Assembly (NCBI RefSeq): GCF_014211915.1
Contig: NZ_CP060040.1
Location: 2,728,001 to 2,792,000, forward strand
Reading direction: 5' to 3'
DNA from: Burkholderia cenocepacia
GTDB lineage: Bacteria > Pseudomonadota > Gammaproteobacteria > Burkholderiales > Burkholderiaceae
DNA: 64,000 nucleotides
The notes under the pieces are model-generated. The model was not told the DNA's origin and did not search any database. It was given only the letters and a program-made list of their open reading frames with translations. The position numbers were made by a program, and so were the translations under genes. Shown here one piece after another: positions 1 to 64,000 of the stretch (position 1 is the stretch's first letter; each line of letters starts with the position of its first letter).

Positions 1-816
1 CTCGACTACAACATCGGCCTGCTGATCCAGCACCTGAAGGACATCGGCGAATACGACAACACGTTCATCATGTTCCAGTCGGACAACGGCGCGGAAGGCT
101 GGCCGATCGATTCCGGCGCCGACCCGACCGCCACCGACACCGCGAACGCGCAGGAGCCGACCTATTCGGCGCTCGGCACCGACAACGGCAAGCAGAATGC
201 GCAGCGCCTGCAGTACGGGCTGCGCTGGGCCGAAGTGAGCGCGGCGCCGTTCCGGCTCACGAAGGGCTATTCGGGCGAAGGCGGCGTGTCGACGCCGACG
301 ATCGTGCACCTGCCGGGCCAGTCGCAGGCGTTGCCGACGCTGCGCGCGTTCACGCACGTGACCGACAACACGGCGACGTTCCTCGCGGTCGCGGGCGTCA
401 CGCCGCCGTCGCAGCCGGCGCCGCCGCTGGTGAACACGCTGACGGGCGTCGACCAGAACAAGGGCAAGGTGGTCTACAACAACCGCTACGTGTATCCGGT
501 CACGGGCCAGTCGCTGCTGCCGGTGCTCACCGGTTCGGCGACGGGCGAAGTGCACACGACGCCGTTCGGCGACGAAGCGTACGGCCGCGCGTATCTGCGC
601 AGCGCCGACGGCCGCTGGAAGGCTTTGTGGACCGAGCCGCCGCTCGGCCCGCTCGACGGTCACTGGCAGCTGTACGACCTCGCGTCGGATCGCGGCGAGA
701 CAACCGACGTGTCCGCGCAGAACCCGTCGGTGATCGGCACGCTGGTCGACCAGTGGAAGACCTACATGGGCAACGTCGGCGGCGTCGAACCGCTGCGTCC
801 GCGCGGCTACTACTGA
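1..816 (+). CDS. Arylsulfatase, C-terminal part (cut by window start)
   Basis: The reading frame is open from the first base, so the gene begins upstream; 271 residues are visible. Seen: the metal-binding SDNGAEG motif near visible residue 27, the KGYSGEGGVSTPTIV segment matching the EGG-R/S-TP element of type I sulfatases, and the YDLASDRGETTDV segment typical of their C-terminus. The catalytic CxPxR site lies outside the window. The family hydrolyses sulfate esters and is often exported; the signal peptide cannot be checked here. The gene is followed after 15 bases by its predicted activating enzyme, so the two very likely form an operon. Family sure, substrate unknown. Confidence 0.9.
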   Translation, partial: LDYNIGLLIQHLKDIGEYDNTFIMFQSDNGAEGWPIDSGADPTATDTANAQEPTYSALGTDNGKQNAQRLQYGLRWAEVSAAPFRLTKGYSGEGGVSTPTIVHLPGQSQALPTLRAFTHVTDNTATFLAVAGVTPPSQPAPPLVNTLTGVDQNKGKVVYNNRYVYPVTGQSLLPVLTGSATGEVHTTPFGDEAYGRAYLRSADGRWKALWTEPPLGPLDGHWQLYDLASDRGETTDVSAQNPSVIGTLVDQWKTYMGNVGGVEPLRPRGYY

Positions 817-831
817 TCGCGGGGCGACACG

Positions 832-1881
832 ATGCGGTTGCGTTTCTGGACGATCGGCGCGGCGCTGGCCGCCACGCTGTTCGCCGCCGCGTTCGCGGCG
901 GGCTATGCGAATCCGGCGGCGCCGGCGGACGGCGCGTTCGACGACCTGAATCGCGGCCGCGCGCTCGCGCCGCTCGGTTCGGAGCGCGCGTGCGAACGCT
1001 ATTCGGGGCTGCCGTCGAAGTGGCGTGACGATCCGCAGGCCGGGATGGTGCACCTGCGCGGCGGCGCGTTCGTATTCGGCAGCACGCGCGGCTATGCGGA
1101 CGAGCGCCCGGTCGGCGACGGCAAGACGCGCGTCGGCGGCTTCTGGATCGACCAGACCGACGTGACGATCGCGCAGTTCGCCGCGTTCGTGCAGGCCACC
1201 GGTTACGTGACCGAGGCCGAGCAGCAGGGCGGCGCGGCGGTGTTTCATGTACCCACGCGCGACGAGATGAATGCACGCGACCTCGCGTGGTGGTCGTGGG
1301 TGAAGGGCGCGTCGTGGCGACATCCGCGCGGTCCGGGCAGCGACGTGGAAGGGCGCGGCAACCTGCCGGTGACGCTCGTCACGCAGCGCGATGCGCTCGC
1401 GTATGCGCGCTGGCTCGGCCGCGACCTGCCGACCGAGGCCGAATGGGAATACGCGGGCAAGGGGGGCCGCGACGACGCATCGCTCGATGCGGCGCCGCGC
1501 GATGCGAACGGCAAGCCGGCCGCGAACTACTGGCAGGGCGCGTTTCCGGTGCTCGACTCGGCCGAGGATGGCCACGCCGGATTGGCGCCCGTCGGCTGCT
1601 ATGCGGCGAACGGCTTTCGTCTTTACGACATGATCGGCAATGCATGGGAGTGGACGAAGGACGCGTACACGGGCCCGCATCAGTCGCACACGAACGGCGA
1701 TACGGCGGCCGTGGCGCCGCCGACGCGCCGGCACGATACGCCGATGGTGATCAAGGGCGGTTCGTTCCTGTGCTCGCGAGACTACTGCGTGCGCTATCGC
1801 GCATCGTCGCGCGAACAGCAGGAAGCCGATCTCGGCGCGTCGCACATCGGGTTTCGCACGATCCTCAGGGACGCGTCATGA
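832..1881 (+). CDS. Formylglycine-generating enzyme (sulfatase-modifying factor) family protein
   Basis: 349 residues with an N-terminal hydrophobic segment (residues 4-24), so probably membrane-anchored or exported. The FGE-sulfatase domain starts near residue 60 with GMVHLRGGAFVFGS, has IDQTDVTIAQFAAFV, and ends with GASHIGFR. The two cysteines in GGSFLCSRDYC (about C314 and C319) match the catalytic pair of human FGE (MCHRSYC), so this looks like a genuine copper-dependent FGE rather than a generic SUMF1-like domain. Expected role: oxidation of the sulfatase active-site cysteine to formylglycine. It sits 15 bases after the sulfatase and overlaps the next gene by 4 bases (ATGA). The exported location is unusual for bacterial FGE. 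Confidence 0.9.
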   Translation: MRLRFWTIGAALAATLFAAAFAAGYANPAAPADGAFDDLNRGRALAPLGSERACERYSGLPSKWRDDPQAGMVHLRGGAFVFGSTRGYADERPVGDGKTRVGGFWIDQTDVTIAQFAAFVQATGYVTEAEQQGGAAVFHVPTRDEMNARDLAWWSWVKGASWRHPRGPGSDVEGRGNLPVTLVTQRDALAYARWLGRDLPTEAEWEYAGKGGRDDASLDAAPRDANGKPAANYWQGAFPVLDSAEDGHAGLAPVGCYAANGFRLYDMIGNAWEWTKDAYTGPHQSHTNGDTAAVAPPTRRHDTPMVIKGGSFLCSRDYCVRYRASSREQQEADLGASHIGFRTILRDAS

Positions 1882-2690
1882 CGGCGCGCATCGGGCGTTT
1901 CATGGCGGCGTGGCTGCTGGCTGCATGCGGCGTCGTGCTTCACGGCGCGGCAGTGGCTGCCGAAGCCGCGGCGCCGGCCGTGCGCGTCGGCGTCACACGC
2001 GGCGTGCATGCGCAGATCCTCGACGAAGTGAAGCGGGTGGCCGCCGCGCGCGGGCTGAGCGTCGACGTCGTCGAATTCGACGATGCGTCGCGCATCGACA
2101 CGGCGCTGGCCGACGGGCGGATCGACGCGGCCAGTTTCGAGGATGCGCAACAGCTTGCCGCGACCCGGGCGCGCCAGCGCGTCGCGCTGACCGAAGTCGC
2201 GCCGACCGTCACGCTGCCGATGGCGTTCTATTCGCGCAAGCTGAAGAACCTGAACGAACTGCAACCCGGCGCGACGGTCGCGTTGCCCGCCGATCCGCGC
2301 GGGATGGCGCGTGCGCTCGTGCTGCTGCAGAACGACACGCTGGTGACGCTGCGCGAAAAAGCCGGCCTGCATGCGACGCTGCGCGACGTGACGGGCAACC
2401 GGCTCGCGCTGAAATTCGTCGCGCTGCGCCGCGACCGGCTTTACGCGGCGCTCGACACGGCCGCGTTCGTCGCGATCGACAGCGACGACGCGGTTCGCTT
2501 CGGACTGCAGCCCGCGCGCGACAGCATCAGCCTCGAGGACGCCCGCTCGCCGTATGCGAACGTGCTCACGGTGCGCGACGCCGATCGCGCGAAGCCGTGG
2601 GTCGCGCAGCTCGTCGCCGCGTATCACTCGGATGACGTCGCGCGCTTCATCCTCACGCGCTACCAGGATTCGGTGCGGCGGCCGTGGTAG
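1878..2690 (+). CDS. NlpA/MetQ-like periplasmic substrate-binding protein
   Basis: 270 residues. The start is the ATG overlapping the preceding stop as ATGA. The N-terminus has a signal sequence that contains LLAACG, a possible lipobox with Cys near residue 18, and AVAAEA, a possible signal peptidase I site; which is used is unclear. The body (RVGVTRGVHAQILDEVK, then NLNELQPGATVALPADPRGMARAL, then FVAIDSDDAVRFGL) follows the MetQ/NlpA pattern of ABC binding proteins for methionine or related compounds. No permease or ATPase gene follows, so it may serve a transporter elsewhere. Being in a sulfatase operon, a sulfur-containing ligand is a reasonable guess. Confidence 0.75.
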   Translation: MTARIGRFMAAWLLAACGVVLHGAAVAAEAAAPAVRVGVTRGVHAQILDEVKRVAAARGLSVDVVEFDDASRIDTALADGRIDAASFEDAQQLAATRARQRVALTEVAPTVTLPMAFYSRKLKNLNELQPGATVALPADPRGMARALVLLQNDTLVTLREKAGLHATLRDVTGNRLALKFVALRRDRLYAALDTAAFVAIDSDDAVRFGLQPARDSISLEDARSPYANVLTVRDADRAKPWVAQLVAAYHSDDVARFILTRYQDSVRRPW

Positions 2691-3670
2691 ACACCTACCA
2701 GCTCGCGTGCAACGCGTGCGGCCGCTGCTGCAACAGCGCGCCGACGCTGTCGTTGCGCGAACTGTTCCGGCATCGGCATCGCTTCGTCGGCGCGTTGACG
2801 ATTCGCCGCGTGCCGAAGCGGCGGATCGGCGAACGCTGGCAGGCGGGCAGGCGCGAGCATGTGCTCGACGCGGACGACGTCGCCGCGGCCGACGCGCTGG
2901 CGGACCGGCTGTTCCATCGCGGCGACGGCGTGCAGGGTGAATGGCTCGCGCTGACGCTGCAAGGCTACGACTATCCGTCGCTGGGCCGTTGCGCGGCGCT
3001 GGCGGACGATGGCCGCTGCGGCGTGCATGCGAACAAGCCTTCGATCTGCGGCGCGGTGCCGCTCGATCCGATGCTGCCCGACCGGTTGCAGGCACGCGCG
3101 CTCGCGGCACGGCGCGACGATGCGGCGTGGCTGGGCGCGAACTGCATCGTCGAAGCGGGGCATGCGCGGTCTGCCGATGAATCGGTGTTCCCGATTCCGC
3201 TGGTGACGGCCGGGCAGGTCGCGGATCGCGCGGCGCTCGACGCGCATCGCGAGGCACTCGTGTTCGAGCGCGCGGTGTGGCGCGACGCCGTGTTCGCGTC
3301 GCTGGCCGACGGCGGGCCGGGCGTGAGCCATGCGCTGGCGCGGCTGGCGCCCGGCGGCTACCTGACCGTGTCGATCGTGCCGGTCCTGCTGGCCGTCGCG
3401 CAGGTTTCCGCGCATTGCCGCGCGCTGTGCGTCGACTTCATCGACGCCCAACTGGCCTTGATCGGCGCGAACGTCGAAGCGGCACTCGCGCGCCGACAGG
3501 CCGCCGACCGGCCCGCGACGCACGAATTGCGTGGCTTCGCGCAGGCGCTGGAACGGGCGCGACAAGCGCTCGCGGCGATGCCGGCACCGGCAGCCACCGC
3601 GCATGAAGATGCGTCGCGCATCGACGCGTGGCTCGACGATCGCGGCGCCGCCGCGCCGCTCGCCGCCTGA
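2684..3670 (+). CDS. YkgJ-type cysteine-cluster protein
   Basis: 328 residues from a GTG start that overlaps the previous stop by 7 bases, implying translational coupling. The N-terminus has CNACGRCCN (C9, C12, C15, C16). Further cysteines lie in GRCAALADDGRCGVHANKPSICGAVPL. This spacing is the signature of the zinc/iron-chelating YkgJ family. Function is not established for most members; a metal-binding redox or maturation role is usual speculation. The C-terminal 150 residues are largely helical and not recognised. Its place as last gene of a sulfatase/FGE operon may point to an accessory role, such as metal supply or handling of active-site cysteines; this is inference. Confidence 0.8.
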   Translation: MVDTYQLACNACGRCCNSAPTLSLRELFRHRHRFVGALTIRRVPKRRIGERWQAGRREHVLDADDVAAADALADRLFHRGDGVQGEWLALTLQGYDYPSLGRCAALADDGRCGVHANKPSICGAVPLDPMLPDRLQARALAARRDDAAWLGANCIVEAGHARSADESVFPIPLVTAGQVADRAALDAHREALVFERAVWRDAVFASLADGGPGVSHALARLAPGGYLTVSIVPVLLAVAQVSAHCRALCVDFIDAQLALIGANVEAALARRQAADRPATHELRGFAQALERARQALAAMPAPAATAHEDASRIDAWLDDRGAAAPLAA

Positions 3671-3735
3671 CGCTCGCGGTACGCCGCGTGTGCCGTACAC
3701 TTGGCGCTCTTTCAATCGTGGCAGAGCGAGCAGGC

Positions 3736-4062
3736 ATGTACGCATCGACCTTCATTTTTCGTGCCGGGCAGTACGACGACGAATTCCACCGGCTCGACCG
3801 GCAGATCGCCGACATGGCGCGCGCGACGCCCGGCTATCTCGGCGAGGAAACGTGGGAGAACGCGGAAGCCGGCCTGGTCCAGAACGTCTATTACTGGGAA
3901 TCCGAGGCGGCGCTGCGGCAGTTGATGCAGCATCCCGCGCATCTCGAGGCCAAGGCGAAGCAGGCGCGCTGGCTGGACGGGTATCGCGTCGTGATTTCGC
4001 AGGTGCTTCGCGAGTATGGCGACGGCAAGCTGACGCCGCCGCATGCGGGGCCATCCGCGTAA
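3736..4062 (+). CDS. Antibiotic biosynthesis monooxygenase (ABM) domain protein
   Basis: 108 residues. I chose the ATG at 3736 because the similarity to ABM proteins begins at MYASTFIFRAGQYDDEFHRLD and the upstream in-frame sequence is arginine-rich and looks non-coding. The fold signature is a ferredoxin-like single domain: first strand ASTFIFRA, then TPGYLGEETWENAEAGLVQNVYYWESEAALRQLMQHPAH, where ESEAAL-HPxH is the classic ABM ending. Members are small dimeric oxygenases or heme/quinone-handling proteins. Here it is a stand-alone gene convergent with the next (14 bases apart). No specific substrate can be assigned. Confidence 0.8.
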   Translation: MYASTFIFRAGQYDDEFHRLDRQIADMARATPGYLGEETWENAEAGLVQNVYYWESEAALRQLMQHPAHLEAKAKQARWLDGYRVVISQVLREYGDGKLTPPHAGPSA

Positions 4063-4076
4063 CGGTTGCCGGTCGG

Positions 4077-4973
4077 TCAGGCGGTCGCGCCGGTTTCTCC
4101 CGGCGTGGCAGGTTCTCCCGCCGCGCGCGCCCAGATCGGGAACGTCGCGTTCTGGATCGACGTCTGCGCGTCGATGACCTTGCGGTGATCGATGCCGGGC
4201 AGGTCGAGCAGCCGGTCGACCGCCGCCTTCGCGCCTTCGGCATCCTGCGGAAAGGCACACGCGAACTGCTTGTTCGTATCGAACAGAATCCACCAGATAT
4301 CCGACGCGAACGGCCCCTGGTCGTTGGTCTCGATCACGATCGCGCCGAGGTCGGACAGCGCGATGCCGCGCATCGCCCCGGTCCCGTCGGTCGCTTCGAT
4401 GCGCGTGTCGGTTGCCGTCACGGTCCAGCCGCTCTGCCGGGCAGGCGGTCGGGGCGATGACGGCGCGGCATCCGGTCGGGCCGGGCTGCCGGTGACTGCG
4501 CTGGTGCCGGTGCCGGTCGGCACGGCCCCGCCCGCGGCACCGACGCCGAGGCTCGGCGCACCGTCATCCTGCGAACCGCGCCCATCGATCCACGGCAGCG
4601 CGGCGGCGCCCACCATCACCGCCATCCATAAGTAGTACCCGGCCCCGAACGTACGGATCGTTTCGTAGTTCGCGTCGGTCGGGATCGTATGCCACCCGAG
4701 CGCGAAGACCACGACCACGGCCAGCAGCGCGGATACGGTACGGCTCGGCCTGAGCAGCGCGACGACGAGCAGCGGGTTGCCGAGCCATGCGAATTGCAGG
4801 TCGAGGATCGCGAGCGGGCCGAGCACGAGCACGGTGTAGCCATGCCACCAGCTCACCGCGCCGGCCGCGTTCGGCGGTTCGGCCGCGACGGGCAGCAGCA
4901 GCGACGCGACATACAGCGCGACGATCACGACGCGTGCGAGGTTCAGGCGGGGCGAAGCGGAACGAATCTGCAT
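4077..4973 (-). CDS. Hypothetical membrane protein with cytoplasmic C-terminal domain
   Basis: 298 residues. Visible: membrane segments near residues 13-30, 43-65, 67-94 (LLVVALL and LLAVVVVFALGW) and 108-128. Then comes a Pro/Ala/Gly-rich linker (about 130-180) and a soluble C-terminal domain (WTVTATDTRIEATDG to the end) that resembles a bacterial PH-like or YcxB-like fold by its alternating strand pattern (DLGAIVIETNDQGPFASDIWWILFD). I do not recognise a named family. The start MQIRSASPRLN has moderate upstream purines. It is monocistronic and convergent with the ABM gene. No function is proposed. Confidence 0.6.
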   Translation of the reverse strand: MQIRSASPRLNLARVVIVALYVASLLLPVAAEPPNAAGAVSWWHGYTVLVLGPLAILDLQFAWLGNPLLVVALLRPSRTVSALLAVVVVFALGWHTIPTDANYETIRTFGAGYYLWMAVMVGAAALPWIDGRGSQDDGAPSLGVGAAGGAVPTGTGTSAVTGSPARPDAAPSSPRPPARQSGWTVTATDTRIEATDGTGAMRGIALSDLGAIVIETNDQGPFASDIWWILFDTNKQFACAFPQDAEGAKAAVDRLLDLPGIDHRKVIDAQTSIQNATFPIWARAAGEPATPGETGATA

Positions 4974-5128
4974 GTTGCCTTCTCGTGGTGCACGATCATG
5001 CGAAGCGACGAATGCCGGGCGGCCGGGCCGTCATTCACGGTGCGCGGCGCCGATGCGGCGACGCGTCGAACGCGATTGTGGGCGATTCATGCGGCGATGT
5101 CGAACTGGCGTCGCCCGCCGCTGCAAGG

Positions 5129-6061
5129 TCAAAGCGCTTCGACCAGCAACCGCGTGCTCTTCTCGCAATACTCGTGACATGCCGCGCGCGCCGCGATCGA
5201 CGCGCCGTGCACGAACCGCGGCGCGTCCGTCCGCCGCGACATCGACACGACGATCGACGGCGGCGACGGCTGCAGCGGCAGCTCGACGACTTCGCCGCTT
5301 TCGATCAGCGCATCGACGAACAGCACCGGAATCGCGGCGACGCCGAAACCGTCACGCACCAGTTGCACGATCACCGAGATCGATGGCGAACCGGTGATGC
5401 GCGTCTCCGACAGCGGTACGCCGTGCGCATGCGCGAGCGTGCGGACGATGTCCTCCAGCGCGCGATGGGGCGCGGTGCCGCGGCCGTAGGTGAGGATCGG
5501 CTGGCGCAACACCTGCCGCGCGAGGCCCGCGCGGGTATTCGGCAGCAGGCCGGCGCGCGCGATCCAGCGCACCGGGTAGTTCGCGAGCGCGTCGCACACG
5601 ACCGACGCCTCGTCGCTGCCTTCCACACGGATGATCAGGTCGAGCTCGCCGGCCATCAGCCGGCGCTGCAGCACGACGCTGACGTCGACGGTCAGGTCGA
5701 TCTCGAGCTCAGGATAGTCGGCCGCGAGCCGCCGCATGTAGTGCGGCAGCCAGCTGTGCACGACCGTCTCGATCACGCCGAGCCGCAGCTTGCCGCGCAG
5801 CGCACTCTCGCCGGACGCGGCGGCCTGCAGTTCCTGCGTTGCCTCGACCACGGCTTTCGCATAGCCGAGCAGGTATTCGCCGTTCGGCGTGAGCCGGAAT
5901 TCGCGACTGTCGCGATCGACGAGTACCGTATGCAGTTCGTCCTCGAGCGCCTTCAGGCGCTGCGAGATCGCGGCCGGCGTCGCGTGCAGCGCCGCCGCGG
6001 TCGTGCGGAAGTTGCGCAGCTTCGCGAGCGTGACGAAGGTTTCGAGAAAACGCGTGTTCAT
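5129..6061 (-). CDS. LysR-family transcriptional regulator
   Basis: 310 residues. Winged helix-turn-helix at residues 1-60 (MNTRFLETFVTLAKLRNFRTTAAALHATPAAISQRLKALE is the standard LysR start), then a periplasmic-binding-like effector domain from about residue 90. It is divergently transcribed from the DUF1445/MFS/5-oxoprolinase genes with a 206-base AT-rich gap between, the usual arrangement for a LysR regulator and its target. The likely effector is therefore a metabolite of that pathway (5-oxoproline, D-glutamate or glutamate); this is inference from position. Confidence 0.9.
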   Translation of the reverse strand: MNTRFLETFVTLAKLRNFRTTAAALHATPAAISQRLKALEDELHTVLVDRDSREFRLTPNGEYLLGYAKAVVEATQELQAAASGESALRGKLRLGVIETVVHSWLPHYMRRLAADYPELEIDLTVDVSVVLQRRLMAGELDLIIRVEGSDEASVVCDALANYPVRWIARAGLLPNTRAGLARQVLRQPILTYGRGTAPHRALEDIVRTLAHAHGVPLSETRITGSPSISVIVQLVRDGFGVAAIPVLFVDALIESGEVVELPLQPSPPSIVVSMSRRTDAPRFVHGASIAARAACHEYCEKSTRLLVEAL

Positions 6062-6175
6062 GGCGGTCGGGCGAGGCAGTGGATGCGCAGCTTGCCGGCG
6101 ACGAAAAGTGAACGGGACCGGGGAAAACCCGCAGGTCCGTTAAGAAATTCTATACAACAGGCGCAAAAAAACTCG

Positions 6176-6205
6176 TTGGCGACAAAATTTTTTCCTTTCT
6201 ATTCT
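6176..6205 (+). promoter_or_regulatory. Candidate promoter for the 5-oxoproline gene cluster
   Basis: In the AT-rich gap between the LysR gene and the gene at 6268 there is TTGGCG at 6176-6181 and TATTCT at 6200-6205, 18 bases apart. This is a passable sigma70 pair. The surrounding A/T runs are unusual for this high-GC region. It was found by eye only; a LysR-activated promoter would be expected to be suboptimal like this. Confidence 0.35.
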
Positions 6206-6267
6206 TCGCCCTATCCGATGACACACCACCGTCATCGCCACGCCATCCCGATCTGCGACCGACTCTC

Positions 6268-7041
6268 ATGACGCCTTCCGAATTCCGTCAATCCGTGCGC
6301 CGCGGCGCGTTCCGCGGCCCGACCGCCGGCCATTGCGGCCCGTTTGCCCAGGCGAACCTGGCGATCCTGCCCGACGCGTACGCGCACGATTTCCTGCGCT
6401 TCTGCCAGGCGAACCCGAAGGCCTGCCCGCTGCTGGGCGTCGGCGAACCGGGCGCGTTCCGGATCGACGCGCTCGGCGACGATCTCGACATCCGCACCGA
6501 CGTGCCGAGCTACAACGTCTATCGGGACGGCCGCCTGACCGAGCGCGTCGAGTCGCTCGACGCGCTGTGGCGCGACGATTTCGTCGTATTCGCAATCGGC
6601 TGCTCGTTCTCGTTCGAGGACATGCTCGCCCGCGAAGGGATCGGGCTGCGCCACGTCGAGGAGGGTCGCAACGTGCCGATGTACCGCACGTCGATCGCGA
6701 ACCGCCGCGCGGGCATCTTCGGCGGCCAGTTGGTCGTGTCGATGCGGCCGCTGCGCGGCGCCGACGCGATCCGCGCGGTGCAGATCACGAGCCGGTTCCC
6801 GGGCGTGCACGGCGCGCCGATCCATATTGGCGACCCGCGGGCGCTCGGCATCGAGGATCTGAACGCGCCCGAATTCGGCGACGCGGTGACGATCCGCGAC
6901 GGCGAGCTGCCGGTGTTCTGGGCATGCGGCGTGACGCCGCAAACCGCGCTGATGGACGCGAAGCTGCCGATCGCGATCGCGCATACGCCCGGCCACATGC
7001 TGATGACCGACATCACGAATGCCTCGCTGGCCGTGTTCTGA
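6268..7041 (+). CDS. DUF1445 / D-glutamate cyclase-like protein (UPF0317 putative hydro-lyase)
   Basis: 257 residues, full length for the family. Recognisable segments: [24 protein letters not shown] at the N-terminus, the central [36 protein letters not shown], and the C-terminal [32 protein letters not shown]. Bacterial members are annotated putative hydro-lyase; mammalian homologues were shown to be D-glutamate cyclases that interconvert D-glutamate and 5-oxo-D-proline. Followed by an MFS transporter and a 5-oxoprolinase, which strongly suggests the cyclase activity is the relevant one here. The start ATG is the first in frame. Confidence 0.85.
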
Positions 7042-7127
7042 CCCGGCCGGCCCACCCGTAAGCGACGTACAGACGACACACCGCACCCCACGCCATTGGA
7101 TCGGCGCATAACGACAGGAGTACCACC

Positions 7128-8426
7128 ATGGAAAGCAAGACCCTCGCGGCGCCCGCCGCCGAGCCCGCGAGCCGCGAGCGCACCGGCCTGTTCTCGTGGT
7201 ACGCGGATGCGCAGCCGCGCGAGCGCCGCGCGTTCTGGAGCTGCAAGGTCGGCTACATGCTCGACGGGATGGACACGCAGATGCTGTCGTTCGTGATCCC
7301 GACGCTCGTCGCGACCTGGGGCATCTCGCTCGCCGACGCGGGCTTCATCGGCACGATCACGTTGCTCGCGTCGGCGCTCGGCGGCTGGATCGCCGGCATC
7401 CTGTCCGACCGGATCGGCCGCGTGCGCACGCTGCAGCTCACGGTGCTGTGGTTCGCGGTGTTCACCGCGCTGTGCGGGCTCGCGCAGAACTACCACCAGC
7501 TGGTGGCGGCGCGCGCGCTGATGGGCTTCGGCTTCGGCGGCGAATGGACGGCCGGCGCGGTGCTGATCGGCGAAGTGATCCGCGCGCGCGACCGCGGCAG
7601 GGCGGTCGGCCTCGTGCAGTCGGGCTGGGCGATCGGCTGGGGGCTGTGCGCGCTGCTGTATGCGCTGCTGTTCTCGGTGCTGCCGGCCGAGCAGGCGTGG
7701 CGCGCGCTGTTCCTGGTCGGGCTCGCGCCCGCGCTGCTGGTCGTCGCGATCCGCCGCTACGTGAAGGAGCCGGACGTCTACGAGAAGGAGAAGGCCGCGC
7801 AGGCGAAAGTGGCCGATGCGCCGCGCCTCACCGAGATCTTCGCGCCGAAGCTGATCACGACGACGCTGCGCGCGGCGCTGCTGACGACCGGCGCGCAGGG
7901 CGGCTACTACGCGATCACGACGTGGCTGCCGACCTTCCTGAAGACCGAGCGGCACCTGACGGTGATGGGCACCGGCGGCTATCTCGCGATGATCATCTTC
8001 GGCTCGTGGGTCGGCTACCTGACGAGTGCGTACCTGACCGACCGCCTCGGCCGCAAGCCGAACTTCATCCTGTTCGCGGTCGGCTCGATGGTGATCGCGT
8101 TCGCGTACACGTCGCTGAACCTGACCAACGCGTCGATGCTGTGGCTCGGCTTCCCGCTCGGCTTCTTCGCATCGGGCATCTTCTCGGGGATGGGCGCGTT
8201 CCTCACCGAGCTGTTCCCGACCCGCGTGCGCGGTTCCGGCCAGGGCTTCTGCTACAACGTGGGTCGCGCGATCGGTGCGCTGTTCCCGTTCCTGATCGGC
8301 GCGCTGTCGAAGCAATACGGGCTCGGCACGAGCATCGGCATCTTCGCGGTCGCTGCCTACGGCGTGGTGATCGTCGCCGCGCTGACGCTGCCCGAGACCC
8401 GCGGCCGCGAACTCGACGCCGCCTGA
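7128..8426 (+). CDS. MFS transporter (aromatic-acid/organic-acid type)
   Basis: 432 residues, 12 predicted membrane segments. The first helix begins with [19 protein letters not shown], the pattern of the sugar/organic-acid MFS branches (AAHS and sialic-acid-like porters). The loop [14 protein letters not shown] is the A-motif and [21 protein letters not shown] a second family motif. A good ribosome site (ACAGGAG) precedes the ATG at 7128. It lies between a D-glutamate-cyclase-like gene and 5-oxoprolinase, so 5-oxoproline (pyroglutamate) or a related compound is the likely substrate; this is inference from context. Confidence 0.85.
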
Positions 8427-8438
8427 CCGGCGGCAGCG

Positions 8439-8457
8439 GCGGGGCCGCCGGCCCCGC
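8439..8457 (+). terminator. GC-rich hairpin after the MFS gene
   Basis: A perfect 8-base stem (8439-8446 with 8450-8457, loop GCC) starts 12 bases after the MFS stop and is followed by a pyrimidine-rich run (TGTTTCCTCCTCTTTC). It could terminate or attenuate transcription before the 5-oxoprolinase gene. There is no long U tract, so partial read-through is likely. Confidence 0.4.
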
Positions 8458-8554
8458 GTGTTTCCTCCTCTTTCATCGACACCGTGACACGGCGCGCGAC
8501 GCGCGCCGTGCGGCGGCGCTCGTCCCTCGAATCAACGACGCATCGACCGACATC

Positions 8555-12193
<3,639 letters not shown>

Positions 12194-12208
12194 GCCGCGC
12201 ATCCGGCT

Positions 12209-12233
12209 CCCGGCGCGGATGCCCCGCGCCGGG
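12209..12233 (+). terminator. Hairpin after 5-oxoprolinase
   Basis: A perfect 10-base stem (12209-12218 with 12224-12233) and a 5-base loop, 16 bases after the 5-oxoprolinase stop. It lacks a U tract, as is common for GC-rich Burkholderia terminators. Confidence 0.5.
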
Positions 12234-12239
12234 GCGGGC

Positions 12240-12763
12240 AGAGGATATTGCAACGAACTGTGGAATAAAGCCCGGCATTCACGCGCGAATGGAATCAAAA
12301 ATGACAAAAAGCCGGCGCGCGGTGCGCGATTCGACCCCGCCGCGGCGACACCTTCGAGCATCCGGCCCCTTATCCATGGATCGGTCATGAACGCCCGCCC
12401 GGCGGGGCTTCCGGGCCGTCTGGCCGCCCCGGATGCACGCCGGGTCACCTGCGCATTCGCCGCTGCCAATCATGAAAAATCCGGCTTGCCAATCGAGTCC
12501 CGATTCCTTGACACTCTGCTCTAAATGTGAGTGCCAATCCTCATCGTCATTTGATAAGATGGCTCTCATCATTCGTAAGGTGGAACCTGCGCATCACGCG
12601 CGAACGCCGGTCGCATCAGCTGGAAACAAGTAACGGGACGAGGCCCGCCGTCACGGCAATCACGGCAGCCCTGCCAGGCACGCGCACTGCGTGGCCCGGG
12701 AAGGCGGTCGGCCCACTCGCCTCCGTCTACACTATGCGTTTTTTTCTGGATCGGGGCGTGTCC
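12240..12763 (+). other. Intergenic region upstream of rpfR
   Basis: About 520 bases without a convincing gene. It is more AT-rich than its surroundings. It contains one perfect TTGACA at 12508-12513 with no well-spaced -10, and a TAAGAT at 12555-12560. Possible in-frame starts before 12764 exist (ATG at 12734), but the RpfR homology begins after 12764. The region presumably holds the rpfR promoter and a long leader; I cannot place the start site. Confidence 0.5.
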
Positions 12764-14767
12764 ATGGATGACGAAAACGATAGCGCGGTGCTCGAGGCGC
12801 ATGTCGGTACGCGCAGCCCCTGCTGGCGTCTCGGCAGCGACAGCAATGCGCTCGAACTGGCCGCGGTCCGCGGTCTGACCAACGTCGCGGTCGCGCTGAC
12901 GGTCGAGCAGGCCGCGCGCATCCGCGCGCTGACTGGCGTCACGTCGCACCTCGTGCTCGACATCGTGCTGTTCGGCAACCCGGTCAGCCTCCATCTCGTC
13001 GGCAGGAAGGTCAATACGGTCGACTGGGCCGGCACGGCGTCCGCCTATTCCGATACCGAGTCCGTCGCCGGCGACCTGTCGCACGGGCTCGCGTTCGCCG
13101 AGCAGGTCGTGTCCGAAGTGAATTCGCTCGTCGTGATCCTCGACCGCAACGGGATGGTGCAGCGCTTCAACCGCCTGTGCGAGGAAGTGACGGGCAAGCG
13201 CGAGGTCGACGTGATCGGCCGCAGCGCGTTCGAGCTGTTCATGAGCCCCGAGCAGGGCGCGCAGTCGCGCAGCAACATCACGGGCTTCTTCGCGAGCAAC
13301 CAGTCGTTCGCGGTCGAGCGCTACATCAACACGGTCAACGGGCCGCGCCTGTTCCAGTTCCGCAACAAGTTCGTGCAGAGCGGCAGCGGCGTCGACGAGC
13401 AGTACCTGATCTGCTCGGGCATCGACATCACCGAGGAGCGCAACGCGCAGCAGCGGCTCACCGAGCTCGCGAACACCGACGTGCTTACCGGGCTGCCGAA
13501 CCGCCATGCGATCAGCGAGCGCATCCACGCGGCGATCGCGGAGGAAGACGCCAATACGCGCGGCCACGTCGGCATCCTGTTCCTTGATCTCGACAACTTC
13601 AAGCGCGTCAACGATCACTACGGGCACATCACCGGCGACCGGCTGCTGCAGGACGTGTCGGCGATCATCAGCGGCTGCCTGCCGTCCGGCGCGACGCTCG
13701 CGCGGCTCGGCGGCGACGAATTCCTCGTGCTGTTCGAACACGCCACGCGGCCGCTGCTCGAAGCGACCGCGCAGATCATCCTCGAACGGCTGCGCACGCC
13801 GATCCATCTCGGGCTGATGGAGGTCTACACGAGCTGCTCGATCGGCATCGCGATGCATCCGCAGCACGGCGATTCGCTCGAGACGCTGATCCGCAGCGCC
13901 GACACCGCGATGTACGTCGCGAAGGAAGAGGGCAAGCATACGTATCGCGTGTTCTCGCTGGAGATGAACCAGAAGGTCGCGAAGTACATGTGGCTCGACA
14001 CGAACCTGCGCAAGGCGCTCGAGGAAGAGCAGTTCGTGCTGCACTACCAGCCGGTCGTCGACATCGCGACGGGCGACGTGCATGCCGTCGAGGCGCTGAT
14101 CCGCTGGCAGTCGCCCGATCGCGGGCTCGTCGCGCCGGTCGAGTTCATCCGCTTCGCGGAAGAGTCGGGGCTGATCGCGCCGCTCGGGCGCTGGGTGATG
14201 CGCACCGCGGCCGCGCAGGCCGCCGCATGGAAGGCGAAGGGGCTCGGTGTCCGGATCGCGGTGAACCTGTCCGCGCGGCAGTTGCAGGACATGAACATCG
14301 TGCACCAGTTCGCGTCGATTCTCGACGGCGCGGGGCTGAAGCCCGGCCTGCTCGACATCGAGCTGACCGAGAGCTGCTTCATCGAGGACGAGGAGGCGGC
14401 CAACGGGCTGATGCGGCAGTTCCGCCAGCTCGGCGCGGAGATCCATCTCGACGATTTCGGCACCGGCTATTCGTCGCTGTCGCAGTTGTCGCGCCTGCCG
14501 CTCGACGCGATCAAGCTCGACCGCACCTTCATCACGGCGATCGACCGCAATCCGCGCTCGCAGGCGCTGGTGCGCTCGGTCGTGTCGCTCGCGAAGGCGC
14601 TGAATTTCGCGGTGGTCGCGGAAGGCGTCGAAACGCATGCGGAAGCCGAATTCCTCAAGCAACTCGACGTCGATCACGCGCAGGGCTACTACTACGCGCG
14701 GCCGATGCCGGCGCAGGCGTTCGAGGCGTGGCTCGCGGAGACGAGAAAGCTCAGGCTGATCGCCTGA
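12764..14767 (+). CDS. rpfR: RpfR: BDSF receptor, PAS-GGDEF-EAL c-di-GMP enzyme
   Basis: 667 residues from the ATG at 12764 (MDDENDSAVLEAHVGTRS). The domains are an N-terminal RpfF-interaction region (about 1-100), PAS (about 110-220, EQVVSEVNSLVVILDRNGMV), GGDEF (about 230-390, intact RLGGDEFLVLF) and EAL (about 405-665, EALIRW and DDFGTGYSSLSQLS). This is the layout of the Burkholderia cepacia complex receptor for cis-2-dodecenoic acid (BDSF). BDSF binding to PAS stimulates c-di-GMP breakdown, affecting biofilm, motility and virulence. It converges with rpfF, the synthase gene. Both catalytic motifs are intact, so dual activity is possible. Confidence 0.95.
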   Translation: MDDENDSAVLEAHVGTRSPCWRLGSDSNALELAAVRGLTNVAVALTVEQAARIRALTGVTSHLVLDIVLFGNPVSLHLVGRKVNTVDWAGTASAYSDTESVAGDLSHGLAFAEQVVSEVNSLVVILDRNGMVQRFNRLCEEVTGKREVDVIGRSAFELFMSPEQGAQSRSNITGFFASNQSFAVERYINTVNGPRLFQFRNKFVQSGSGVDEQYLICSGIDITEERNAQQRLTELANTDVLTGLPNRHAISERIHAAIAEEDANTRGHVGILFLDLDNFKRVNDHYGHITGDRLLQDVSAIISGCLPSGATLARLGGDEFLVLFEHATRPLLEATAQIILERLRTPIHLGLMEVYTSCSIGIAMHPQHGDSLETLIRSADTAMYVAKEEGKHTYRVFSLEMNQKVAKYMWLDTNLRKALEEEQFVLHYQPVVDIATGDVHAVEALIRWQSPDRGLVAPVEFIRFAEESGLIAPLGRWVMRTAAAQAAAWKAKGLGVRIAVNLSARQLQDMNIVHQFASILDGAGLKPGLLDIELTESCFIEDEEAANGLMRQFRQLGAEIHLDDFGTGYSSLSQLSRLPLDAIKLDRTFITAIDRNPRSQALVRSVVSLAKALNFAVVAEGVETHAEAEFLKQLDVDHAQGYYYARPMPAQAFEAWLAETRKLRLIA

Positions 14768-14779
14768 GCATCGTTCCGG

Positions 14780-14809
14780 AAAAAGGCGCCGCCGGCCCCC
14801 GGCGGCGCC
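14780..14809 (-). terminator. Rho-independent terminator between rpfF and rpfR
   Basis: A perfect 11-base stem (14785-14795 with 14799-14809, loop of 3). Read on the minus strand it is followed by five T residues (complement of 14780-14784), so it is a standard terminator for rpfF. It can also stop rpfR transcription on the plus strand, though without a U tract in that direction. Confidence 0.8.
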
Positions 14810-14816
14810 CGTCGCA

Positions 14817-15680
14817 TTACACCGTGCGCAGTTTCGACACGCGCCGGTTCTGCAGCATCACCAGGCGTTCCATGTACGCGAGATCCTTCGGCTCGATCGT
14901 GAACGCCGCATGCACCCACGCTTCCGTGATGTCCATCAGCTCCGAGCGCGACAGCTGGAACACGCGTTCGCGGGCGCGCAGCATCGCGCGGATACCGTTC
15001 AGCTTGGGCTTCGTCACGTCGATGAAGGTGCGCGTCGCCAGATACGCATCACCGGCGTCGAACGTCTCGTCGATCAGCCCCTGATCTTCGTACCATTCGG
15101 CCGCATGCGCTTCACCGGTCGCGATCAGCGATTCCGCGAGGCCGCGGTTCGCCTTGCGTGCGACCAGCGAATAGCCGCCCATGCCCGGGAACAGGTTGAA
15201 CGCGATCTCGGGGAAGCCGAGTTTCACGCCCTTCTGCGCGAGCACGTAGTGATGCGCGAGCGCGGCCTCGAAGCCGCCGCCGAGCGCGCTGCCCTCGACC
15301 ATCGCGATCGAGATCGCGCCGGTGCCGAAGCCCGTGTAGATCTCGTACACGCCGTCGATGCACGAGCGCGCGTACGCCATCAGCTGGTCGCGTCGGCCGC
15401 TGCGGATCGCGTCGACGAAGAAGCTCAGGTCCCCGCCGACGTTGAACAGCTCGGGGACGAGCGAGCCCGTCACCCAGAAGTCGAACTTGAGGCCCGAGTC
15501 GCGTGCGACGCGCGCGAGATGGATGATGTCGGTGACGAGTTGTTGGTTGAAGCACGGCCGCGGTTCCGATCGCAGCATCATCCACATGACGTTACGGCCT
15601 TCTTCGTAGAAGGCCGTCAGTTGGGAGAGTTCGCCGGCTTCGTAAAACGGACGGCAAGCCGGATGGGATTGGAGTTGCAT
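14817..15680 (-). CDS. rpfF: RpfF: enoyl-CoA hydratase-type BDSF synthase
   Basis: 287 residues. Crotonase fold: the oxyanion/glycine-rich element is MVEGSALGGGFEAALAHHYVLAQKGVKLGFPEIAFNLFPGMGGYS, with the two catalytic glutamates expected in GGGFEAALAHH and FPEIAFN. Family role: dehydration of 3-hydroxydodecanoyl-ACP and thioester cleavage to release cis-2-dodecenoic acid, the BDSF signal. A good AGGA ribosome site precedes the ATG. The upstream region contains a perfect 22-base inverted repeat. It is convergent with the receptor gene rpfR, and in this family RpfF also binds the RpfR N-terminus. Confidence 0.95.
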   Translation of the reverse strand: MQLQSHPACRPFYEAGELSQLTAFYEEGRNVMWMMLRSEPRPCFNQQLVTDIIHLARVARDSGLKFDFWVTGSLVPELFNVGGDLSFFVDAIRSGRRDQLMAYARSCIDGVYEIYTGFGTGAISIAMVEGSALGGGFEAALAHHYVLAQKGVKLGFPEIAFNLFPGMGGYSLVARKANRGLAESLIATGEAHAAEWYEDQGLIDETFDAGDAYLATRTFIDVTKPKLNGIRAMLRARERVFQLSRSELMDITEAWVHAAFTIEPKDLAYMERLVMLQNRRVSKLRTV

Positions 15681-15715
15681 GGTATGTCCTCGTGAGATGT
15701 GGTTTTAAAGACCGC

Positions 15716-15765
15716 CGCGCCAGGCGCCAGGCGGGCATCGGGTTGCCCGCCTGGCGCCTGGCGCG
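15716..15765. repeat. Perfect 22-base inverted repeat upstream of rpfF
   Basis: Arms 15716-15737 and 15744-15765 are exact reverse complements, with a 6-base loop (TCGGGT). It lies 36 bases upstream of the rpfF ATG, and the rpfF-proximal flank is TTTAAAA-rich. Each arm itself holds two GCGCCAGGC-type direct copies. It could be a leader attenuator or terminator for a transcript entering from upstream, or an operator. Confidence 0.85.
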
Positions 15766-15769
15766 AGGC

Positions 15770-16390
15770 ATCGCCATTGTTGCGCGCGCACAAATGTCGA
15801 ATTGCGGGGAACAACGCACGACCGGGACACCGGTGCGGCTTGCGTTCGGGCGAAAGGGCGGGTGACGACGGACGGAGGGACGAGGGGCTGAGGTCGGTGG
15901 GTGGGGAGGGGACTCGAGTGGAGCGGGCGCACCGGCGGTGAGGCAGCCGGCGTCGTCGGCCGCTTACGCGCTGAAAGCGACGCCAGGACGCCGATCCGCT
16001 GTTGCGGGTCGGGCCGGCCGGCGTGCGGGCGGTTCGTCTCGCCGTGAGCGAGAGAGAATGCGCGGCGCGCATGGCCGCTCGGCGTCGATCGGTTTCGGAT
16101 GCCGCTGTTCGAGATGCAGCACCGTCGGTAGCGTGCCTGAACAGGACCACGCGCAGCCACGCGAACGCCATCACGCGGTCACCGCTTTCGAAAGCGTCGC
16201 CGATCGACATGAGGTGTCCTTCCCGCTGGCCGCGGCTTGACGCTCGCCAGCCCGTCGCCCACACTGGGCCGCACGACGGCCACGCGTGCGGGTGCGCGCG
16301 AGCGGCCTGTCATGCGCGCGTCATGCGGTACGACTTCCGTTCCGGCGCGCGGCGCTGACGTCCGGTAACGAACGCGCGGAGAGCTTCGAC
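15770..16390. other. 620-base gap between rpfF and the transglutaminase-like gene
   Basis: No gene is supported. The stretch 15840-15930 is strikingly purine-rich (G/A) on the plus strand. One minus-strand ORF beginning at 16210 has a fair ribosome site but degenerates into arginine/serine-rich shadow sequence and runs into rpfF in another frame. The region should contain the rpfF promoter (minus strand) and the promoter for 16391 (plus strand). Confidence 0.5.
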
Positions 16391-18307
16391 GTGGTGCGTT
16401 TTTATTCCCGATGGACCGGCTGCCTGTTCGCGTGCGCCGTGGCGCTCGGCGCGGGTAGGGCCGTGGCCGATACGCCCGACTCACACGACACGCGGGACGC
16501 CCGCGACGCGGCCGATATGGCGCCCGTCACGCTCGTGAGCGACGTCCATGAATTCGTGATCCAGCACGACGGTTCGCTCGACGAGCACGACGATTCGACG
16601 CTGCGCGCGAACGACGCGAACGGCATCGATGCCGTTGCGCAGCGCTACGTGTGGTACGACAAGCATCTCGAGAAGGTGGAACTGCTCGCGGCCGAGACGA
16701 TCGACCGCGACGGCGTCGCGCATCCGGTCGGCGCGGACGGCATCCGCGACGTGCAGGAGCCGCGCTCGGCCGGCGCGCCGACGTTCCAGGACGGCCTGCT
16801 GCGCACGGTCGTGTTTCCCGGCGTCGAAGCCGGGTCGAGCACCCGCGTCGCGTTCCGCAAGACCCGCACGAAGCCGGTCAATCGCGGCTACTTCGGCTAC
16901 ACCGTCGAGCCGTCGCGCGAGCCGGTCGACAGCCAGCGGCTGATCTTCGACGTGCCGGCCGACATGCCGCTGTACGCGGACGCGCGCGGCTACGTCGCGC
17001 TGCCGCCCGTCACGGCAAACGGCCGCACGCGTTACGAATTCGACTACCGGCACGGCGCGTACGATCGCATCGAAAGCGGCTCCGTCGGCTATCCGACCTA
17101 CGGCGACCGGCTCGTCGTGTCGACGCTGCCCGACTACGCGGCGTTCGCCGCGCGCTACCGCAACGCGGCCGTCGACCCGAGCGCGAACGATGCGGCTGTC
17201 GTGCAGCTGGCGCGTGCGCTCACGGCGAATGCCGCCGATCCGCGCGACAAGGCGCGCATCCTGTACGACTGGGTGCAGGCGAACGTGCGCTACGTCGGGT
17301 TGTTCCTCGGCGAGACGGCCGCCGCGCCGCATCGCGTGACCGACATCCTGCGCAACCGCTACGGCGACTGCAAGGATCATGTCGCGCTGTTCGGCGCGTT
17401 GCTCGCGGCGGTCGGCATTCGCAGCGAACCGGTGCTGATCAATCTCGGCGCCGTGTACACGCTGCCGTCGGTGCCCGGCTACGGCGCCGGAGCAATCAAT
17501 CACGCGATCACGTGGCTGCCCGATCTCGCGCTCTACGCGGATACGACGACGGCCGGCATCGCGTTCGGCTACCTGCCGCCGATCGTGATGGATCGCCCGG
17601 CGCTGCTGGTCGATACGGGCGTGCTGTCGCGCACGCCGGCCACGCAGCCGCGCGCCCGCACCGCGCGGATCTCGATCGATGCCGCGCAGCCGGGCGCCGC
17701 ACGTGTTCAGGCTTATGTCGAGGACGACGGCTGGACGGCCGAACTCGAACGCAACCTGTTTCGCCGCGCGTCACGCGAGCGCATCGCGCAGCTCGCGACC
17801 GAGCGCCTGCGGCAAAGCGGCCTGCGTGGCCGCGCGCAACTGTCGACCAGCGACCGGCGCGTGACGGACGGGCCGTTCGACGTGACCGTGACCGGCACGC
17901 TCGATCATTTCGTCTGGCCGGACGGCACGACCGCGTTGCCCGCGCTGTCGAGCGTCACGGGCGGTATCGCGACCCAGGTCGAAACCTGGCTGGCCGAGCC
18001 GGTGCGCACGCAGCCGTGGGGCTGCATCGGCGGCGCGTTCGACGAGACCGGCCAGATCGCGTTGCCGGCGGGCGTGGTCGTGACTGACCTGCCGGCCGAT
18101 ACGGCCGTGCGCGACCGCTTCGTCGATTTCACGTCGCATTACGTGTTCGATGCGGCCGCGCGCGTCGTGCAGGTCACGCGGCGGATGAACGCGGATTTCG
18201 GGCGGCAGGTCTGCACGCCGGACGAATTCGCGGCGCTGCGCGCGTCGCTCGAGCGCATCGAGCGCGACACGCAGGCGCAGATCGTCGTGCGGGCGAAGCA
18301 GCGGTGA
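16391..18307 (+). CDS. Exported DUF3857/transglutaminase-like protein
   Basis: 638 residues. I chose the GTG at 16391 because GGAG lies 8 bases upstream and a clean signal peptide follows (MVRFYSRWTGCLFACAVALGAGRAVADTP). Residues 40-230 match DUF3857 (beta-rich, YVWYDKHLEKVELLAAETI, VAFRKTRTKPVNRGYFG). The transglutaminase core follows: the catalytic Cys in NRYGDCKDHVALFGALL, the His in INHAITWLPD and the Asp in LYADTT are all present. Such proteins are periplasmic or outer-membrane linked and mostly uncharacterised; a cysteine-protease-like or amide-forming role is plausible. It is followed after 69 bases by a small ORF. Confidence 0.8.
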   Translation: MVRFYSRWTGCLFACAVALGAGRAVADTPDSHDTRDARDAADMAPVTLVSDVHEFVIQHDGSLDEHDDSTLRANDANGIDAVAQRYVWYDKHLEKVELLAAETIDRDGVAHPVGADGIRDVQEPRSAGAPTFQDGLLRTVVFPGVEAGSSTRVAFRKTRTKPVNRGYFGYTVEPSREPVDSQRLIFDVPADMPLYADARGYVALPPVTANGRTRYEFDYRHGAYDRIESGSVGYPTYGDRLVVSTLPDYAAFAARYRNAAVDPSANDAAVVQLARALTANAADPRDKARILYDWVQANVRYVGLFLGETAAAPHRVTDILRNRYGDCKDHVALFGALLAAVGIRSEPVLINLGAVYTLPSVPGYGAGAINHAITWLPDLALYADTTTAGIAFGYLPPIVMDRPALLVDTGVLSRTPATQPRARTARISIDAAQPGAARVQAYVEDDGWTAELERNLFRRASRERIAQLATERLRQSGLRGRAQLSTSDRRVTDGPFDVTVTGTLDHFVWPDGTTALPALSSVTGGIATQVETWLAEPVRTQPWGCIGGAFDETGQIALPAGVVVTDLPADTAVRDRFVDFTSHYVFDAAARVVQVTRRMNADFGRQVCTPDEFAALRASLERIERDTQAQIVVRAKQR

Positions 18308-18376
18308 GCGGCGCGGGCACGGCATTCGCTCCGGACGGGCGAATCACCGGAATCGCCGACGCGCAGGAGGGACATC

Positions 18377-18541
18377 ATGACGGAACGGGATCACGAGATC
18401 GCCGAACTCTCGAAGGAATTGCTGGGCCGGATCGTGCAGGGCACGGTCGCGGCCGGCGCGGCCGTCGACGTGGAGCAGTGCGCGGCGCTCGCCGTGCAGT
18501 GCGCGACGGCGCTGGTCGACCGGCTCGACGCATTGAAGTGA
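18377..18541 (+). CDS. Small conserved-looking hypothetical protein (54 aa)
   Basis: MTERDHEIAELSKELLGRIV and so on to ALVDRLDALK: 54 residues, helical and rich in Glu/Leu/Ala/Val. The ribosome site is perfect (AGGAGGG, 7 bases before the ATG at 18377), which makes it very likely translated. One cysteine pair (EQCAALAVQCA). It follows the transglutaminase-like gene on the same strand and is followed by a terminator hairpin at 18550. No family is recognised. Confidence 0.6.
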   Translation: MTERDHEIAELSKELLGRIVQGTVAAGAAVDVEQCAALAVQCATALVDRLDALK

Positions 18542-18549
18542 CGGCCTGC

Positions 18550-18571
18550 GGGCCGGCACCGCCGCCGGCCC
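18550..18571. terminator. Hairpin between converging genes
   Basis: An 8-base stem (18550-18557 with 18564-18571), 6-base loop, located between the 54-aa ORF and the converging AraC gene, so it probably stops both. Confidence 0.5.
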
Positions 18572-18584
18572 CGCGCGCCGCGCG

Positions 18585-19634
18585 TTACGCTTCGGCGGGT
18601 ACGTCGCCGTCCGCGCGCACGGCGCCCGGCGGCTTGCCGACCACGCGCTTGAACGCACGGCTGAACGCCGCGAGCGAACCGTAGCCGAGCCGGTACGCGA
18701 CCGCTTCGATCGTCTCGCGGTCGCGGGCGATCCATTGCGCGGCGAGCCGCATCCGCAGCTCGGTGAGGTAGCGCACGGGCGTCATCCCGGTGGCCGCGAG
18801 GAAGCGCTCGGCGAACACCGAGCGCGACACGCCTGCCTCGGTCGCGAGTTCCGCGACGCTCCAGTTGCGGCCCGGGTCGCGATGCAGCGCGACGATCGCG
18901 CGGCCGAGCTTCGGCTCGCGCAGCGCCTGCACCCAGCCGGTCGCATCGCCGCACCCGCACTCGACCCAGCCGCGCACGATGAACGCCGCGACCACGTCCG
19001 CGAGCCGCGCGAGGATGCCCGCGAAGCCCGCGCGCGCCGTGCACGCCTCGCGCTCCATCGCATCGAGCATCGGGCGGATTTCCGGGTAGCGCGCGAGCAG
19101 CGTGCCCACGTGCATGAATGCGGGCATCGTGCCGACGAGCGGCTGCATGCCGCCGAGGTCGAGTTCCATGCAGGCGCTGAAGATCAGCGCATCGCCGGCG
19201 CCGGGTTCCTTCGTCGCGCAGCTCGTGGGCGACACGCCGGCCGACGCCACCGACGCGACCGTATCGCAGATCTTCGCGACCTCGAAGCCGTCGATCTCGC
19301 GGCACGGTACATCCGGATCGGACACCAGTGCGTGCATGCCGCCGTGCGGCAACAGGATCGCGTCGCCGGCCTCGAGCCGCATCGTCTCGCCCGTCGCGTC
19401 GCGCAGCAGCACGGGTCCGCGCACGATGAAATGGAACTGCGCGCGGCCCGTTCCGTGGCCGAAACTCAGTCCGAACGGCCGCGCGACCTGGATGCGGCGG
19501 TACTGGACGCCGCTCAGCCGCATCCCCAGCAGCAACTCGCTGACGAGGTCGTGCACTTCGGGAATCGGGGGCAGAAGGGGCTCGGACATATCGAGATACG
19601 GACGTTCGATCAACAAGAACGGATTGTATGTCAT
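18585..19634 (-). CDS. AraC-family regulator with cupin sensor domain
   Basis: 349 residues. N-terminal cupin-like domain (GRAQFHFIVRGPVLLRDATGETMRLEAGDAILLPHGGMHAL, about residues 55-110). C-terminal AraC helix-turn-helix pair from about residue 240 (WSVAELATEAGVSRSVFAERFLAATGMTPVRYLTELRM, then IEAVAYRLGYGSLAAFSRAFKR). AGGA precedes the start. It is divergent from an MFS exporter gene 70 bases away, the usual pattern for AraC cupin regulators controlling efflux or detoxification genes. Cys-Gly-Cys near residue 220 and Cys residues near 125-155 could be redox-sensitive; this is speculative. Confidence 0.9.
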   Translation of the reverse strand: MTYNPFLLIERPYLDMSEPLLPPIPEVHDLVSELLLGMRLSGVQYRRIQVARPFGLSFGHGTGRAQFHFIVRGPVLLRDATGETMRLEAGDAILLPHGGMHALVSDPDVPCREIDGFEVAKICDTVASVASAGVSPTSCATKEPGAGDALIFSACMELDLGGMQPLVGTMPAFMHVGTLLARYPEIRPMLDAMEREACTARAGFAGILARLADVVAAFIVRGWVECGCGDATGWVQALREPKLGRAIVALHRDPGRNWSVAELATEAGVSRSVFAERFLAATGMTPVRYLTELRMRLAAQWIARDRETIEAVAYRLGYGSLAAFSRAFKRVVGKPPGAVRADGDVPAEA

Positions 19635-19704
19635 AGACCGTCCTGCTGCTGTTCCTTACGATACGCCTTTATCAGTACTTTCCCTAACCGACACGGAACC
19701 CCGC

Positions 19705-20907
19705 ATGAATCCCGGAATCTCCTCGGCCGCCTCGACGGCGGCCCCCCGCGAACCGGCCTGGGGCGCGGTCTTCGCGATGACGCTCGGCGTGTTCGGGCTC
19801 GTCACGGCCGAATTCCTGCCGGCGAGCCTGCTGACGCCGATGGCCGACAGCCTCGGCGTGACCGAGGGCGTGGCCGGACAGGCCGTCACGGCCACTGCCA
19901 CGGTCGCGCTCGTCACGAGCCTGCTGATCTCGGCGCTCACGCGCACGATCGACCGGCGGCGCGTGCTGCTCGTGTTCTCGGTGCTGCTCGTCGTATCGAA
20001 CCTCGCCGTGGCATTCGCGCCGAATTTGGGCGTGCTGCTGTTCGGCCGCGTCGTGCTCGGCATCGCGCTCGGCGGCTTCTGGACGATGGCGACCGCCACC
20101 GCGATGCGGCTCGTGCCCACAGCGATGGTGCCGCGCGCACTGTCGATCATCTTCAGCGGCGTGGCGGTCGCGACCATCGCGTCCGCGCCGATGGGCAGCT
20201 ACTTCGGTCACCTGATCGGCTGGCGCAACGTGTTCCTGATCGCGGCCATGCTCGGCGGCATCGCGTTCGTGTCGCAGATCGTCACGCTGCCGTCGATGCC
20301 GCCGAGCGGCACGACGCGGCTGCGCACGCTGATCGACGTGCTGCGCCGGCCGACCGTCGGCCTCGGGATGTTCGCGACGATCCTCGTGTTCACCGGCCAT
20401 TTCGCGTTCTTCACGTATCTGCGGCCGTTCCTCGAACAGGTGGCGGGCGTCGGCGTGAACGGGCTGTCGGCGATCCTGCTCGGCTACGGCATCGCGAACT
20501 TCGTCGGCACGTCGCTCGCGGGCCGCGTGCTCGAACACCGGCTGCGGCCGATGCTGATCGGCATGCCCGCGCTGATGGTCGTGCTCGGCATCGCGCTCGT
20601 CGTGCTCGGCCGCGCGCCGATGATCGACGCGGTGCTGGTCGCGTTGTGGGGGATGGCGTTCGGCGGCGTGCCGGTCGCGTGGTCGACGTGGGTCACGCGC
20701 ACCGTGCCCGACGAGGCCGAGAGCGCGGGCGGGCTGATCGTCGCGGCGATCCAGCTCGCGATCGCGACGGGCGCGGCCGCCGGCGGCGTCGTGTTCGACG
20801 CGAACGGCGCGGCAGGCGTGTTCGTCGGCGCGGCGATCGTGCTGGCGGTCGCGGTCGCAACGATCGTGACCGGCGTGCCGAAGCGGGTCGGCGTGGTCGC
20901 GTCCTGA
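19705..20907 (+). CDS. MFS transporter (DHA1-type efflux)
   Basis: 400 residues from the ATG at 19705; 12 predicted membrane segments. FAMTLGVFGLVTAEFLPASLLTPMADSLGVTEG is the start typical of the DHA1/AraJ/NepI-like branch, and RVVLGIALGGFWTMATATAMRLVP is the antiporter C-motif region. This branch exports sugars, nucleosides or drugs. The start was chosen at the first Met before the conserved segment; the upstream in-frame sequence overlaps the divergent regulator and is not expected to be coding. Likely regulated by the AraC protein 70 bases upstream. Confidence 0.85.
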   Translation: MNPGISSAASTAAPREPAWGAVFAMTLGVFGLVTAEFLPASLLTPMADSLGVTEGVAGQAVTATATVALVTSLLISALTRTIDRRRVLLVFSVLLVVSNLAVAFAPNLGVLLFGRVVLGIALGGFWTMATATAMRLVPTAMVPRALSIIFSGVAVATIASAPMGSYFGHLIGWRNVFLIAAMLGGIAFVSQIVTLPSMPPSGTTRLRTLIDVLRRPTVGLGMFATILVFTGHFAFFTYLRPFLEQVAGVGVNGLSAILLGYGIANFVGTSLAGRVLEHRLRPMLIGMPALMVVLGIALVVLGRAPMIDAVLVALWGMAFGGVPVAWSTWVTRTVPDEAESAGGLIVAAIQLAIATGAAAGGVVFDANGAAGVFVGAAIVLAVAVATIVTGVPKRVGVVAS

Positions 20908-20914
20908 CCGGCCC

Positions 20915-20946
20915 GGCGGCCCGCAGCCCGCGTGGTACGGGCCGCC
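20915..20946. terminator. Hairpin between converging MFS and aldo-keto reductase genes
   Basis: A 9-base perfect stem (20915-20923 with 20938-20946) and a 14-base loop, in the 56 bases between two convergent stops. Probable bidirectional terminator. Confidence 0.5.
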
Positions 20947-20963
20947 AGGCGATCGTCCGCGCG

Positions 20964-21842
20964 TCAGGCGGCGCCAGCGCCCGCGATGCGGTCGAGTGCC
21001 GCGAGCGCGTCGGCCGGCAGATCGAGGTCGGCGGCCGCGAGATTCTCGCGCAGATGCGCGACCGACGACGTGCCGGGAATCAGCAGGAGATTCGGCGCGC
21101 GGCGCAGCAGCCACGCCAGCGCGACCTGCATCGGCGTCGCGCCGAGGCGGCCCGCGACGCCGGACAGCGTCGACGACTGCAGCGGCGAGAAGCCGCCGAG
21201 CGGAAAGTACGGCACGTAGGCGATGCCGTCACGGGCCAGCGTGTCGATCAGCGCATCGTCGCCGCGATGCGCGATGTTGTAGTGGTTCTGCACGCAGACG
21301 ATGTCGCAGATCCGCCGGCCTTGCGCGACCTGCGCGGGCGTGACGTTGCTCAGGCCGATGTGCCGCACGAGCCCGCGCCGCTGCAACTCCGCGAGCGTGG
21401 CCAGCGGCGCCTCGATCGATCCTTCGGCCGGCCCGTGCGTATCGAACATGATGCGCAGGTTGACGACGTCGAGCACGTCGAGCCCCAGGTTGCGCAGGTT
21501 GTCGTGCACGGCCCGTTCGAGCTCGTCGGGCGCGAACGCGGGCAGCCATGATGCGTCGTCGCCGCGTCGCGCGCCGATCTTGGTAACGATCACGAGATCG
21601 TCGCGATACGGATGCAATGCGTCACGAATCAACTGGTTCGTGACATGCGGGCCGTAGAAGTCGCTGGTGTCGAGATGGTCGACACCGGATTCGACGGCTT
21701 CGCGCAACACGTTCAATGCGGCTTCGCGATCTTTCGGCGGGCCGAATACACCGGGGCCCGCGAGCTGCATCGCGCCATAGCCGATCCGTCTGACGTGGCG
21801 ATCGCCGAGCCTGAAGGTGGCGGTGTGGCGAATATCGGGCAT
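20964..21842 (-). CDS. Aldo/keto reductase, YdbC (pyridoxal/pyridoxine) type
   Basis: 292 residues from the ATG at 21842, chosen because AGGAG lies 8 bases upstream; a longer in-frame start exists but its extra 34 residues look non-coding. The barrel signature is VDHLDTSDFYGPHVTNQLIRDAL with catalytic Asp and Tyr, and Lys in IVTKIG. The usual catalytic His in the QLH motif is replaced: here DVVNLRIM, as in E. coli YdbC and relatives. NADPH-binding GTSSVAHLRENL near the end. Probable NADPH-dependent aldehyde reductase, possibly pyridoxal reductase. Divergent from a LysR gene. Confidence 0.85.
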   Translation of the reverse strand: MPDIRHTATFRLGDRHVRRIGYGAMQLAGPGVFGPPKDREAALNVLREAVESGVDHLDTSDFYGPHVTNQLIRDALHPYRDDLVIVTKIGARRGDDASWLPAFAPDELERAVHDNLRNLGLDVLDVVNLRIMFDTHGPAEGSIEAPLATLAELQRRGLVRHIGLSNVTPAQVAQGRRICDIVCVQNHYNIAHRGDDALIDTLARDGIAYVPYFPLGGFSPLQSSTLSGVAGRLGATPMQVALAWLLRRAPNLLLIPGTSSVAHLRENLAAADLDLPADALAALDRIAGAGAA

Positions 21843-21943
21843 GACCTTGCTCCTGTCGAAGAGATGAATGCGTTCAGCATAAGGACGAGTCGCCTGCGCG
21901 ATAAGCCGGCATAATTCGCACGGGTTGTACGAAAAGGCGAACA

Positions 21944-22843
21944 ATGCAAACCGATCTGGGCGATCTGAACGCGTTCATGGCCGTGGCACGCGCCAGTGGA
22001 TTCCGCGATGCCGCACGCGTGACGGGCCTCAGCGCGTCGGGGCTGAGCGAGGCCGTGCGCCGGCTGGAAGCGCGGCTCGGCGTGCGGCTGCTGCACCGCA
22101 CGACGCGTAGCGTCGTGCCCACCGAAGCCGGCGAGCGCCTGCTCGCGCGTCTCGCGCCGGCCCTGACCGAAGTGGCGGCGGCGCTCGATGGGATCGACGA
22201 ATTCCGCGGCCGACCGGCCGGCACGCTGAAGCTCAACGTGCCGGTCAGCGCCTCGCGGCTCGTGTTGCCGGCGATCGTGCCGCGCTTTCTCGAGGCGTAT
22301 CCGGACATCCGGCTGGAAGTGACCGCCGACGAAAATTTCGTCGACGTGCTGGCGGCCGGCTGCGACGCGGGCATCCGCTACGACGAACGGCTCGAACAGG
22401 ACATGATTGCGGTGCCGATCGGCCCGCGCATCCAGCGGTTCGCGACCGCGGCGGCGCCCGGCTATCTCGACCGGCACGGCCGGCCGCGGCATCCGCGCGA
22501 CCTGCTCGGCCATCGGTGCCTGCGCGGACGCTTCGCCAGCGGCGCGATGCCGCCGTGGGAGTACGAGCGCGACGGCGAGGTCGTGCGGGTCGAGCCGGCC
22601 GCCGGGCCGCTGCTGGTCCAGATCGGCGGGGCGACGGAGCTGATGGTCGACGCGGCGATCGCCGGGACGGGGGTCCTGTATCTGTTCGAAGACTGGGTGC
22701 GCCCGCATTTCGACAGCGGCGCGCTCGAACCGGTGCTCGAACCGTGGTGGCGGCCGTTCTCGGGGCCCTTTCTGTATTATCCGGGGCGGCGCCTCGTGCC
22801 GCCGGCGCTACGCGCATTCATCGATTTCGTCAAGGCATCCTGA
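21944..22843 (+). CDS. LysR-family regulator
   Basis: 299 residues. N-terminal helix-turn-helix (DLNAFMAVARASGFRDAARVTGLSASGLSEAVRRLEARLGVRLLHRTTRSV) and a substrate-binding domain. The sequence is of the CrgA/AaeR-like LysR branch (PTEAGERLLARLAPAL, FRGRPAGTLKLNVP). It is divergent from the aldo-keto reductase gene with about 100 bases between, so it probably regulates it. Confidence 0.9.
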   Translation: MQTDLGDLNAFMAVARASGFRDAARVTGLSASGLSEAVRRLEARLGVRLLHRTTRSVVPTEAGERLLARLAPALTEVAAALDGIDEFRGRPAGTLKLNVPVSASRLVLPAIVPRFLEAYPDIRLEVTADENFVDVLAAGCDAGIRYDERLEQDMIAVPIGPRIQRFATAAAPGYLDRHGRPRHPRDLLGHRCLRGRFASGAMPPWEYERDGEVVRVEPAAGPLLVQIGGATELMVDAAIAGTGVLYLFEDWVRPHFDSGALEPVLEPWWRPFSGPFLYYPGRRLVPPALRAFIDFVKAS

Positions 22844-22850
22844 ACGTCGG

Positions 22851-23033
22851 TCAGCGCACCGGCGCGTGCGCGTCGAGCAATTGCCGGTGGCGCGCGTCGG
22901 TCGCGTCGTCGGCCGGAAACATGCACTCCATGCGCAGCTCCTGCGCGGCCGCGCTTTGCGGCGTACCGATCGTCGTGATCGGCGAGAAGTAGCGCAGCAC
23001 GACGCCTGCGTGAACAAAGCCGATCGGGGTGAC
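22851..23033 (-). pseudogene. Fragment resembling the C-terminus of an MmyB-type HTH regulator
   Basis: One minus-strand frame reads VVLRYFSPITTIGTPQS and ELRMECMFPADDATD before a TGA at 22851-22853. The GTP-ELRxExxFPADxAT ending is characteristic of the MLTR/MmyB ligand-binding domain of helix-turn-helix regulators. Only about 50-60 residues of similarity are present; upstream it becomes Pro/Ala/Arg shadow and no HTH exists. It looks like a decayed remnant left between a LysR gene and a lyase gene. Recognition is from memory, not a search. Confidence 0.45.
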
Positions 23034-23076
23034 CGGCAGCGGCGGCGCGGCGGCCGCCCGCCGCCCCGCGAATCGG

Positions 23077-23838
23077 TCAGCCGCCTTGCCTGACCAGCGC
23101 CGCCAGCGTCTTCATTGCCTGCAGATACGGATACGGCCCGTGGCTGATGCGCGCCACGCCGTACTCCGCGAGTTCCGCGAGCGTCGGCGTTTCCGCGACG
23201 CGCATCACGTTCACCGGCAGCGGCGACGCGGCCGTCAGCGCGCGAATGAGCGCCGGCGAGCGCAGGCCGGGCACGAACAGGCCGTCGGCGCCGGCTGCCG
23301 CGTACGCGCGGGCGCGCGCCAGCGTCGCGTCGAGCAATCGTTCGTCGTGCGTCTCGGTTGCCGCCTTGAAGAACACGTCGGTGCGCGCGTTGATGAAATA
23401 GTCGATGCCCGCGCGATCGGCCGCCTGCCGGGCCGCCGCGATACGGGCCGCCGCTTCGTCGACGTCGCGCAGTTCGCCCGTCGACGGAAAACTGTCTTCG
23501 AGATTGCAGCCGATCGCGCCGGCCCGGATGCTCATCGCGATCGTCTCGGCGACATCCTCCGGCCGCTCGCCGTAGCCGCTTTCGAGATCGACGGTGACGG
23601 GCAAGTCCGTCGCACGCACGATCCGCTCCAGCACCTCCATCATCAGCGCGCGCGGCATCTGCTCGCCGTCGACGAAACCGTTGGCTGCCGCGACCGACCA
23701 GCTGCCGGTGGCCAGCGCGACGGCGCCGGCGTCGGCCACCGCGCGCGCACTGCCGGCGTCCCACACGTTGAACAGCGCCAGCGGCTGGCCCGCGCGGTGA
23801 AGCGACCGGAAAATCGCGCCCTTCTCGTTGTTGCCCAT
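23077..23838 (-). CDS. Isocitrate lyase/PEP mutase family protein
   Basis: 253 residues from the ATG at 23838 (AAGGAG 7 bases upstream). TIM-barrel lyase motifs: PLALFNVWDAGSARAVADAGAVALATGSWS, DLPVTVDLESGYGERPEDVAETIAMSIRAGAIGCNLEDSF, YFINARTDVFF. The KKCGH active-site loop of isocitrate lyase is absent; this is the short group containing carboxy-PEP mutase-like and oxaloacetate/methylisocitrate-type lyases. It cleaves or forms a C-C or C-P bond next to a carboxylate with Mg2+; substrate unknown. It is on the same strand as the MarR gene 149 bases upstream. Confidence 0.85.
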   Translation of the reverse strand: MGNNEKGAIFRSLHRAGQPLALFNVWDAGSARAVADAGAVALATGSWSVAAANGFVDGEQMPRALMMEVLERIVRATDLPVTVDLESGYGERPEDVAETIAMSIRAGAIGCNLEDSFPSTGELRDVDEAAARIAAARQAADRAGIDYFINARTDVFFKAATETHDERLLDATLARARAYAAAGADGLFVPGLRSPALIRALTAASPLPVNVMRVAETPTLAELAEYGVARISHGPYPYLQAMKTLAALVRQGG

Positions 23839-23987
23839 GCTCGTCTCCTTATGGATACCGGATCGGTTGTCGTGTCGAGCGATATTGCCATCGAATCGGG
23901 CGGTGCGACGGACGCCGGCAATGTCTGCTGACAGCGCGTGACAGGAAGTGCGCATGATCGCCACCGCTGGGCGATCCGCGCGCCGCC

Positions 23988-24455
23988 TCAGTCGCGCGAA
24001 CCCGGATCGATCGACAGCGTGCGCAACTGGCCGCGCAACTGGTCGACTTCCCCCGGCGCGAACGGCCGCTCGATCTCGGCATGCGTCTGCTGCCACAGCG
24101 GGAACGCTTCGGCCAGCAGCTCGTGCCCGGCCGGTGTCAGTTCCAGCAGGCGGCTGCGCCGGTCATCCGGGTCCTGCGTAATCGTGACGAGGCCGCGCCG
24201 TTCGAGCGGCTTGAGCGCCGCGGTGAGCGTGGTTCGGTCCATCGCGAGCAGCGACGCGACCGATTTCATCGGGGCCGGTTGCGGCCGGTTCAACGACATC
24301 AGCAGCGAAAACTGGCCGTTGGTGAGGTCGAGCGGGCGCAGCACATCGTCGAAGATGCGCGCCAGATTGCGCGCCGCGCGCTGCATGTGCAGGCACAGGC
24401 AGCAATCGCGCACCATCAGCGTCGTTTCGAAGGGAAGCTTTTCTTTTCGTGCCAT
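23988..24455 (-). CDS. MarR-family regulator
   Basis: 155 residues. Winged helix at residues 45-110 (TNGQFSLLMSLNRPQPAPMKSVASLLAMDRTTLTAALKPLERRGLVTITQDPDDRRSRLLELTPAG). An unusual N-terminal cluster RDCCLCLHMQRAARN (C17, C18, C20 approximately) might sense oxidants or metals. It is divergent from the YCII gene, with a perfect palindrome in the 81-base gap that is probably its operator. Confidence 0.9.
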   Translation of the reverse strand: MARKEKLPFETTLMVRDCCLCLHMQRAARNLARIFDDVLRPLDLTNGQFSLLMSLNRPQPAPMKSVASLLAMDRTTLTAALKPLERRGLVTITQDPDDRRSRLLELTPAGHELLAEAFPLWQQTHAEIERPFAPGEVDQLRGQLRTLSIDPGSRD

Positions 24456-24466
24456 GTTGCAATTGT

Positions 24467-24478
24467 GTTGATATCAAC
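24467..24478. promoter_or_regulatory. Palindromic operator, MarR gene / YCII gene
   Basis: GTTGATATCAAC, a perfect 12-base palindrome, lies 12 bases upstream of the MarR ATG and 59 bases upstream of the YCII ATG. Position and symmetry suit a MarR dimer controlling both divergent genes. Confidence 0.6.
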
Positions 24479-24536
24479 CTATCTTGTCAAGGTCGAGGCG
24501 CGGCAACCCGCCGTGCCCGTCATCGGAGGAGAAGGC

Positions 24537-24905
24537 ATGAGTGCGCAACAACCGTTGTATCTCGCCGTATTTCTCGGGACCCGGGACAGCCCGGCGATGA
24601 AGGCCTGGATGGCGCTGCCGGAGGACGAGCGGCGCACGCGCGAGCGCGATGGCATCGCCGCGTGGCATGCGTGGGTCGAGCGCCATCGCGACGCGATCGT
24701 CGAGCTGGGCGGCCCGCTCGGCAAGACCAAGACCATCGACGCCGGCGGCATCCGCGACACGTCCAATGCGCTGAGCGGCTTCAGCGTCGTGCGGGCGGCA
24801 TCGCACGAGGCGGCCGCCGCGCTGTTCGAAGGTCATCCGCATTTCACGCTGTTCCCGGGCGTGTCGGTGGAGGTGATGCCGGTGCTGGCGATTCCCGGCG
24901 CATGA
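24537..24905 (+). CDS. YCII-related domain protein
   Basis: 122 residues from the ATG at 24537 (GGAGGAGAA upstream). Segments such as YLAVFLGTRDSPAMKAWMALPEDERRTRERDGIAAWHAWVERHRDAIVELGGPLGKTKTI and ALFEGHPHFTLFPGVSVEVMPVL follow the YCII/dimeric alpha-beta barrel pattern. The function of the family is mostly unknown; some are small dechlorinases or isomerases. Probably under the MarR regulator. It precedes a glutathione transferase gene on the same strand (97-base gap), suggesting a small detoxification unit. Confidence 0.75.
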   Translation: MSAQQPLYLAVFLGTRDSPAMKAWMALPEDERRTRERDGIAAWHAWVERHRDAIVELGGPLGKTKTIDAGGIRDTSNALSGFSVVRAASHEAAAALFEGHPHFTLFPGVSVEVMPVLAIPGA

Positions 24906-25002
24906 GCGACGCGCGCTGCGGGGCGCCGCGCGTCGCTTCGCGCGATGTGTCATGCCCGGCATGCGGCAGACATTTTTACGACATTCTGGATGGAGACTGG
25001 CG

Positions 25003-25620
25003 ATGAAGCTTTACGGATTTGCCGGCACCCGCTCGCAGCGGGCGCTGTGGGGGCTGAAGGAACTGGATGCGGATTTCGAATTCGTGTCGGTCAACCTGCT
25101 CGAGGGCGAGCACAAGCGGCCCGAATTCCTGCGCCTGAATCCGGCCGGCAAGGTGCCGGTGCTGGTGGACGGCGACCTCGTGATTCCCGAATCGGCCGCG
25201 ATCGTGCTGTATCTCGCGGACAAGTACCCGGAGAAGGCGCTGCTGCCCGTCGATCCGGCGCTGCGGGCGCAAGCCTATCGATGGATCATGTTCGCGGTGA
25301 CGGAGCTCGAGCAGCCGCTGTGGCGGATCACGCGGCATACGTTCCTCTATCCGCCGGAGAAGCGCTCGCCGGCCGATATCGAACTGGCCCGCGAGGATTT
25401 CATGACGATGGCCGCGATTCTCGACACGCATCTCGAAGGGCGCGAATTCATCGTCGGCGATTCGCTGACGGTGGCCGATTGCGTGACGGCCTACCTGATC
25501 GACTGGGCGAGCGAATGCCACCTGATCGAACCGTTCCCGCAACTGCGCGCGTATCTGGAGCGGCTGTATGCGCGGCCGAAGGCGCCGCAGCGGATCGCGG
25601 AGGCGCGCAAGGCGGCGTGA
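25003..25620 (+). CDS. Glutathione S-transferase
   Basis: 205 residues from the ATG at 25003 (GGAGACTGG upstream). Thioredoxin-like N-terminal domain (MKLYGFAGTRSQRALWGLKELDADFEFVSVNLLEGEHKRPEFLRLNPAGKVPVLVDGDLVIPESAAIVLYLADKY, with the glutathione-contacting PESAAI), and an all-helical C-terminal domain (FIVGDSLTVADCVTAYLIDWA). Cytosolic detoxification enzyme; substrate unknown. Follows the YCII gene. Confidence 0.9.
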   Translation: MKLYGFAGTRSQRALWGLKELDADFEFVSVNLLEGEHKRPEFLRLNPAGKVPVLVDGDLVIPESAAIVLYLADKYPEKALLPVDPALRAQAYRWIMFAVTELEQPLWRITRHTFLYPPEKRSPADIELAREDFMTMAAILDTHLEGREFIVGDSLTVADCVTAYLIDWASECHLIEPFPQLRAYLERLYARPKAPQRIAEARKAA

Positions 25621-25680
25621 CAGTGAAACGGGTGCCGGGTCATGCGCCGCATCGGCACGACCCGCCGCGTCCGCGTGCGA

Positions 25681-26403
25681 TCACGACACCGTATCGGGTC
25701 CGCCGAGCGCACGACACAGCATCGCCAGATCGCGCAACGTGAGATGCGGTGTCGCCGCCTGCGGCGGAGCCGGTTCCCCGTCCGCCCGAGGCTCGCGCAC
25801 GACCCACGCGGCCTGAAGCCCCGCATTCAGCGCGCCGACGATGTCGAGGTGGAAGTCGTCGCCCACATGCAGCAATTCGGCCGGCCGCACGTCGAGCGCG
25901 TCAGCCGCCGCATGGAAGATTTCGGGCTCAGGCTTGGCGAAGCCGAATGCACGCGCGCTGAGCGTCGTGCGGAAGAATTCGTCGCCGCCGGTCAGCCGGA
26001 GGTCGGCATTGCCGTTGGTGACCGCGATCAGCGGAAAGCGGGCGCTCAACCACGCCAGCGCCGGCAGCGCGTCTTCGTAGAATTCGACACGATTGCGCGC
26101 CGCGTAGAAGACGTCGTAGGCACGATCGGTCAGCGAGGCATCTTCGTTCGCGCGTTCCAGCGCAAGCCGGATCGAGCCGATTCGCATCGCGCGATAGTCG
26201 CTGGCGAGATCCGGGCGCAACCGTTCGTATTCCTCACGGAGCGCGCTGAGTGCCTGTTGCGTCGGCAACACGCTCGCGGTATTGGGCGCGTGCTCGATCA
26301 GCCATGTGCGCAGCGTCGCCTCGGCCCGGACGACGGACGGCCCGAACGGCCACAGGGTGTCGTCGAGGTCGAACGAGAGGGCGGAAACTTTGGCGAGACG
26401 CAT
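25681..26403 (-). CDS. HAD-family hydrolase (IA type)
   Basis: 240 residues. Motif I DLDDTLW (nucleophile D12, acid D14), motif II VTNGNADL, motif III Lys in GFAKPEPEIF and motif IV HVGDDFHLDIVGA are all present. A cap domain lies between motifs I and II. Closest recognisable group: YigB-like or haloacid-dehalogenase/phosphoglycolate-type phosphatases. It ends 61 bases after the converging GST gene and is 25 bases downstream of an ornithine-cyclodeaminase-family gene, likely in the same transcript. Confidence 0.9.
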   Translation of the reverse strand: MRLAKVSALSFDLDDTLWPFGPSVVRAEATLRTWLIEHAPNTASVLPTQQALSALREEYERLRPDLASDYRAMRIGSIRLALERANEDASLTDRAYDVFYAARNRVEFYEDALPALAWLSARFPLIAVTNGNADLRLTGGDEFFRTTLSARAFGFAKPEPEIFHAAADALDVRPAELLHVGDDFHLDIVGALNAGLQAAWVVREPRADGEPAPPQAATPHLTLRDLAMLCRALGGPDTVS

Positions 26404-26427
26404 GGCGGTTGAGAGCGGGAAGTCGTT

Positions 26428-27399
26428 TTACCAGGGCCACGGAACGGAGGTTCCGCTGCCGTTGTCGAGCGCGTGTCGATACAGGAAGCGCGCGACGGTC
26501 AGATCCTGCAGCGCGAGCCCCGTCATGTCGAAGACGGTGATCTCGTGCGCGGAACGCTCGACCGATGCCGCACCCGCGAGGATGTCACCGATTTCCGTGC
26601 GCGGCAAATCCGGCGCCCACTGGCACTCGCCGATGCCGCGCGCCTGATCGTGATCGTCCACGACGATGCGCGCGCGTTCCAGCACGCCGGCCGGCAGTTC
26701 GCGTTTGCCGGCAGTATCGGCGCCCACGCAGGTCAGATGGGTGCCTGGCTGCACCGCATCCGCGTCGAACAAGGGGCCGCCGCCGGGCGTGGCCGTGATC
26801 ACCACGTCGCTATCGGCGACCGCATCGTTCCGGTCGCGCGCCACGCCGATCGTGCATCGTTCGACGAAGTGCGATTCGAATACCGGGTCCGGCTCGCCGC
26901 TGACGTTCACGTATTGCACCGTGCACCGCTGCGGCAGCAGCCGGAGCGCGTAGTCGAGCTGCACGCGCGCCTGCACGCCCGTGCCGAACACGCAGAGCCG
27001 CGTGCTGTCGCGCCGCGCGAGCTGTTGCAGCCCGAGGCCGCCGGCGGCGCCGGTCCGCGCGGTGGTGATCGCGTTGCCGTCCATGATGCACAGCGGGCGG
27101 CCCGTCGCCGGATCGAACAACGCGACCGTGGCCTGATGCGGCTCGCCGCCGACGGTTCGATTGGCCGGCCAGAATCCGGCCGCCTTGAAGCCGAGCAGAT
27201 CCTGACCGGCGACGTCGCCCGACTTGATGCCGAACACGCCGCCGGTATGCAGCTTCTCGCGCACCACCGGGAATACCCGTCCGGCCCTTTGACTGTGCAG
27301 CACGAAGGCTTCGCGCACGGCCGCCATCACTTGCCCGGCTTGCAGGGCGGGCTCGACGGCATCGCGGTCGAGGAGAAGGAGGCGGGCGTCGGTCGGCAT
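26428..27399 (-). CDS. Ornithine cyclodeaminase / mu-crystallin family reductase
   Basis: 323 residues from the ATG at 27399, chosen for alignment with the family N-terminus; an upstream in-frame start at 27492 would add 31 poorly conserved residues. Conserved: GVFGIKSGDVAGQDLLGFKAAGF, NAITTARTGAAGGL, and Rossmann GTGVQARVQLDY. The family includes ornithine cyclodeaminase, ketimine reductases and iminosuccinate reductase (BhcD). It sits downstream of a DSD1-type PLP enzyme (110 bases), so reduction of an imine derived from that enzyme's product is a reasonable inference. Not necessarily an ornithine cyclodeaminase. Confidence 0.85.
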   Translation of the reverse strand: MPTDARLLLLDRDAVEPALQAGQVMAAVREAFVLHSQRAGRVFPVVREKLHTGGVFGIKSGDVAGQDLLGFKAAGFWPANRTVGGEPHQATVALFDPATGRPLCIMDGNAITTARTGAAGGLGLQQLARRDSTRLCVFGTGVQARVQLDYALRLLPQRCTVQYVNVSGEPDPVFESHFVERCTIGVARDRNDAVADSDVVITATPGGGPLFDADAVQPGTHLTCVGADTAGKRELPAGVLERARIVVDDHDQARGIGECQWAPDLPRTEIGDILAGAASVERSAHEITVFDMTGLALQDLTVARFLYRHALDNGSGTSVPWPW

Positions 27400-27508
27400 G
27401 GTCGGGGGTGCCTGTCCGGCACGAGACGAATCGAGGGTGTTTAAAGTTTGTCCAGAATTGGATAAATAGTCAATGCACGGATGACGCGGCATGGGCGCCG
27501 GACTTCGC

Positions 27509-28639
27509 TCACCACCCGTAGAAGCGCGGCCACGTCTGCGCGGCGCCGTCGTGGCCGATCGCCTGGTAGTCGGGATGTTGCGCGCCGGTGGCGCACGCGT
27601 GATTCGGCAGGATGCGCAGCCGCGTGCCGATCGGGAATCGCTGCGCGATGCCCGTATCCGGCGTGCCCACCCGCGACACGGTCCCGTGCTCCTGGTTGGC
27701 GGCGCTCAGCAGGTAGTCGCCGAGCACGTCGCCGGCTTCGGTGCAGATTTGCCCGTAGCCGAAATCGCGCGCCTGGCGCTGCGTGCCGCGGTCGCGGCTC
27801 ATCGCCATCCAGCCCGCGTCGACGATCGCCCAGCCTTTCTCTTCCTGATGACCGATGACGGTGGTCAGCACCGACAGCGCGATGTCGGACAGTTCGCACA
27901 CGCCGACGTTGTGCATCACGAGGTCGAACATCACGTACACGCCGGCGCGCACTTCGGTCACGCCGTCGAGCCGTTCCGCCGCCAGCGCGGTGGGCGTCGA
28001 CCCGATGCTCACGACCGGGAAGGGCAAGCCGGCGGCCCGCAGGCGCTCCGCGGCCCGCACGGTGCGGCTGCGCTCCTGTTCGGCGATCGCGGCCAGCGCC
28101 TCGGGTGTGTCGTATTCGTAGCTGGAGCCCGCGTGAGCGAGCACGCCGCCGAGCAGCATGCCGCCGTCGGTCAGCGCGCGGCCGACGTCGATCAGCAGGT
28201 CGGCGTCGGGCGGGATGCCCGAGCGGTGGCCGTCCACGTCGACCTCGATCCACACGTCGAAACGTTCGCCGTGCTCGCGCCCGAACGCGGCGATCGCGTG
28301 CGCGGCCGGCAGGCTGTCGGCGACGATCTTCAGGTCGCAGCCTTGGCGGCGCAGCGCAAGCGCCTGGCCGAGCTTGGCGGGCACCATGCCGACCGCATAG
28401 ACGATGTCGCGGATGCCGTGCGCGAAGAACTGCTCGGCTTCCTTGAGCGTCGACACCGTGATGCCCTGCGCGCCGGCCGCGATCTGCGCGTCGACCACTT
28501 GTCGGCATTTGGTGGTCTTCACGTGCGGCCGGAACCGCACGCCGAGCGCGTCCAGATGCGTTTGCATGCGGGCGATGTTGCGCTGCATGCGAGCGACGTC
28601 GATCAATGCGGCGGGGGTGTTGAGGGTGTGAAGGTCCAC
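27509..28639 (-). CDS. Fold-type III PLP enzyme, DSD1 / D-threonine aldolase family
   Basis: 376 residues. Alanine-racemase-like N-terminal barrel with PLP Lys in RFRPHVKTTKCRQVV (about residue 40), barrel strands YAVGMVPAKLGQAL and IEVDVDGHRSGI, and a C-terminal D-Ser dehydratase-like domain with the metal-ligand motif LPNHACAT. The family includes D-threonine aldolase, D-serine dehydratase, D-threo-3-hydroxyaspartate dehydratase and 3-hydroxyaspartate aldolase (BhcC). Which activity this one has cannot be told. A predicted operator copy lies 61 bases upstream; the downstream neighbour is an OCD-family reductase. Confidence 0.85.
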   Translation of the reverse strand: MDLHTLNTPAALIDVARMQRNIARMQTHLDALGVRFRPHVKTTKCRQVVDAQIAAGAQGITVSTLKEAEQFFAHGIRDIVYAVGMVPAKLGQALALRRQGCDLKIVADSLPAAHAIAAFGREHGERFDVWIEVDVDGHRSGIPPDADLLIDVGRALTDGGMLLGGVLAHAGSSYEYDTPEALAAIAEQERSRTVRAAERLRAAGLPFPVVSIGSTPTALAAERLDGVTEVRAGVYVMFDLVMHNVGVCELSDIALSVLTTVIGHQEEKGWAIVDAGWMAMSRDRGTQRQARDFGYGQICTEAGDVLGDYLLSAANQEHGTVSRVGTPDTGIAQRFPIGTRLRILPNHACATGAQHPDYQAIGHDGAAQTWPRFYGW

Positions 28640-28699
28640 GATGCGTCCGATGGCGAAGTTGTCGATGCGGACACTGTAGGGCGGTTGGCGCGCGTCGTG

Positions 28700-28727
28700 T
28701 TTAATGCAGGGCTAATCTGCCATTAAA
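28700..28727. promoter_or_regulatory. Inverted-repeat operator upstream of the PLP enzyme gene
   Basis: TTTAATG at 28700-28706 and CATTAAA at 28721-28727, spacer 14. The same TTAATG-N14-CATTAA arrangement recurs at 29678-29703 upstream of the neighbouring LysR gene. It lies 61 bases before the PLP-enzyme ATG. The length and spacing suit a LysR-type binding site. Confidence 0.65.
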
Positions 28728-28740
28728 TCGAATTTAAGGC

Positions 28741-29667
28741 TCACGCCTTGCCCCGCCACGGTGGCGGATCGAGAAACTGCCGCGCGGCGTCGAGAAACAC
28801 CCGCTGCCGCGCGGAGCGGCCGGTACGCGAGGGCAGCAGCGCCGTCACCGGCGCGGGCGGCAGGCTCCAGCCGGGCAGCAACCGCACGAGCTTGCCGTTC
28901 GCGAGCAGTGGCGCGACGTCCCACTCGGAGCGTTCGACGATGCCGAGCCCGGCCAGCGCCCATTCGGTGATGACGGTGCCGTCGTTGGACGACAGCGCGC
29001 CCGTGACGCGGATGACGGTAGACCGCCGTGATTCGCCCTTGACGCCGCGGCCGGGCGAGAAGCGCCAGCGCGGGATGTCTTCGTCGTTCTCGCGCAGGCA
29101 CAGGCAGTCGTAGCGGGTCAGGTCGGACGGATGATTCAGGTCCTTGAGGCGGCGCGCGTAGCCGGGGCTCGCACACAGGAAGCGCTCGTTGGGCGCGAGC
29201 GGATAGCCGATCCACGAAGACGACTTGAGGCTGCCGACATGCACGACCACGTCGGCCCCCGATGCGCTGGTCAATGGGCTCTCCGACAGGTGGAGCGAGA
29301 TTTCGAGCTTCGGATGCGCGCGCTGCACGTCGCGCACGATCCGCGCGACGTACTTGCGGCCGAAACCGAGCGGGGCGACGACGCGCAGCGTGCCCTGCAC
29401 GTCGCCGTGGTCGCCCGTGATGTTGATTGGCAGCGCCTCCACGCGCTCGAGAATGCCGACGGCTTCCTGGTACAGCCGCTGCCCTTCGTCGGTCAGCGCG
29501 ATTCCTTTCGGCTGCCGTACGGCGAGCCTCGCGTTCAGCCGTGCCTCCATTCGTTGCAGGCGAATCGTGACCGCGGGCGGCGTGAGGTCGAGCAGCCGGG
29601 CGGCAGCGGCCAGGGAGCGCGACGTGCCGATCGCGCGGACGAGTCGAAGGTCGTCGAGGTCGAGCAT
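28741..29667 (-). CDS. LysR-family regulator of the PLP enzyme/reductase operon
   Basis: 308 residues from the ATG at 29667 (MLDLDDLRLVRAIGTSRSLAAAARLLDLTPPAVTIRLQRME). An in-frame ATG at 29700 exists but lies within the operator repeat, so the later one is preferred. Substrate-binding domain from about residue 90 (GTLRVVAPLGFGRKYVARI). Same strand as the PLP enzyme and separated by 101 bases. The motif copies at both genes suggest this protein controls itself and them. Confidence 0.9.
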   Translation of the reverse strand: MLDLDDLRLVRAIGTSRSLAAAARLLDLTPPAVTIRLQRMEARLNARLAVRQPKGIALTDEGQRLYQEAVGILERVEALPINITGDHGDVQGTLRVVAPLGFGRKYVARIVRDVQRAHPKLEISLHLSESPLTSASGADVVVHVGSLKSSSWIGYPLAPNERFLCASPGYARRLKDLNHPSDLTRYDCLCLRENDEDIPRWRFSPGRGVKGESRRSTVIRVTGALSSNDGTVITEWALAGLGIVERSEWDVAPLLANGKLVRLLPGWSLPPAPVTALLPSRTGRSARQRVFLDAARQFLDPPPWRGKA

Positions 29668-29677
29668 TTCTTGGCTC

Positions 29678-29703
29678 TTAATGCAGAGGGTGTCGAGCAT
29701 TAA
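29678..29703. promoter_or_regulatory. Second copy of the LysR operator motif
   Basis: TTAATG at 29678-29683 and CATTAA at 29698-29703, spacer 14, just upstream of the LysR ATG at 29667. It matches the site at 28700-28727 in half-sites and spacing; likely autoregulatory. Confidence 0.65.
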
Positions 29704-29824
29704 ACCGCAGATTGCGCGGGGAAGCCATCGACGTGGCGTGGAGCGGCTGCGATGAGGATGACGGGAATGCACCCGCTTCCTTCGCCGGATACATCGACGA
29801 TCGTGACGCCGGCTGTACGCCCGC

Positions 29825-30739
29825 CTACGCATCCAATCCGAAAATCAGCGACCGGTGTACGCCCACCCCCGCCGCCACGCCGGATGCCGAGGCGAACGTC
29901 GCATTCGTCATCAGGCTCGACGCGTCGCCGGCCGCGTACACGCCGGCGACGCTCGTCTGCTTCCATGTATCGACGCGAATCGCGGTGCCGAGCGGACCTT
30001 CGTCGAACGCGCAGCCGAGCTGCTGCGCGAGGTCGCTCGCCATGTCGGTGCGCGCGCCGATGAACAGTGCGTCGATCGGCACGGCTTGACCGTCGGCGAG
30101 CCGCAGCGCGTCGATACGCGGCGCATCGCCGAGGATCTCGACGACTGGCGAGCGCTCGATGCGTACGCCGCGTGCTGCGAGCAACGCGGCTTCCTCGTCG
30201 TTCGCTTCGACCACGCCCTGCGTGAACCACGTCGTCGGGCCCCAGTCCGGAATCAGGATCGCCTGATGGACCGACAGCGGATGCGTGGCGAGCACGCCGA
30301 GCCGCTGGCCGCTCACTTCATATCCATGGCAGTACGGACAATGCAGCACGCTGATGCCCCAGCGTTCCGCGAGCCCCGGCAGCGCCGGCAGTTCGTCGCG
30401 GATGCCGGTCGCGAGAATCAGCCGGTCGGCGCTTGCGCGGCTGCCGTCGGCCAGCGTCACGTGAAAGCGTCCGTGCGCGTCGCGCTCGGCAGTGCGCGCC
30501 TCGCCTTCGATGCGCTGGACGGTCGGATACGCGGCGAGTTGCGTGCTCGCTTCGGCGACGATCCGCGCGGGCGGCTTGCCGTCCTGCCCGAAGAAGCCGT
30601 GCGCGTGTTCGGCAAAACGGTTGCGCGGCCGGCCGGCGTCGATCACGAGCACGCGGCGGCGTGCCCGCGCCAACTGCATCGCGGCCGACAGCCCCGCGAA
30701 GCTGCCGCCGATCACGATCACTTCATGACGGGAATGCAT
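29825..30739 (-). CDS. Thioredoxin-reductase-like FAD oxidoreductase
   Basis: 304 residues. FAD-binding VIGGSFAGLSAAMQLARARRRVLVIDAG at the N-terminus. LHCPYCHGYEVSG near residue 140 contains the CxxC-type pair (CPYC) of the thioredoxin-reductase-like fold. The GVYAAGDASSLMTNATFASASG C-terminal FAD loop is present. Members reduce small thiols or disulfides, or oxidise compounds such as holothin; partner unknown. It is divergent from an Rrf2 regulator with a large inverted-repeat operator between them, indicating redox- or thiol-responsive control. Confidence 0.85.
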   Translation of the reverse strand: MHSRHEVIVIGGSFAGLSAAMQLARARRRVLVIDAGRPRNRFAEHAHGFFGQDGKPPARIVAEASTQLAAYPTVQRIEGEARTAERDAHGRFHVTLADGSRASADRLILATGIRDELPALPGLAERWGISVLHCPYCHGYEVSGQRLGVLATHPLSVHQAILIPDWGPTTWFTQGVVEANDEEAALLAARGVRIERSPVVEILGDAPRIDALRLADGQAVPIDALFIGARTDMASDLAQQLGCAFDEGPLGTAIRVDTWKQTSVAGVYAAGDASSLMTNATFASASGVAAGVGVHRSLIFGLDA

Positions 30740-30810
30740 GCATCAACTCCTTTCTGAACCTGCGTGAATGACTCATGTGCTCCGGGGTCGGCCAACTCAT
30801 GAAACACGAG

Positions 30811-30849
30811 AAGTTGCATGATAGGGCGATGGTATCATTCATGCAACTT
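30811..30849. promoter_or_regulatory. Nested inverted-repeat operator between flavoprotein and Rrf2 gene
   Basis: AAGTTGCATGA at 30811-30821 is repeated in reverse complement at 30839-30849 (spacer 17), and ATGATA at 30818-30823 pairs with TATCAT at 30833-30838. It lies 72 bases before the flavoprotein start and 31 bases before the Rrf2 start at 30880. A large, AT-rich symmetric site of this kind suits an Rrf2 dimer pair. Confidence 0.75.
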
Positions 30850-30879
30850 CAGAAGTTTCGAGAGAAGGGAGCCCCGCTT

Positions 30880-31320
30880 GTGAGAACCGACAGCCGTTTG
30901 TCGCGCATGCTGCATGCGCTGATCCATATGGACCAGGCCGACGGCCCGCTGACGTCGGAGACGATCGCGACGATGCTGTGCACGAACCCGGTCGTCGTGC
31001 GGCGCCTGCTCGGCGGGTTGCGCGATTGCGGCTACGTGCAGTCGGAGAAGGGGCACGGCGGCGGCTGGGCGCTGAGCGTCGCGCTCGACGACATCACGCT
31101 GCTCGACGTCTATCGCGCGGTGGGCGAGCCGCCGCTGTTTTCCGATCTGGTGCCCGAGGACGAGCCCGAATGCCTGGTCGAACAGGCGGTCAACGCGCAT
31201 CTGTCGGCGACGCTGAAGGAGGCCGAAGCGTCGCTCCTGGCACGCTTCGGCGAAGTCACGCTCGGCATGCTGTCGCGCGATTTCGAAGCGAAGGCGGCGC
31301 TGCGGGGGTACACGCGCTGA
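30880..31320 (+). CDS. Rrf2-family transcriptional regulator
   Basis: 146 residues from the GTG at 30880, chosen because AGAAGGGA is well placed upstream and earlier in-frame starts fall inside the operator. Winged helix (RLSRMLHALIHMDQADGPLTSETIATMLCTNPVVVRRLLGGLRDCGYVQSEKGHGGGWAL). Cysteines: one in the HTH (MLCTNP), one in the recognition wing (RDCGYV) and one near residue 100 (EPECLVEQ), which may sense thiol stress. No Fe-S CxxC-type triad is obvious. Predicted repressor of the divergent flavoprotein. Confidence 0.85.
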   Translation: MRTDSRLSRMLHALIHMDQADGPLTSETIATMLCTNPVVVRRLLGGLRDCGYVQSEKGHGGGWALSVALDDITLLDVYRAVGEPPLFSDLVPEDEPECLVEQAVNAHLSATLKEAEASLLARFGEVTLGMLSRDFEAKAALRGYTR

Positions 31321-31582
31321 CGTGGCGCAGCATCCCGATCGAGCGCGCCTGACATGCAATCCGACTCGCGATCCGGCGCGGCCGAAACCGCCGCGCCGCC
31401 ATGTTCTGTCCCCAACTTCTGCCCGGTTCGCCCGCCACAGGGCAAAATACGGGTTTTCCGCACCCGCGAGGGCGCGTTCGAATCACGCGCCGGGCGGCGC
31501 CGGTGCGCATGCCGCACGCCGCCGCCGGGCGCCAAGGCAAGAAACGCTCGCCGTGCTGCGAGCCCACAGGAGTCCAGACCCC

Positions 31583-32179
31583 ATGCCCGAATCCAACCTG
31601 TCCTTTTTCGGCCGGCTGTCGCTGGCCGTCGGCACGTTCTTCTCCGTGCTCGGCAATCGCGAGTTCGCGGCCGACGTACTGCGCGTGCGCGATGGCGCGC
31701 CGGCACCCGTTGCACCCGTCCCGGCCCCGACCCCGGCGCCCGCTGCCGCGCCCGTCGCACCCGCGCCGGTGAAGGCGCCGGCCCCCGAGTTGCGCGAAGC
31801 GAGCCCGCAGGCCGCCCTGCAACTGCTCGGCCTGCTGCAGCGCGATGCGCGCTTCATCGATTTCGTCGAGGAAGACATCGCCGGCTACGCGGACGCCGAC
31901 ATCGGCGCGGCCGCGCGCCTCGTGCACGACGGTTGCCGCGCCGCGCTGCGCGAACACTTCACGATCGTGCCGGTGCGCGATGAAGCCGAAGGCAGCCGCG
32001 TGACGCTGCCCGCCGGCTTCGACGCGACGGCCGTGCGCGTGACCGGCAACGTGGTCGGCTCCGCGCCGTTCACCGGCACCGTCAGCCATCGCGGCTGGCG
32101 CGTGTCCGACGTGCGCCTGCCGAAGCTGACGGGCAGCCACGACGCATCGGTGATCGCACCGGCGGAGGTGGAACTGTGA
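31583..32179 (+). CDS. DUF2760 protein
   Basis: 198 residues from the ATG at 31583 (CAGGAG upstream). N-terminal amphipathic/hydrophobic segment (LSFFGRLSLAVGTFFSVLGNREFAADVL), a low-complexity Pro/Ala/Val linker (about residues 40-75), and a conserved C-terminal domain (LQLLGLLQRDARFIDFVEEDIAGYADADIGAAARLVHDGCRAALREHF to the end). Function is unknown. It overlaps the following Hsp70 gene by 4 bases and is repeatedly found with such Hsp70s in Burkholderia (recognition from memory). Confidence 0.75.
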   Translation: MPESNLSFFGRLSLAVGTFFSVLGNREFAADVLRVRDGAPAPVAPVPAPTPAPAAAPVAPAPVKAPAPELREASPQAALQLLGLLQRDARFIDFVEEDIAGYADADIGAAARLVHDGCRAALREHFTIVPVRDEAEGSRVTLPAGFDATAVRVTGNVVGSAPFTGTVSHRGWRVSDVRLPKLTGSHDASVIAPAEVEL

Positions 32180-34017
32180 GCGATCCGCGCTATTCGATCG
32201 GTATCGATCTCGGGACGACCCATTGCGCGCTGTCGTACGTCGACAGCAGCACGAGCGACGGCGAAAAGATCGTGCAGCAGGTGCTGCCGATCGCGCAACT
32301 GACCGCGCCCGGCGCGCTGGAATCGCGCGACCTGCTGCCGTCGTTCCTCTACCTGCCGCATGAAAGCGAACTGACCCAGGGCGACCTGACACTGCCGTGG
32401 ACGGCCTCGCGCGCGTTCGCGGTCGGCGAGATGGCGCGCACGCGCGGCGCCGGCACGCCGATCCGCCTCGTGTCGAGCGCGAAGAGCTGGCTGTGCCACC
32501 CGGGCGTCGACCGCCGCGCGGCGATCCTGCCGAGCGATGCGCCGCCGGAAGTGGCCCGCGTGTCGCCGCTGGAAAGCTCGATCCGTTATCTCACGCACCT
32601 GCGCGAAGCGTGGGACCACGCGCATCCCGACGCGCCGTTCGCCGACCAGGACGTGACGGTTACGATCCCCGCGTCGTTCGATCCGGCCGCGCGCGAGCTG
32701 ACGGCGGAAGCCGCGCGGGCCGCCGGCTACTCGCGGATGACGCTGCTGGAAGAGCCGCAAGCGGCGCTCTACAGCTGGATCCAGAAGAGCGAAGGCGGCT
32801 GGCGCAAGCAGGTGCAGGTCGGCGACCTGATCCTGTGCGTCGACGTCGGCGGCGGCACGACCGACCTGTCGCTGATCGCGGTGGTCGAGCGCGACGGTAA
32901 TCTCGAACTGCATCGCGTGGCCGTCGGCGAGCACATCCTGCTCGGCGGCGACAACATGGACCTCGCGCTCGCGCACGTGGTCGCACGCAAGCTCGCGCAG
33001 CAGGGCACGCAGGCCGATCCGTGGCAACTGCGCGCGCTGACCTACGCGTGCCGCTCGGCGAAGGAAACGCTGCTGTCCGACCCGACCACCGACGCGGTGC
33101 CGCTCGTCGTGCCGAGCCGCGGCTCGAAGCTGATCGGCGGCTCGATCCGCACCGAGCTGACGCGCGCGGAACTCACGCAGACGATCCTCGAAGGCTTCTT
33201 CCCGCAAGTCGATGCGGCCGCGCGCCCGGTGAGCCGCGCACGTGTCGGCCTGACGCAGCTCGGCCTGCCGTATGCGCAGGACGCCGGCATCACGCGCCAT
33301 CTCGCGGCGTTCCTCGGCCGCCAGGTCGCGGCGCTCGACACGCTCGAAGGCGTGCAGCGCACGCTGCCGCAGGGCGCGACGTTCCTGCATCCGACCGCCG
33401 TGCTGTTCAACGGCGGCGTGTTCAAGTCGACGCTGCTCACGCAGCGCGTGCTCGATACGCTCAACAACTGGCTCGCCGCCGAAGGCTCGCCGCCCGCCCG
33501 CCTGCTCGAAGGCGCGGATCTTGATCTCGCGGTCGCGCGCGGCGCGGCGTACTACGGCTACGTGAAGCGCGGCCGTGGCGTGCGCATTCGCGGCGGCACG
33601 GCGCGTGCGTACTACGTCGCGATCGAATCGGCGATGCCCGCGGTGCCGGGGCTCGAGCCGCCGGTGCAGGCGCTGTGCGTCGCGCCGTTCGGGATGGAGG
33701 AAGGCTCGGACGCGGCGCTGCCGCCGCAGGAGTTCGGCCTCGTCGTCGGCGAACCGGTGCAGTTCCGCTTCTTCGGTTCGTCGGTGCGTCGTCAGGACCA
33801 GGTCGGTACGCTGCTCGACTACTGGTCGCCGGAAGAGCTGCAGGAGCTGGAGGAAATCCAGGCGACGCTGCCCGCCGAAGGGCGCACCGTCGGCGAAGTC
33901 GTGCCGGTGAAGCTGCATGCGCGCGTGACCGAAGCCGGCACGCTCGAACTCGAGGCGATCCCGAGCGGCACGAACGAGCGCTGGAAGGTCGAGTTCGACG
34001 TGCGCGGCGCCGCCTGA
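32176..34017 (+). CDS. Hsp70-family protein 1 (non-canonical)
   Basis: 613 residues from a GTG overlapping the previous stop. Hsp70 nucleotide-binding domain: IGIDLGTTHCALSYVD (phosphate 1), CVDVGGGTTDLSLIAVVE (phosphate 2), HILLGGDNMDLALAHVV, and the ATPase core to about residue 480. The C-terminal part (PALxPPxQALCVAPFGMEE, then a short beta domain) does not resemble the classic DnaK substrate-binding domain plus lid, and no EEVD-like tail is present. A specialised chaperone-like ATPase of unknown client. No J-protein or GrpE gene is nearby. Confidence 0.85.
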   Translation: MSDPRYSIGIDLGTTHCALSYVDSSTSDGEKIVQQVLPIAQLTAPGALESRDLLPSFLYLPHESELTQGDLTLPWTASRAFAVGEMARTRGAGTPIRLVSSAKSWLCHPGVDRRAAILPSDAPPEVARVSPLESSIRYLTHLREAWDHAHPDAPFADQDVTVTIPASFDPAARELTAEAARAAGYSRMTLLEEPQAALYSWIQKSEGGWRKQVQVGDLILCVDVGGGTTDLSLIAVVERDGNLELHRVAVGEHILLGGDNMDLALAHVVARKLAQQGTQADPWQLRALTYACRSAKETLLSDPTTDAVPLVVPSRGSKLIGGSIRTELTRAELTQTILEGFFPQVDAAARPVSRARVGLTQLGLPYAQDAGITRHLAAFLGRQVAALDTLEGVQRTLPQGATFLHPTAVLFNGGVFKSTLLTQRVLDTLNNWLAAEGSPPARLLEGADLDLAVARGAAYYGYVKRGRGVRIRGGTARAYYVAIESAMPAVPGLEPPVQALCVAPFGMEEGSDAALPPQEFGLVVGEPVQFRFFGSSVRRQDQVGTLLDYWSPEELQELEEIQATLPAEGRTVGEVVPVKLHARVTEAGTLELEAIPSGTNERWKVEFDVRGAA

Positions 34018-34022
34018 GCGCG

Positions 34023-36776
34023 ATGAAGCGTTATACGGTCGGCATCGACCTCGGCACGAGCAATACGGTCGTCGCGTACGTCGAGGCCGGTTCCGACGCG
34101 ATCCGCGTGTTCGACGTCGAGCAACTGGTCGGTCCCGGCGCGGTGGCCGCGCAGCCGCTGCTGCCGTCGGTGCGCTACCACCCGGCGGCGGGCGAGTTGC
34201 CGCCGGACGCGCTGCGGCTGCCGTGGGCGGCTGATCCGAAGGTAAACACGAAGGCGAACGCGGCCGATGCGCCGCCCGCCGTGATCGGCCGCTATGCGCG
34301 CACGCTCGGCGCACAGGTACCGGGCCGGCTCGTGTCGAGCGCGAAGAGCTGGCTGTCGCACGCCGCGGTCGACCGGCTCGCGGCGATCCTGCCGTGGGGC
34401 GCGGCCGATGGCGTCGACAAGGTGTCGCCGGTCGATGCGAGCGCGAGCTATCTCGCGCATGTGCGTGACGCGTGGGACGCGCATTTTCCCGATGCGCCGC
34501 TCGCGAAGCAGGACGTGATCCTGACGGTGCCCGCGTCGTTCGACGACGGCGCGCGCGCATTGACCGTCGAGGCCGCGCGGCGCGCGAAGCTGCCGGCGCT
34601 GCGGCTGCTGGAAGAGCCGCAAGCCGCGTTCTACGACTGGCTGTACGGCCAGCGCGACACGTTGCGCGAGACGTTCGCCGCGGCGCGGCGCGTGCTGATC
34701 TGCGACGTCGGCGGCGGCACGACCGACCTCACGCTCGTCGACGTCGCGCCGGGCGATGATGGCGAGCCGACCTTTACGCGCGTCGGCGTCGGCAACCATC
34801 TGATGCTCGGCGGCGACAACATGGACCTCGCGCTCGCGCGCCTGGTCGAGTCGCGGCTGACCGAGCCCGGTACGCGGCTGTCGGCCGCGAGCCTGTCGCA
34901 ACTCGTCGAGCGCTGCCGCGCGGCGAAGGAGCGGCTGCTCGGCGACGACGCGCCGGCGTCCGTCACCGTCACGCTGCTCGGCGCGGGCAGCAAGCTCGTC
35001 GGCGGCGCGCGTTCGGCCGAGCTGACACGGCAGGAGGTCGAGCAGATCGTCGTCGACGGGTTCTTTCCGCGGGTCGAGGCCGGCGAATTGCCGCGCCGTA
35101 CGCGCGCGGCGATCATCGAATTCGGCTTGCCGTATGCGAGCGACGCGGCCGTCACGCGCCACGTCGCCGCGTTCCTGAACCGTCATGCGGAAGGCCCGCT
35201 GCCGGACACGCTGCTGCTCAACGGCGGCGTATTCCGCGCGGGCGCGCTCGCCGGCCGTCTCGCGCAGACGCTCGGTACGTGGCGCGGCGCACCGCTCGAC
35301 GTGCTGCACAACGCGCATCCGGACGTGGCCGTCGCGCGCGGCGCGGTGGCCTACGGGCTTGCGCGCGCCGGGCATGCGCCGCGCATCGGCGGCGGCTCCG
35401 CGCGCAGCTATTTCCTCGTGCTCGACGATGGCGACGGGGGGGTCGCGCGCGGCGTCTGCCTGCTGCCGCGCGGCGCGGAAGAAGGCCGCGAGATCCATCT
35501 CGACGATCGCACGTTCGCGCTGCAACTCGGGCAGCCGGTGCGGTTCCACCTCGTATCGACGGTGGCCGACACGAAGTACCAGCCCGGCGATCTCGTCGAT
35601 CTCGACGGCGGCGATTTCGTGCGGCTGCCGCCGATCGCGACGGTCGTCGACGCGAAGGCGGGCAGCGACGCGCGCGAAACGCCGGTGAAGCTCACCGCGT
35701 CGCTGACCGAGGTCGGCACGCTCGAAATGCATTGCATCGCGACCGACGACGCGGCGCGCCGCTGGCGGCTCGAATTCCAGTTGCGCGGCGATGCACCGGT
35801 GCAAGGCGACGATGCGGCGCCCGCGCGGCATCCTCGGCTGGATCAGGCGCTCGAGTTGATCGAGCGTTCGTTCGGCAGCAAGGCCGCGGGCGTGACACCG
35901 AAGGACACGCGCCGGTTGCGCGCGCAACTGGAACAGGTGCTCGGCGCGCGCGAAGAGTGGGACGTTGCGCTCGCACGCGAACTGTTCGACGCATTGCTCG
36001 CGCGGGCGCGGAGGCGCCGTCGTTCGGCCGATCACGAGCGCGCGTGGCTGAATCTCGCCGGATATTGCCTGCGTCCGGGTTTCGGTCATCCGCTCGACGC
36101 GTGGCGCATCGAGCAGCTGTGGCCGTTGTTCGACGACGGCATTCAATACGTGACCGACGCGCAGGTGTGGTCCGAGTGGTGGACGCTGTGGCGGCGCGTG
36201 GCCGGCGGCCTCGACGACGACGCGCAGACGCAGGTGCGCGACGCGATCGCGTTCCTCGAACCGTCCGACGACAAGCGGCGCAAGCTGCCGTTCGATCCGG
36301 CCAAGGTCGGGCCGGCCGACATGACGCGGTTGTCCGCGTCACTCGAGCGGCTGCCCGTCGAGCGCAAGGTCGAGCTGGCCGAGCGCCTGATCGCGCAATT
36401 GCAGAAGCCGGCCGATCGCGCATTGTGTGCGTGGGCGCTCGGGCGGATTGGCGCAAGGCGGCCGTTCTATGGCAGCGCGCACAGCGTCGTTCCGGCGGAT
36501 GTCGTCATCGGCTGGCTCGATGCGCTGTTCGCGCTCGACTGGAAACAGGTCGAGCCGGCTGCGTTCGCGGCTGCACAGATTGCGCGGATGACCGGCGACC
36601 GCTCGCGCGATTTGCCGGACGATACGCGCGAGGCCGTCATCAAGCGCCTGTCGGCCGCGAATGCATCGGCGGCGTGGATCGACATGGTTCGTGAAGCGAT
36701 CGCGTTCGATGAAGCCGATACGGTGCGCGTGTTCGGCGAAACGCTGCCGGCCGGGTTGAAGCTGCTGGGCGATTGA
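34023..36776 (+). CDS. Hsp70-family protein 2 with long C-terminal extension
   Basis: 917 residues from the ATG at 34023, five bases after the first Hsp70. Hsp70 core: GIDLGTSNTVVAYVE, ICDVGGGTTDLTLVDV, HLMLGGDNMDLALARLVE, FLNRH and the short beta domain up to about residue 600. The C-terminal third (about 620-917; ERSFGSKAAGVTPKDTRRLRAQLEQVLGAREEWDVALARELFDALL, then a helical region) is absent from DnaK and looks like the DUF3731 extension. Two paralogues in tandem plus DUF2760 suggest a heteromeric machine. Role unknown. Confidence 0.85.
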   Translation: MKRYTVGIDLGTSNTVVAYVEAGSDAIRVFDVEQLVGPGAVAAQPLLPSVRYHPAAGELPPDALRLPWAADPKVNTKANAADAPPAVIGRYARTLGAQVPGRLVSSAKSWLSHAAVDRLAAILPWGAADGVDKVSPVDASASYLAHVRDAWDAHFPDAPLAKQDVILTVPASFDDGARALTVEAARRAKLPALRLLEEPQAAFYDWLYGQRDTLRETFAAARRVLICDVGGGTTDLTLVDVAPGDDGEPTFTRVGVGNHLMLGGDNMDLALARLVESRLTEPGTRLSAASLSQLVERCRAAKERLLGDDAPASVTVTLLGAGSKLVGGARSAELTRQEVEQIVVDGFFPRVEAGELPRRTRAAIIEFGLPYASDAAVTRHVAAFLNRHAEGPLPDTLLLNGGVFRAGALAGRLAQTLGTWRGAPLDVLHNAHPDVAVARGAVAYGLARAGHAPRIGGGSARSYFLVLDDGDGGVARGVCLLPRGAEEGREIHLDDRTFALQLGQPVRFHLVSTVADTKYQPGDLVDLDGGDFVRLPPIATVVDAKAGSDARETPVKLTASLTEVGTLEMHCIATDDAARRWRLEFQLRGDAPVQGDDAAPARHPRLDQALELIERSFGSKAAGVTPKDTRRLRAQLEQVLGAREEWDVALARELFDALLARARRRRRSADHERAWLNLAGYCLRPGFGHPLDAWRIEQLWPLFDDGIQYVTDAQVWSEWWTLWRRVAGGLDDDAQTQVRDAIAFLEPSDDKRRKLPFDPAKVGPADMTRLSASLERLPVERKVELAERLIAQLQKPADRALCAWALGRIGARRPFYGSAHSVVPADVVIGWLDALFALDWKQVEPAAFAAAQIARMTGDRSRDLPDDTREAVIKRLSAANASAAWIDMVREAIAFDEADTVRVFGETLPAGLKLLGD

Positions 36777-36786
36777 GCGCAGTACG

Positions 36787-36821
36787 GGATGCTTCGATCT
36801 CGTTCGCAGGTCGAAGCATCC
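36787..36821 (+). terminator. Hairpin 1 after the Hsp70 operon
   Basis: GGATGCTTCGA (36787-36797) pairs perfectly with TCGAAGCATCC (36811-36821); loop of 13. It starts 11 bases after the Hsp70 stop, in a 91-base gap between converging genes. A second hairpin follows directly. Confidence 0.6.
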
Positions 36822-36822
36822 G

Positions 36823-36856
36823 GTCGACGTCGCACCAACCATGGCGCGACGTCGAC
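36823..36856. terminator. Hairpin 2 after the Hsp70 operon
   Basis: GTCGACGTCGC (36823-36833) pairs perfectly with GCGACGTCGAC (36846-36856); loop of 12. It sits one base after hairpin 1, before the converging CtlX gene (stop at 36868). Together they probably stop transcription from both sides. Confidence 0.6.
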
Positions 36857-36867
36857 GCTCGTTTCAT

Positions 36868-37878
36868 TCAGGCGTGCGATACCGACACCGCTTCGCGCCG
36901 CTTTTCCTCTGATTCGATTTCCACGCCGTCATGCGCCGCCGCCGAACGCCGCGCAAGATGAATCCCCGCGAGCATGCAGCGCACCGACCCGCCGGCCAGT
37001 TCGATCGTCGGCACGTCGAGCGGCAGCAGTCGCGCGGAGCGTTCGATCGTCACGCGCTGCTCGCCGGTGAGACAGTCGAACGCGCGCCGCGACAACGCGA
37101 GCACGCGCCCATTCTTCCCCGACAATTCCAGCGTATTGCCCGCGAAATTCGCGATTTGCGACGGATCGAGCGCAATCACCGCGCGCCCCGTTTCGCTCAG
37201 GCGTTGCGCGATCTCGCCACGGCGGCGGCTGTCGGCGATCAGGTCGAGGCCGACCATCGCGAACTCGGTCGCGACGCTCATCATCACGTTCGTGTGATAG
37301 ATCGGCCGCCCGTTCGCATCGGCCGTGTCGAAGCAGATCGGCTCGAAATTGAAGTGCGTGCAGAAGCGTTCGAGCGCGACCGGATCGGCTCGGCGCGAGC
37401 GCGCGGTGTACGCGATCCGTGCGACGTGGTCGAGCACCATCGCGCCGGTGCCTTCCAGGAACACGTCGTCGTATTCGAGGCCCGAGTAGTCGATCACGTC
37501 CTGCACGCGGTACTCGGCCTTCAGCATTTCAATGACGTCCGCGCGCCGCTCGCGGCGGCGGTTCGGGCTGTGCATCGGATACAGCGCGACATGGCCGCCC
37601 GGATGCGTCGAGAACCAGTTGTTCGGGAACACGGAGTCGGGCGTGTCGCGCTCGCCGTGGTCGTCGAACACATGCACGCGCACGCCCGCATCGGCGAGCG
37701 TCTGCGCGGCGGCCGTGACTTCGTCGCGCGCGGCGGCCGATACCGACGACGTGTCGTGCGAATCCTCAGCGGCCGTGCGCTGGAACGCGTTGTCGGCCGC
37801 GGTCTGCGGGTTCGGCAGGAAGCGGTGCGGCCGGATCATCACGACGGCGGACGGCGCCTGGATCGATACGAGATTCAT
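36868..37878 (-). CDS. ctlX: CtlX-type citrulline/arginine-deiminase-related hydrolase
   Basis: 336 residues from the ATG at 37878. Guanidino-modifying fold motifs: MIRPHRFLPNPQTAADNAFQ, ESVFPNNWFSTH-type segment (PDSVFPNNWFSTHPGGHVALYPM), GLEYDDVFLEGTGAMVLDHV (Asp/Glu), IYHTNVMMSV (His) and the catalytic Cys in GGSVRCMLAGIHL. This is the CtlX/citrulline-utilisation hydrolase subgroup. It is downstream of an ornithine cyclodeaminase gene on the same strand, consistent with citrulline to ornithine to proline. The ribosome site is weak; a TTG at 37941 overlapping the upstream stop is a possible alternative start. Confidence 0.8.
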   Translation of the reverse strand: MNLVSIQAPSAVVMIRPHRFLPNPQTAADNAFQRTAAEDSHDTSSVSAAARDEVTAAAQTLADAGVRVHVFDDHGERDTPDSVFPNNWFSTHPGGHVALYPMHSPNRRRERRADVIEMLKAEYRVQDVIDYSGLEYDDVFLEGTGAMVLDHVARIAYTARSRRADPVALERFCTHFNFEPICFDTADANGRPIYHTNVMMSVATEFAMVGLDLIADSRRRGEIAQRLSETGRAVIALDPSQIANFAGNTLELSGKNGRVLALSRRAFDCLTGEQRVTIERSARLLPLDVPTIELAGGSVRCMLAGIHLARRSAAAHDGVEIESEEKRREAVSVSHA

Positions 37879-37905
37879 GAGGGGCGGGAGCGAAGGGCAG
37901 GAAAA

Positions 37906-37927
37906 CGGGCGGCGTACGGGCCGCCCG
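37906..37927 (-). repeat. Intercistronic hairpin, cyclodeaminase to ctlX
   Basis: An 8-base perfect stem (37906-37913 with 37920-37927; loop of 6) between the stop of the cyclodeaminase (37938) and the ctlX ATG (37878). It may tune downstream expression or mRNA stability. Confidence 0.4.
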
Positions 37928-37937
37928 CGCATGACGG

Positions 37938-39017
37938 TCAACGCGCGAACGCGGCGACGGCTTCGGTCACGAACGCCGTGTGGCCGTGCGCGATCGCGGC
38001 CGGGTCGTCGATCAGCGCGAACAGGTTCTTCGGATCGACGGCCGGCGGAATCAACGCGATCTCGACACCCGCGTTGTGCTGCTGCGCGAGTGCGTACAGG
38101 TAGCGCAGCGCCGAGTAATCCTCGAGCGCGAAGCCGACCGAGTCGAATACCGTGACTTCGTCCGCACGTTCGCGGCCGGTCGTCTCACCCTGCAGCACGC
38201 GCCACAGTTCGGTCACCGGGAAATCGGCCGGCATCTGCTGGATCTCGCCCTCGATGCGCGACTGCGGCTCGAATTCGACGAACACGCGGCCCGCGCGCAG
38301 CACGCCCGCTTCGAGTTCGGTCTTGCCCGGGCAATCGCCGCCCACTGCATTCACATGCATGCCGGGCTCGATCATGTCGGCCGTGACGATCGTGGCAAAC
38401 GCCTTGTCGGCGGTGACGGTCGTCACGATGTCGGCGCCGTGCACCGCGTCGGCGGTCGAGGCGGCGCGCACGATGCGCAAGCCGGGGTACGCGGCGAGGT
38501 TCCGCACGAGCTTGTCGGTCGCGTGCGAATCGACGTCGAACACGCGGATTTCGTCGATGCCGAGCAGCGTGTGGAACGCGATCGCCTGGAATTCGCTTTG
38601 CGCGCCGTTGCCGATCAGCGCCATCGAGCGCGCATCGGGCCGCGCGAGCACCTGCGCGGCGAGCACCGACGTGGCGGCCGTGCGCAGCGCGGTGGTCAGC
38701 GTGAGTTCGGCGAGCAGCAGCGGGTAGCCGGTATCGACTTCGGCGAGCGCGCCGAACGCCATCACCGTGTGCATGCCGCGCGCCGCATTGACGGGGTGGC
38801 CGTTCACGTACTTGAACGCGAACAACGACGCGTTCGCCACAGGCATCAGCTCGATCACGCCGTCGCGCGAGTGGCACGCGACGCGCGGCGACTTGTCGAA
38901 ATCGGCCCAGTGCAGGTAGTCGGCGCGCAGCGTGTCGACCAGTTCGCGCAGGAACGTCGTGACGCCGGTTTGGGCGATCAGGCGGGCGGTGGCGGGAACA
39001 TCGAGGAAGCGAGTCAT
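37938..39017 (-). CDS. Ornithine cyclodeaminase
   Basis: 359 residues, full length for the bona fide enzyme. Conserved: VACHSRDGVIELMPVANASLFAFKYVNGHPVNAARGMHTVMA (substrate-binding Arg and Lys), Rossmann SMALIGNGAQSEFQAIAF, VGGDCPGKTELEAGVL (Asp that positions ornithine). Converts L-ornithine to L-proline and ammonia with catalytic NAD. It is divergent from an Lrp/AsnC regulator and followed by ctlX, so a citrulline/ornithine catabolic operon is likely. Lysine cyclodeaminase is an alternative. Confidence 0.85.
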   Translation of the reverse strand: MTRFLDVPATARLIAQTGVTTFLRELVDTLRADYLHWADFDKSPRVACHSRDGVIELMPVANASLFAFKYVNGHPVNAARGMHTVMAFGALAEVDTGYPLLLAELTLTTALRTAATSVLAAQVLARPDARSMALIGNGAQSEFQAIAFHTLLGIDEIRVFDVDSHATDKLVRNLAAYPGLRIVRAASTADAVHGADIVTTVTADKAFATIVTADMIEPGMHVNAVGGDCPGKTELEAGVLRAGRVFVEFEPQSRIEGEIQQMPADFPVTELWRVLQGETTGRERADEVTVFDSVGFALEDYSALRYLYALAQQHNAGVEIALIPPAVDPKNLFALIDDPAAIAHGHTAFVTEAVAAFAR

Positions 39018-39203
39018 CGGTCTGTCTCCATATTCGGTGCCGGTACGGGGGCCGGCGTTCTGGTCGACCGGGCGGGGCTTCGGCGCGAATCCGGGCTTCC
39101 TGGAAAGGCAGCGGCGCGGCGGGTCGGCCGGTCGATGGAGTCATTATTTCCGCGAGTCGAGCCAACAAAAAGACGGCAAAAGTGGCAGATTTATCGATAG
39201 ACT

Positions 39204-39216
39204 TGGCAAATTGCCA
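39204..39216. promoter_or_regulatory. Candidate Lrp-type operator region
   Basis: TGGCAA-A-TTGCCA (39204-39216) is a perfect palindrome with one central base. Further GGCAA/GTGGCA half-sites surround it (AGTGGCAG at 39181, CCGGCAATTTG at 39225) in the 292-base gap between the cyclodeaminase and Lrp genes. Spaced half-sites fit multimeric Lrp/AsnC binding. Confidence 0.55.
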
Positions 39217-39309
39217 GCCCGTTCCGGCAATTTGATCAATTCAAGCTGGCCGGCATGCGCCGCCTCCGGCACGCTGGCGGCCGGTTCACGTTCAACAGGA
39301 AAGCCGTTC

Positions 39310-39741
39310 ATGATCACGCTCGACGACGTCGACCGTCAGCTCATCGCACTGCTGCGCGACAACGCGCGATTGCCTGTCGTCGCGTTGGCGAAAGAATTGC
39401 GCGTGGCGCGCGCAACCGTGCAAAACCGGCTCACGCGGCTCGAGAAGAACGGCGTGATCGTCGGCTATACGGTGCGGCTCAAGCCGGCTGCCGAACGGCA
39501 CCGGATTCGCGCGCTGATGTCGATCGCGGTGCAGGGCAATCGCGGCGCGGAGGTGGTGAAGGTGCTGCGCGGGCATCCGAACGTCGCGTCGATCCACAGC
39601 ACGAACGGGCGCTGGGATCTCGTCGCCGAACTGCATGCCGATTCGCTCGAGCACTTCGATCGTGTGCTCGGCGCGATTCGCTTGATCGACGGGATCGCCA
39701 ATACCGAGACGAGCATCCTGTTGTCGACGCACAAGGCGTGA
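39310..39741 (+). CDS. Lrp/AsnC-family regulator
   Basis: 143 residues from the ATG at 39310. N-terminal HTH (ITLDDVDRQLIALLRDNARLPVVALAKELRVARATVQNRLTRLEKNGVIVGYTV) and a RAM effector-binding domain from about residue 65 (IRALMSIAVQGNRGAEVVKVLRGHPNVASIHSTNGRWDLVAEL). Divergent from the ornithine cyclodeaminase/ctlX operon, which it very likely controls in response to an amino acid such as ornithine, arginine or proline. Confidence 0.9.
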   Translation: MITLDDVDRQLIALLRDNARLPVVALAKELRVARATVQNRLTRLEKNGVIVGYTVRLKPAAERHRIRALMSIAVQGNRGAEVVKVLRGHPNVASIHSTNGRWDLVAELHADSLEHFDRVLGAIRLIDGIANTETSILLSTHKA

Positions 39742-39775
39742 CGCAGGCAGGGCCGCGCCACGTTCCTGCGCGCGG

Positions 39776-40369
39776 TCAGGCGCCGGCCGCCGATTCCGGA
39801 AACACCGGCTCGCCGAGCGTCAGCATCAACCGGTTCGCCCACGCGAAGATCGCGATCGCGTGCGACAGGTCGAGAATCTCCTCATGCGTGAGCCCTTCGG
39901 CTTCGAGCGCGGCGATGTCGCTTTCGCCGATCGCGTCGGGCCGTTCGGTCAACGCGATCGCATAGCGGACGATCGCGCGTTCGCGCGCCGTCGTGCCGGC
40001 CGTCGCCGGATCGTCGAACACCTGCTCGATCGCATCGGTGCGTTTCGCGAGTTGCGCGAAGCGCTGCGCATGCACCGACGCGCAGTACACGCAGCCGTTC
40101 ACGCGCGACACCGCCGTGCTCGCCAGTTCACGCTCCGCGCGCGACAGCCCGCCGGGGCCGTACATGATCGCGTTGAACACGCCCGAGCGCTGCCGCAGGA
40201 TTTCGGGCAGATGGACGAGCAGCAGGTAATAGTCGGACGTTTTCGCTTGCGGATGGCTCGCTTCGAGCACCGCGAGCTGTTCGGGCGTCGCGGCGTCGAG
40301 CGAGACCGTGTCGAGCCACGCGCGCCAGCCGAGCGTGTCGGACGTGAAGCCGTGAGTGGCCGTCGTCAT
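39776..40369 (-). CDS. Alkylhydroperoxidase-domain protein (Avi_7169-like)
   Basis: 197 residues. AhpD/CMD fold with the redox pair and proton relay in VNGCVYCASVHAQRFAQL (CxxC plus His), flanked by DYYLLLVHLPEILRQRSGVFNAIMYGPGGLSRAERELA. It overlaps the upstream CMD gene by 4 bases. This and the next gene match the paired Avi_7169/Avi_7170 families that travel together with flavoproteins and an ABC transporter. The exact substrate is unknown; peroxide or lactone chemistry is suggested by the fold. Confidence 0.8.
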   Translation of the reverse strand: MTTATHGFTSDTLGWRAWLDTVSLDAATPEQLAVLEASHPQAKTSDYYLLLVHLPEILRQRSGVFNAIMYGPGGLSRAERELASTAVSRVNGCVYCASVHAQRFAQLAKRTDAIEQVFDDPATAGTTARERAIVRYAIALTERPDAIGESDIAALEAEGLTHEEILDLSHAIAIFAWANRLMLTLGEPVFPESAAGA

Positions 40370-40896
40370 GCGGCCTCCTTTGCGGCACGTGCCTGAAGTG
40401 CCCGCGCGGCAGCGGCGACACGCAACTGATACGCGACGAACGCGACGAGCTGCGACAGCGCGACGATCGCGGGTGTCGTGAGTCCGGCCGATTTCAGCGC
40501 GTCGAGATCGGATGCGCGCGCGTCGACCGGCGCGTGCGTCAGGCGCTTCGCGTGCAACAGGATCGCGCCGAGGCGGCGCGGCAGTGCGTCGAGCGCGTCG
40601 GCATCCGCCCGTTCGATGTCGTCGAGCGTGCCGCCCGCGTCGAGCAATCGGGCGCGATAGATGTCGGCCAGCGCGTGCGCATTCGACTGCCGCGCGACAT
40701 ACCGCGCCGCGTGCAGCCGCTCGATCAGCAAAAGATCGGGCAGCGCGGGATCGAACAGCGCGGCTTCGCTCAGTCGCGTCGGAAGCAGCACCTTGTCGCG
40801 GGCGCGGCGCAGCGCGGCGACGGCGTCGCCTTCCCGCAGGCCGGCTGCCGCGTCGATCGTATCCGGCACGGCGGCCGGCGTGATGGAGTCAGTCAT
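40366..40896 (-). CDS. CMD domain protein (Avi_7170-like)
   Basis: 176 residues. Helical CMD-like protein (SEAALFDPALPDLLLIERLHAARYVARQSNAHALADIYRARLL) lacking the CxxC of its neighbour, so probably a non-redox partner subunit. It overlaps both the flavoprotein upstream (ATGA) and the AhpD-type gene downstream (ATGA). Tight coupling suggests the two CMD-type proteins act together. Confidence 0.75.
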   Translation of the reverse strand: MTDSITPAAVPDTIDAAAGLREGDAVAALRRARDKVLLPTRLSEAALFDPALPDLLLIERLHAARYVARQSNAHALADIYRARLLDAGGTLDDIERADADALDALPRRLGAILLHAKRLTHAPVDARASDLDALKSAGLTTPAIVALSQLVAFVAYQLRVAAAARALQARAAKEAA

Positions 40897-42353
40897 CGGT
40901 TCGGTGTTCCTTCATCGTCAAAGTGATCGAGGGCGTCGGCGTCGCGCCATTCGTCGCCTTGCAGTTCGGCATTCGCGTAGGCGACGAGCGCGTCGTAGTG
41001 GCGGTCGCGATCGGCATCGAACAGCCGGCTCGCAATGCCGCGCGCGAGCCGCTTCGCACCCGCGCTGATGGCCGGGATATCGCCGGACAGCTTGCCGTGG
41101 CTCAGACTCGCCGCGTGGTTGAAGCAGTGGATGCGCGTGACGGCCGGGCACGCGCCGCGCTCGCGCTCCTGAAACGCGAACGCGGGGCCGAGATCGGGCG
41201 ACTCGGCGAGCTCGTCGAGCCACAGCGCCGGTTCCGGCCGATAGCGATCCTTCCAGCGCCGCACGTGCGCGCCGAACGACGCGAATTCGTCGCGCGTCGT
41301 CCAGTCCGAATGAAAGCCCGTCGCGAAGATCAGGAAATCGACCGTGTAGCGGCCGCGCGGCGTCGTCACGTCCAGCCCGTCCGCATGGTCGGCGAGCGTC
41401 TCGATCGGGCTGCCCGCATGGAAATGCGCATGGTCGTGGCGCGAGACGCGCAGCACGCTGTCGCGCGGCGGCGGCGTCTGCGACGTCAGCGCGTAGTGCA
41501 TGAAGCGCCACTTCGTCGCGTCGTCGAGATCGGCGTAGCCGTGTACGAGGCCCGGGCTGCCGATGCCGGTCAGCTTGTTGATGCGCGGAATGTCCGCACG
41601 GCGGAAAAACAGGTCGACGCGCGCGGCGCCGGCTTCGAGCGCGGTGCCCGCGTTGTCGAACGCGGATGCGCCCGCGCCGACCACACCGACACGCTTGCCC
41701 GCGAGCGCGGCGAAATCGATCGGCTCGGACGAATGGGCCCAGCGCGTGCGCGGCGCGCGCTGCGCGACGGGCGGCACGTACGGGCCGCCGAGACCGTCGC
41801 GGCCGGTTGCGAGCACGACGTGCCGCGCGAGCAGCGTGTCGCCTTCCCCGTTTGCGCGGATGTCGAGCGCGAGCAGGCCGTCCTCACGTGGACGCAGCGC
41901 GACGAGCGTCGTGTCGTTGCGCACCTGCAGGTCGAGCACGCGCCGATACCAACGCAGATACTCCATCCATTGCGGGCGCGGGATCTTGTACAGCGCGTCC
42001 CACGCGTCGCGGCCATATTGCGCTTCGAACCACGCGCGGAACGTCAGTGCGGGCAGCCCGAGCGCGGGGCCGGCAAGCTGCTTCGGCGAGCGCAGCGTCT
42101 CCATCCGCGCGAACGTGACCCACGGGCCTTCGTAGCCGGCCGGCGCGCGGTCGATCACGCACTGGTTGTCGATGCCGAGCAGGCGCAGCTCGGCGGACGC
42201 CGCGAGCCCCGCCATGCCGCCGCCGACGATCGCGACGTCGAGCACGCGCACGCCGTCCGCTTCGCGCGGCGGCACCCATGACGGCGCGGGCAGGTCGAGC
42301 CAGCGCAGGTCCTGCGCGAGCCGTGCTTCGAGTGCGTCGAGCTGGGCCGTCAT
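40893..42353 (-). CDS. FAD/NAD(P)-dependent oxidoreductase
   Basis: 486 residues. FAD-binding DVAIVGGGMAGLAASAELRLLGI near residue 40, NADP-binding GKRVGVVGAGASAFDNAGTALEAGA near residue 220, and FATGFHSD near residue 350. The sequence resembles flavin monooxygenases and FAD-NAD(P)-binding proteins, but the central FxGxxxHxxxW-type fingerprint is not clear. Overlaps the LysR gene upstream by 4 bases (ATGA) and the CMD gene downstream. It likely supplies oxidising or reducing power to the adjacent AhpD/CMD pair. Confidence 0.8.
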   Translation of the reverse strand: MTAQLDALEARLAQDLRWLDLPAPSWVPPREADGVRVLDVAIVGGGMAGLAASAELRLLGIDNQCVIDRAPAGYEGPWVTFARMETLRSPKQLAGPALGLPALTFRAWFEAQYGRDAWDALYKIPRPQWMEYLRWYRRVLDLQVRNDTTLVALRPREDGLLALDIRANGEGDTLLARHVVLATGRDGLGGPYVPPVAQRAPRTRWAHSSEPIDFAALAGKRVGVVGAGASAFDNAGTALEAGAARVDLFFRRADIPRINKLTGIGSPGLVHGYADLDDATKWRFMHYALTSQTPPPRDSVLRVSRHDHAHFHAGSPIETLADHADGLDVTTPRGRYTVDFLIFATGFHSDWTTRDEFASFGAHVRRWKDRYRPEPALWLDELAESPDLGPAFAFQERERGACPAVTRIHCFNHAASLSHGKLSGDIPAISAGAKRLARGIASRLFDADRDRHYDALVAYANAELQGDEWRDADALDHFDDEGTPNR

Positions 42354-43363
42354 GCGGCCTCCGGGCGCGCGCGGCGTGCACGGGTCGGGCGAGGCGGTCG
42401 CGCGGTGCGGTCGGTGCGCAACCGGTCGCCGCGCAGCAGCGCGTCGTGCGCGGCGGCGTCGTGAAAGATCACGTCGTCGAGCAGCGTGCGCGTCGTGCGA
42501 TGCAGCGCGTCGAGCAGCGCATCGACGGCCGCCGTGCGCGCCTTGCCGGCCGGCGTCGCGACGCCGAACGCGAACGGAATGTCGACGTCGAGCGCGCGCG
42601 CGACGACACCCTCCACCGGCAGCGCGACCCCGGTCGCCGGATCGACGATGCCGATCCCGATGCCCGCGCGCGCGGCCATCACCGCATTCAGCGACGCATT
42701 GGTTTCGATGAACACGCGCGCATCGACCCGCGCGGCCGCGAACGCCGCATCGATCCGCTGGCGCAGCCGGTGCCGGTTCGCGACCGTCACGATGCGGCGT
42801 CGCGCGAGGTCGCGCAGCGCGATACGCGGCTTCGTCGCAAGCGGATCGTCAGCCGGCAATACGGCGACGCAGGGCGTCTGCGCGATCCAGTGCACGTCGA
42901 GCCCGGCATGCGCCATCGGCAGCGTGACGACGCCGACGTCGGCCGTGCCGGCCAGCACCTCGTGCACGACATGCTCGGCCGATTCGCTGCGCAACTGGTA
43001 GTGCGGCGCGTGCGCGTCGTCCGGCAACGCGGCGAGCGCGGCCGGCACGAGCGTGGCCGCGAGCGACGGCGTGGCCGCGATGCGCACGGGTTCGGCGGTG
43101 TCATCGCCGAGCGCGCGGGCCCGCGCCTCGATCGCGCGCAGCCCGACTAGTGAGCGCTCGACTTCCTCGTACAGCAGGAACGCGCGGCGCGTCGGCGTGA
43201 CGCGCGGGCCGTGCCGGTCGAACAGCGCGTAGCCGAGATCGGCTTCGAGTTCCTGGATCTGCCGCGTGACGGCCGGCTGCGAGCGGCCGAGCAGTTCGCC
43301 CGCGCCGGTCACGCTGCCGGCCGACATGACCGCGGAAAAGGCTTCGAGTTGATGCAGCTCCAT
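42350..43363 (-). CDS. LysR-family regulator
   Basis: 337 residues from the ATG at 43363 (MELHQLEAFSAVMSAGSVTGAGELLGRSQPAVTRQIQELEADLGYALF). Effector domain to about residue 300, then an Arg/Pro-rich tail. First gene of the LysR-flavoprotein-CMD-AhpD operon and divergent from the ABC transporter operon; it probably controls both. The open frame extends far upstream antisense to the ABC genes, which is an artefact of GC content. Confidence 0.9.
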   Translation of the reverse strand: MELHQLEAFSAVMSAGSVTGAGELLGRSQPAVTRQIQELEADLGYALFDRHGPRVTPTRRAFLLYEEVERSLVGLRAIEARARALGDDTAEPVRIAATPSLAATLVPAALAALPDDAHAPHYQLRSESAEHVVHEVLAGTADVGVVTLPMAHAGLDVHWIAQTPCVAVLPADDPLATKPRIALRDLARRRIVTVANRHRLRQRIDAAFAAARVDARVFIETNASLNAVMAARAGIGIGIVDPATGVALPVEGVVARALDVDIPFAFGVATPAGKARTAAVDALLDALHRTTRTLLDDVIFHDAAAHDALLRGDRLRTDRTARPPRPTRARRARPEAA

Positions 43364-43386
43364 GACGCGTTCCAATGATGCGATTT

Positions 43387-43425
43387 GCGCATTGTAGAAG
43401 TGTGAGCATGCGCGATTCATATAAT
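43387..43425. promoter_or_regulatory. LysR box and TATAAT promoter element
   Basis: GCGCAT at 43387-43392 and ATGCGC at 43408-43413 form an inverted repeat with a 15-base spacer, 24 bases upstream of the LysR ATG. A perfect TATAAT lies at 43420-43425 on the plus strand. Consistent with a LysR-controlled divergent promoter; the ABC operon start at 43718 would have a 280-base leader. Confidence 0.5.
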
Positions 43426-43717
43426 GATTTTTGCTATCGACAGCGGGAAAACTGCGAAGGGCGCGACCGTCGCGGCGGCCGGCCCTGCGCGCATGCGCGC
43501 CGGTTGCGCGGGGTGACGAGAACGAAACGCCAATCGAATCAACGCGATGCGATGCATGCCCGCATGTCGGTCGAGGCAGCGGGCATTCATGTCGATCGCG
43601 AACGTCATCCGCTTCGCGCCGCATGCGATATCGATATGCACAAAACTTCGTTGGAACGCTATGACCCGGATGGTTACATGCCCTCACTCTTTTCGATTGA
43701 CTGAAGCTGGGGGACGC

Positions 43718-44911
43718 ATGAACGTTTCGGGGAACGACGCACGCGGCGCATGGCGACGCGTGCTGGGCACGGTGGCGGCGCTCGCTGCCGCATGGGGCTT
43801 GTCGACGGGCGGCGCGCTCGCGGCCGGCGTGTCGGGCGAGCCGGTGGTGATCGGCGTGAGCGGGCCGCTCACGGGCCAGGACGCGCAATACGGCGAGCAG
43901 TGGAAGCGCGGTTTCGATCTCGCGCTCGACGAGATCAACGGCAGCGGCGGCATTCACGGCCGGCCGCTCGCGATCGACTTTCAGGACAGCCGTAGCGACC
44001 CGCGCCAGGCGGTGGCGATCGCGCAGAAGTTCGTCGCCGATCCGCGCATCGCGATCGAGCTCGGCGATTTCTCGAGCGCGACGTCGATGGCCGCGTCGCC
44101 GATCTACCAGCGCGGGCAACTGATCCAGTTCGGCTTCACGAACTCGCATCCGGATTTCACGAAGGGCGGCGACTATCTGTGGAGCACCGCGCTGAGCCAG
44201 GCCGAGGAGCAGCCGCTGCTCGCGCGCTACGCGGTGAAGGAACTCGGCTTCAAGCGGATCGCGGTGCTGTACCTGAATACCGACTGGGGCCGCACCAGCA
44301 AGGACATCTTCGCGAAGGCGGTGACGGGGCTCGGCGCGCAGGTCGTCGCGGCCGAAGGCTACCAGCCGGCGGAGAAGGATTTCCGTTCGACGCTCGTGCG
44401 CATCGGCGAATCGAAGCCCGATTCGATCGTGCTGATCTCCTATTACGCCGACGGCGCGCAGATCGTGCGTCAGGCGCGCACGTCGGGCGTTGCACTGCCG
44501 ATCGCGGCGGTGGGCTCCGTGTATTCGCCGAAGTTCCTCGAACTGGGCGGCGCGGCCGTCGAAGGCGTCTATACCGAGTCGAACTTCTTCCCGGCCGAAC
44601 CGCGCCCCGAGGTGCAGGCGTTCGTGCAGCGCTATCGCGCGAAATTCCACGCCGATCCCGATTCGTTCGTCGCGCGTGCTTACGACGCGCTGATCCTGTC
44701 GGCCGAGGTGCTGCGCCGCTACGGCACGACGCGCCAGGCCGCGCACGACGGCTTCGCGAAAGTGAGCGACGTGCCGAGCGTGATCTTCGGCAAGGTGCGT
44801 TTCGATCCGCAGACGCGCCGCGTCGCCGGCGCGCGCACGGTCTATCTGGTCGTGAAGCAGGGGCAGTGGGCGCTGTGGGACGGCGCGAAGCCGCAGCTCG
44901 CGGCGCGCTGA
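43718..44911 (+). CDS. Branched-chain-amino-acid-type ABC substrate-binding protein
   Basis: 397 residues from the ATG at 43718 (GGGGGA upstream). Signal peptide to about residue 36 (LSTGGALAAGVSG). Type I periplasmic fold of the Leu/Ile/Val-binding family (PVVIGVSGPLTGQDAQYGEQWKRGFDLALDEINGSGGIHGRPL, ALSQAEEQPLLARYAVKELGFKRIAVLYLNTDWGRTSKDI). The family also binds amides, urea and aromatics. First gene of a four-gene ABC operon, opposite the flavoprotein/CMD operon, so the ligand is probably that operon's substrate. Confidence 0.85.
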   Translation: MNVSGNDARGAWRRVLGTVAALAAAWGLSTGGALAAGVSGEPVVIGVSGPLTGQDAQYGEQWKRGFDLALDEINGSGGIHGRPLAIDFQDSRSDPRQAVAIAQKFVADPRIAIELGDFSSATSMAASPIYQRGQLIQFGFTNSHPDFTKGGDYLWSTALSQAEEQPLLARYAVKELGFKRIAVLYLNTDWGRTSKDIFAKAVTGLGAQVVAAEGYQPAEKDFRSTLVRIGESKPDSIVLISYYADGAQIVRQARTSGVALPIAAVGSVYSPKFLELGGAAVEGVYTESNFFPAEPRPEVQAFVQRYRAKFHADPDSFVARAYDALILSAEVLRRYGTTRQAAHDGFAKVSDVPSVIFGKVRFDPQTRRVAGARTVYLVVKQGQWALWDGAKPQLAAR

Positions 44912-44950
44912 ACCCGACATGAACCGCCTGCACCTGACGGACGCATCGTG

Positions 44951-46762
44951 ATGGCTTCCTGGCTCGACTACACGCTCAACGGCCTCATCGTCGGCAACAT
45001 CTACGCGCTGCTCGCAGTCGGGCTCGCGCTGATCTTCGGCGTGTCGCACCTGATCAACTTCGCGCACGGCTCGGTGTACATGGTCGGCGCGTTCATCGGC
45101 TGGCTGTGCCTGACGCGCTTCGGGCTGCCGCTGCCGGTCGCGCTCGCGGCGGTCGTGGTCGGCTGCGGCGCGCTCGGCATCGCAATCGAACGGATCGGGC
45201 TGCGGCCGCTGCGCCATGCCGCGCGCATCGCGCCGCTGCTCGCGACGATCGGCATCAGCTTCATCCTCGACCAGCTCGCGCAGCTCGCGTTCGGCGCGGA
45301 CCCGCGCGCGGTGCCGACGCCGCTGCCCGACTGGCACGTGCGGATCGCCGGCGCGACGCTCGGCTCGCTCGACTTGCTGATCGCGGGCATCGGCATCGCG
45401 GCGGCCGCGCTGCTGTACGGCTTCCTGCGCTTCACGCGGCTCGGCTGGGCCGTACGCGCGACCGCGCAGGATCGCGACGCGGCGCTGCAGATGGGCGTCG
45501 ACGTCGATCGCGTGAACCAGACCGTGTTCGCGATCGCGTGCGCGCTCGGCGGCGTGAGCGGGCTGCTGGTCGGCATGTACTACAACAGCATCGATCCGGC
45601 GATGGGTTTCCAGGCGACGCTGAAGGGCGTGGTCGCGCTGCTGATCGGCGGCCTCGGTAACGTGCCGGGCGCGATCGCGGGCAGCCTGCTGCTCGGTCTC
45701 GTCGAAAGCTACGGCGTCGCGCTGTTCGGCACCAGCTACCGCGACCTGTTCGCGTTCGGGCTGCTGATCGTATTCCTCGTGTGGCGGCCGAACGGCTTGT
45801 TCAGCGCGAATCGCGCGTTGCCGCCCGAGCCGATGACGGGCACCTTCCTCGCCGCCGCGAAAGCGGTGCGCGTGCCGCGCCCGGTGCTCGCCGCGCTGGT
45901 CGCGGCGGCGGCCGTGCTGCCGTGGCTCGGTGCATCGCCGTACGTGCTGCAGACGCTGACCAACGCGTGGCTGTACGGGCTGCTCGCGCTGAGCCTCACG
46001 CTCGTCGCGGGCACGGTCGGGCAGATCTCGCTCGGCCATGCGGCGCTGCTCGTGATCGGCGCGTATGCGTCGGCGCTGCTGTCGTCGGATCTCGGCTGGT
46101 CGCCGGCGGTGACGATCCCGTGCGCCGGTGCGATCACGGCCGTGCTCGGCACGCTGCTCGTCTATCCGGCGTTCCGGCTGCGCGGGCACTACGTGTCGAT
46201 CGCGACGCTCGGCATCGGCGAGGTGGTGAGCCTCGTGATCCTGAACTGGGACGGCCTGACGCGCGGCCCGCTCGGCATCACCGGCATCGCGCCGCTGCCG
46301 TGGGCGACGACCGCGCGCGCCGCGTACTGGTTCACGTTCGCGGTGCTCGTCGTGTTCGCGCTCGTACAGATGCGGCTGCTGCGTTCGCATCTGGGCCGCA
46401 CGCTGCGCGCGGTGCGCGAGGACGACGTCGCCTCGCGTGCCCACGGCATCGCGCCGAACCGCTACAAGGCGATCTCGTTCGCGGTCGGCGGCGTCGCGGC
46501 CGGGGTGAGCGGCGGCATCGCCGCGCATCTGTACAGCTACATCAATCACCAGACCTTCGATTCGCAGGTGTCGATCCTCGCGTTGACGATGGTGATCCTC
46601 GGCGGGCTCGGCAACGTGCTCGGCGGCATCGTCGGCGCGATCGCGCTGATCGGGCTGCCCGAACTGTTCCGCTGGGCGGCCGATTACCGGATGCTGATCT
46701 ACGGCCTCGTGCTGCTGCTGCTCGTCCGGTTCCGGCCGCAGGGCCTGCTCGGCACGGTGTGA
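44951..46762 (+). CDS. Fused LivH-LivM ABC permease
   Basis: 604 residues from the ATG at 44951; a GTG three bases earlier is an alternative. The N-terminal half (about 1-290) is LivH-like ([37 protein letters not shown]). The C-terminal half (about 305-604) is LivM-like ([31 protein letters not shown] and [28 protein letters not shown]). Usually two genes. Inner-membrane channel for the uptake system of the preceding gene. Confidence 0.9.
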
Positions 46763-46773
46763 GGAGGAATGCG

Positions 46774-47631
46774 ATGACCACCACTCGACCCCTGCTCGAC
46801 GTGCAGGGTTTGACGCGCCGCTTCGACGGCGTGACCGCGCTCGACGGCGCGAGCCTGACGCTGGCCGACGGTGAACTGCTGAGCGTGATCGGCCCGAACG
46901 GCGCGGGCAAGTCGACGCTGTTCAACCTGATCGCGGGCGCCGACCGGCCCGACGCCGGCCGCGTGACGTTCGACGGCCGCGACATCACCGGCACCGCGTC
47001 CGAACGGCTCGCGGCGCTCGGCATCGCACGCACGTTCCAGCACGGCCGCGTATTCGGCAACCTGAGCGTGCTCGACAACGTGCTGATCGGCGCGCATGCG
47101 CGGTTGCGTGCGGCGCGGCCCGGCTGGCCGGCGCTCGGCGCGGCCGCCGAAGTGCTGCGCGCGCTCGTGCGGCCCGCGTCGGTGCGGCGCGAGGAAGCCG
47201 CACTGCGAGAAGAAGCGCGCGCGATCGTCGCCGGGTTCGGCGAACGGCTCACGCCGCGCATCGATCATCCGGCGCACAGCCTGTCGTATGCGAACCGGCG
47301 GCGCGTGGAGATAGGCCGCGCGCTCGCGCTGCATCCGCGCCTGCTGCTGCTCGACGAGCCGACGGCCGGGATGAACGAGACGGAGACGGCCGAGATGCTG
47401 CAGTTGATCCAGTCGCTGAAGGCGCGCGGGCTGACGATCCTGTTGATCGAGCACAAGCTCGAACTCGTGATGCGCGTGTCCGACCGCGTGATGGTGCTCG
47501 ACAACGGCGTGAAGATCGCCGAAGGCGCGCCGCGCGACGTGCGGCACGATCCGCGCGTGATCGAAGCCTATCTCGGCCGCCGCCACGCGGGCGGCACGCC
47601 GGCCGAGCGCACCGCGCAGGCGGCCGCATGA
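46774..47631 (+). CDS. LivG-type ABC ATPase
   Basis: 285 residues from the ATG at 46774 (GAGGAGGAA upstream). Walker A GPNGAGKSTLFNLI, Q-loop ARTFQHGRVFGNLSVLDN, Walker B LLLLDEPTAGMNETET. The signature loop reads LSYANRRRVEIGRALA, where the family normally has SYGxQR; the Gly is replaced by Ala. The DEP and H-loop (LIEHKLE) are intact, so it is probably active. Overlaps the next gene by 4 bases. Confidence 0.9.
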   Translation: MTTTRPLLDVQGLTRRFDGVTALDGASLTLADGELLSVIGPNGAGKSTLFNLIAGADRPDAGRVTFDGRDITGTASERLAALGIARTFQHGRVFGNLSVLDNVLIGAHARLRAARPGWPALGAAAEVLRALVRPASVRREEAALREEARAIVAGFGERLTPRIDHPAHSLSYANRRRVEIGRALALHPRLLLLDEPTAGMNETETAEMLQLIQSLKARGLTILLIEHKLELVMRVSDRVMVLDNGVKIAEGAPRDVRHDPRVIEAYLGRRHAGGTPAERTAQAAA

Positions 47632-48392
47632 CCGTGCAATTCTCCGTGCCTGATACGACCATGACCGACCCGCTGCTGAAACTCGAACATCTCGACACGT
47701 TCTACGGACCGGTGCAGGTGCACTTCGACGTGAACTTCGAGGTCGGCCGCGGGCAGATCGTCAGCCTGCTCGGCGGCAACGCGAGCGGCAAATCGACGAC
47801 GATGAAGCTGATTCTCGGGCTGATGCGGCCGAAGCGCGGCGTCGTGCGTTTTGACGGCGACGACGTGACGGCGCTTGCGACGCCGCAGCGCGTGCGGCGC
47901 GGGATCGCGGCCGTGCCTGAGGCGCGGCGGCTGTTCGGCGACATGAGCGTGCGCGAGAACCTGCTGATGGGCGCGTACACGCGCGGCGATCGTGTGGCGG
48001 TGAGCGAAGACTACGAACGCGTGCTCGACCTGTTTCCGCGTGTACGCGAACGGCTCGCGCAGCGCGCGGGCACGCTGTCGGGCGGCGAGCAGCAGATGCT
48101 TGCGATGGCGCGTGCGCTGATGGCGCGGCCGAAACTGATCTGCATGGACGAGCCGACGATGGGGCTGTCGCCGCTCTACGTCGACAAGGTGCTCGAACTG
48201 ATCGACGCGATCAACCGGCAGGGCGTGACGGTGTTCATGGTCGAGCAGAACGCGAGCCTCGCGCTGGAGATCGCGCACTACGGGTACGTGCTGCAGACGG
48301 GGCGCGTCGTGCTCGAAGGGCCCGCGAAAACGCTGCTCGACGATGAGCGCGTGCGCGATGCGTATCTCGGTGGGGAGGCGGTGGCGGTGTAG
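47628..48392 (+). CDS. LivF-type ABC ATPase
   Basis: 254 residues from the ATG at 47628, overlapping the preceding stop; an internal Met at residue 12 is an alternative. Walker A LLGGNASGKSTTMKLI (GNASGKST in place of GNGAGKTT), signature LSGGEQQMLAMARALM, Walker B LICMDEPTMGLSPLYVDKVLE. Completes the five-component import system (binding protein, fused permease, two ATPases). Confidence 0.9.
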   Translation: MTVQFSVPDTTMTDPLLKLEHLDTFYGPVQVHFDVNFEVGRGQIVSLLGGNASGKSTTMKLILGLMRPKRGVVRFDGDDVTALATPQRVRRGIAAVPEARRLFGDMSVRENLLMGAYTRGDRVAVSEDYERVLDLFPRVRERLAQRAGTLSGGEQQMLAMARALMARPKLICMDEPTMGLSPLYVDKVLELIDAINRQGVTVFMVEQNASLALEIAHYGYVLQTGRVVLEGPAKTLLDDERVRDAYLGGEAVAV

Positions 48393-48407
48393 CGGGCGCG
48401 GCGTGTT

Positions 48408-48971
48408 TCATCGCCCGGCATTCGCTGAGTTCGCGCCGTCGAGCTTGCCTTGAAGCCTGCGCTCGGGCTCTGTCCGATGCAAGTGAACCGCGTAGGTTTC
48501 CCAAGGGAGCTCGATATCCTGTGCCGAGACCGCAGCTGCCTGAATCATCAGTCTGCCCGCTTCGCCACGATGATAGCCGCCGTGCGTGACGACATGGGTC
48601 AGCATCTCTTCGCGCGTCATGTATCCGTTGTCGCCATCGGTAAACACAAAGGGAATCGATTCCGACAGCATGTCGGGTGTGGCGGTTGCCACATAGTCGA
48701 GATACCAGCGATCGAGCGTGGCGAATGCCGCGCGCAGCGCTTCCGGCTCCGGCGTGTCAGGCGTGTTGTCGGACACGAAGCCGTGACGCTCGCCGCTCAG
48801 ATGCGCGGCGAATATCCGGTTCACCACGAGGCAATGGTTCATCAGCCGCAGCGCGAGATGACGGGCTTGCGCATGCCGCTCTGCGTCGAGCCCCGACATC
48901 GCCTTCAGCATTTCGTCATTGGCCCATGCCTGGTAGCGCAGCATGCGGGACAGGAGTGCGTTCGCGCTCAT
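48408..48971 (-). CDS. DinB-like (DUF664) protein
   Basis: 187 residues from the ATG at 48971. Four-helix-bundle DinB fold: LSRMLRYQAWANDEMLKAMSGLD, then NHCLVVNRIFAAHLSGERHGF, and HVVTHGGYHRGEAGRLM. The metal-ligand His residues typical of DinB are at NHC and HVVTHGGYHRG. Members are metal-dependent thiol transferases or stress proteins of mostly unknown role. Divergent from a TetR regulator 67 bases away. Confidence 0.8.
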   Translation of the reverse strand: MSANALLSRMLRYQAWANDEMLKAMSGLDAERHAQARHLALRLMNHCLVVNRIFAAHLSGERHGFVSDNTPDTPEPEALRAAFATLDRWYLDYVATATPDMLSESIPFVFTDGDNGYMTREEMLTHVVTHGGYHRGEAGRLMIQAAAVSAQDIELPWETYAVHLHRTEPERRLQGKLDGANSANAGR

Positions 48972-49038
48972 GGTCGTTTCCTCGTCGGGTTCACCTAATA
49001 TGTGAGCATCGCCACCATTATTTTCAGTGGGAGCCCGC

Positions 49039-49683
49039 ATGTCCACTCGCGTTTCCAATGCCGCTGCCGCGATGCGCAAAGCCCCGCGCCAGGCCCGTTC
49101 GCGTGCGACGGTGGACGTGATCGTCACGGCCGGGGCTCGCGTTCTCGACAAGCACGGGTGGGCCGGCTTCACGACCAACGAGGTCGCGCAGGTCGCCGGG
49201 GTGAGCATCGGCTCCGTGTATCAGTATTTCCCGAACAAGCTCGCGTTGGTCGATGCGATCCGGCGTCGCCATTTCGACGACGTGCTCGCCGTGCTGCAGC
49301 GCGCGCATGATCGTCGGGCGAGCGCCGGGCGTCGGCTCGAAGGCCTGATCGGCGACCTGATCGCCGCGCACCGCGATTACCCTGCGCTGCACCGGGCGCT
49401 GCTCGATCTCCCTGATCCGGGCGGTGCGAAAGATGCGTATGACGCGTTTCAGAAGGAATATCTGCGCCGGTATGCGCTGATCGTTGCCGCGTGTCGCGGG
49501 CGTGCGCCGGTCAAGGCCGATACGTTGACCGCGCAGGTGCTGTCGTCCGCGCTCGAAGGCGTCGTGCACAACGCGGCCCGGCGCGGGTTGCTGGGGGATC
49601 CGAAACTGAAGCGCGAGCTTGTCAGGCTGGCCGGCACTTACCTCGAAGATCACCGCGCGGCGACGGCGAATGTGCGTTCATGA
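49039..49683 (+). CDS. TetR-family regulator
   Basis: 214 residues from the ATG at 49039. N-terminal HTH (RATVDVIVTAGARVLDKHGWAGFTTNEVAQVAGVSIGSVYQYFPNKLALVDAI) and a ligand-binding C-terminal domain. Divergent from the DinB-like gene, its likely target. A weak TCAC-N7-GTGA symmetry at 48991-49005 in the gap could be part of an operator. Confidence 0.9.
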   Translation: MSTRVSNAAAAMRKAPRQARSRATVDVIVTAGARVLDKHGWAGFTTNEVAQVAGVSIGSVYQYFPNKLALVDAIRRRHFDDVLAVLQRAHDRRASAGRRLEGLIGDLIAAHRDYPALHRALLDLPDPGGAKDAYDAFQKEYLRRYALIVAACRGRAPVKADTLTAQVLSSALEGVVHNAARRGLLGDPKLKRELVRLAGTYLEDHRAATANVRS

Positions 49684-49768
49684 GGCGACCGGAAAAATCG
49701 TAATGGATACCGAAATTCACGGTAGATTGACGCTCTCCTGATTTCGAACACCACGGGGTTGCCGCGCC

Positions 49769-50218
49769 ATGTTGACCTATTCCATCCAGAAAGTCGGTTA
49801 CGACTTCAATCAGCTCGATCAGCAGGGCGCGACCGACTATGCGTCGTTCGTTCATGCGTTCGATGCGTTCCCTTGGGGGGCGCAGCACGTCGAATGGAAC
49901 GAGACGCAGGACGGCCCGCTGCCGGCGCTCGTACTGCAGCATGCCGACGATCAGCGTGAGCTGTGGGTGACTGCGTTGACGGATGCGCATTCGGACGGCT
50001 TCCAGTTGAATGCGGTGTCCATGCGGATCAAGAAGGGGCTCTTCGGCATCGGCAAGGGCAAGCTGGAGCAGCACGTCGACACGATCGACGTGAGGAAGCG
50101 CGTCGACGTCGATGCGTTGTTCCGGTTGTTCTGCGACCGCCAGTATGACGAACTGGATCAACGGGTGGCGCGGCATGCGCAGCGCAACGCCGACGACGAT
50201 CGGGGCAGCGACGACTGA
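49769..50218 (+). CDS. Hypothetical protein (149 aa)
   Basis: 149 residues from the ATG at 49769. No signal peptide or membrane segment. N-terminal half MLTYSIQKVGYDFNQLDQQGATDYASFVHAFDAFPWGAQHVEWNETQDGPLPALVLQHADDQRELWVTALTD reads as a mixed alpha/beta domain. A Lys/Gly-rich middle (MRIKKGLFGIGKGKLEQH) and a charged tail follow. I do not recognise the family. It lies 85 bases after TetR on the same strand but is probably separate. Confidence 0.65.
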   Translation: MLTYSIQKVGYDFNQLDQQGATDYASFVHAFDAFPWGAQHVEWNETQDGPLPALVLQHADDQRELWVTALTDAHSDGFQLNAVSMRIKKGLFGIGKGKLEQHVDTIDVRKRVDVDALFRLFCDRQYDELDQRVARHAQRNADDDRGSDD

Positions 50219-50275
50219 ACGCGTGTCGCCGCGGTGGCGTTCGATCGAGCGTGCGTGCGCCGGATCTGAGGTTGC

Positions 50276-51700
50276 TTAAGCGTCGCGTGCAGCCTGCGTC
50301 GCCGCCGCACGCGGAAACGTCAACACCACCGCGAACCCGCCCGCATCGGGAAACGCAAACCCGACGCGCCCGCCGTGCGCCTTCATCACTTCCTGCACGA
50401 TCGCGAGCCCGAGGCCGGACCCCGTGCGCCGTTCGCTGCCGTCCGGCGCGATCCGCACGAACGGTTGCAACGCCGCGTCCCAGTGCTCGCGCGGCATCCC
50501 GCGCCCGTTGTCCGTGACGGTCAGCGTCACCGCTCGATCCACGTTGCCTTGAGTCGCGACCGCCACGACGATGTCATCCGCATGCCCATGCAGCAGCGCG
50601 TTGTGCAGCACGTTCGACAGCGCTTCCTGAAGGCTGATCGCATCGCCGTCTATCCACGCATGCGGCGCGTCGCTCGCGAACGCAACGGCTACGTCGCGTT
50701 CGCCGGCGAGCGGAATCGTGCGGCCCAGGACCTCTTTCGCGAGCGCGACGAGTTCGACCGGTTGCAGCGGCACGGCCTCGGTGCGATGAATCACCATCGC
50801 GTGATTGAGCAACTGCCCGGTGAGCCGGCCGACGTCCGACGAGGTCGCACGCAGCGCATCGAGCCGCGCCGCGTGACGCGCGGGATCGGATTCGCCGTCG
50901 AGCAGCTCGATCTGCGCGTCGAGCCGCGCGAGCGGCGTGCGCATCTGGTGTGCGGCGTCGGCGATGAAGCGCTGCATCGCGTTGATCCGCTCGGCGAGGC
51001 GGTGCATCAAGCCATTGATCGACCCGATGATCGCGTCGATCTCGCTCGGCGTATCGACGGCCACGGGCCGCAGGTCGGCCGGGTCACGCGCGGCGATGAT
51101 CGCGCCGATCTGCGCGAGCGGGCGCAGGCCGCGCCGGATCGCGAGGCCGCTCGCACCGATCGCGAGCACGCTCATCAGCAGGATCAGCGTCCACACCTTG
51201 AGGCTCATGTCGTTCGTCAGCTGCTGGCGCGCGTTGGTTGTCTGCGCAACCGTCACGAGCGCCCAGCCCGGCGTACTTTCCTCGGGCATGTAGCGCGCGA
51301 TCGTCGCGGTGCGGACCCGATGCCCCTGATAGACGGCATTCGCGAACGCCGGCCCCTGTTTGGCGGCGGCGAGCGTCGCGGGGCTCGCGAGATCGTGGTA
51401 GCCGGCCACGACCACGCCGCGCGAATCGACCACCTTGTAGTAGACGAGGTCGTAGCGCGACAGCGTCGACAGCGCGGCCACCGGCGGGTTCAGCGCGAGC
51501 ACGCCGCCTTGCACGTACAGGTTTTCCGCGACCTGGATCGACGCGCCGGCGAGTAACTGATCGTATGCGCGTTCGGCGGCGACGCCCGCGTAGTAGCGCG
51601 CGATCGCCGCGAGCGCGAGCGCGCCGGTCGCGACGACGAGTGCGATGAACAGCAGCGTGCGGCCGAACAGCGTCTTCGGGAACCAGTCAATGCGCGGCAA
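50276..51700 (-). CDS. Sensor histidine kinase (TctE-like)
   Basis: 474 residues from a TTG at 51700 that overlaps the response-regulator stop by 14 bases. Two membrane segments (about 12-32 and 165-185) frame a periplasmic sensor of the TctE N-terminal type. HAMP-like linker, H-box DAAHQMRTPLARLDAQIELL, N-box LSNVLHNALLHGHADD, G-boxes DNGRGMP and GSGLGLAIVQEV. Sensor for the adjacent OmpR-type regulator. It faces a solo binding-protein/MFS pair, as TctDE-type systems face tricarboxylate transport genes. Confidence 0.9.
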   Translation of the reverse strand: MPRIDWFPKTLFGRTLLFIALVVATGALALAAIARYYAGVAAERAYDQLLAGASIQVAENLYVQGGVLALNPPVAALSTLSRYDLVYYKVVDSRGVVVAGYHDLASPATLAAAKQGPAFANAVYQGHRVRTATIARYMPEESTPGWALVTVAQTTNARQQLTNDMSLKVWTLILLMSVLAIGASGLAIRRGLRPLAQIGAIIAARDPADLRPVAVDTPSEIDAIIGSINGLMHRLAERINAMQRFIADAAHQMRTPLARLDAQIELLDGESDPARHAARLDALRATSSDVGRLTGQLLNHAMVIHRTEAVPLQPVELVALAKEVLGRTIPLAGERDVAVAFASDAPHAWIDGDAISLQEALSNVLHNALLHGHADDIVVAVATQGNVDRAVTLTVTDNGRGMPREHWDAALQPFVRIAPDGSERRTGSGLGLAIVQEVMKAHGGRVGFAFPDAGGFAVVLTFPRAAATQAARDA

Positions 51701-52352
51701 TCTGATACCCCATTCCGCGTGCGGTGCGGATCTCGACCGAGCTGCCCTGCAGCTTCTTGCGCACGCGGGTCACGTATTGCTCGACCGCGTTCGCGGTCGG
51801 CTCGTTGCCGAAGCTGAACAACTGGTTCAGCAGTTCTTCCTTTGAGAAGATGCGCTGCGGGCGGCTCGCGAGGATTTCGAGCAGCGCGAATTCCTGGCGC
51901 GACAGCGACAGCGGCTGGCCGTCGAGCTCCGCGAGGCGGCTGCTGCGATCGATCACGAGCCCGCCGAGCGTCAGCACGTCGTTCGCGTGGCCGCTGTTGC
52001 GGCGCAGTAGCGCCTGCACGCGCGCGTCGAGTTCGCGGTAGTCGAACGGCTTCACGAGGTAGTCGTCGGCGCCGAGGCCGAGGCCGCTCACGCGGTCGTC
52101 GATCGCCGAGCGCGCGGTGACGAGCAGCACGGGCGTCGTGCTGCCCGACGCGCGCAGGTGGCGCAGTACCGTGAAGCCGTCCATGCCGGGCAGGTTCGCA
52201 TCGAGCACGACGAGATCGAAGCGCTCGACGCGCAGCAGCCCGTTCGCGGTCGCGCCGTCGGTTTCGAGATCGACGGCGTGGCCGAGCCGGGCCAGCCGGC
52301 TGCGGATCGCCGCGCCGATTTCGGCATCGTCCTCCACGACGAGAATGCGCAT
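51687..52352 (-). CDS. OmpR/TctD-type response regulator
   Basis: 221 residues. Receiver domain with acidic pocket VVEDD, phospho-acceptor D51 in LVVLDANLPGMDGF and Lys in DDYLVKPFDY. C-terminal winged helix (LSRQEFALLEILASRPQRIFSKEELLNQLFSFGNEPTANAVEQYVTRVRKKL). Precedes its kinase gene in the same operon. The 145-base gap to the divergent leader ORF at 52498 is where it would bind. Confidence 0.95.
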   Translation of the reverse strand: MRILVVEDDAEIGAAIRSRLARLGHAVDLETDGATANGLLRVERFDLVVLDANLPGMDGFTVLRHLRASGSTTPVLLVTARSAIDDRVSGLGLGADDYLVKPFDYRELDARVQALLRRNSGHANDVLTLGGLVIDRSSRLAELDGQPLSLSRQEFALLEILASRPQRIFSKEELLNQLFSFGNEPTANAVEQYVTRVRKKLQGSSVEIRTARGMGYQIAAH

Positions 52353-52497
52353 GGTGCCGTTTGCAGGTAGGTGAATTAGGGGTTTTCCCGGGGCCGGGAT
52401 GTCAGCATTTTCTCAGACTCGGCCGATAACCTGTGTCGAGCCGGAAGCAGGATGCAAGGACGGCATTAATACCAGAAATATTCAAGGAGACGGCAAC

Positions 52498-52593
52498 ATG
52501 CAGCATGTCACGGGCACGACGAACGCGCGCCACGGCGCCACGCCGGCTTGCGCGTGGCCGCTGGCCGTCGGCCGCACGGCGGCACGCGCATGA
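52498..52593 (+). CDS. 31-codon leader ORF coupled to the binding-protein gene
   Basis: ATG at 52498 with a strong ribosome site (AAGGAGAC, 7 bases away), ending in TGA that overlaps the ATG of the next gene as ATGA. The 31 residues begin MQHVTGTTNARHGATPACAW and end TAARA; no family is recognised. The downstream gene has no ribosome site of its own, so this ORF probably delivers ribosomes to it. A frameshifted former N-terminus of the binding protein is less likely because that protein has its own signal sequence. Confidence 0.5.
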   Translation: MQHVTGTTNARHGATPACAWPLAVGRTAARA

Positions 52594-53624
52594 CGACGTC
52601 GCCGCGCCGCCGCGCGTTGATCGCAGCCGGGCTCGGCGTGCTGGGCGTGCTGGGCGGGCTCGGGGCGCCGGCGCTGGTGCGCGCGAAGCCGCGCACGGTG
52701 CGGATCTCCAAAGGCTATGGCGTGCTGTACCTGCCGTTGCTCGTGATGGAGAAGCAGCGGCTGTTCGAGCGGCACGCGGCGCGTCACGGCGTGCGCGACG
52801 TCGCGGTCGAATGGGTACTGCTCGACGGCGGCAATTCCGTCAACGACGCGATGATGGCCGGCACGCTCGATTTCGCGGGCGCCGGCGCGCCGGGTTTCAT
52901 CGAGCTGTGGGCGCGGGCGCGCGGCATTCCGAACGTCGAGGTGATCGGCATCAGCGGGCTGTCGACCACGTCGCTGTCGCTGAACGCGAACCGCGCGGGC
53001 CTCGCATCGCTGCGCGACTTCACGTCGTCCGACCGGATCGCGGTGCCGGGCATCCGCACGTCGCTGTCGGCGGTCGTGCTGCAGATGGTCGCGAGCCGGC
53101 AACTCGGCCCGACGCATTTCGCGCAGCTCGATTCGATCACCGTGAACCTGCCGCATCCGCAGGCGATGCAGGCGCTGATCCGCCGCGAGAACGGCGTGAC
53201 CGCGCACTTCACGTCGCCGCCGTTCTCGACGCTCGAATTGCGGCAGCCGGGCATTCATCGCGTGGTGAGGTCGGTCGACGTGCTCGGCCCGATGACGCTC
53301 GACGTCGTGTTCGCGCCGAAGCGGCTCGTCGATGCGGAGCCGGCGCTCGCCGCCGCGTTTCTCGGCGCGCTCGACGAGGCGAACCGCCTGATCGCGCAGG
53401 ACCCGCGCGCGGCGGCGGCGCTCTATGCGGCGTCGTCGGGCGTCGGCGTGTCGCACGACGACGTGATGCGGATGCTCGCCGCGCCCGACACGCGCTTCTC
53501 GGTGCTGCCGAACCAGCTGATGGACTACGTCGAATTCCTGTACCTGGCCGGCACGATCAAGGCGAAGCCGCGCGCGTGGCACGAGATGTTCGCGCCGATG
53601 CTCGACGACTACCGGTCGGGTTGA
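52590..53624 (+). CDS. NitT/TauT-type ABC substrate-binding protein (solo)
   Basis: 344 residues from the ATG at 52590. Tat-like N-terminus (MTTSPRRRALIAAGLGVLGVLGGLGAPALVRAKPRTV; the RRR is not a strict twin-Arg motif). Body like nitrate/sulfonate-type binding proteins (SKGYGVLYLPLLVMEKQRLFERHA, LLDGGNSVNDAMMAGTLDFAGAGAPGFI). No permease or ATPase nearby. It sits between a TctDE-like two-component system and an MFS transporter, so it may be a solute-sensing or shared binding protein. Ligand unknown. Confidence 0.8.
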   Translation: MTTSPRRRALIAAGLGVLGVLGGLGAPALVRAKPRTVRISKGYGVLYLPLLVMEKQRLFERHAARHGVRDVAVEWVLLDGGNSVNDAMMAGTLDFAGAGAPGFIELWARARGIPNVEVIGISGLSTTSLSLNANRAGLASLRDFTSSDRIAVPGIRTSLSAVVLQMVASRQLGPTHFAQLDSITVNLPHPQAMQALIRRENGVTAHFTSPPFSTLELRQPGIHRVVRSVDVLGPMTLDVVFAPKRLVDAEPALAAAFLGALDEANRLIAQDPRAAAALYAASSGVGVSHDDVMRMLAAPDTRFSVLPNQLMDYVEFLYLAGTIKAKPRAWHEMFAPMLDDYRSG

Positions 53625-53693
53625 GCCACGCCCGTCGCGATCCGGTTCCATTCATCGAAACACCTCGCGCCGGCGCGTTCGTCACGCGCGGCG

Positions 53694-53738
53694 CCGATTC
53701 AACCGATTCACCGATTCAACCGATATGCAATCGATTCA
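53694..53738 (+). repeat. Short direct repeats (CCGATTCA) before the MFS gene
   Basis: CCGATTCA-type units begin at 53694, 53703 and 53711, a partial copy (CCGATATG) at 53720, and TCGATTCA at 53731. The spacing is about 8-11 bases. They lie between the binding-protein stop and the ribosome site (AAGGAG, 53742) of the MFS gene. Direct repeats like these are common in OmpR-type regulator targets, or may arise by slippage. Confidence 0.5.
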
Positions 53739-53753
53739 CCCAAGGAGCCTGAA

Positions 53754-55064
53754 GTGAACGCTACCGACACCCTGGACCCCGCGTCCGCCGAAGAACAGCG
53801 CATCATGTCGAAGATGGCGCGGCGCCTGCTGCCCATCCTCGTCGTGATGTTCCTGATCGCGTTCATCGACCGGCAGAACGTCGGTTTCGCGAAACTGCAG
53901 ATGGTGCACAGCCTCGGCATGACGGAAGCCGCGTTCGGGCTCGCGTCGTCGCTGTTCTTCATCGGCTACCTGCTGTTCGAGGTGCCGAGCACGCTCGCGC
54001 TGCATCGCTACGGCGCGCGCGTGTGGCTCGCGCGGATCATGCTGACGTGGGGGCTCATCACGGTGCTGATGGGCTTCACGACGTCGATGCCGGCGTTCTG
54101 CTCGCTGCGCTTCGTGCTCGGCATCGCCGAGGCCGGCTTCTATCCGGGTGTGATCTATTACCTGACGCTGTGGTTTCCGCAGAGCTACCGCGCGAAGGTG
54201 CTCGGCATCTTCACGCTCGGCAGCGCGCTCGCGAACATGCTCGGCTCGCTGGTCGGCGGCGTGCTGCTGAGCCTGAACGGCGTGTGGGGGCTCGCGGGCT
54301 GGCAGTGGGTGTTCGTCGCGACGGGTATTCCGGCCGTGGTCGTCGCGATCGTCGTGTTCCGCGTGCTGCCCGCATCGTTTCGCGAAGCGCGGTTCCTCGA
54401 CGAGCGCGAGAAGCAGATCGTCGCGGCCGCGCTGGAGCGCGAGAAGCCGGCGCAGGCCGAGCACGGTCAGCCGTGGAAGGCGCTGCTCGATCCGCGCGTG
54501 ATGCTGTTCGCGGCGACCTACATGCTGATGTCGACGTCGTTGTACGGCGTCACGTACTGGCTGCCGACGATCGTGAAATCGTTCGGCGTGTCGAGCACGA
54601 CGAACGGGTTCCTGAGCATGCTGCCGTGGGCGCTCGCGGTGGTGCTGCTGGTGTGGCTGCCGTCGAAGCTGCGCCGTGCGAAGAGCATCCTGCGCACGAT
54701 CGCGATCGTCGCGGCGCTCGGCGCGCTCGGTTTTCTGCTGAGCCTCGTGCTGCCGTCGACGCCGCTGCGCTTCGTCGCGCTCGTGCTCGGCGGCGCGTGC
54801 ATCCCGCTGCTGTATCCGTGCTTCTGGTCGATGCCGCCGCGCTATTTCACCGGCGCGCGGGCGGCCGCGAGCGTCGCGGCGATCAACTCGATCGGCAACC
54901 TCGGCGGCTTCTTCAGCCAGAACCTGATGCCGTTCGCGGGCAAGGTGACGGGCACCGCTTTCGGGCCCATGATCGTGCCGATCGTGTGCCTCGCGCTGCT
55001 CGGCGTCGGCGCGCTGGTCGCGTGGACGTGCTCGGAGCGGGGGATGGTGGCGGCGCGGGCGTGA
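53754..55064 (+). CDS. MFS transporter, anion:cation symporter (ACS) type
   Basis: 436 residues from a GTG at 53754 (AAGGAG upstream). Twelve predicted membrane segments. The start RRLLPILVVMFLIAFIDRQNVGFAKLQM and GIAEAGFYPGVIYYLTLWFPQSYRAK are hallmarks of the ACS branch (tartrate, phthalate, hexuronate). Likely co-regulated with the binding protein by the adjacent two-component system. Substrate probably an organic acid. Confidence 0.85.
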   Translation: MNATDTLDPASAEEQRIMSKMARRLLPILVVMFLIAFIDRQNVGFAKLQMVHSLGMTEAAFGLASSLFFIGYLLFEVPSTLALHRYGARVWLARIMLTWGLITVLMGFTTSMPAFCSLRFVLGIAEAGFYPGVIYYLTLWFPQSYRAKVLGIFTLGSALANMLGSLVGGVLLSLNGVWGLAGWQWVFVATGIPAVVVAIVVFRVLPASFREARFLDEREKQIVAAALEREKPAQAEHGQPWKALLDPRVMLFAATYMLMSTSLYGVTYWLPTIVKSFGVSSTTNGFLSMLPWALAVVLLVWLPSKLRRAKSILRTIAIVAALGALGFLLSLVLPSTPLRFVALVLGGACIPLLYPCFWSMPPRYFTGARAAASVAAINSIGNLGGFFSQNLMPFAGKVTGTAFGPMIVPIVCLALLGVGALVAWTCSERGMVAARA

Positions 55065-55137
55065 TGGGGCCGGCTTGGCCCGGGATACGTGGGTTAGGCC
55101 GAATGGCTGACTGCACGCGAAAAAGTGAGTGTGCTAC

Positions 55138-55161
55138 CATGCATTACATATGTAATACATG
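55138..55161. promoter_or_regulatory. Palindromic operator of the first toxin-antitoxin module
   Basis: ATTACATATGTAAT is a perfect 14-base palindrome, extended to 24 bases (55138-55161, CATG ends) with one mismatched pair. It lies 9 bases upstream of the antitoxin ATG. Typical of autoregulation by an antitoxin or toxin-antitoxin complex. Confidence 0.75.
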
Positions 55162-55170
55162 GAGTGTGCG

Positions 55171-55446
55171 ATGAAAACCGCGACCATGCCGGCGCTGCGT
55201 GTCGATCCGCAATTGCGGGAGGAGGCAGAGTCGGTCCTTGAGGAAAACGAGACGTTGTCTGCGTTCATGGAGTCGGCGCTGCGCGACGGGATCGCGCGTC
55301 GCCGTCTGCAACGCGAGTTTGTAACCCGTGGCCTCGCATCGCGCGACGAGGCGCGTCGTACCGGTGAATACGTCGATGCCGCCGACGTGCAGGCCGAACT
55401 CGAGGGCATGCTGAAGGCTGCGCGTGCAGCGAAGGCGGCTGATTGA
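55171..55446 (+). CDS. Antitoxin, YlcI/YnfO-like
   Basis: 91 residues from the ATG at 55171. N-terminal MKTATMPALRVDPQLREEAESVLEENETLSAFMESALRDGIARR is a ribbon-helix-helix-like DNA-binding segment. The C-terminal tail (EYVDAADVQAELEGMLKAARAAKAAD) is the toxin-neutralising type. The stop overlaps the toxin's TTG start. The palindrome just upstream is its likely operator. Confidence 0.8.
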   Translation: MKTATMPALRVDPQLREEAESVLEENETLSAFMESALRDGIARRRLQREFVTRGLASRDEARRTGEYVDAADVQAELEGMLKAARAAKAAD

Positions 55447-55742
55447 TCTATCGGGTCCGATATACACGTGCGGCCCGTGAGGATCTGGTACGGATGTATC
55501 GATACTTGCTCGAACGTGATGTGGATGCGGCGGCGCGGGCTGTGGACGCGATCGAACAAGGTGTCGCCATGCTCCGCATGTTTCCGTTCACATGCCGCAA
55601 GGTCGATCACGGAAATCCATTTTTGCGCGAGCTGATCGTGTCCTTCGGCACGTCGGGCTATGTCCTGCTGTTCGAGATTGAAGCAGTCGAGCAAGTTACG
55701 ATTTTAGCCGTACGACACCAACGGGAAGATGATTACCACTGA
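55443..55742 (+). CDS. RelE/ParE-family toxin
   Basis: 99 residues from a TTG overlapping the antitoxin stop (TTGA). MIYRVRYTRAAREDLVRMYRYLLERDVDAAARAVDAIEQGVAMLRMFPFTCRKVD follows the ParE/RelE start, and ELIVSFGTSGYVLLFEIEAVEQVTILAVRHQREDDY the ending. ParE-type toxins act on DNA gyrase, RelE-type cleave mRNA; the VLAVRHQRE ending fits the ParE-like group. Translational coupling keeps toxin below antitoxin. Confidence 0.85.
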   Translation: MIYRVRYTRAAREDLVRMYRYLLERDVDAAARAVDAIEQGVAMLRMFPFTCRKVDHGNPFLRELIVSFGTSGYVLLFEIEAVEQVTILAVRHQREDDYH

Positions 55743-55778
55743 TACGTGACGATGCGGTGGTTGTCGTTGCCGCGTTGG

Positions 55779-57575
55779 TCAGCGATTGATCCGCGAATCC
55801 CCGTCCCCGCCATGCGCGACCGCGACGGGCGCCGGCACCCGCGGAATCTCGACCTCGACCGTCGTGCCCTCGCCGAGCGTCGTCGCGATCCGCAGCGTGC
55901 CGCCGACCAGATACGCACGCTCGCGCAACCCCACCAGCCCGAATGAACTCGACTTGCGCGGCACCGCGGGATCGAAGCCCGCGCCGTCGTCGCGTATCGT
56001 CAGCGCGATCGCTTCGCCGCCGCACACGAGTTCGACGTTCGCATGCGACGCGGCCGCGTGCCGGGCGACATTCGCGAGCGCTTCCTGCGCGATGCGGAAC
56101 ACGGCCGTCGCATACGGCTCGTCGAGTTGCAGCTCGGGCGGCTCGACGTGCAGCGCACACGCAATCCCGTGACGGTGCCGAAAATCCTCCACGAGCCATT
56201 GCATCGCCGCCGCGAAGCCGAGATCGTCGAGCATCAGCGGGCGCAGGTCCGACGCGATGCGGCGGGTCGCGGCCACCGCGCCGCGCGCGAGCGCATGCAT
56301 CGCCGCGATCTTGCGTGCCAGCGATGCGTCGTCCTGCGGCACGTGGTCGATCAGCCATTCGAGATCGTTCTTCAGCGTCGCGAGTGTCTGCGCCAATTCG
56401 TCGTGCAGTTCGCGCGCGATGCGGCGCTGCTCGGCTTCGCGCGCGCTGGCGCTGATCGCGGCGATCTCGCGCAGCTCCTCGCGCGAGGCCTGTAGCGCCC
56501 GCTCCGCACGTACGCGCTCCTCGACTTCGCGCCGCAGGTCGCGGTTCGACGCGCTCAGTTGCGCGGTGCGCGCGGCGACGCGCTGTTCGAGCCGTTCGTT
56601 CGCATCGTTCAACTGCGCGCTTTTCTGCACGACGAGCAGATGCTGGTAGCGCGCGCCGGCCAGCGCGCGCACCGTCTGCGCATGCAGCCGGCCGTTCTCG
56701 AACAGCATCGCGAACAGCACGACGCCCGACGCGACGAGACCGTACGCTCGCCCCGCATAGAAGCCGAGATCGAAGCGCCCGTGATTGAGCATCGATGACA
56801 GCGCGATGTCGAACAGCCACGCGACGAGCACCGTCATCACCCACAGGTCGAGCACGGAATGGCGGCGCCGCTGCCGCCACATCAGCATCAGCGCGACGAG
56901 GTTCAAGCCCCAGACGACCGTGATCGCGTTCGTCATCGTCGAGGTCATCCGGTTGCCGCTCATGATGTGCGGCAGCAGGGCGTGGCCGGCGGTCGCGAGC
57001 AGCGCGAGCGCGGCCGTCGCGCCGCCGGCGGCCACGAGGCAGAGGACGACCGGAATCGCCGCACGCCGCTGCGGGGCCGGAGCCGGGCGCCCGCGCGACG
57101 TCGCGCGCAGCAGTGCGTACGCGGCGACCGACAGCGGAAAGCCGCCATGCCAGAACAGGTACAGCCATGCGGTGGTCTGTTCGCCGGCGCCGAGCAGGCC
57201 GGTCGGCGTGAACAGCCCGGGGAAGGTCAGCATGTGCGTGCCGGCCATGAACGCCGTGAACAGGTAGCCGCCCGCCAGCACGAGCAGCGATTTCTCGCGC
57301 AGGATCGCGTACTGGCCGAGCAGCAGGCCGGCCGTCACCATGTCGTTGACGACAATCGCCGACTGGTACACGGGAATGAACGCCCAGCCCGGCGCGAGCG
57401 GCATGGCCGCGAACGGCGCGAGCGCGGCGAAGATCACGGCCGATACGAGTACCGTCGCGAGCGCGAGCCGCCGCTCGCGCCGGCCCGGCGGCAGCGACGA
57501 CATGAACAGACGCGACGTGTCCGGATCGTCGTCGTCCGGCGGTGACGTGGGCGGGAAGCGGAAGGCGGCCGTCAT
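55779..57575 (-). CDS. Membrane sensor histidine kinase (NarL-partner type)
   Basis: 598 residues. About 7-8 predicted membrane segments in the first 300 residues, MASE4-like (LALATVLVSAVIFAALAPFA, GGYLFTAFMAGTHMLTFPGLF). A coiled coil (LNDANERLEQRVAARTAQLSASNRDLRREVEERVRAERALQ) follows. HisKA_3 with phospho-His in EQRRIARELHDELAQTLATLKNDLEW, and ATPase motifs (NVARHAAASHANVEL, DDGAGFDP, FGLVGLRERA). Overlaps the response-regulator stop (ATGA). The membrane sensor suggests a lipophilic, membrane or energy-state signal. Confidence 0.9.
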   Translation of the reverse strand: MTAAFRFPPTSPPDDDDPDTSRLFMSSLPPGRRERRLALATVLVSAVIFAALAPFAAMPLAPGWAFIPVYQSAIVVNDMVTAGLLLGQYAILREKSLLVLAGGYLFTAFMAGTHMLTFPGLFTPTGLLGAGEQTTAWLYLFWHGGFPLSVAAYALLRATSRGRPAPAPQRRAAIPVVLCLVAAGGATAALALLATAGHALLPHIMSGNRMTSTMTNAITVVWGLNLVALMLMWRQRRRHSVLDLWVMTVLVAWLFDIALSSMLNHGRFDLGFYAGRAYGLVASGVVLFAMLFENGRLHAQTVRALAGARYQHLLVVQKSAQLNDANERLEQRVAARTAQLSASNRDLRREVEERVRAERALQASREELREIAAISASAREAEQRRIARELHDELAQTLATLKNDLEWLIDHVPQDDASLARKIAAMHALARGAVAATRRIASDLRPLMLDDLGFAAAMQWLVEDFRHRHGIACALHVEPPELQLDEPYATAVFRIAQEALANVARHAAASHANVELVCGGEAIALTIRDDGAGFDPAVPRKSSSFGLVGLRERAYLVGGTLRIATTLGEGTTVEVEIPRVPAPVAVAHGGDGDSRINR

Positions 57576-58219
57576 GCGTCGTCGTCCCCGAGGTCGAGAT
57601 CGTGGCGCACCGTGTAGCGGACCAGTGCGGCTTCGTGCGGCAGCCCCATTTTCTCGAGGATGCGCGTCTTGTACGTGCTGACCGTCTTCGTGCTCAGCGC
57701 GAGTTCGGACGCGATCCGCGTGACGGTCTGACCCGCGACGATGCGGCGCATCACGTCGAACTCGCGCGCCGACAGCCGTTCGTGCGGCAGCGCCTGAGCC
57801 GGCGCGCGCAGCGTGTGGGCGAGGCTTTCCGCCGCGGACGAGCTCACGTAGACCCCGCCTGCCGCCACCTTGCCGACGGCTTCGACGAGTTCGGCCGTCG
57901 CACTGTCCTTCGTCAGGTAGCCGGTGGCGCCGGCCTTGAACGCGCGTGCCGCGTACTGCGCTTCCGCGTGCATCGTCAGCACCAGCGTGCGCAGCGACGG
58001 CGCCTGGCGCTTGACCAGCCGGATCAGCTCGATGCCGGTCGGCGCGGGCATCGACAGGTCGAGCAGCAGCACGTCGGCGGCCGCGCGCTTGGCCAGCGCG
58101 AGCGTGCCCGAGCCGTCGCTCGCCTCGCCGACGATCTCGAAACCGCCGGCCCGCTCCAGGATGTGACGCAGTCCGTCCCGCATGACTGCGTGATCGTCAG
58201 CCAGAATTACCCTGATCAT
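57572..58219 (-). CDS. NarL/LuxR-type response regulator
   Basis: 215 residues. Receiver with ADDH acidic pair, phospho-acceptor D54 in VLLLDLSMPAPTG, and K in GYLTKDS. LuxR-type HTH near the C-terminus (LSAREFDVMRRIVAGQTVTRIASELALSTKTVSTYKTRILEKMGL). Upstream gene of a two-gene operon with the kinase at 55779-57575. Targets are unknown; no adjacent operon is an obvious candidate. Confidence 0.95.
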   Translation of the reverse strand: MIRVILADDHAVMRDGLRHILERAGGFEIVGEASDGSGTLALAKRAAADVLLLDLSMPAPTGIELIRLVKRQAPSLRTLVLTMHAEAQYAARAFKAGATGYLTKDSATAELVEAVGKVAAGGVYVSSSAAESLAHTLRAPAQALPHERLSAREFDVMRRIVAGQTVTRIASELALSTKTVSTYKTRILEKMGLPHEAALVRYTVRHDLDLGDDDA

Positions 58220-58550
58220 CTTCCAGCGATCCTCTTCGGGATGACGCCGCGCGTTGCTGTCGTTGCTGTCCGGGTGTCGCCGCGGCCGTTCTTCTGATCA
58301 ATATATGCGCCCGATCCCGAAAAAGGTACTCGTTCGCGAAATTTTCGGGAGTGTTGAGTGCGGAATGTGCGCTGAAACGAAATAATCGGCAGGAAAGGGT
58401 ACGGTGTGGCGCGCAGGTGGAACAGGGTATTCCCGGGTACCTTTGCCGCCGCCGCGAGCCGATGCGGCCTCGCCGGAACCGCGCCGCGAGCCGTTGCGAT
58501 TCGGGACTAAACTGGTGCCCGATGCCACCACTCGAACCAGGAGCCCTGCA
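58220..58550. other. 331-base intergenic gap with a CCCGAAAA inverted repeat
   Basis: No gene is supported. CCCGAAAA (58316-58323) and TTTTCGGG (58342-58349) form an 8-base inverted repeat with an 18-base spacer inside an AT-rich patch (GATCAATATATGCGCC before it). The region must hold the response-regulator promoter (minus strand) and that of 58551 (plus strand); no clear -35/-10 pair was found. Confidence 0.45.
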
Positions 58551-59003
58551 ATGATCGACCTTGCCGATATCCTGCCGTCCGCACTGCCCGCCGCGGTCGC
58601 CTGGGCCGAGGCGGAGGCCGCGCGCGGGCTCGCGCAGGGCGCGCCGCTGACGCCGGCGCAAGCCGACGACGCGCGCACGGTGGGCGTCGCGCAGCCGGAC
58701 CGGATTCGCGTGATGGCGGTCGACCGCATGCCGTTTCCAGACACGCCGACGCTGGCCGCGATCGCCCGCGACTCCGGGCTGCTGGCGTCCGGGACGATCG
58801 GCCTCACGCTCGGTCATGCGGTGTACGTGCTGCGCGGGCACGACACGCGCCGCCTGCTGACCCACGAATTCAGGCATGTCCATCAATACGAGGCTGCCGG
58901 CTCGATCGGCGCGTTTCTTGCGCGCTATCTACGGGAGATCGCGACGGTCGGCTATCACGACGCGCCGCTCGAGGCCGACGCGCGGCAGCACGAGTTCGAC
59001 TGA
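58551..59003 (+). CDS. Small HExxH-containing hypothetical protein (150 aa)
   Basis: 150 residues from the ATG at 58551 (AGGAG upstream). LLTHEFRHVHQYEAAGSIGAFLARYLREIATVGYHDAPLEADARQHE: HEFRH matches the zinc-peptidase HExxH, followed by VHQYE and APLEADA, a pattern shared with DUF4157-like zinc metallopeptidases whose third ligand is a Glu downstream. The N-terminal half (DDARTVGVAQPDRIRVMAVDRMPFP) is not recognised. No signal peptide. Could be a predicted cytoplasmic metalloprotease-like enzyme. Followed after 115 bases by the DedA fusion gene. Confidence 0.65.
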   Translation: MIDLADILPSALPAAVAWAEAEAARGLAQGAPLTPAQADDARTVGVAQPDRIRVMAVDRMPFPDTPTLAAIARDSGLLASGTIGLTLGHAVYVLRGHDTRRLLTHEFRHVHQYEAAGSIGAFLARYLREIATVGYHDAPLEADARQHEFD

Positions 59004-59118
59004 CCCAGCCTGCTGACCTCCGACGCTGGCGCGAGCCTGCGCATGTCGCGATGAACGTATCCAATGCCCTTGCCGGCCCGGTAGTCGCGCACCGGGCCGC
59101 ACCGTCCGGGAGGGTGCA

Positions 59119-61137
59119 ATGAGCGACACGATCCATGCATGGATCGGCGCGATCGGCGCGCATCCGCTGCTCGTGCTGGCGATCGTGTTCGTGGCCGCCT
59201 GCGCCGAGGCGATCGCGCTGGTCGGCACGATCGTGCCGGCCGGCGCCGTGATGTTCGCGGCCGGCGCGCTGATCGGCGCGGGCGCGCTCGACGCATGGGC
59301 GACGATCGGCGTCGCGGCCGTCGGCGCGGTGATCGGTGACGGGATCAGTTACGAACTCGGCCGGCATTACCGCGGGATGATCCGCAACGCGTGGGCGCGC
59401 TTCGGTTATGCGACCGCCTACGCGCGCGGCGAGGAATTCGTGCTGCGTCACGGCATGAAGAGCATCGTGCTCGCGCGCTTTCTCGCGCCGGTGCGGGCGG
59501 TCGTGCCGGTCGTCGTCGGCTGCGCGACGCTGCCGCGCCGGTCGTTCTATCCGGTCAACGTGATCTCCGCACTCGTGTGGGCGCCCGTGCACGTCGCGCC
59601 CGGCATCCTGTTCGGCGCGTCGGCCGCGCTGGCCGCGGCGATCAGCGTGCGGGTCGCCGCGATCCTGCTGGTCGTGGCCGGGCTGGTCGCGCTCGTATGG
59701 ATCGGCGTGCGCGTCGCGCTGCGGCGTGGCTGGCCGTTGCTGCGCCGCGCGCTCGTCGAAACCGTGCATGCATGCGCGCGCCGCTGGCCGCGATTCGGCG
59801 CGCGGCTGCACGACGGGATCGCGTACCTGCGCGGGCTGCCCGGCGCGGTGCCCGTGCTCGCGCTGCTTTTCATCGGCTGCGTGTGGCTGTTCGCGGGGAT
59901 CGTGCAGGACGTCGTCGCGAACGATCCGCTGATGCACGCGGACATTGCGCTATATGCGTTTCTGCAGAACCTGCGCACGCCACCCGGCGACGCCGTGATG
60001 AGCGCGCTCGCCGTGCTGCATGGGCACGACACAGGGCTGATCGTCGCGGCCGCGTTTCTCGTGTGGCTGATGATCCATCGCTGCTGGCTCACGGCTGCCT
60101 GGTGGCTCGCGACGATCGGTGTCGCCGTTGCGCTCGTGCCGGTGTTCGGCGCGAGCGTGCCCGGCGCGACGCCCGCGAGCCTGCCGCCCGGCGCGCTGCA
60201 CGTGGCGCTGCCCGACGCCGACGCCGCGTTCGCGATCCTCGCGAGCAGCGGCCTCGGCTGGGCGCTCACGCGCGACCGGCCCGCGCTGTGGCGCATACCG
60301 GTCGTGACGGCGGTCGTGCTGTGGATCGTGCTCGGCGGCTTCGCGCGACTGTACGTCGGCGATACCTGGTTGTCGGGTCTGCTGGGCGGATGGAGTCTCG
60401 GGCTCGCATGGTTCGCGTTGCTCGCCGGCGCCTATGCGTACTGGCGTGTGCGCGAGCACGTGCAGCCCAGAGGCGCGCTCGTCGCGGTCGTCGTCGTTCT
60501 GGCGACGGCCGGCGTATGGACGGTTCCCGCGCAATGGCAGCTCGATCGCGCGGCGCGTCCGCATGTCGGCGACGTGGTCGCGATGACCGTCGACCAGTGG
60601 CTGCGCGGCGGGTGGCAGCGCGTGCCGACGCGGCGCACCGAGATCGGCGGCGATCGCGAGGAATATCTGCCGCTGCAATGGAGCGCGACGTCGGACACGC
60701 TCGATCGCCATCTCGCGCAGGCCGGCTGGCAGCGCGCGACGCCGTGGACGCCGGCCACCGCGCTGCGCTGGCTGTTGCCGCAGGCGCCGGCCGACACGCT
60801 GCCCGTGCTGCCGCGCTATACGCATGGCGAAAGCACGCGGCGCGTGTTCGTCCGCGTCGATTCGGCGCACCCGGAAAGCCGCTTCGTGCTGCGGTTGTGG
60901 CGCTATCCGTACGTGTTGCAGGATGCGCTCGGCATGCGGCCGCTGTGGTACGGCGCGCTGTATCGCGAGACGCTGCGCCGGCCGGCGCGGCTGATGACGT
61001 TCGTGCGCTCGACGACGATCGACGATGCGGCGGCGATCGCGCACGGGCTGGCGGTGGAGCCGACGATCGCGCATCGGCCGGCGGGGATGGCGGCCGCGCC
61101 GGACGCGATGCTGCTCGTGTGGATGGTCCAGCCGTGA
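59119..61137 (+). CDS. DedA-PAP2-LssY fusion protein
   Basis: 672 residues. Residues 1-200: DedA domain (ACAEAIALVGTIVPAGAVMFAAGALI and FARFLAP-type LARFLAPVRAVVPVVVGCA). Residues about 250-450: PAP2-like six-helix region. Residues about 470-672: soluble LssY C-terminal-like domain (RRTEIGGDREEYLPLQW, RVFVRVDSAHPESRFVLRLW). The PAP2 active-site motifs look lost: LHVALPDADAAFAI stands where PSGH should be, and GFARLYVGDTWLSGLLGG lacks the catalytic Ser-Arg and His of SRxxLGxHW. Inner-membrane protein, possibly of lipid or polyprenyl-phosphate transport. Confidence 0.8.
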   Translation: MSDTIHAWIGAIGAHPLLVLAIVFVAACAEAIALVGTIVPAGAVMFAAGALIGAGALDAWATIGVAAVGAVIGDGISYELGRHYRGMIRNAWARFGYATAYARGEEFVLRHGMKSIVLARFLAPVRAVVPVVVGCATLPRRSFYPVNVISALVWAPVHVAPGILFGASAALAAAISVRVAAILLVVAGLVALVWIGVRVALRRGWPLLRRALVETVHACARRWPRFGARLHDGIAYLRGLPGAVPVLALLFIGCVWLFAGIVQDVVANDPLMHADIALYAFLQNLRTPPGDAVMSALAVLHGHDTGLIVAAAFLVWLMIHRCWLTAAWWLATIGVAVALVPVFGASVPGATPASLPPGALHVALPDADAAFAILASSGLGWALTRDRPALWRIPVVTAVVLWIVLGGFARLYVGDTWLSGLLGGWSLGLAWFALLAGAYAYWRVREHVQPRGALVAVVVVLATAGVWTVPAQWQLDRAARPHVGDVVAMTVDQWLRGGWQRVPTRRTEIGGDREEYLPLQWSATSDTLDRHLAQAGWQRATPWTPATALRWLLPQAPADTLPVLPRYTHGESTRRVFVRVDSAHPESRFVLRLWRYPYVLQDALGMRPLWYGALYRETLRRPARLMTFVRSTTIDDAAAIAHGLAVEPTIAHRPAGMAAAPDAMLLVWMVQP

Positions 61138-61161
61138 GGGAGCCCGCGCGCTGTGCGCCCG

Positions 61162-61491
61162 TTACGCGTGCGACGGCTGCGCGGGAACGACGGACAGGCG
61201 CAGGCCGACCGTCTTGAGCACCGCGAGCAGGGTTTTCAGCGTCGGGTTGCCGTTCGGGGACAGCGTGCGATACAGCGATTCGCGGCTGATGCCGGCTTCG
61301 GCCGCGACGGCGCCGAGCCCGCCATACGCTTCCGCGACCGTGCGCAGCGCGAGCAGGCCGGCCGCACGGTTGTCGGGATCGTCGAGCGATTCCATCGCGA
61401 CGCGCAAATAGGCGACCGCGAGCTCGCGATCGGCGCCGAGTTCGGCGACTTCCGCATCGTGGTGCGATACCGCGCCTTTGAGCTTGTTCAT
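61162..61491 (-). CDS. Antitoxin, HigA-like addiction-module antidote
   Basis: 109 residues from the ATG at 61491. HTH of the lambda-repressor-like type (AVAAEAGISRESLYRTLSPNGNPTLKTLLAVLKTVGLRLSVV) near the C-terminus. Downstream of, and overlapping by 4 bases, the toxin gene; toxin-first order is usual for this family (putative addiction-module antidote group). Confidence 0.85.
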   Translation of the reverse strand: MNKLKGAVSHHDAEVAELGADRELAVAYLRVAMESLDDPDNRAAGLLALRTVAEAYGGLGAVAAEAGISRESLYRTLSPNGNPTLKTLLAVLKTVGLRLSVVPAQPSHA

Positions 61492-61820
61492 GTTTGCCTC
61501 CGTTTCCAGTTCGACCAGTGTTCCCTGGCGCGCCTGATGTCGTCGGGTTGACTCGCCTTGTCGCCGCCGGACAGCAGCAGCACCAACGCGCTGCCGTGCC
61601 GGCCGAAGTACACGCGGTAGCCGGCGCCGACGTGGACGCGCGGTTCGATCACACCTTCGCCAACCGGCTCGCAATCGCCGAAGTTGCCGGTCTGCACGCG
61701 GCGCAGGCGCTCGCGAATCCGCGCCTGCGCGGGCTTGTCACGGACGGCCTTCAGCCATTCGGTGAAAGGCTCGCGACCGTCGTCGCGCTGATAGCGAAGG
61801 AGTTCGAACTTGGCGAGCAT
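61488..61820 (-). CDS. Toxin of the RelE/HigB-like (Gp49) family
   Basis: 110 residues. MLAKFELLRYQRDDGREPFTEWLKAVRDKPAQARIRERLRRVQTGNFGDCEPVGEGVIEPRVHVGAGYRVYFGRHGSALVLLLSGGDKASQPDDIRRARE matches the putative addiction-module killer family. Start codon at 61820 lies at the edge of a palindromic operator and lacks a ribosome site, so translation may be leaderless. It precedes its antitoxin and overlaps it by 4 bases. Confidence 0.8.
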   Translation of the reverse strand: MLAKFELLRYQRDDGREPFTEWLKAVRDKPAQARIRERLRRVQTGNFGDCEPVGEGVIEPRVHVGAGYRVYFGRHGSALVLLLSGGDKASQPDDIRRAREHWSNWKRRQT

Positions 61821-61839
61821 TGTAACTTATAAGCTACAA
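61820..61839. promoter_or_regulatory. Palindromic operator at the second toxin-antitoxin module
   Basis: TTGTAACTTATAAGCTACAA (61820-61839) is a near-perfect 20-base palindrome with a single mismatched pair. It abuts the toxin start codon on the minus strand. TATAAG in its centre could also serve as a -10 element, with transcription beginning near the start codon. Confidence 0.65.
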
Positions 61840-62211
61840 AAAAGGTAGTGGGAACGAAGCGGTTGGCATCGCAATGGTTTAGAGGCCGACACGCATACGG
61901 CGTCTTCATGGTCGGGATATCAGGGCGTGGTGCGGGCTTCCCGGACGACGATCATTCTTTCATCCGGGATGGCGCATGACGATTCGGCCAAATGGCCGGC
62001 TGTCGATGGCGTGAGGAGAGGAGACGCACCCCGAGACGTGGAGCGTGAGGGAATGAATGATGGGCGGAAAATCCGCCGGCAGACTGTGTGAATTACTGCT
62101 TCGCCGGCGCGGCCGTCGCGATCTTGGGTGGTTGTCGGCCCGGCGTCGCTTCGTTGCAAGCGGACACGACGATCGGACACGTGTCGATCGTCGTGCGTCC
62201 TCGTTTCATCG
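61840..62211. other. 372-base gap, no gene supported
   Basis: A GTG-initiated plus-strand frame at 62088 begins with a hydrophobic stretch and ILGGC, lipoprotein-like, but it continues for 300 residues antisense to the hydrolase gene with arginine-rich shadow composition; not accepted. No promoter or terminator for the neighbouring genes could be placed with confidence. Confidence 0.4.
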
Positions 62212-64000
62212 TCATGCCGTCGTGGCGACACGTTCCGACGCAAACCCCGCCAACGTCCGCAACGCGTCCCGCGCCGAGCGCAAGTAAAACGCCTGCAGAT
62301 GGAACACATGCCAGCGCGCCGCATGGATCTCCAGCCGGCACGGCACGCCGCACGCGTGCGCATGCTCGGCCAGCCGCTGCGCATCGGACAGCAGTACTTC
62401 CTGGTCGCCGGCCTGGATCAGCATCGGCGGCAGGCCATGCAGACCGGTGTCGAGCGGCCCGCGCGCCGCGGCGGAGCCCGTGCCGTGACACCAGCGCAGC
62501 CCCTGTTCGAGCCAGCCGCGCCGGATCATCGGATCGTCGTGGCGACGCGAGGCCAATGTTGCGCCGCCGAGCGCGGGGTCGGTCACGGGCGAGATCAGCA
62601 GCAGTGCGGCGGCGGCCGGCTCGCCGCGCTCGCGCAGCGCGATGGCGAGCGCCAGCGCCAGCGCGCCGCCGGCCGAGTCGCCGGCAATCACGATCCGGTG
62701 CGGCGCGTAACCCTGCGTGCGCATCGCGTCGTAGGCGGCCAGTGCGTCGTCGAGCGCGGCCGGGCTCGGATGCTCGGGCGCGAGCCGGTAATCGGGCACC
62801 CACACCGGCAGGCCCGCGTCGTTCGCGAGGCGCGTCGTCACGCCGCGATGCGTATGCGGTCCGCCGAGACAAAACGCGCCGCCATGCAGATAGAGGATCG
62901 CGCCACCCGTATCGCCGCGTTTCGGCGCGACCACTTCGATCGGCACATGTTGCGCCGACGTGCGGTAGCGCAGTGTGCCACCCGCACCGGGCATCAGCGG
63001 CGACAGCAGCGCGACGACGCGGCGCTGCATGCGCGCGCCGAACGGCGGCCCGATCAGCGGCCGGAACGCGACGCGCAGGAAACCGCGCAACGAAGCGGCC
63101 GTGAAGGCTTCGAATCTGCCGGCGGGCGGCGCGACCACCGTGCCGTGCAGCGGCGCAGCCGCCCCGGACAGCGGCTGCGACAAGCGGTACGCGGACATGC
63201 CGGTGAAGCGCGTGATCCACCGGTAGGTCAGCGTGAAGCCCGGCCAGTTCGTGCTGTTGTGCCCCGATGCATCGACGTACCAGCTCTTGCAACTGCTCCA
63301 CACCGACCCTGCGAGCCGCTGCTGCACGTGCACGTTGAAACGCCGGTAGCGGCGCGCGTCGACGTCGATCTCACGCGCGCCGTCGCGACGCATCGCCTGT
63401 ATGCAGCGCATCACGTGCGCGATCTGGCTCTCGAGCATGTAGACGATCGAGTTGTGACCGAGGTTGGTGTTCGGGCCGTACAGCATGAAGAAGTTCGGAA
63501 AGCCGGGCACGGTGAGCCCGAGATACGCCTGCGCGCCGCGTCGCCACGCATCGTTCAGGTCGAGGCCGCCGCGGCCCGTGATGCGCATCGGCGACAGGAA
63601 TTCCGTTGCCGCGAACCCCGTGCCGTAGACGATCGCGTCGACGGGATGATGCACGCCGTCGACGGTCTCGATCCCGTCCTCGGTCACGCGCCGGATCGGC
63701 TGCGTGACGAGTTCCACATGGTCGCGGCTCATCGCGGCGAGATAGTCGCTCGACAACAGGATGCGCTTGCAGCCGACCGGATAATCGGGCGTGAGCCGTG
63801 CGCGCAACGCGGGGTCCGGCACGTCGCGCGCGAGCAGCTTGCGAAACGGCCGGCCGGCCGCGACCTTCATCAACCCGTGCAGCCGCGTGAACGCGATCGC
63901 ACGCGCTTCGTAGCGCAGGTAGATCGATGCGCGATGCAGTTTCATCGCCGCCGGCAGCTGGCGAAACAGCGCCTTTTCCCACGGGCGATACGCGCGGTCG
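62212..64000 (-). CDS. Baeyer-Villiger-type monooxygenase fused to HSL-type esterase (partial)
   Basis: The frame is open to the end of the window, so the N-terminus is missing; 595 residues are visible. The first ~250 are BVMO-like: DYPVGCKRILLSSDYLAAM, VDAIVYGTGFAATEFLSP, GFPNFFMLYGPNTNLGHNSIVYMLESQ. The rest is an alpha/beta hydrolase of the HSL family: HGGAFCLGG oxyanion motif (about 62861-62886), nucleophile GDSAGG (62665-62682), VWVPDYRLAPEHPSPAALDDALAAY, then Asp in QAGDQEVLLSD and His in HVFHLQAF. One chain could oxidise a ketone to an ester and hydrolyse it. The FAD-binding GxGxxG would lie upstream. Confidence 0.85.
   Translation of the reverse strand, partial: DRAYRPWEKALFRQLPAAMKLHRASIYLRYEARAIAFTRLHGLMKVAAGRPFRKLLARDVPDPALRARLTPDYPVGCKRILLSSDYLAAMSRDHVELVTQPIRRVTEDGIETVDGVHHPVDAIVYGTGFAATEFLSPMRITGRGGLDLNDAWRRGAQAYLGLTVPGFPNFFMLYGPNTNLGHNSIVYMLESQIAHVMRCIQAMRRDGAREIDVDARRYRRFNVHVQQRLAGSVWSSCKSWYVDASGHNSTNWPGFTLTYRWITRFTGMSAYRLSQPLSGAAAPLHGTVVAPPAGRFEAFTAASLRGFLRVAFRPLIGPPFGARMQRRVVALLSPLMPGAGGTLRYRTSAQHVPIEVVAPKRGDTGGAILYLHGGAFCLGGPHTHRGVTTRLANDAGLPVWVPDYRLAPEHPSPAALDDALAAYDAMRTQGYAPHRIVIAGDSAGGALALALAIALRERGEPAAAALLLISPVTDPALGGATLASRRHDDPMIRRGWLEQGLRWCHGTGSAAARGPLDTGLHGLPPMLIQAGDQEVLLSDAQRLAEHAHACGVPCRLEIHAARWHVFHLQAFYLRSARDALRTLAGFASERVATTA

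Follow-up and report, generated by a model that had tools for sequence, protein, structure and literature searches.

The pairing of a Baeyer-Villiger monooxygenase (BVMO) with an HSL-type hydrolase is encountered, in unfused form, in mymA-lipR of M. tuberculosis and with the MlhB lactone hydrolase, and a literature look-up on mymA turned up no esterase. In the sad cluster, secondary alcohols are described as being converted to primary alcohols via a BVMO and two esterases (PMC10045523; also PMC12753306). There, BVMO and esterase are encoded together with a dehydrogenase-type gene and follow the same reaction order as proposed below for a Burkholderia cenocepacia locus, but, as far as the two can be likened by description, the sad enzymes are separate proteins instead of a single fused one (PMC10045523, PMC12753306). 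Moreover, Thalassolituus growing on a C28 alkane is reported to raise a BVMO and an esterase, the genes of which are not neighbours (PMC6304351).

AlmA of A. baylyi ADP1 is reported to act on C10-C16 2-ketones (PMC11784139). AlmA homologues had earlier been classed as terminal alkane hydroxylases (PMC12449030, PMC6850023), whereas AlmA is now regarded as acting on ketones (PMC12449030). It is actively disputed whether AlmA-type flavoproteins use alkanes or ketones only (PMC12449030), and an AlmA homologue of Alcanivorax dieselolei has been reported as an alkane monooxygenase (PMC12449030), which would not fit a ketone-oxidising explanation. An AraC-type activator has been reported for almA (PMC12449030, PMC11784139), which in A. 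venetianus is described as not adjoining almA (PMC11784139), and AlmA itself is described as a single-domain protein (PMC12449030, PMC11784139).

Enzyme engineering aims at BVMO fusions, for example of an alcohol dehydrogenase with cyclohexanone monooxygenase (PMC5624969). The parts and the pathway logic of the gene described here are already known, and its fused form is apparently undescribed: a natural BVMO-esterase fusion was not found in the literature as judged by titles and abstract openings in a collection with few subscription journals. Here, we describe such a fusion at one edge of the window (the whole 64,000-nucleotide stretch of B. cenocepacia DNA that was analysed), with its conservation, distribution, gene neighbourhood and probable origin.

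Results

A single frame encodes a BVMO and an esterase

The ORF reading of the window revealed a single minus-strand frame that starts from 62212 in window coordinates and reaches the edge of the window without a stop codon; it represents residues 222-816 of a protein of 816 residues (847 if an earlier ATG is used). The full gene, with the remaining N-terminus, lies at L009:316-2763 (minus strand) of this genome, bases 1-2101 of L009 being identical to window 61900-64000 (2,101 bases). This N-terminal part contains GAGFAG (FAD motif) at 22, GGVWRDNRYPG (second BVMO motif) at 52, FRGRAFHSAHW at 163, which represents the FxGxxxHxxxW fingerprint of BVMOs, and GTGASA (NADPH motif) at 188. The claim of the earlier note that one open frame joins both halves therefore holds for the full-length gene, in which neither a stop codon or frameshift between the halves nor loss of the FAD site was found. 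The FAD-binding N-terminus, which that note had to leave unverified, is present with both nucleotide-binding motifs and the fingerprint intact, and the GTGF, YGPNTNLGHNS, HGGAF and GDSAGG motifs occur where they had been placed (Table 1). In other families, the joined frame is retained even where identity is 57% or lower, and the joining of BVMO and esterase in one gene is confirmed as real and far above chance.

Table 1. Window coordinates of the domains, motifs and catalytic residues of the fused gene
Feature	Position	Strand	Remarks
BVMO domain, C-terminal part (residues 222-490)	63193..63999	-	residues 1-221 outside the window, at L009:2101-2763, minus strand
Lys299-Arg300	63763..63768	-	aligns with Lys328-Arg329 of cyclohexanone monooxygenase 5m0z; 139/139 fused sequences
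GTGF (residues 347-350)	63613..63624	-	117/117 long homologues
YGPNTNLGHNS (residues 395-405)	63448..63480	-	YGPNTNLGH in 116/117 long homologues
Linker (residues 491-516)	63115..63192	-	sequence and length vary; limits set by the analyst
HSL-type alpha/beta hydrolase (esterase) domain (residues 517-816 and stop codon)	62212..63114	-	
HGGAF, oxyanion-hole motif (residues 593-597)	62872..62886	-	HGG in 139/139
GDSAGG (residues 661-666) with catalytic Ser663	62665..62682	-	S663 in 139/139
Glu755, probable catalytic acid	62398..62400	-	139/139; aligns with Glu240 of Est8 6y9k
His785, catalytic histidine	62308..62310	-	139/139; aligns with His270 of Est8 6y9k

The BVMO half

The full protein has a Pfam FMO-like match over residues 20-236 and falls below the cut-off of every one of the curated NCBIfam models. 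The two GxGxxG/A motifs (GAGFAG and GTGASA) are kept in 137-139 of 139 fused sequences, and the fingerprint is present in all 117 long homologues. Residue D66, which aligns with Asp59 of 5m0z, is kept in 137/139 and R300, aligning with Arg329 of 5m0z, in 139/139 fused sequences; the active-site Asp and Arg of a type I BVMO are D66 and R337 in phenylacetone monooxygenase. The BVMO half matches solved BVMOs by sequence, and a Foldseek search with a predicted model matched it to cyclohexanone and phenylacetone monooxygenases, the model being of moderate quality (pLDDT 75.8) and superposing on BVMOs with an rmsd of 5.5-6.6. The fused protein thus shares with the cyclohexanone, phenylacetone and steroid BVMOs (5m0z, 1w4x and 4ap3) the fold, both Rossmann motifs, the fingerprint, Asp66 and the Lys-Arg pair, but it is only 25-34% identical to them in structural alignments, and their solved chains of approximately 540 residues lack the hydrolase domain that it carries.

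The esterase half and its probable catalytic acid

Residues 518-813 match solved esterases over their whole length, and the alpha/beta hydrolase fold is complete. The earlier note had described this half as a hydrolase with HGGAF, GDSAGG, an Asp and a His, of which both motifs and the histidine (His785) stand, whereas the acid of the triad is probably Glu755 and not an Asp, as judged from alignment and conservation: D753 is kept in just 107/139 fused sequences, and D760, kept in 138/139, lies five residues beyond E755. A glutamate acts as the triad acid in the PMGL3 esterase, with EstE5 cited as a further case (PMC7824956). The HSL-type esterases EstD11, Est8 (6y9k), E40, EstE5 and PMGL3 share the whole fold, including the N-terminal helices, and a Ser-Glu-His set with the fused protein; unlike the esterase half, to which they are 32-36% identical, they stand alone.

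Both halves are under purifying selection

Relative to six relatives, dN/dS amounted to 0.14-0.17 for the BVMO half, 0.10-0.27 for the esterase half and 0.28-0.92 for the linker, the mean identity of which to the window was 0.45 versus 0.69-0.79 in the flanking regions. Both halves are under purifying selection and the linker is relaxed, and the catalytic residues of both halves are kept in 137-139 of the 139 fused sequences. In one fused homologue (L124:1417-4095), the linker has gained a repetitive stretch with many Pro-Val and Thr-His residues. We also considered whether the esterase is made separately from an internal start, for the 19 of 21 fused loci in which a script found the junction motif; this is unsupported, since only 3 of these 19 loci contain a start codon in frame together with a Shine-Dalgarno-like stretch, and at differing places.

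Distribution of the fused gene

The fused gene was detected in 39 of 65 genomes of the genus, as a single full-length frame in 37 of these; of the other two carriers, G419 has one open frame with a longer linker and G425 is cut by a contig end. A draw from the family, with up to four candidates scored per genome, yielded 23 carriers among 249 genomes (16 of the own genus, and 6 and 1 of two others), and a draw from the class, with up to two candidates scored per genome, yielded 2 among 369. The gene is therefore common in the genus, but in the class as a whole it is rare. In the protein collection, 117 among the best 120 of 4,724 homologues exceed 760 residues, and among these best 120 the closest named proteins are those of Burkholderia cepacia and kin (92%), and Cupriavidus and Variovorax have proteins that agree in length and domains. 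Named carriers include Paraburkholderia, Ralstonia, Rhodoferax, Paracidovorax, Curvibacter, Ideonella, Massilia and Limnobacter, as well as Hydrocarboniphaga, Sphingomonas zeae and Pseudomonas protegens. The database names of the fused proteins are, for example, 'flavin-containing monooxygenase' or 'alpha/beta hydrolase fold domain-containing protein'. No relative was confirmed in a single scan of viral contigs with a single-sequence query.

A second candidate fusion, based on open-frame matches of 823-829 in several genomes of the genus, was rejected, as the two matches that were read, L121 and L122, each proved to contain two adjacent unfused frames with a stop codon between them. More distant BVMO genes adjoined by an unfused HSL hydrolase gene occur at L121:2027-4495, L122:2284-4752 and L123:1409-3886, and the pairing of BVMO and HSL hydrolase thus recurs outside the fused branch. 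The same genome also encodes a second BVMO without an esterase domain (L120:4909-6333; G000:C2:1218396-1219883), which is 51% identical and is followed by an SDR gene.

Gene neighbourhood of fused, split and lone BVMO genes

Immediately upstream of the fused gene lies a gene for a GMC oxidoreductase of 572 residues, which overlaps the BVMO start by 14 bases; its product passes a choline-dehydrogenase subfamily model (607.5 versus a cut-off of 605) and stays below the BetA cut-off (499.8 versus 732.1). Beyond it, a divergent gene encodes an AraC-type regulator, and no promoter-like site was detected when the interval separating the GMC and AraC genes was scanned for sigma-70 promoters.

At least 588 relatives were detected in named genomes, of which the best 80 were examined together with the own locus. 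By their frames, these 81 loci comprise 21 fused genes, 28 with a separate esterase gene at most 3 kb downstream, 30 with none and 2 at a contig end. One of the 28 (L065) is an interrupted fused frame, so that 27 were counted as split. This locus (L065:6848-9465, Sphingomonas aquatilis) has its frame broken near the start of the esterase part, and as a single record the break may be a sequencing error. In 20 of the 28 loci, a candidate esterase ATG is located 16 bases upstream of the final base of the BVMO stop codon, another start codon lying nearer to the stop in some of them; L065, L068 and L069 instead show an ATGA overlap, and in L103 an SDR gene separates the BVMO and esterase genes. Relatives from Pseudomonas and Alcanivorax have the two genes unfused but side by side, mostly with overlapping ends. 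Since 30 of the 81 relatives have no downstream esterase gene, the BVMO can do without this partner.

With distance and score limits set by the analyst, an AraC gene on the opposite strand was found near 19/21 fused, 21/27 split and 10/30 lone loci, which is comparable to the activator reported for almA (PMC12449030, PMC11784139). Compared with the sad cluster, the own locus has a GMC gene followed by the fused gene, and a GMC dehydrogenase gene lies near 13/21 fused loci versus 1/27 split and 0/30 lone loci. An SDR gene lies near 3/21 fused, 21/27 split and 11/30 lone loci. Two unrelated dehydrogenase types therefore seem to fill one place, GMC mostly at fused and SDR mostly at split loci; one or the other is present at 16/21 fused and 21/27 split loci, and neither at 5/21 fused loci within the chosen limits.

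Origin of the fusion

Unrooted trees of a quick kind, the deep branches of which are weak, were constructed for both halves. In the BVMO tree, 29 rows form a supported set, which contains all 21 fused genes, the interrupted one, 2 split genes, 4 lone genes and 1 at a contig end, and in the esterase tree a fully supported set of 24 is made up of the fused rows, the interrupted row and those 2 split rows. A single fusion with some later fissions and losses fits these groupings. The fused label requires 7 changes on the BVMO tree (at least 3 of which are forced by starred branches) and 3 on the esterase tree (at least 1), and with these counts, the weak inner branches and the lack of a root, there may have been more than one fusion. 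A second fusion is indicated by a further fused homologue, P0329 (796 residues; contigs no longer than 6,836 bases), which groups with split Pseudomonas genes in a supported set; as this is one predicted protein, it may contain an error. It is plausible that the split state is older than the fused state.

Discussion

The fused gene quite probably encodes one bifunctional enzyme of a cassette for the degradation of secondary alcohols or ketones. The protein would most likely turn a ketone into an ester and then hydrolyse that ester; this logic of consecutive steps, as well as the identity of both domains, had been put forward in the earlier note and finds support in the sequence and the model, in conservation and selection, and in the neighbouring genes. 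In the proposed route, the GMC-type alcohol dehydrogenase encoded just upstream would make the ketone, and the N-terminal type I BVMO would use FAD, NADPH and O2 to insert oxygen beside the carbonyl. The C-terminal HSL-type esterase (Ser663-Glu755-His785) would then hydrolyse the resulting ester with water to an alcohol and a carboxylic acid, a methyl ketone thus giving acetate and a primary alcohol, and the divergent AraC-type regulator is probably the activator of the cassette. We infer both activities, the cofactors, the substrate, the regulation and any benefit of the fusion. As judged from the neighbours and published relatives, the natural substrate seems likelier to be a linear 2-ketone or secondary alcohol than a cyclic ketone. 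Identity of approximately 50% to Acinetobacter proteins, together with the neighbours, suggests a link to the AlmA/sad pathway. AlmA of Acinetobacter and Alcanivorax probably belongs to the same BVMO branch, differing from the two-domain fused protein in its single domain; the Acinetobacter loci, with 49-50% identity, are not identified as AlmA, and none of the 120 listed relatives of one Acinetobacter BVMO carries that name.

The two halves may well have been joined for joint expression and fixed 1:1 amounts only, as independent enzymes on a string between which the ester diffuses freely; this likely arrangement, which is a sub-case of the bifunctional enzyme and not its opposite, is favoured by the poorly conserved, relaxed linker, which can gain a repetitive stretch, and by relatives that manage with separate proteins. 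More tentatively, and with doubt as to the whole, the protein could be a naturally evolved cascade enzyme that takes a ketone to alcohol and acid in one polypeptide, handing the ester over inside the protein, which would be the channelling that the earlier note expected. It would have arisen when two neighbouring, overlapping genes of a secondary-alcohol or alkane pathway fused in the ancestor of mostly Burkholderiales lineages, perhaps again in the Pseudomonas-type lineage of P0329, and the fusion would then be genomic evidence that AlmA/SadD-type proteins are ketone oxidisers and not alkane hydroxylases.

The reports of AlmA-type proteins as terminal alkane monooxygenases (PMC12449030, PMC6850023) would rather make the flavoprotein half an alkane or other hydroxylase, or an S- or N-oxidising enzyme, with an esterase half acting on unrelated esters. 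We consider this unlikely in view of the BVMO fingerprint in 117/117 long homologues, the aligned active-site residues Asp66 and Arg300, and the reassignment of ADP1 AlmA as a BVMO (PMC12449030); a further point against it is that an esterase, whether separate or fused, would be a meaningless partner unless an ester is formed. It is very improbable that either half has lost its catalytic activity and acts as a scaffold or sensor: no supporting evidence was found, the catalytic residues of both halves are kept in 137-139/139 fused sequences, and dN/dS is low in both. There is practically no chance that the joined frame is a degenerate gene or an artefact of sequencing or assembly, for which the own genome offers nothing and the broken Sphingomonas aquatilis frame is the one parallel. 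This reading is rejected because the same single frame occurs in independent genomes (37/65 in the genus and 23/249 in the family) under purifying selection. An ester-hydrolysing partner, encoded by an overlapping neighbour gene and then fused as a domain, would be expected if the flavoprotein makes esters, which bears on the AlmA dispute. Moreover, the gene provides a natural BVMO-hydrolase fusion that has been kept by selection and is ready to clone.

Downstream of the fused gene, a pair of small genes on the minus strand (61165-61820), the second product of which matches PF21716 (addiction-module antidote) and the first of which has no Pfam match, looks like a toxin-antitoxin pair. It is followed by a plus-strand gene (59119-61137) for a 672-residue protein in which a VTT domain is joined to an LssY C-terminal domain, and by a minus-strand gene (55779-58219) for a sensor kinase with a MASE4 membrane domain, beside a LuxR-type response regulator.
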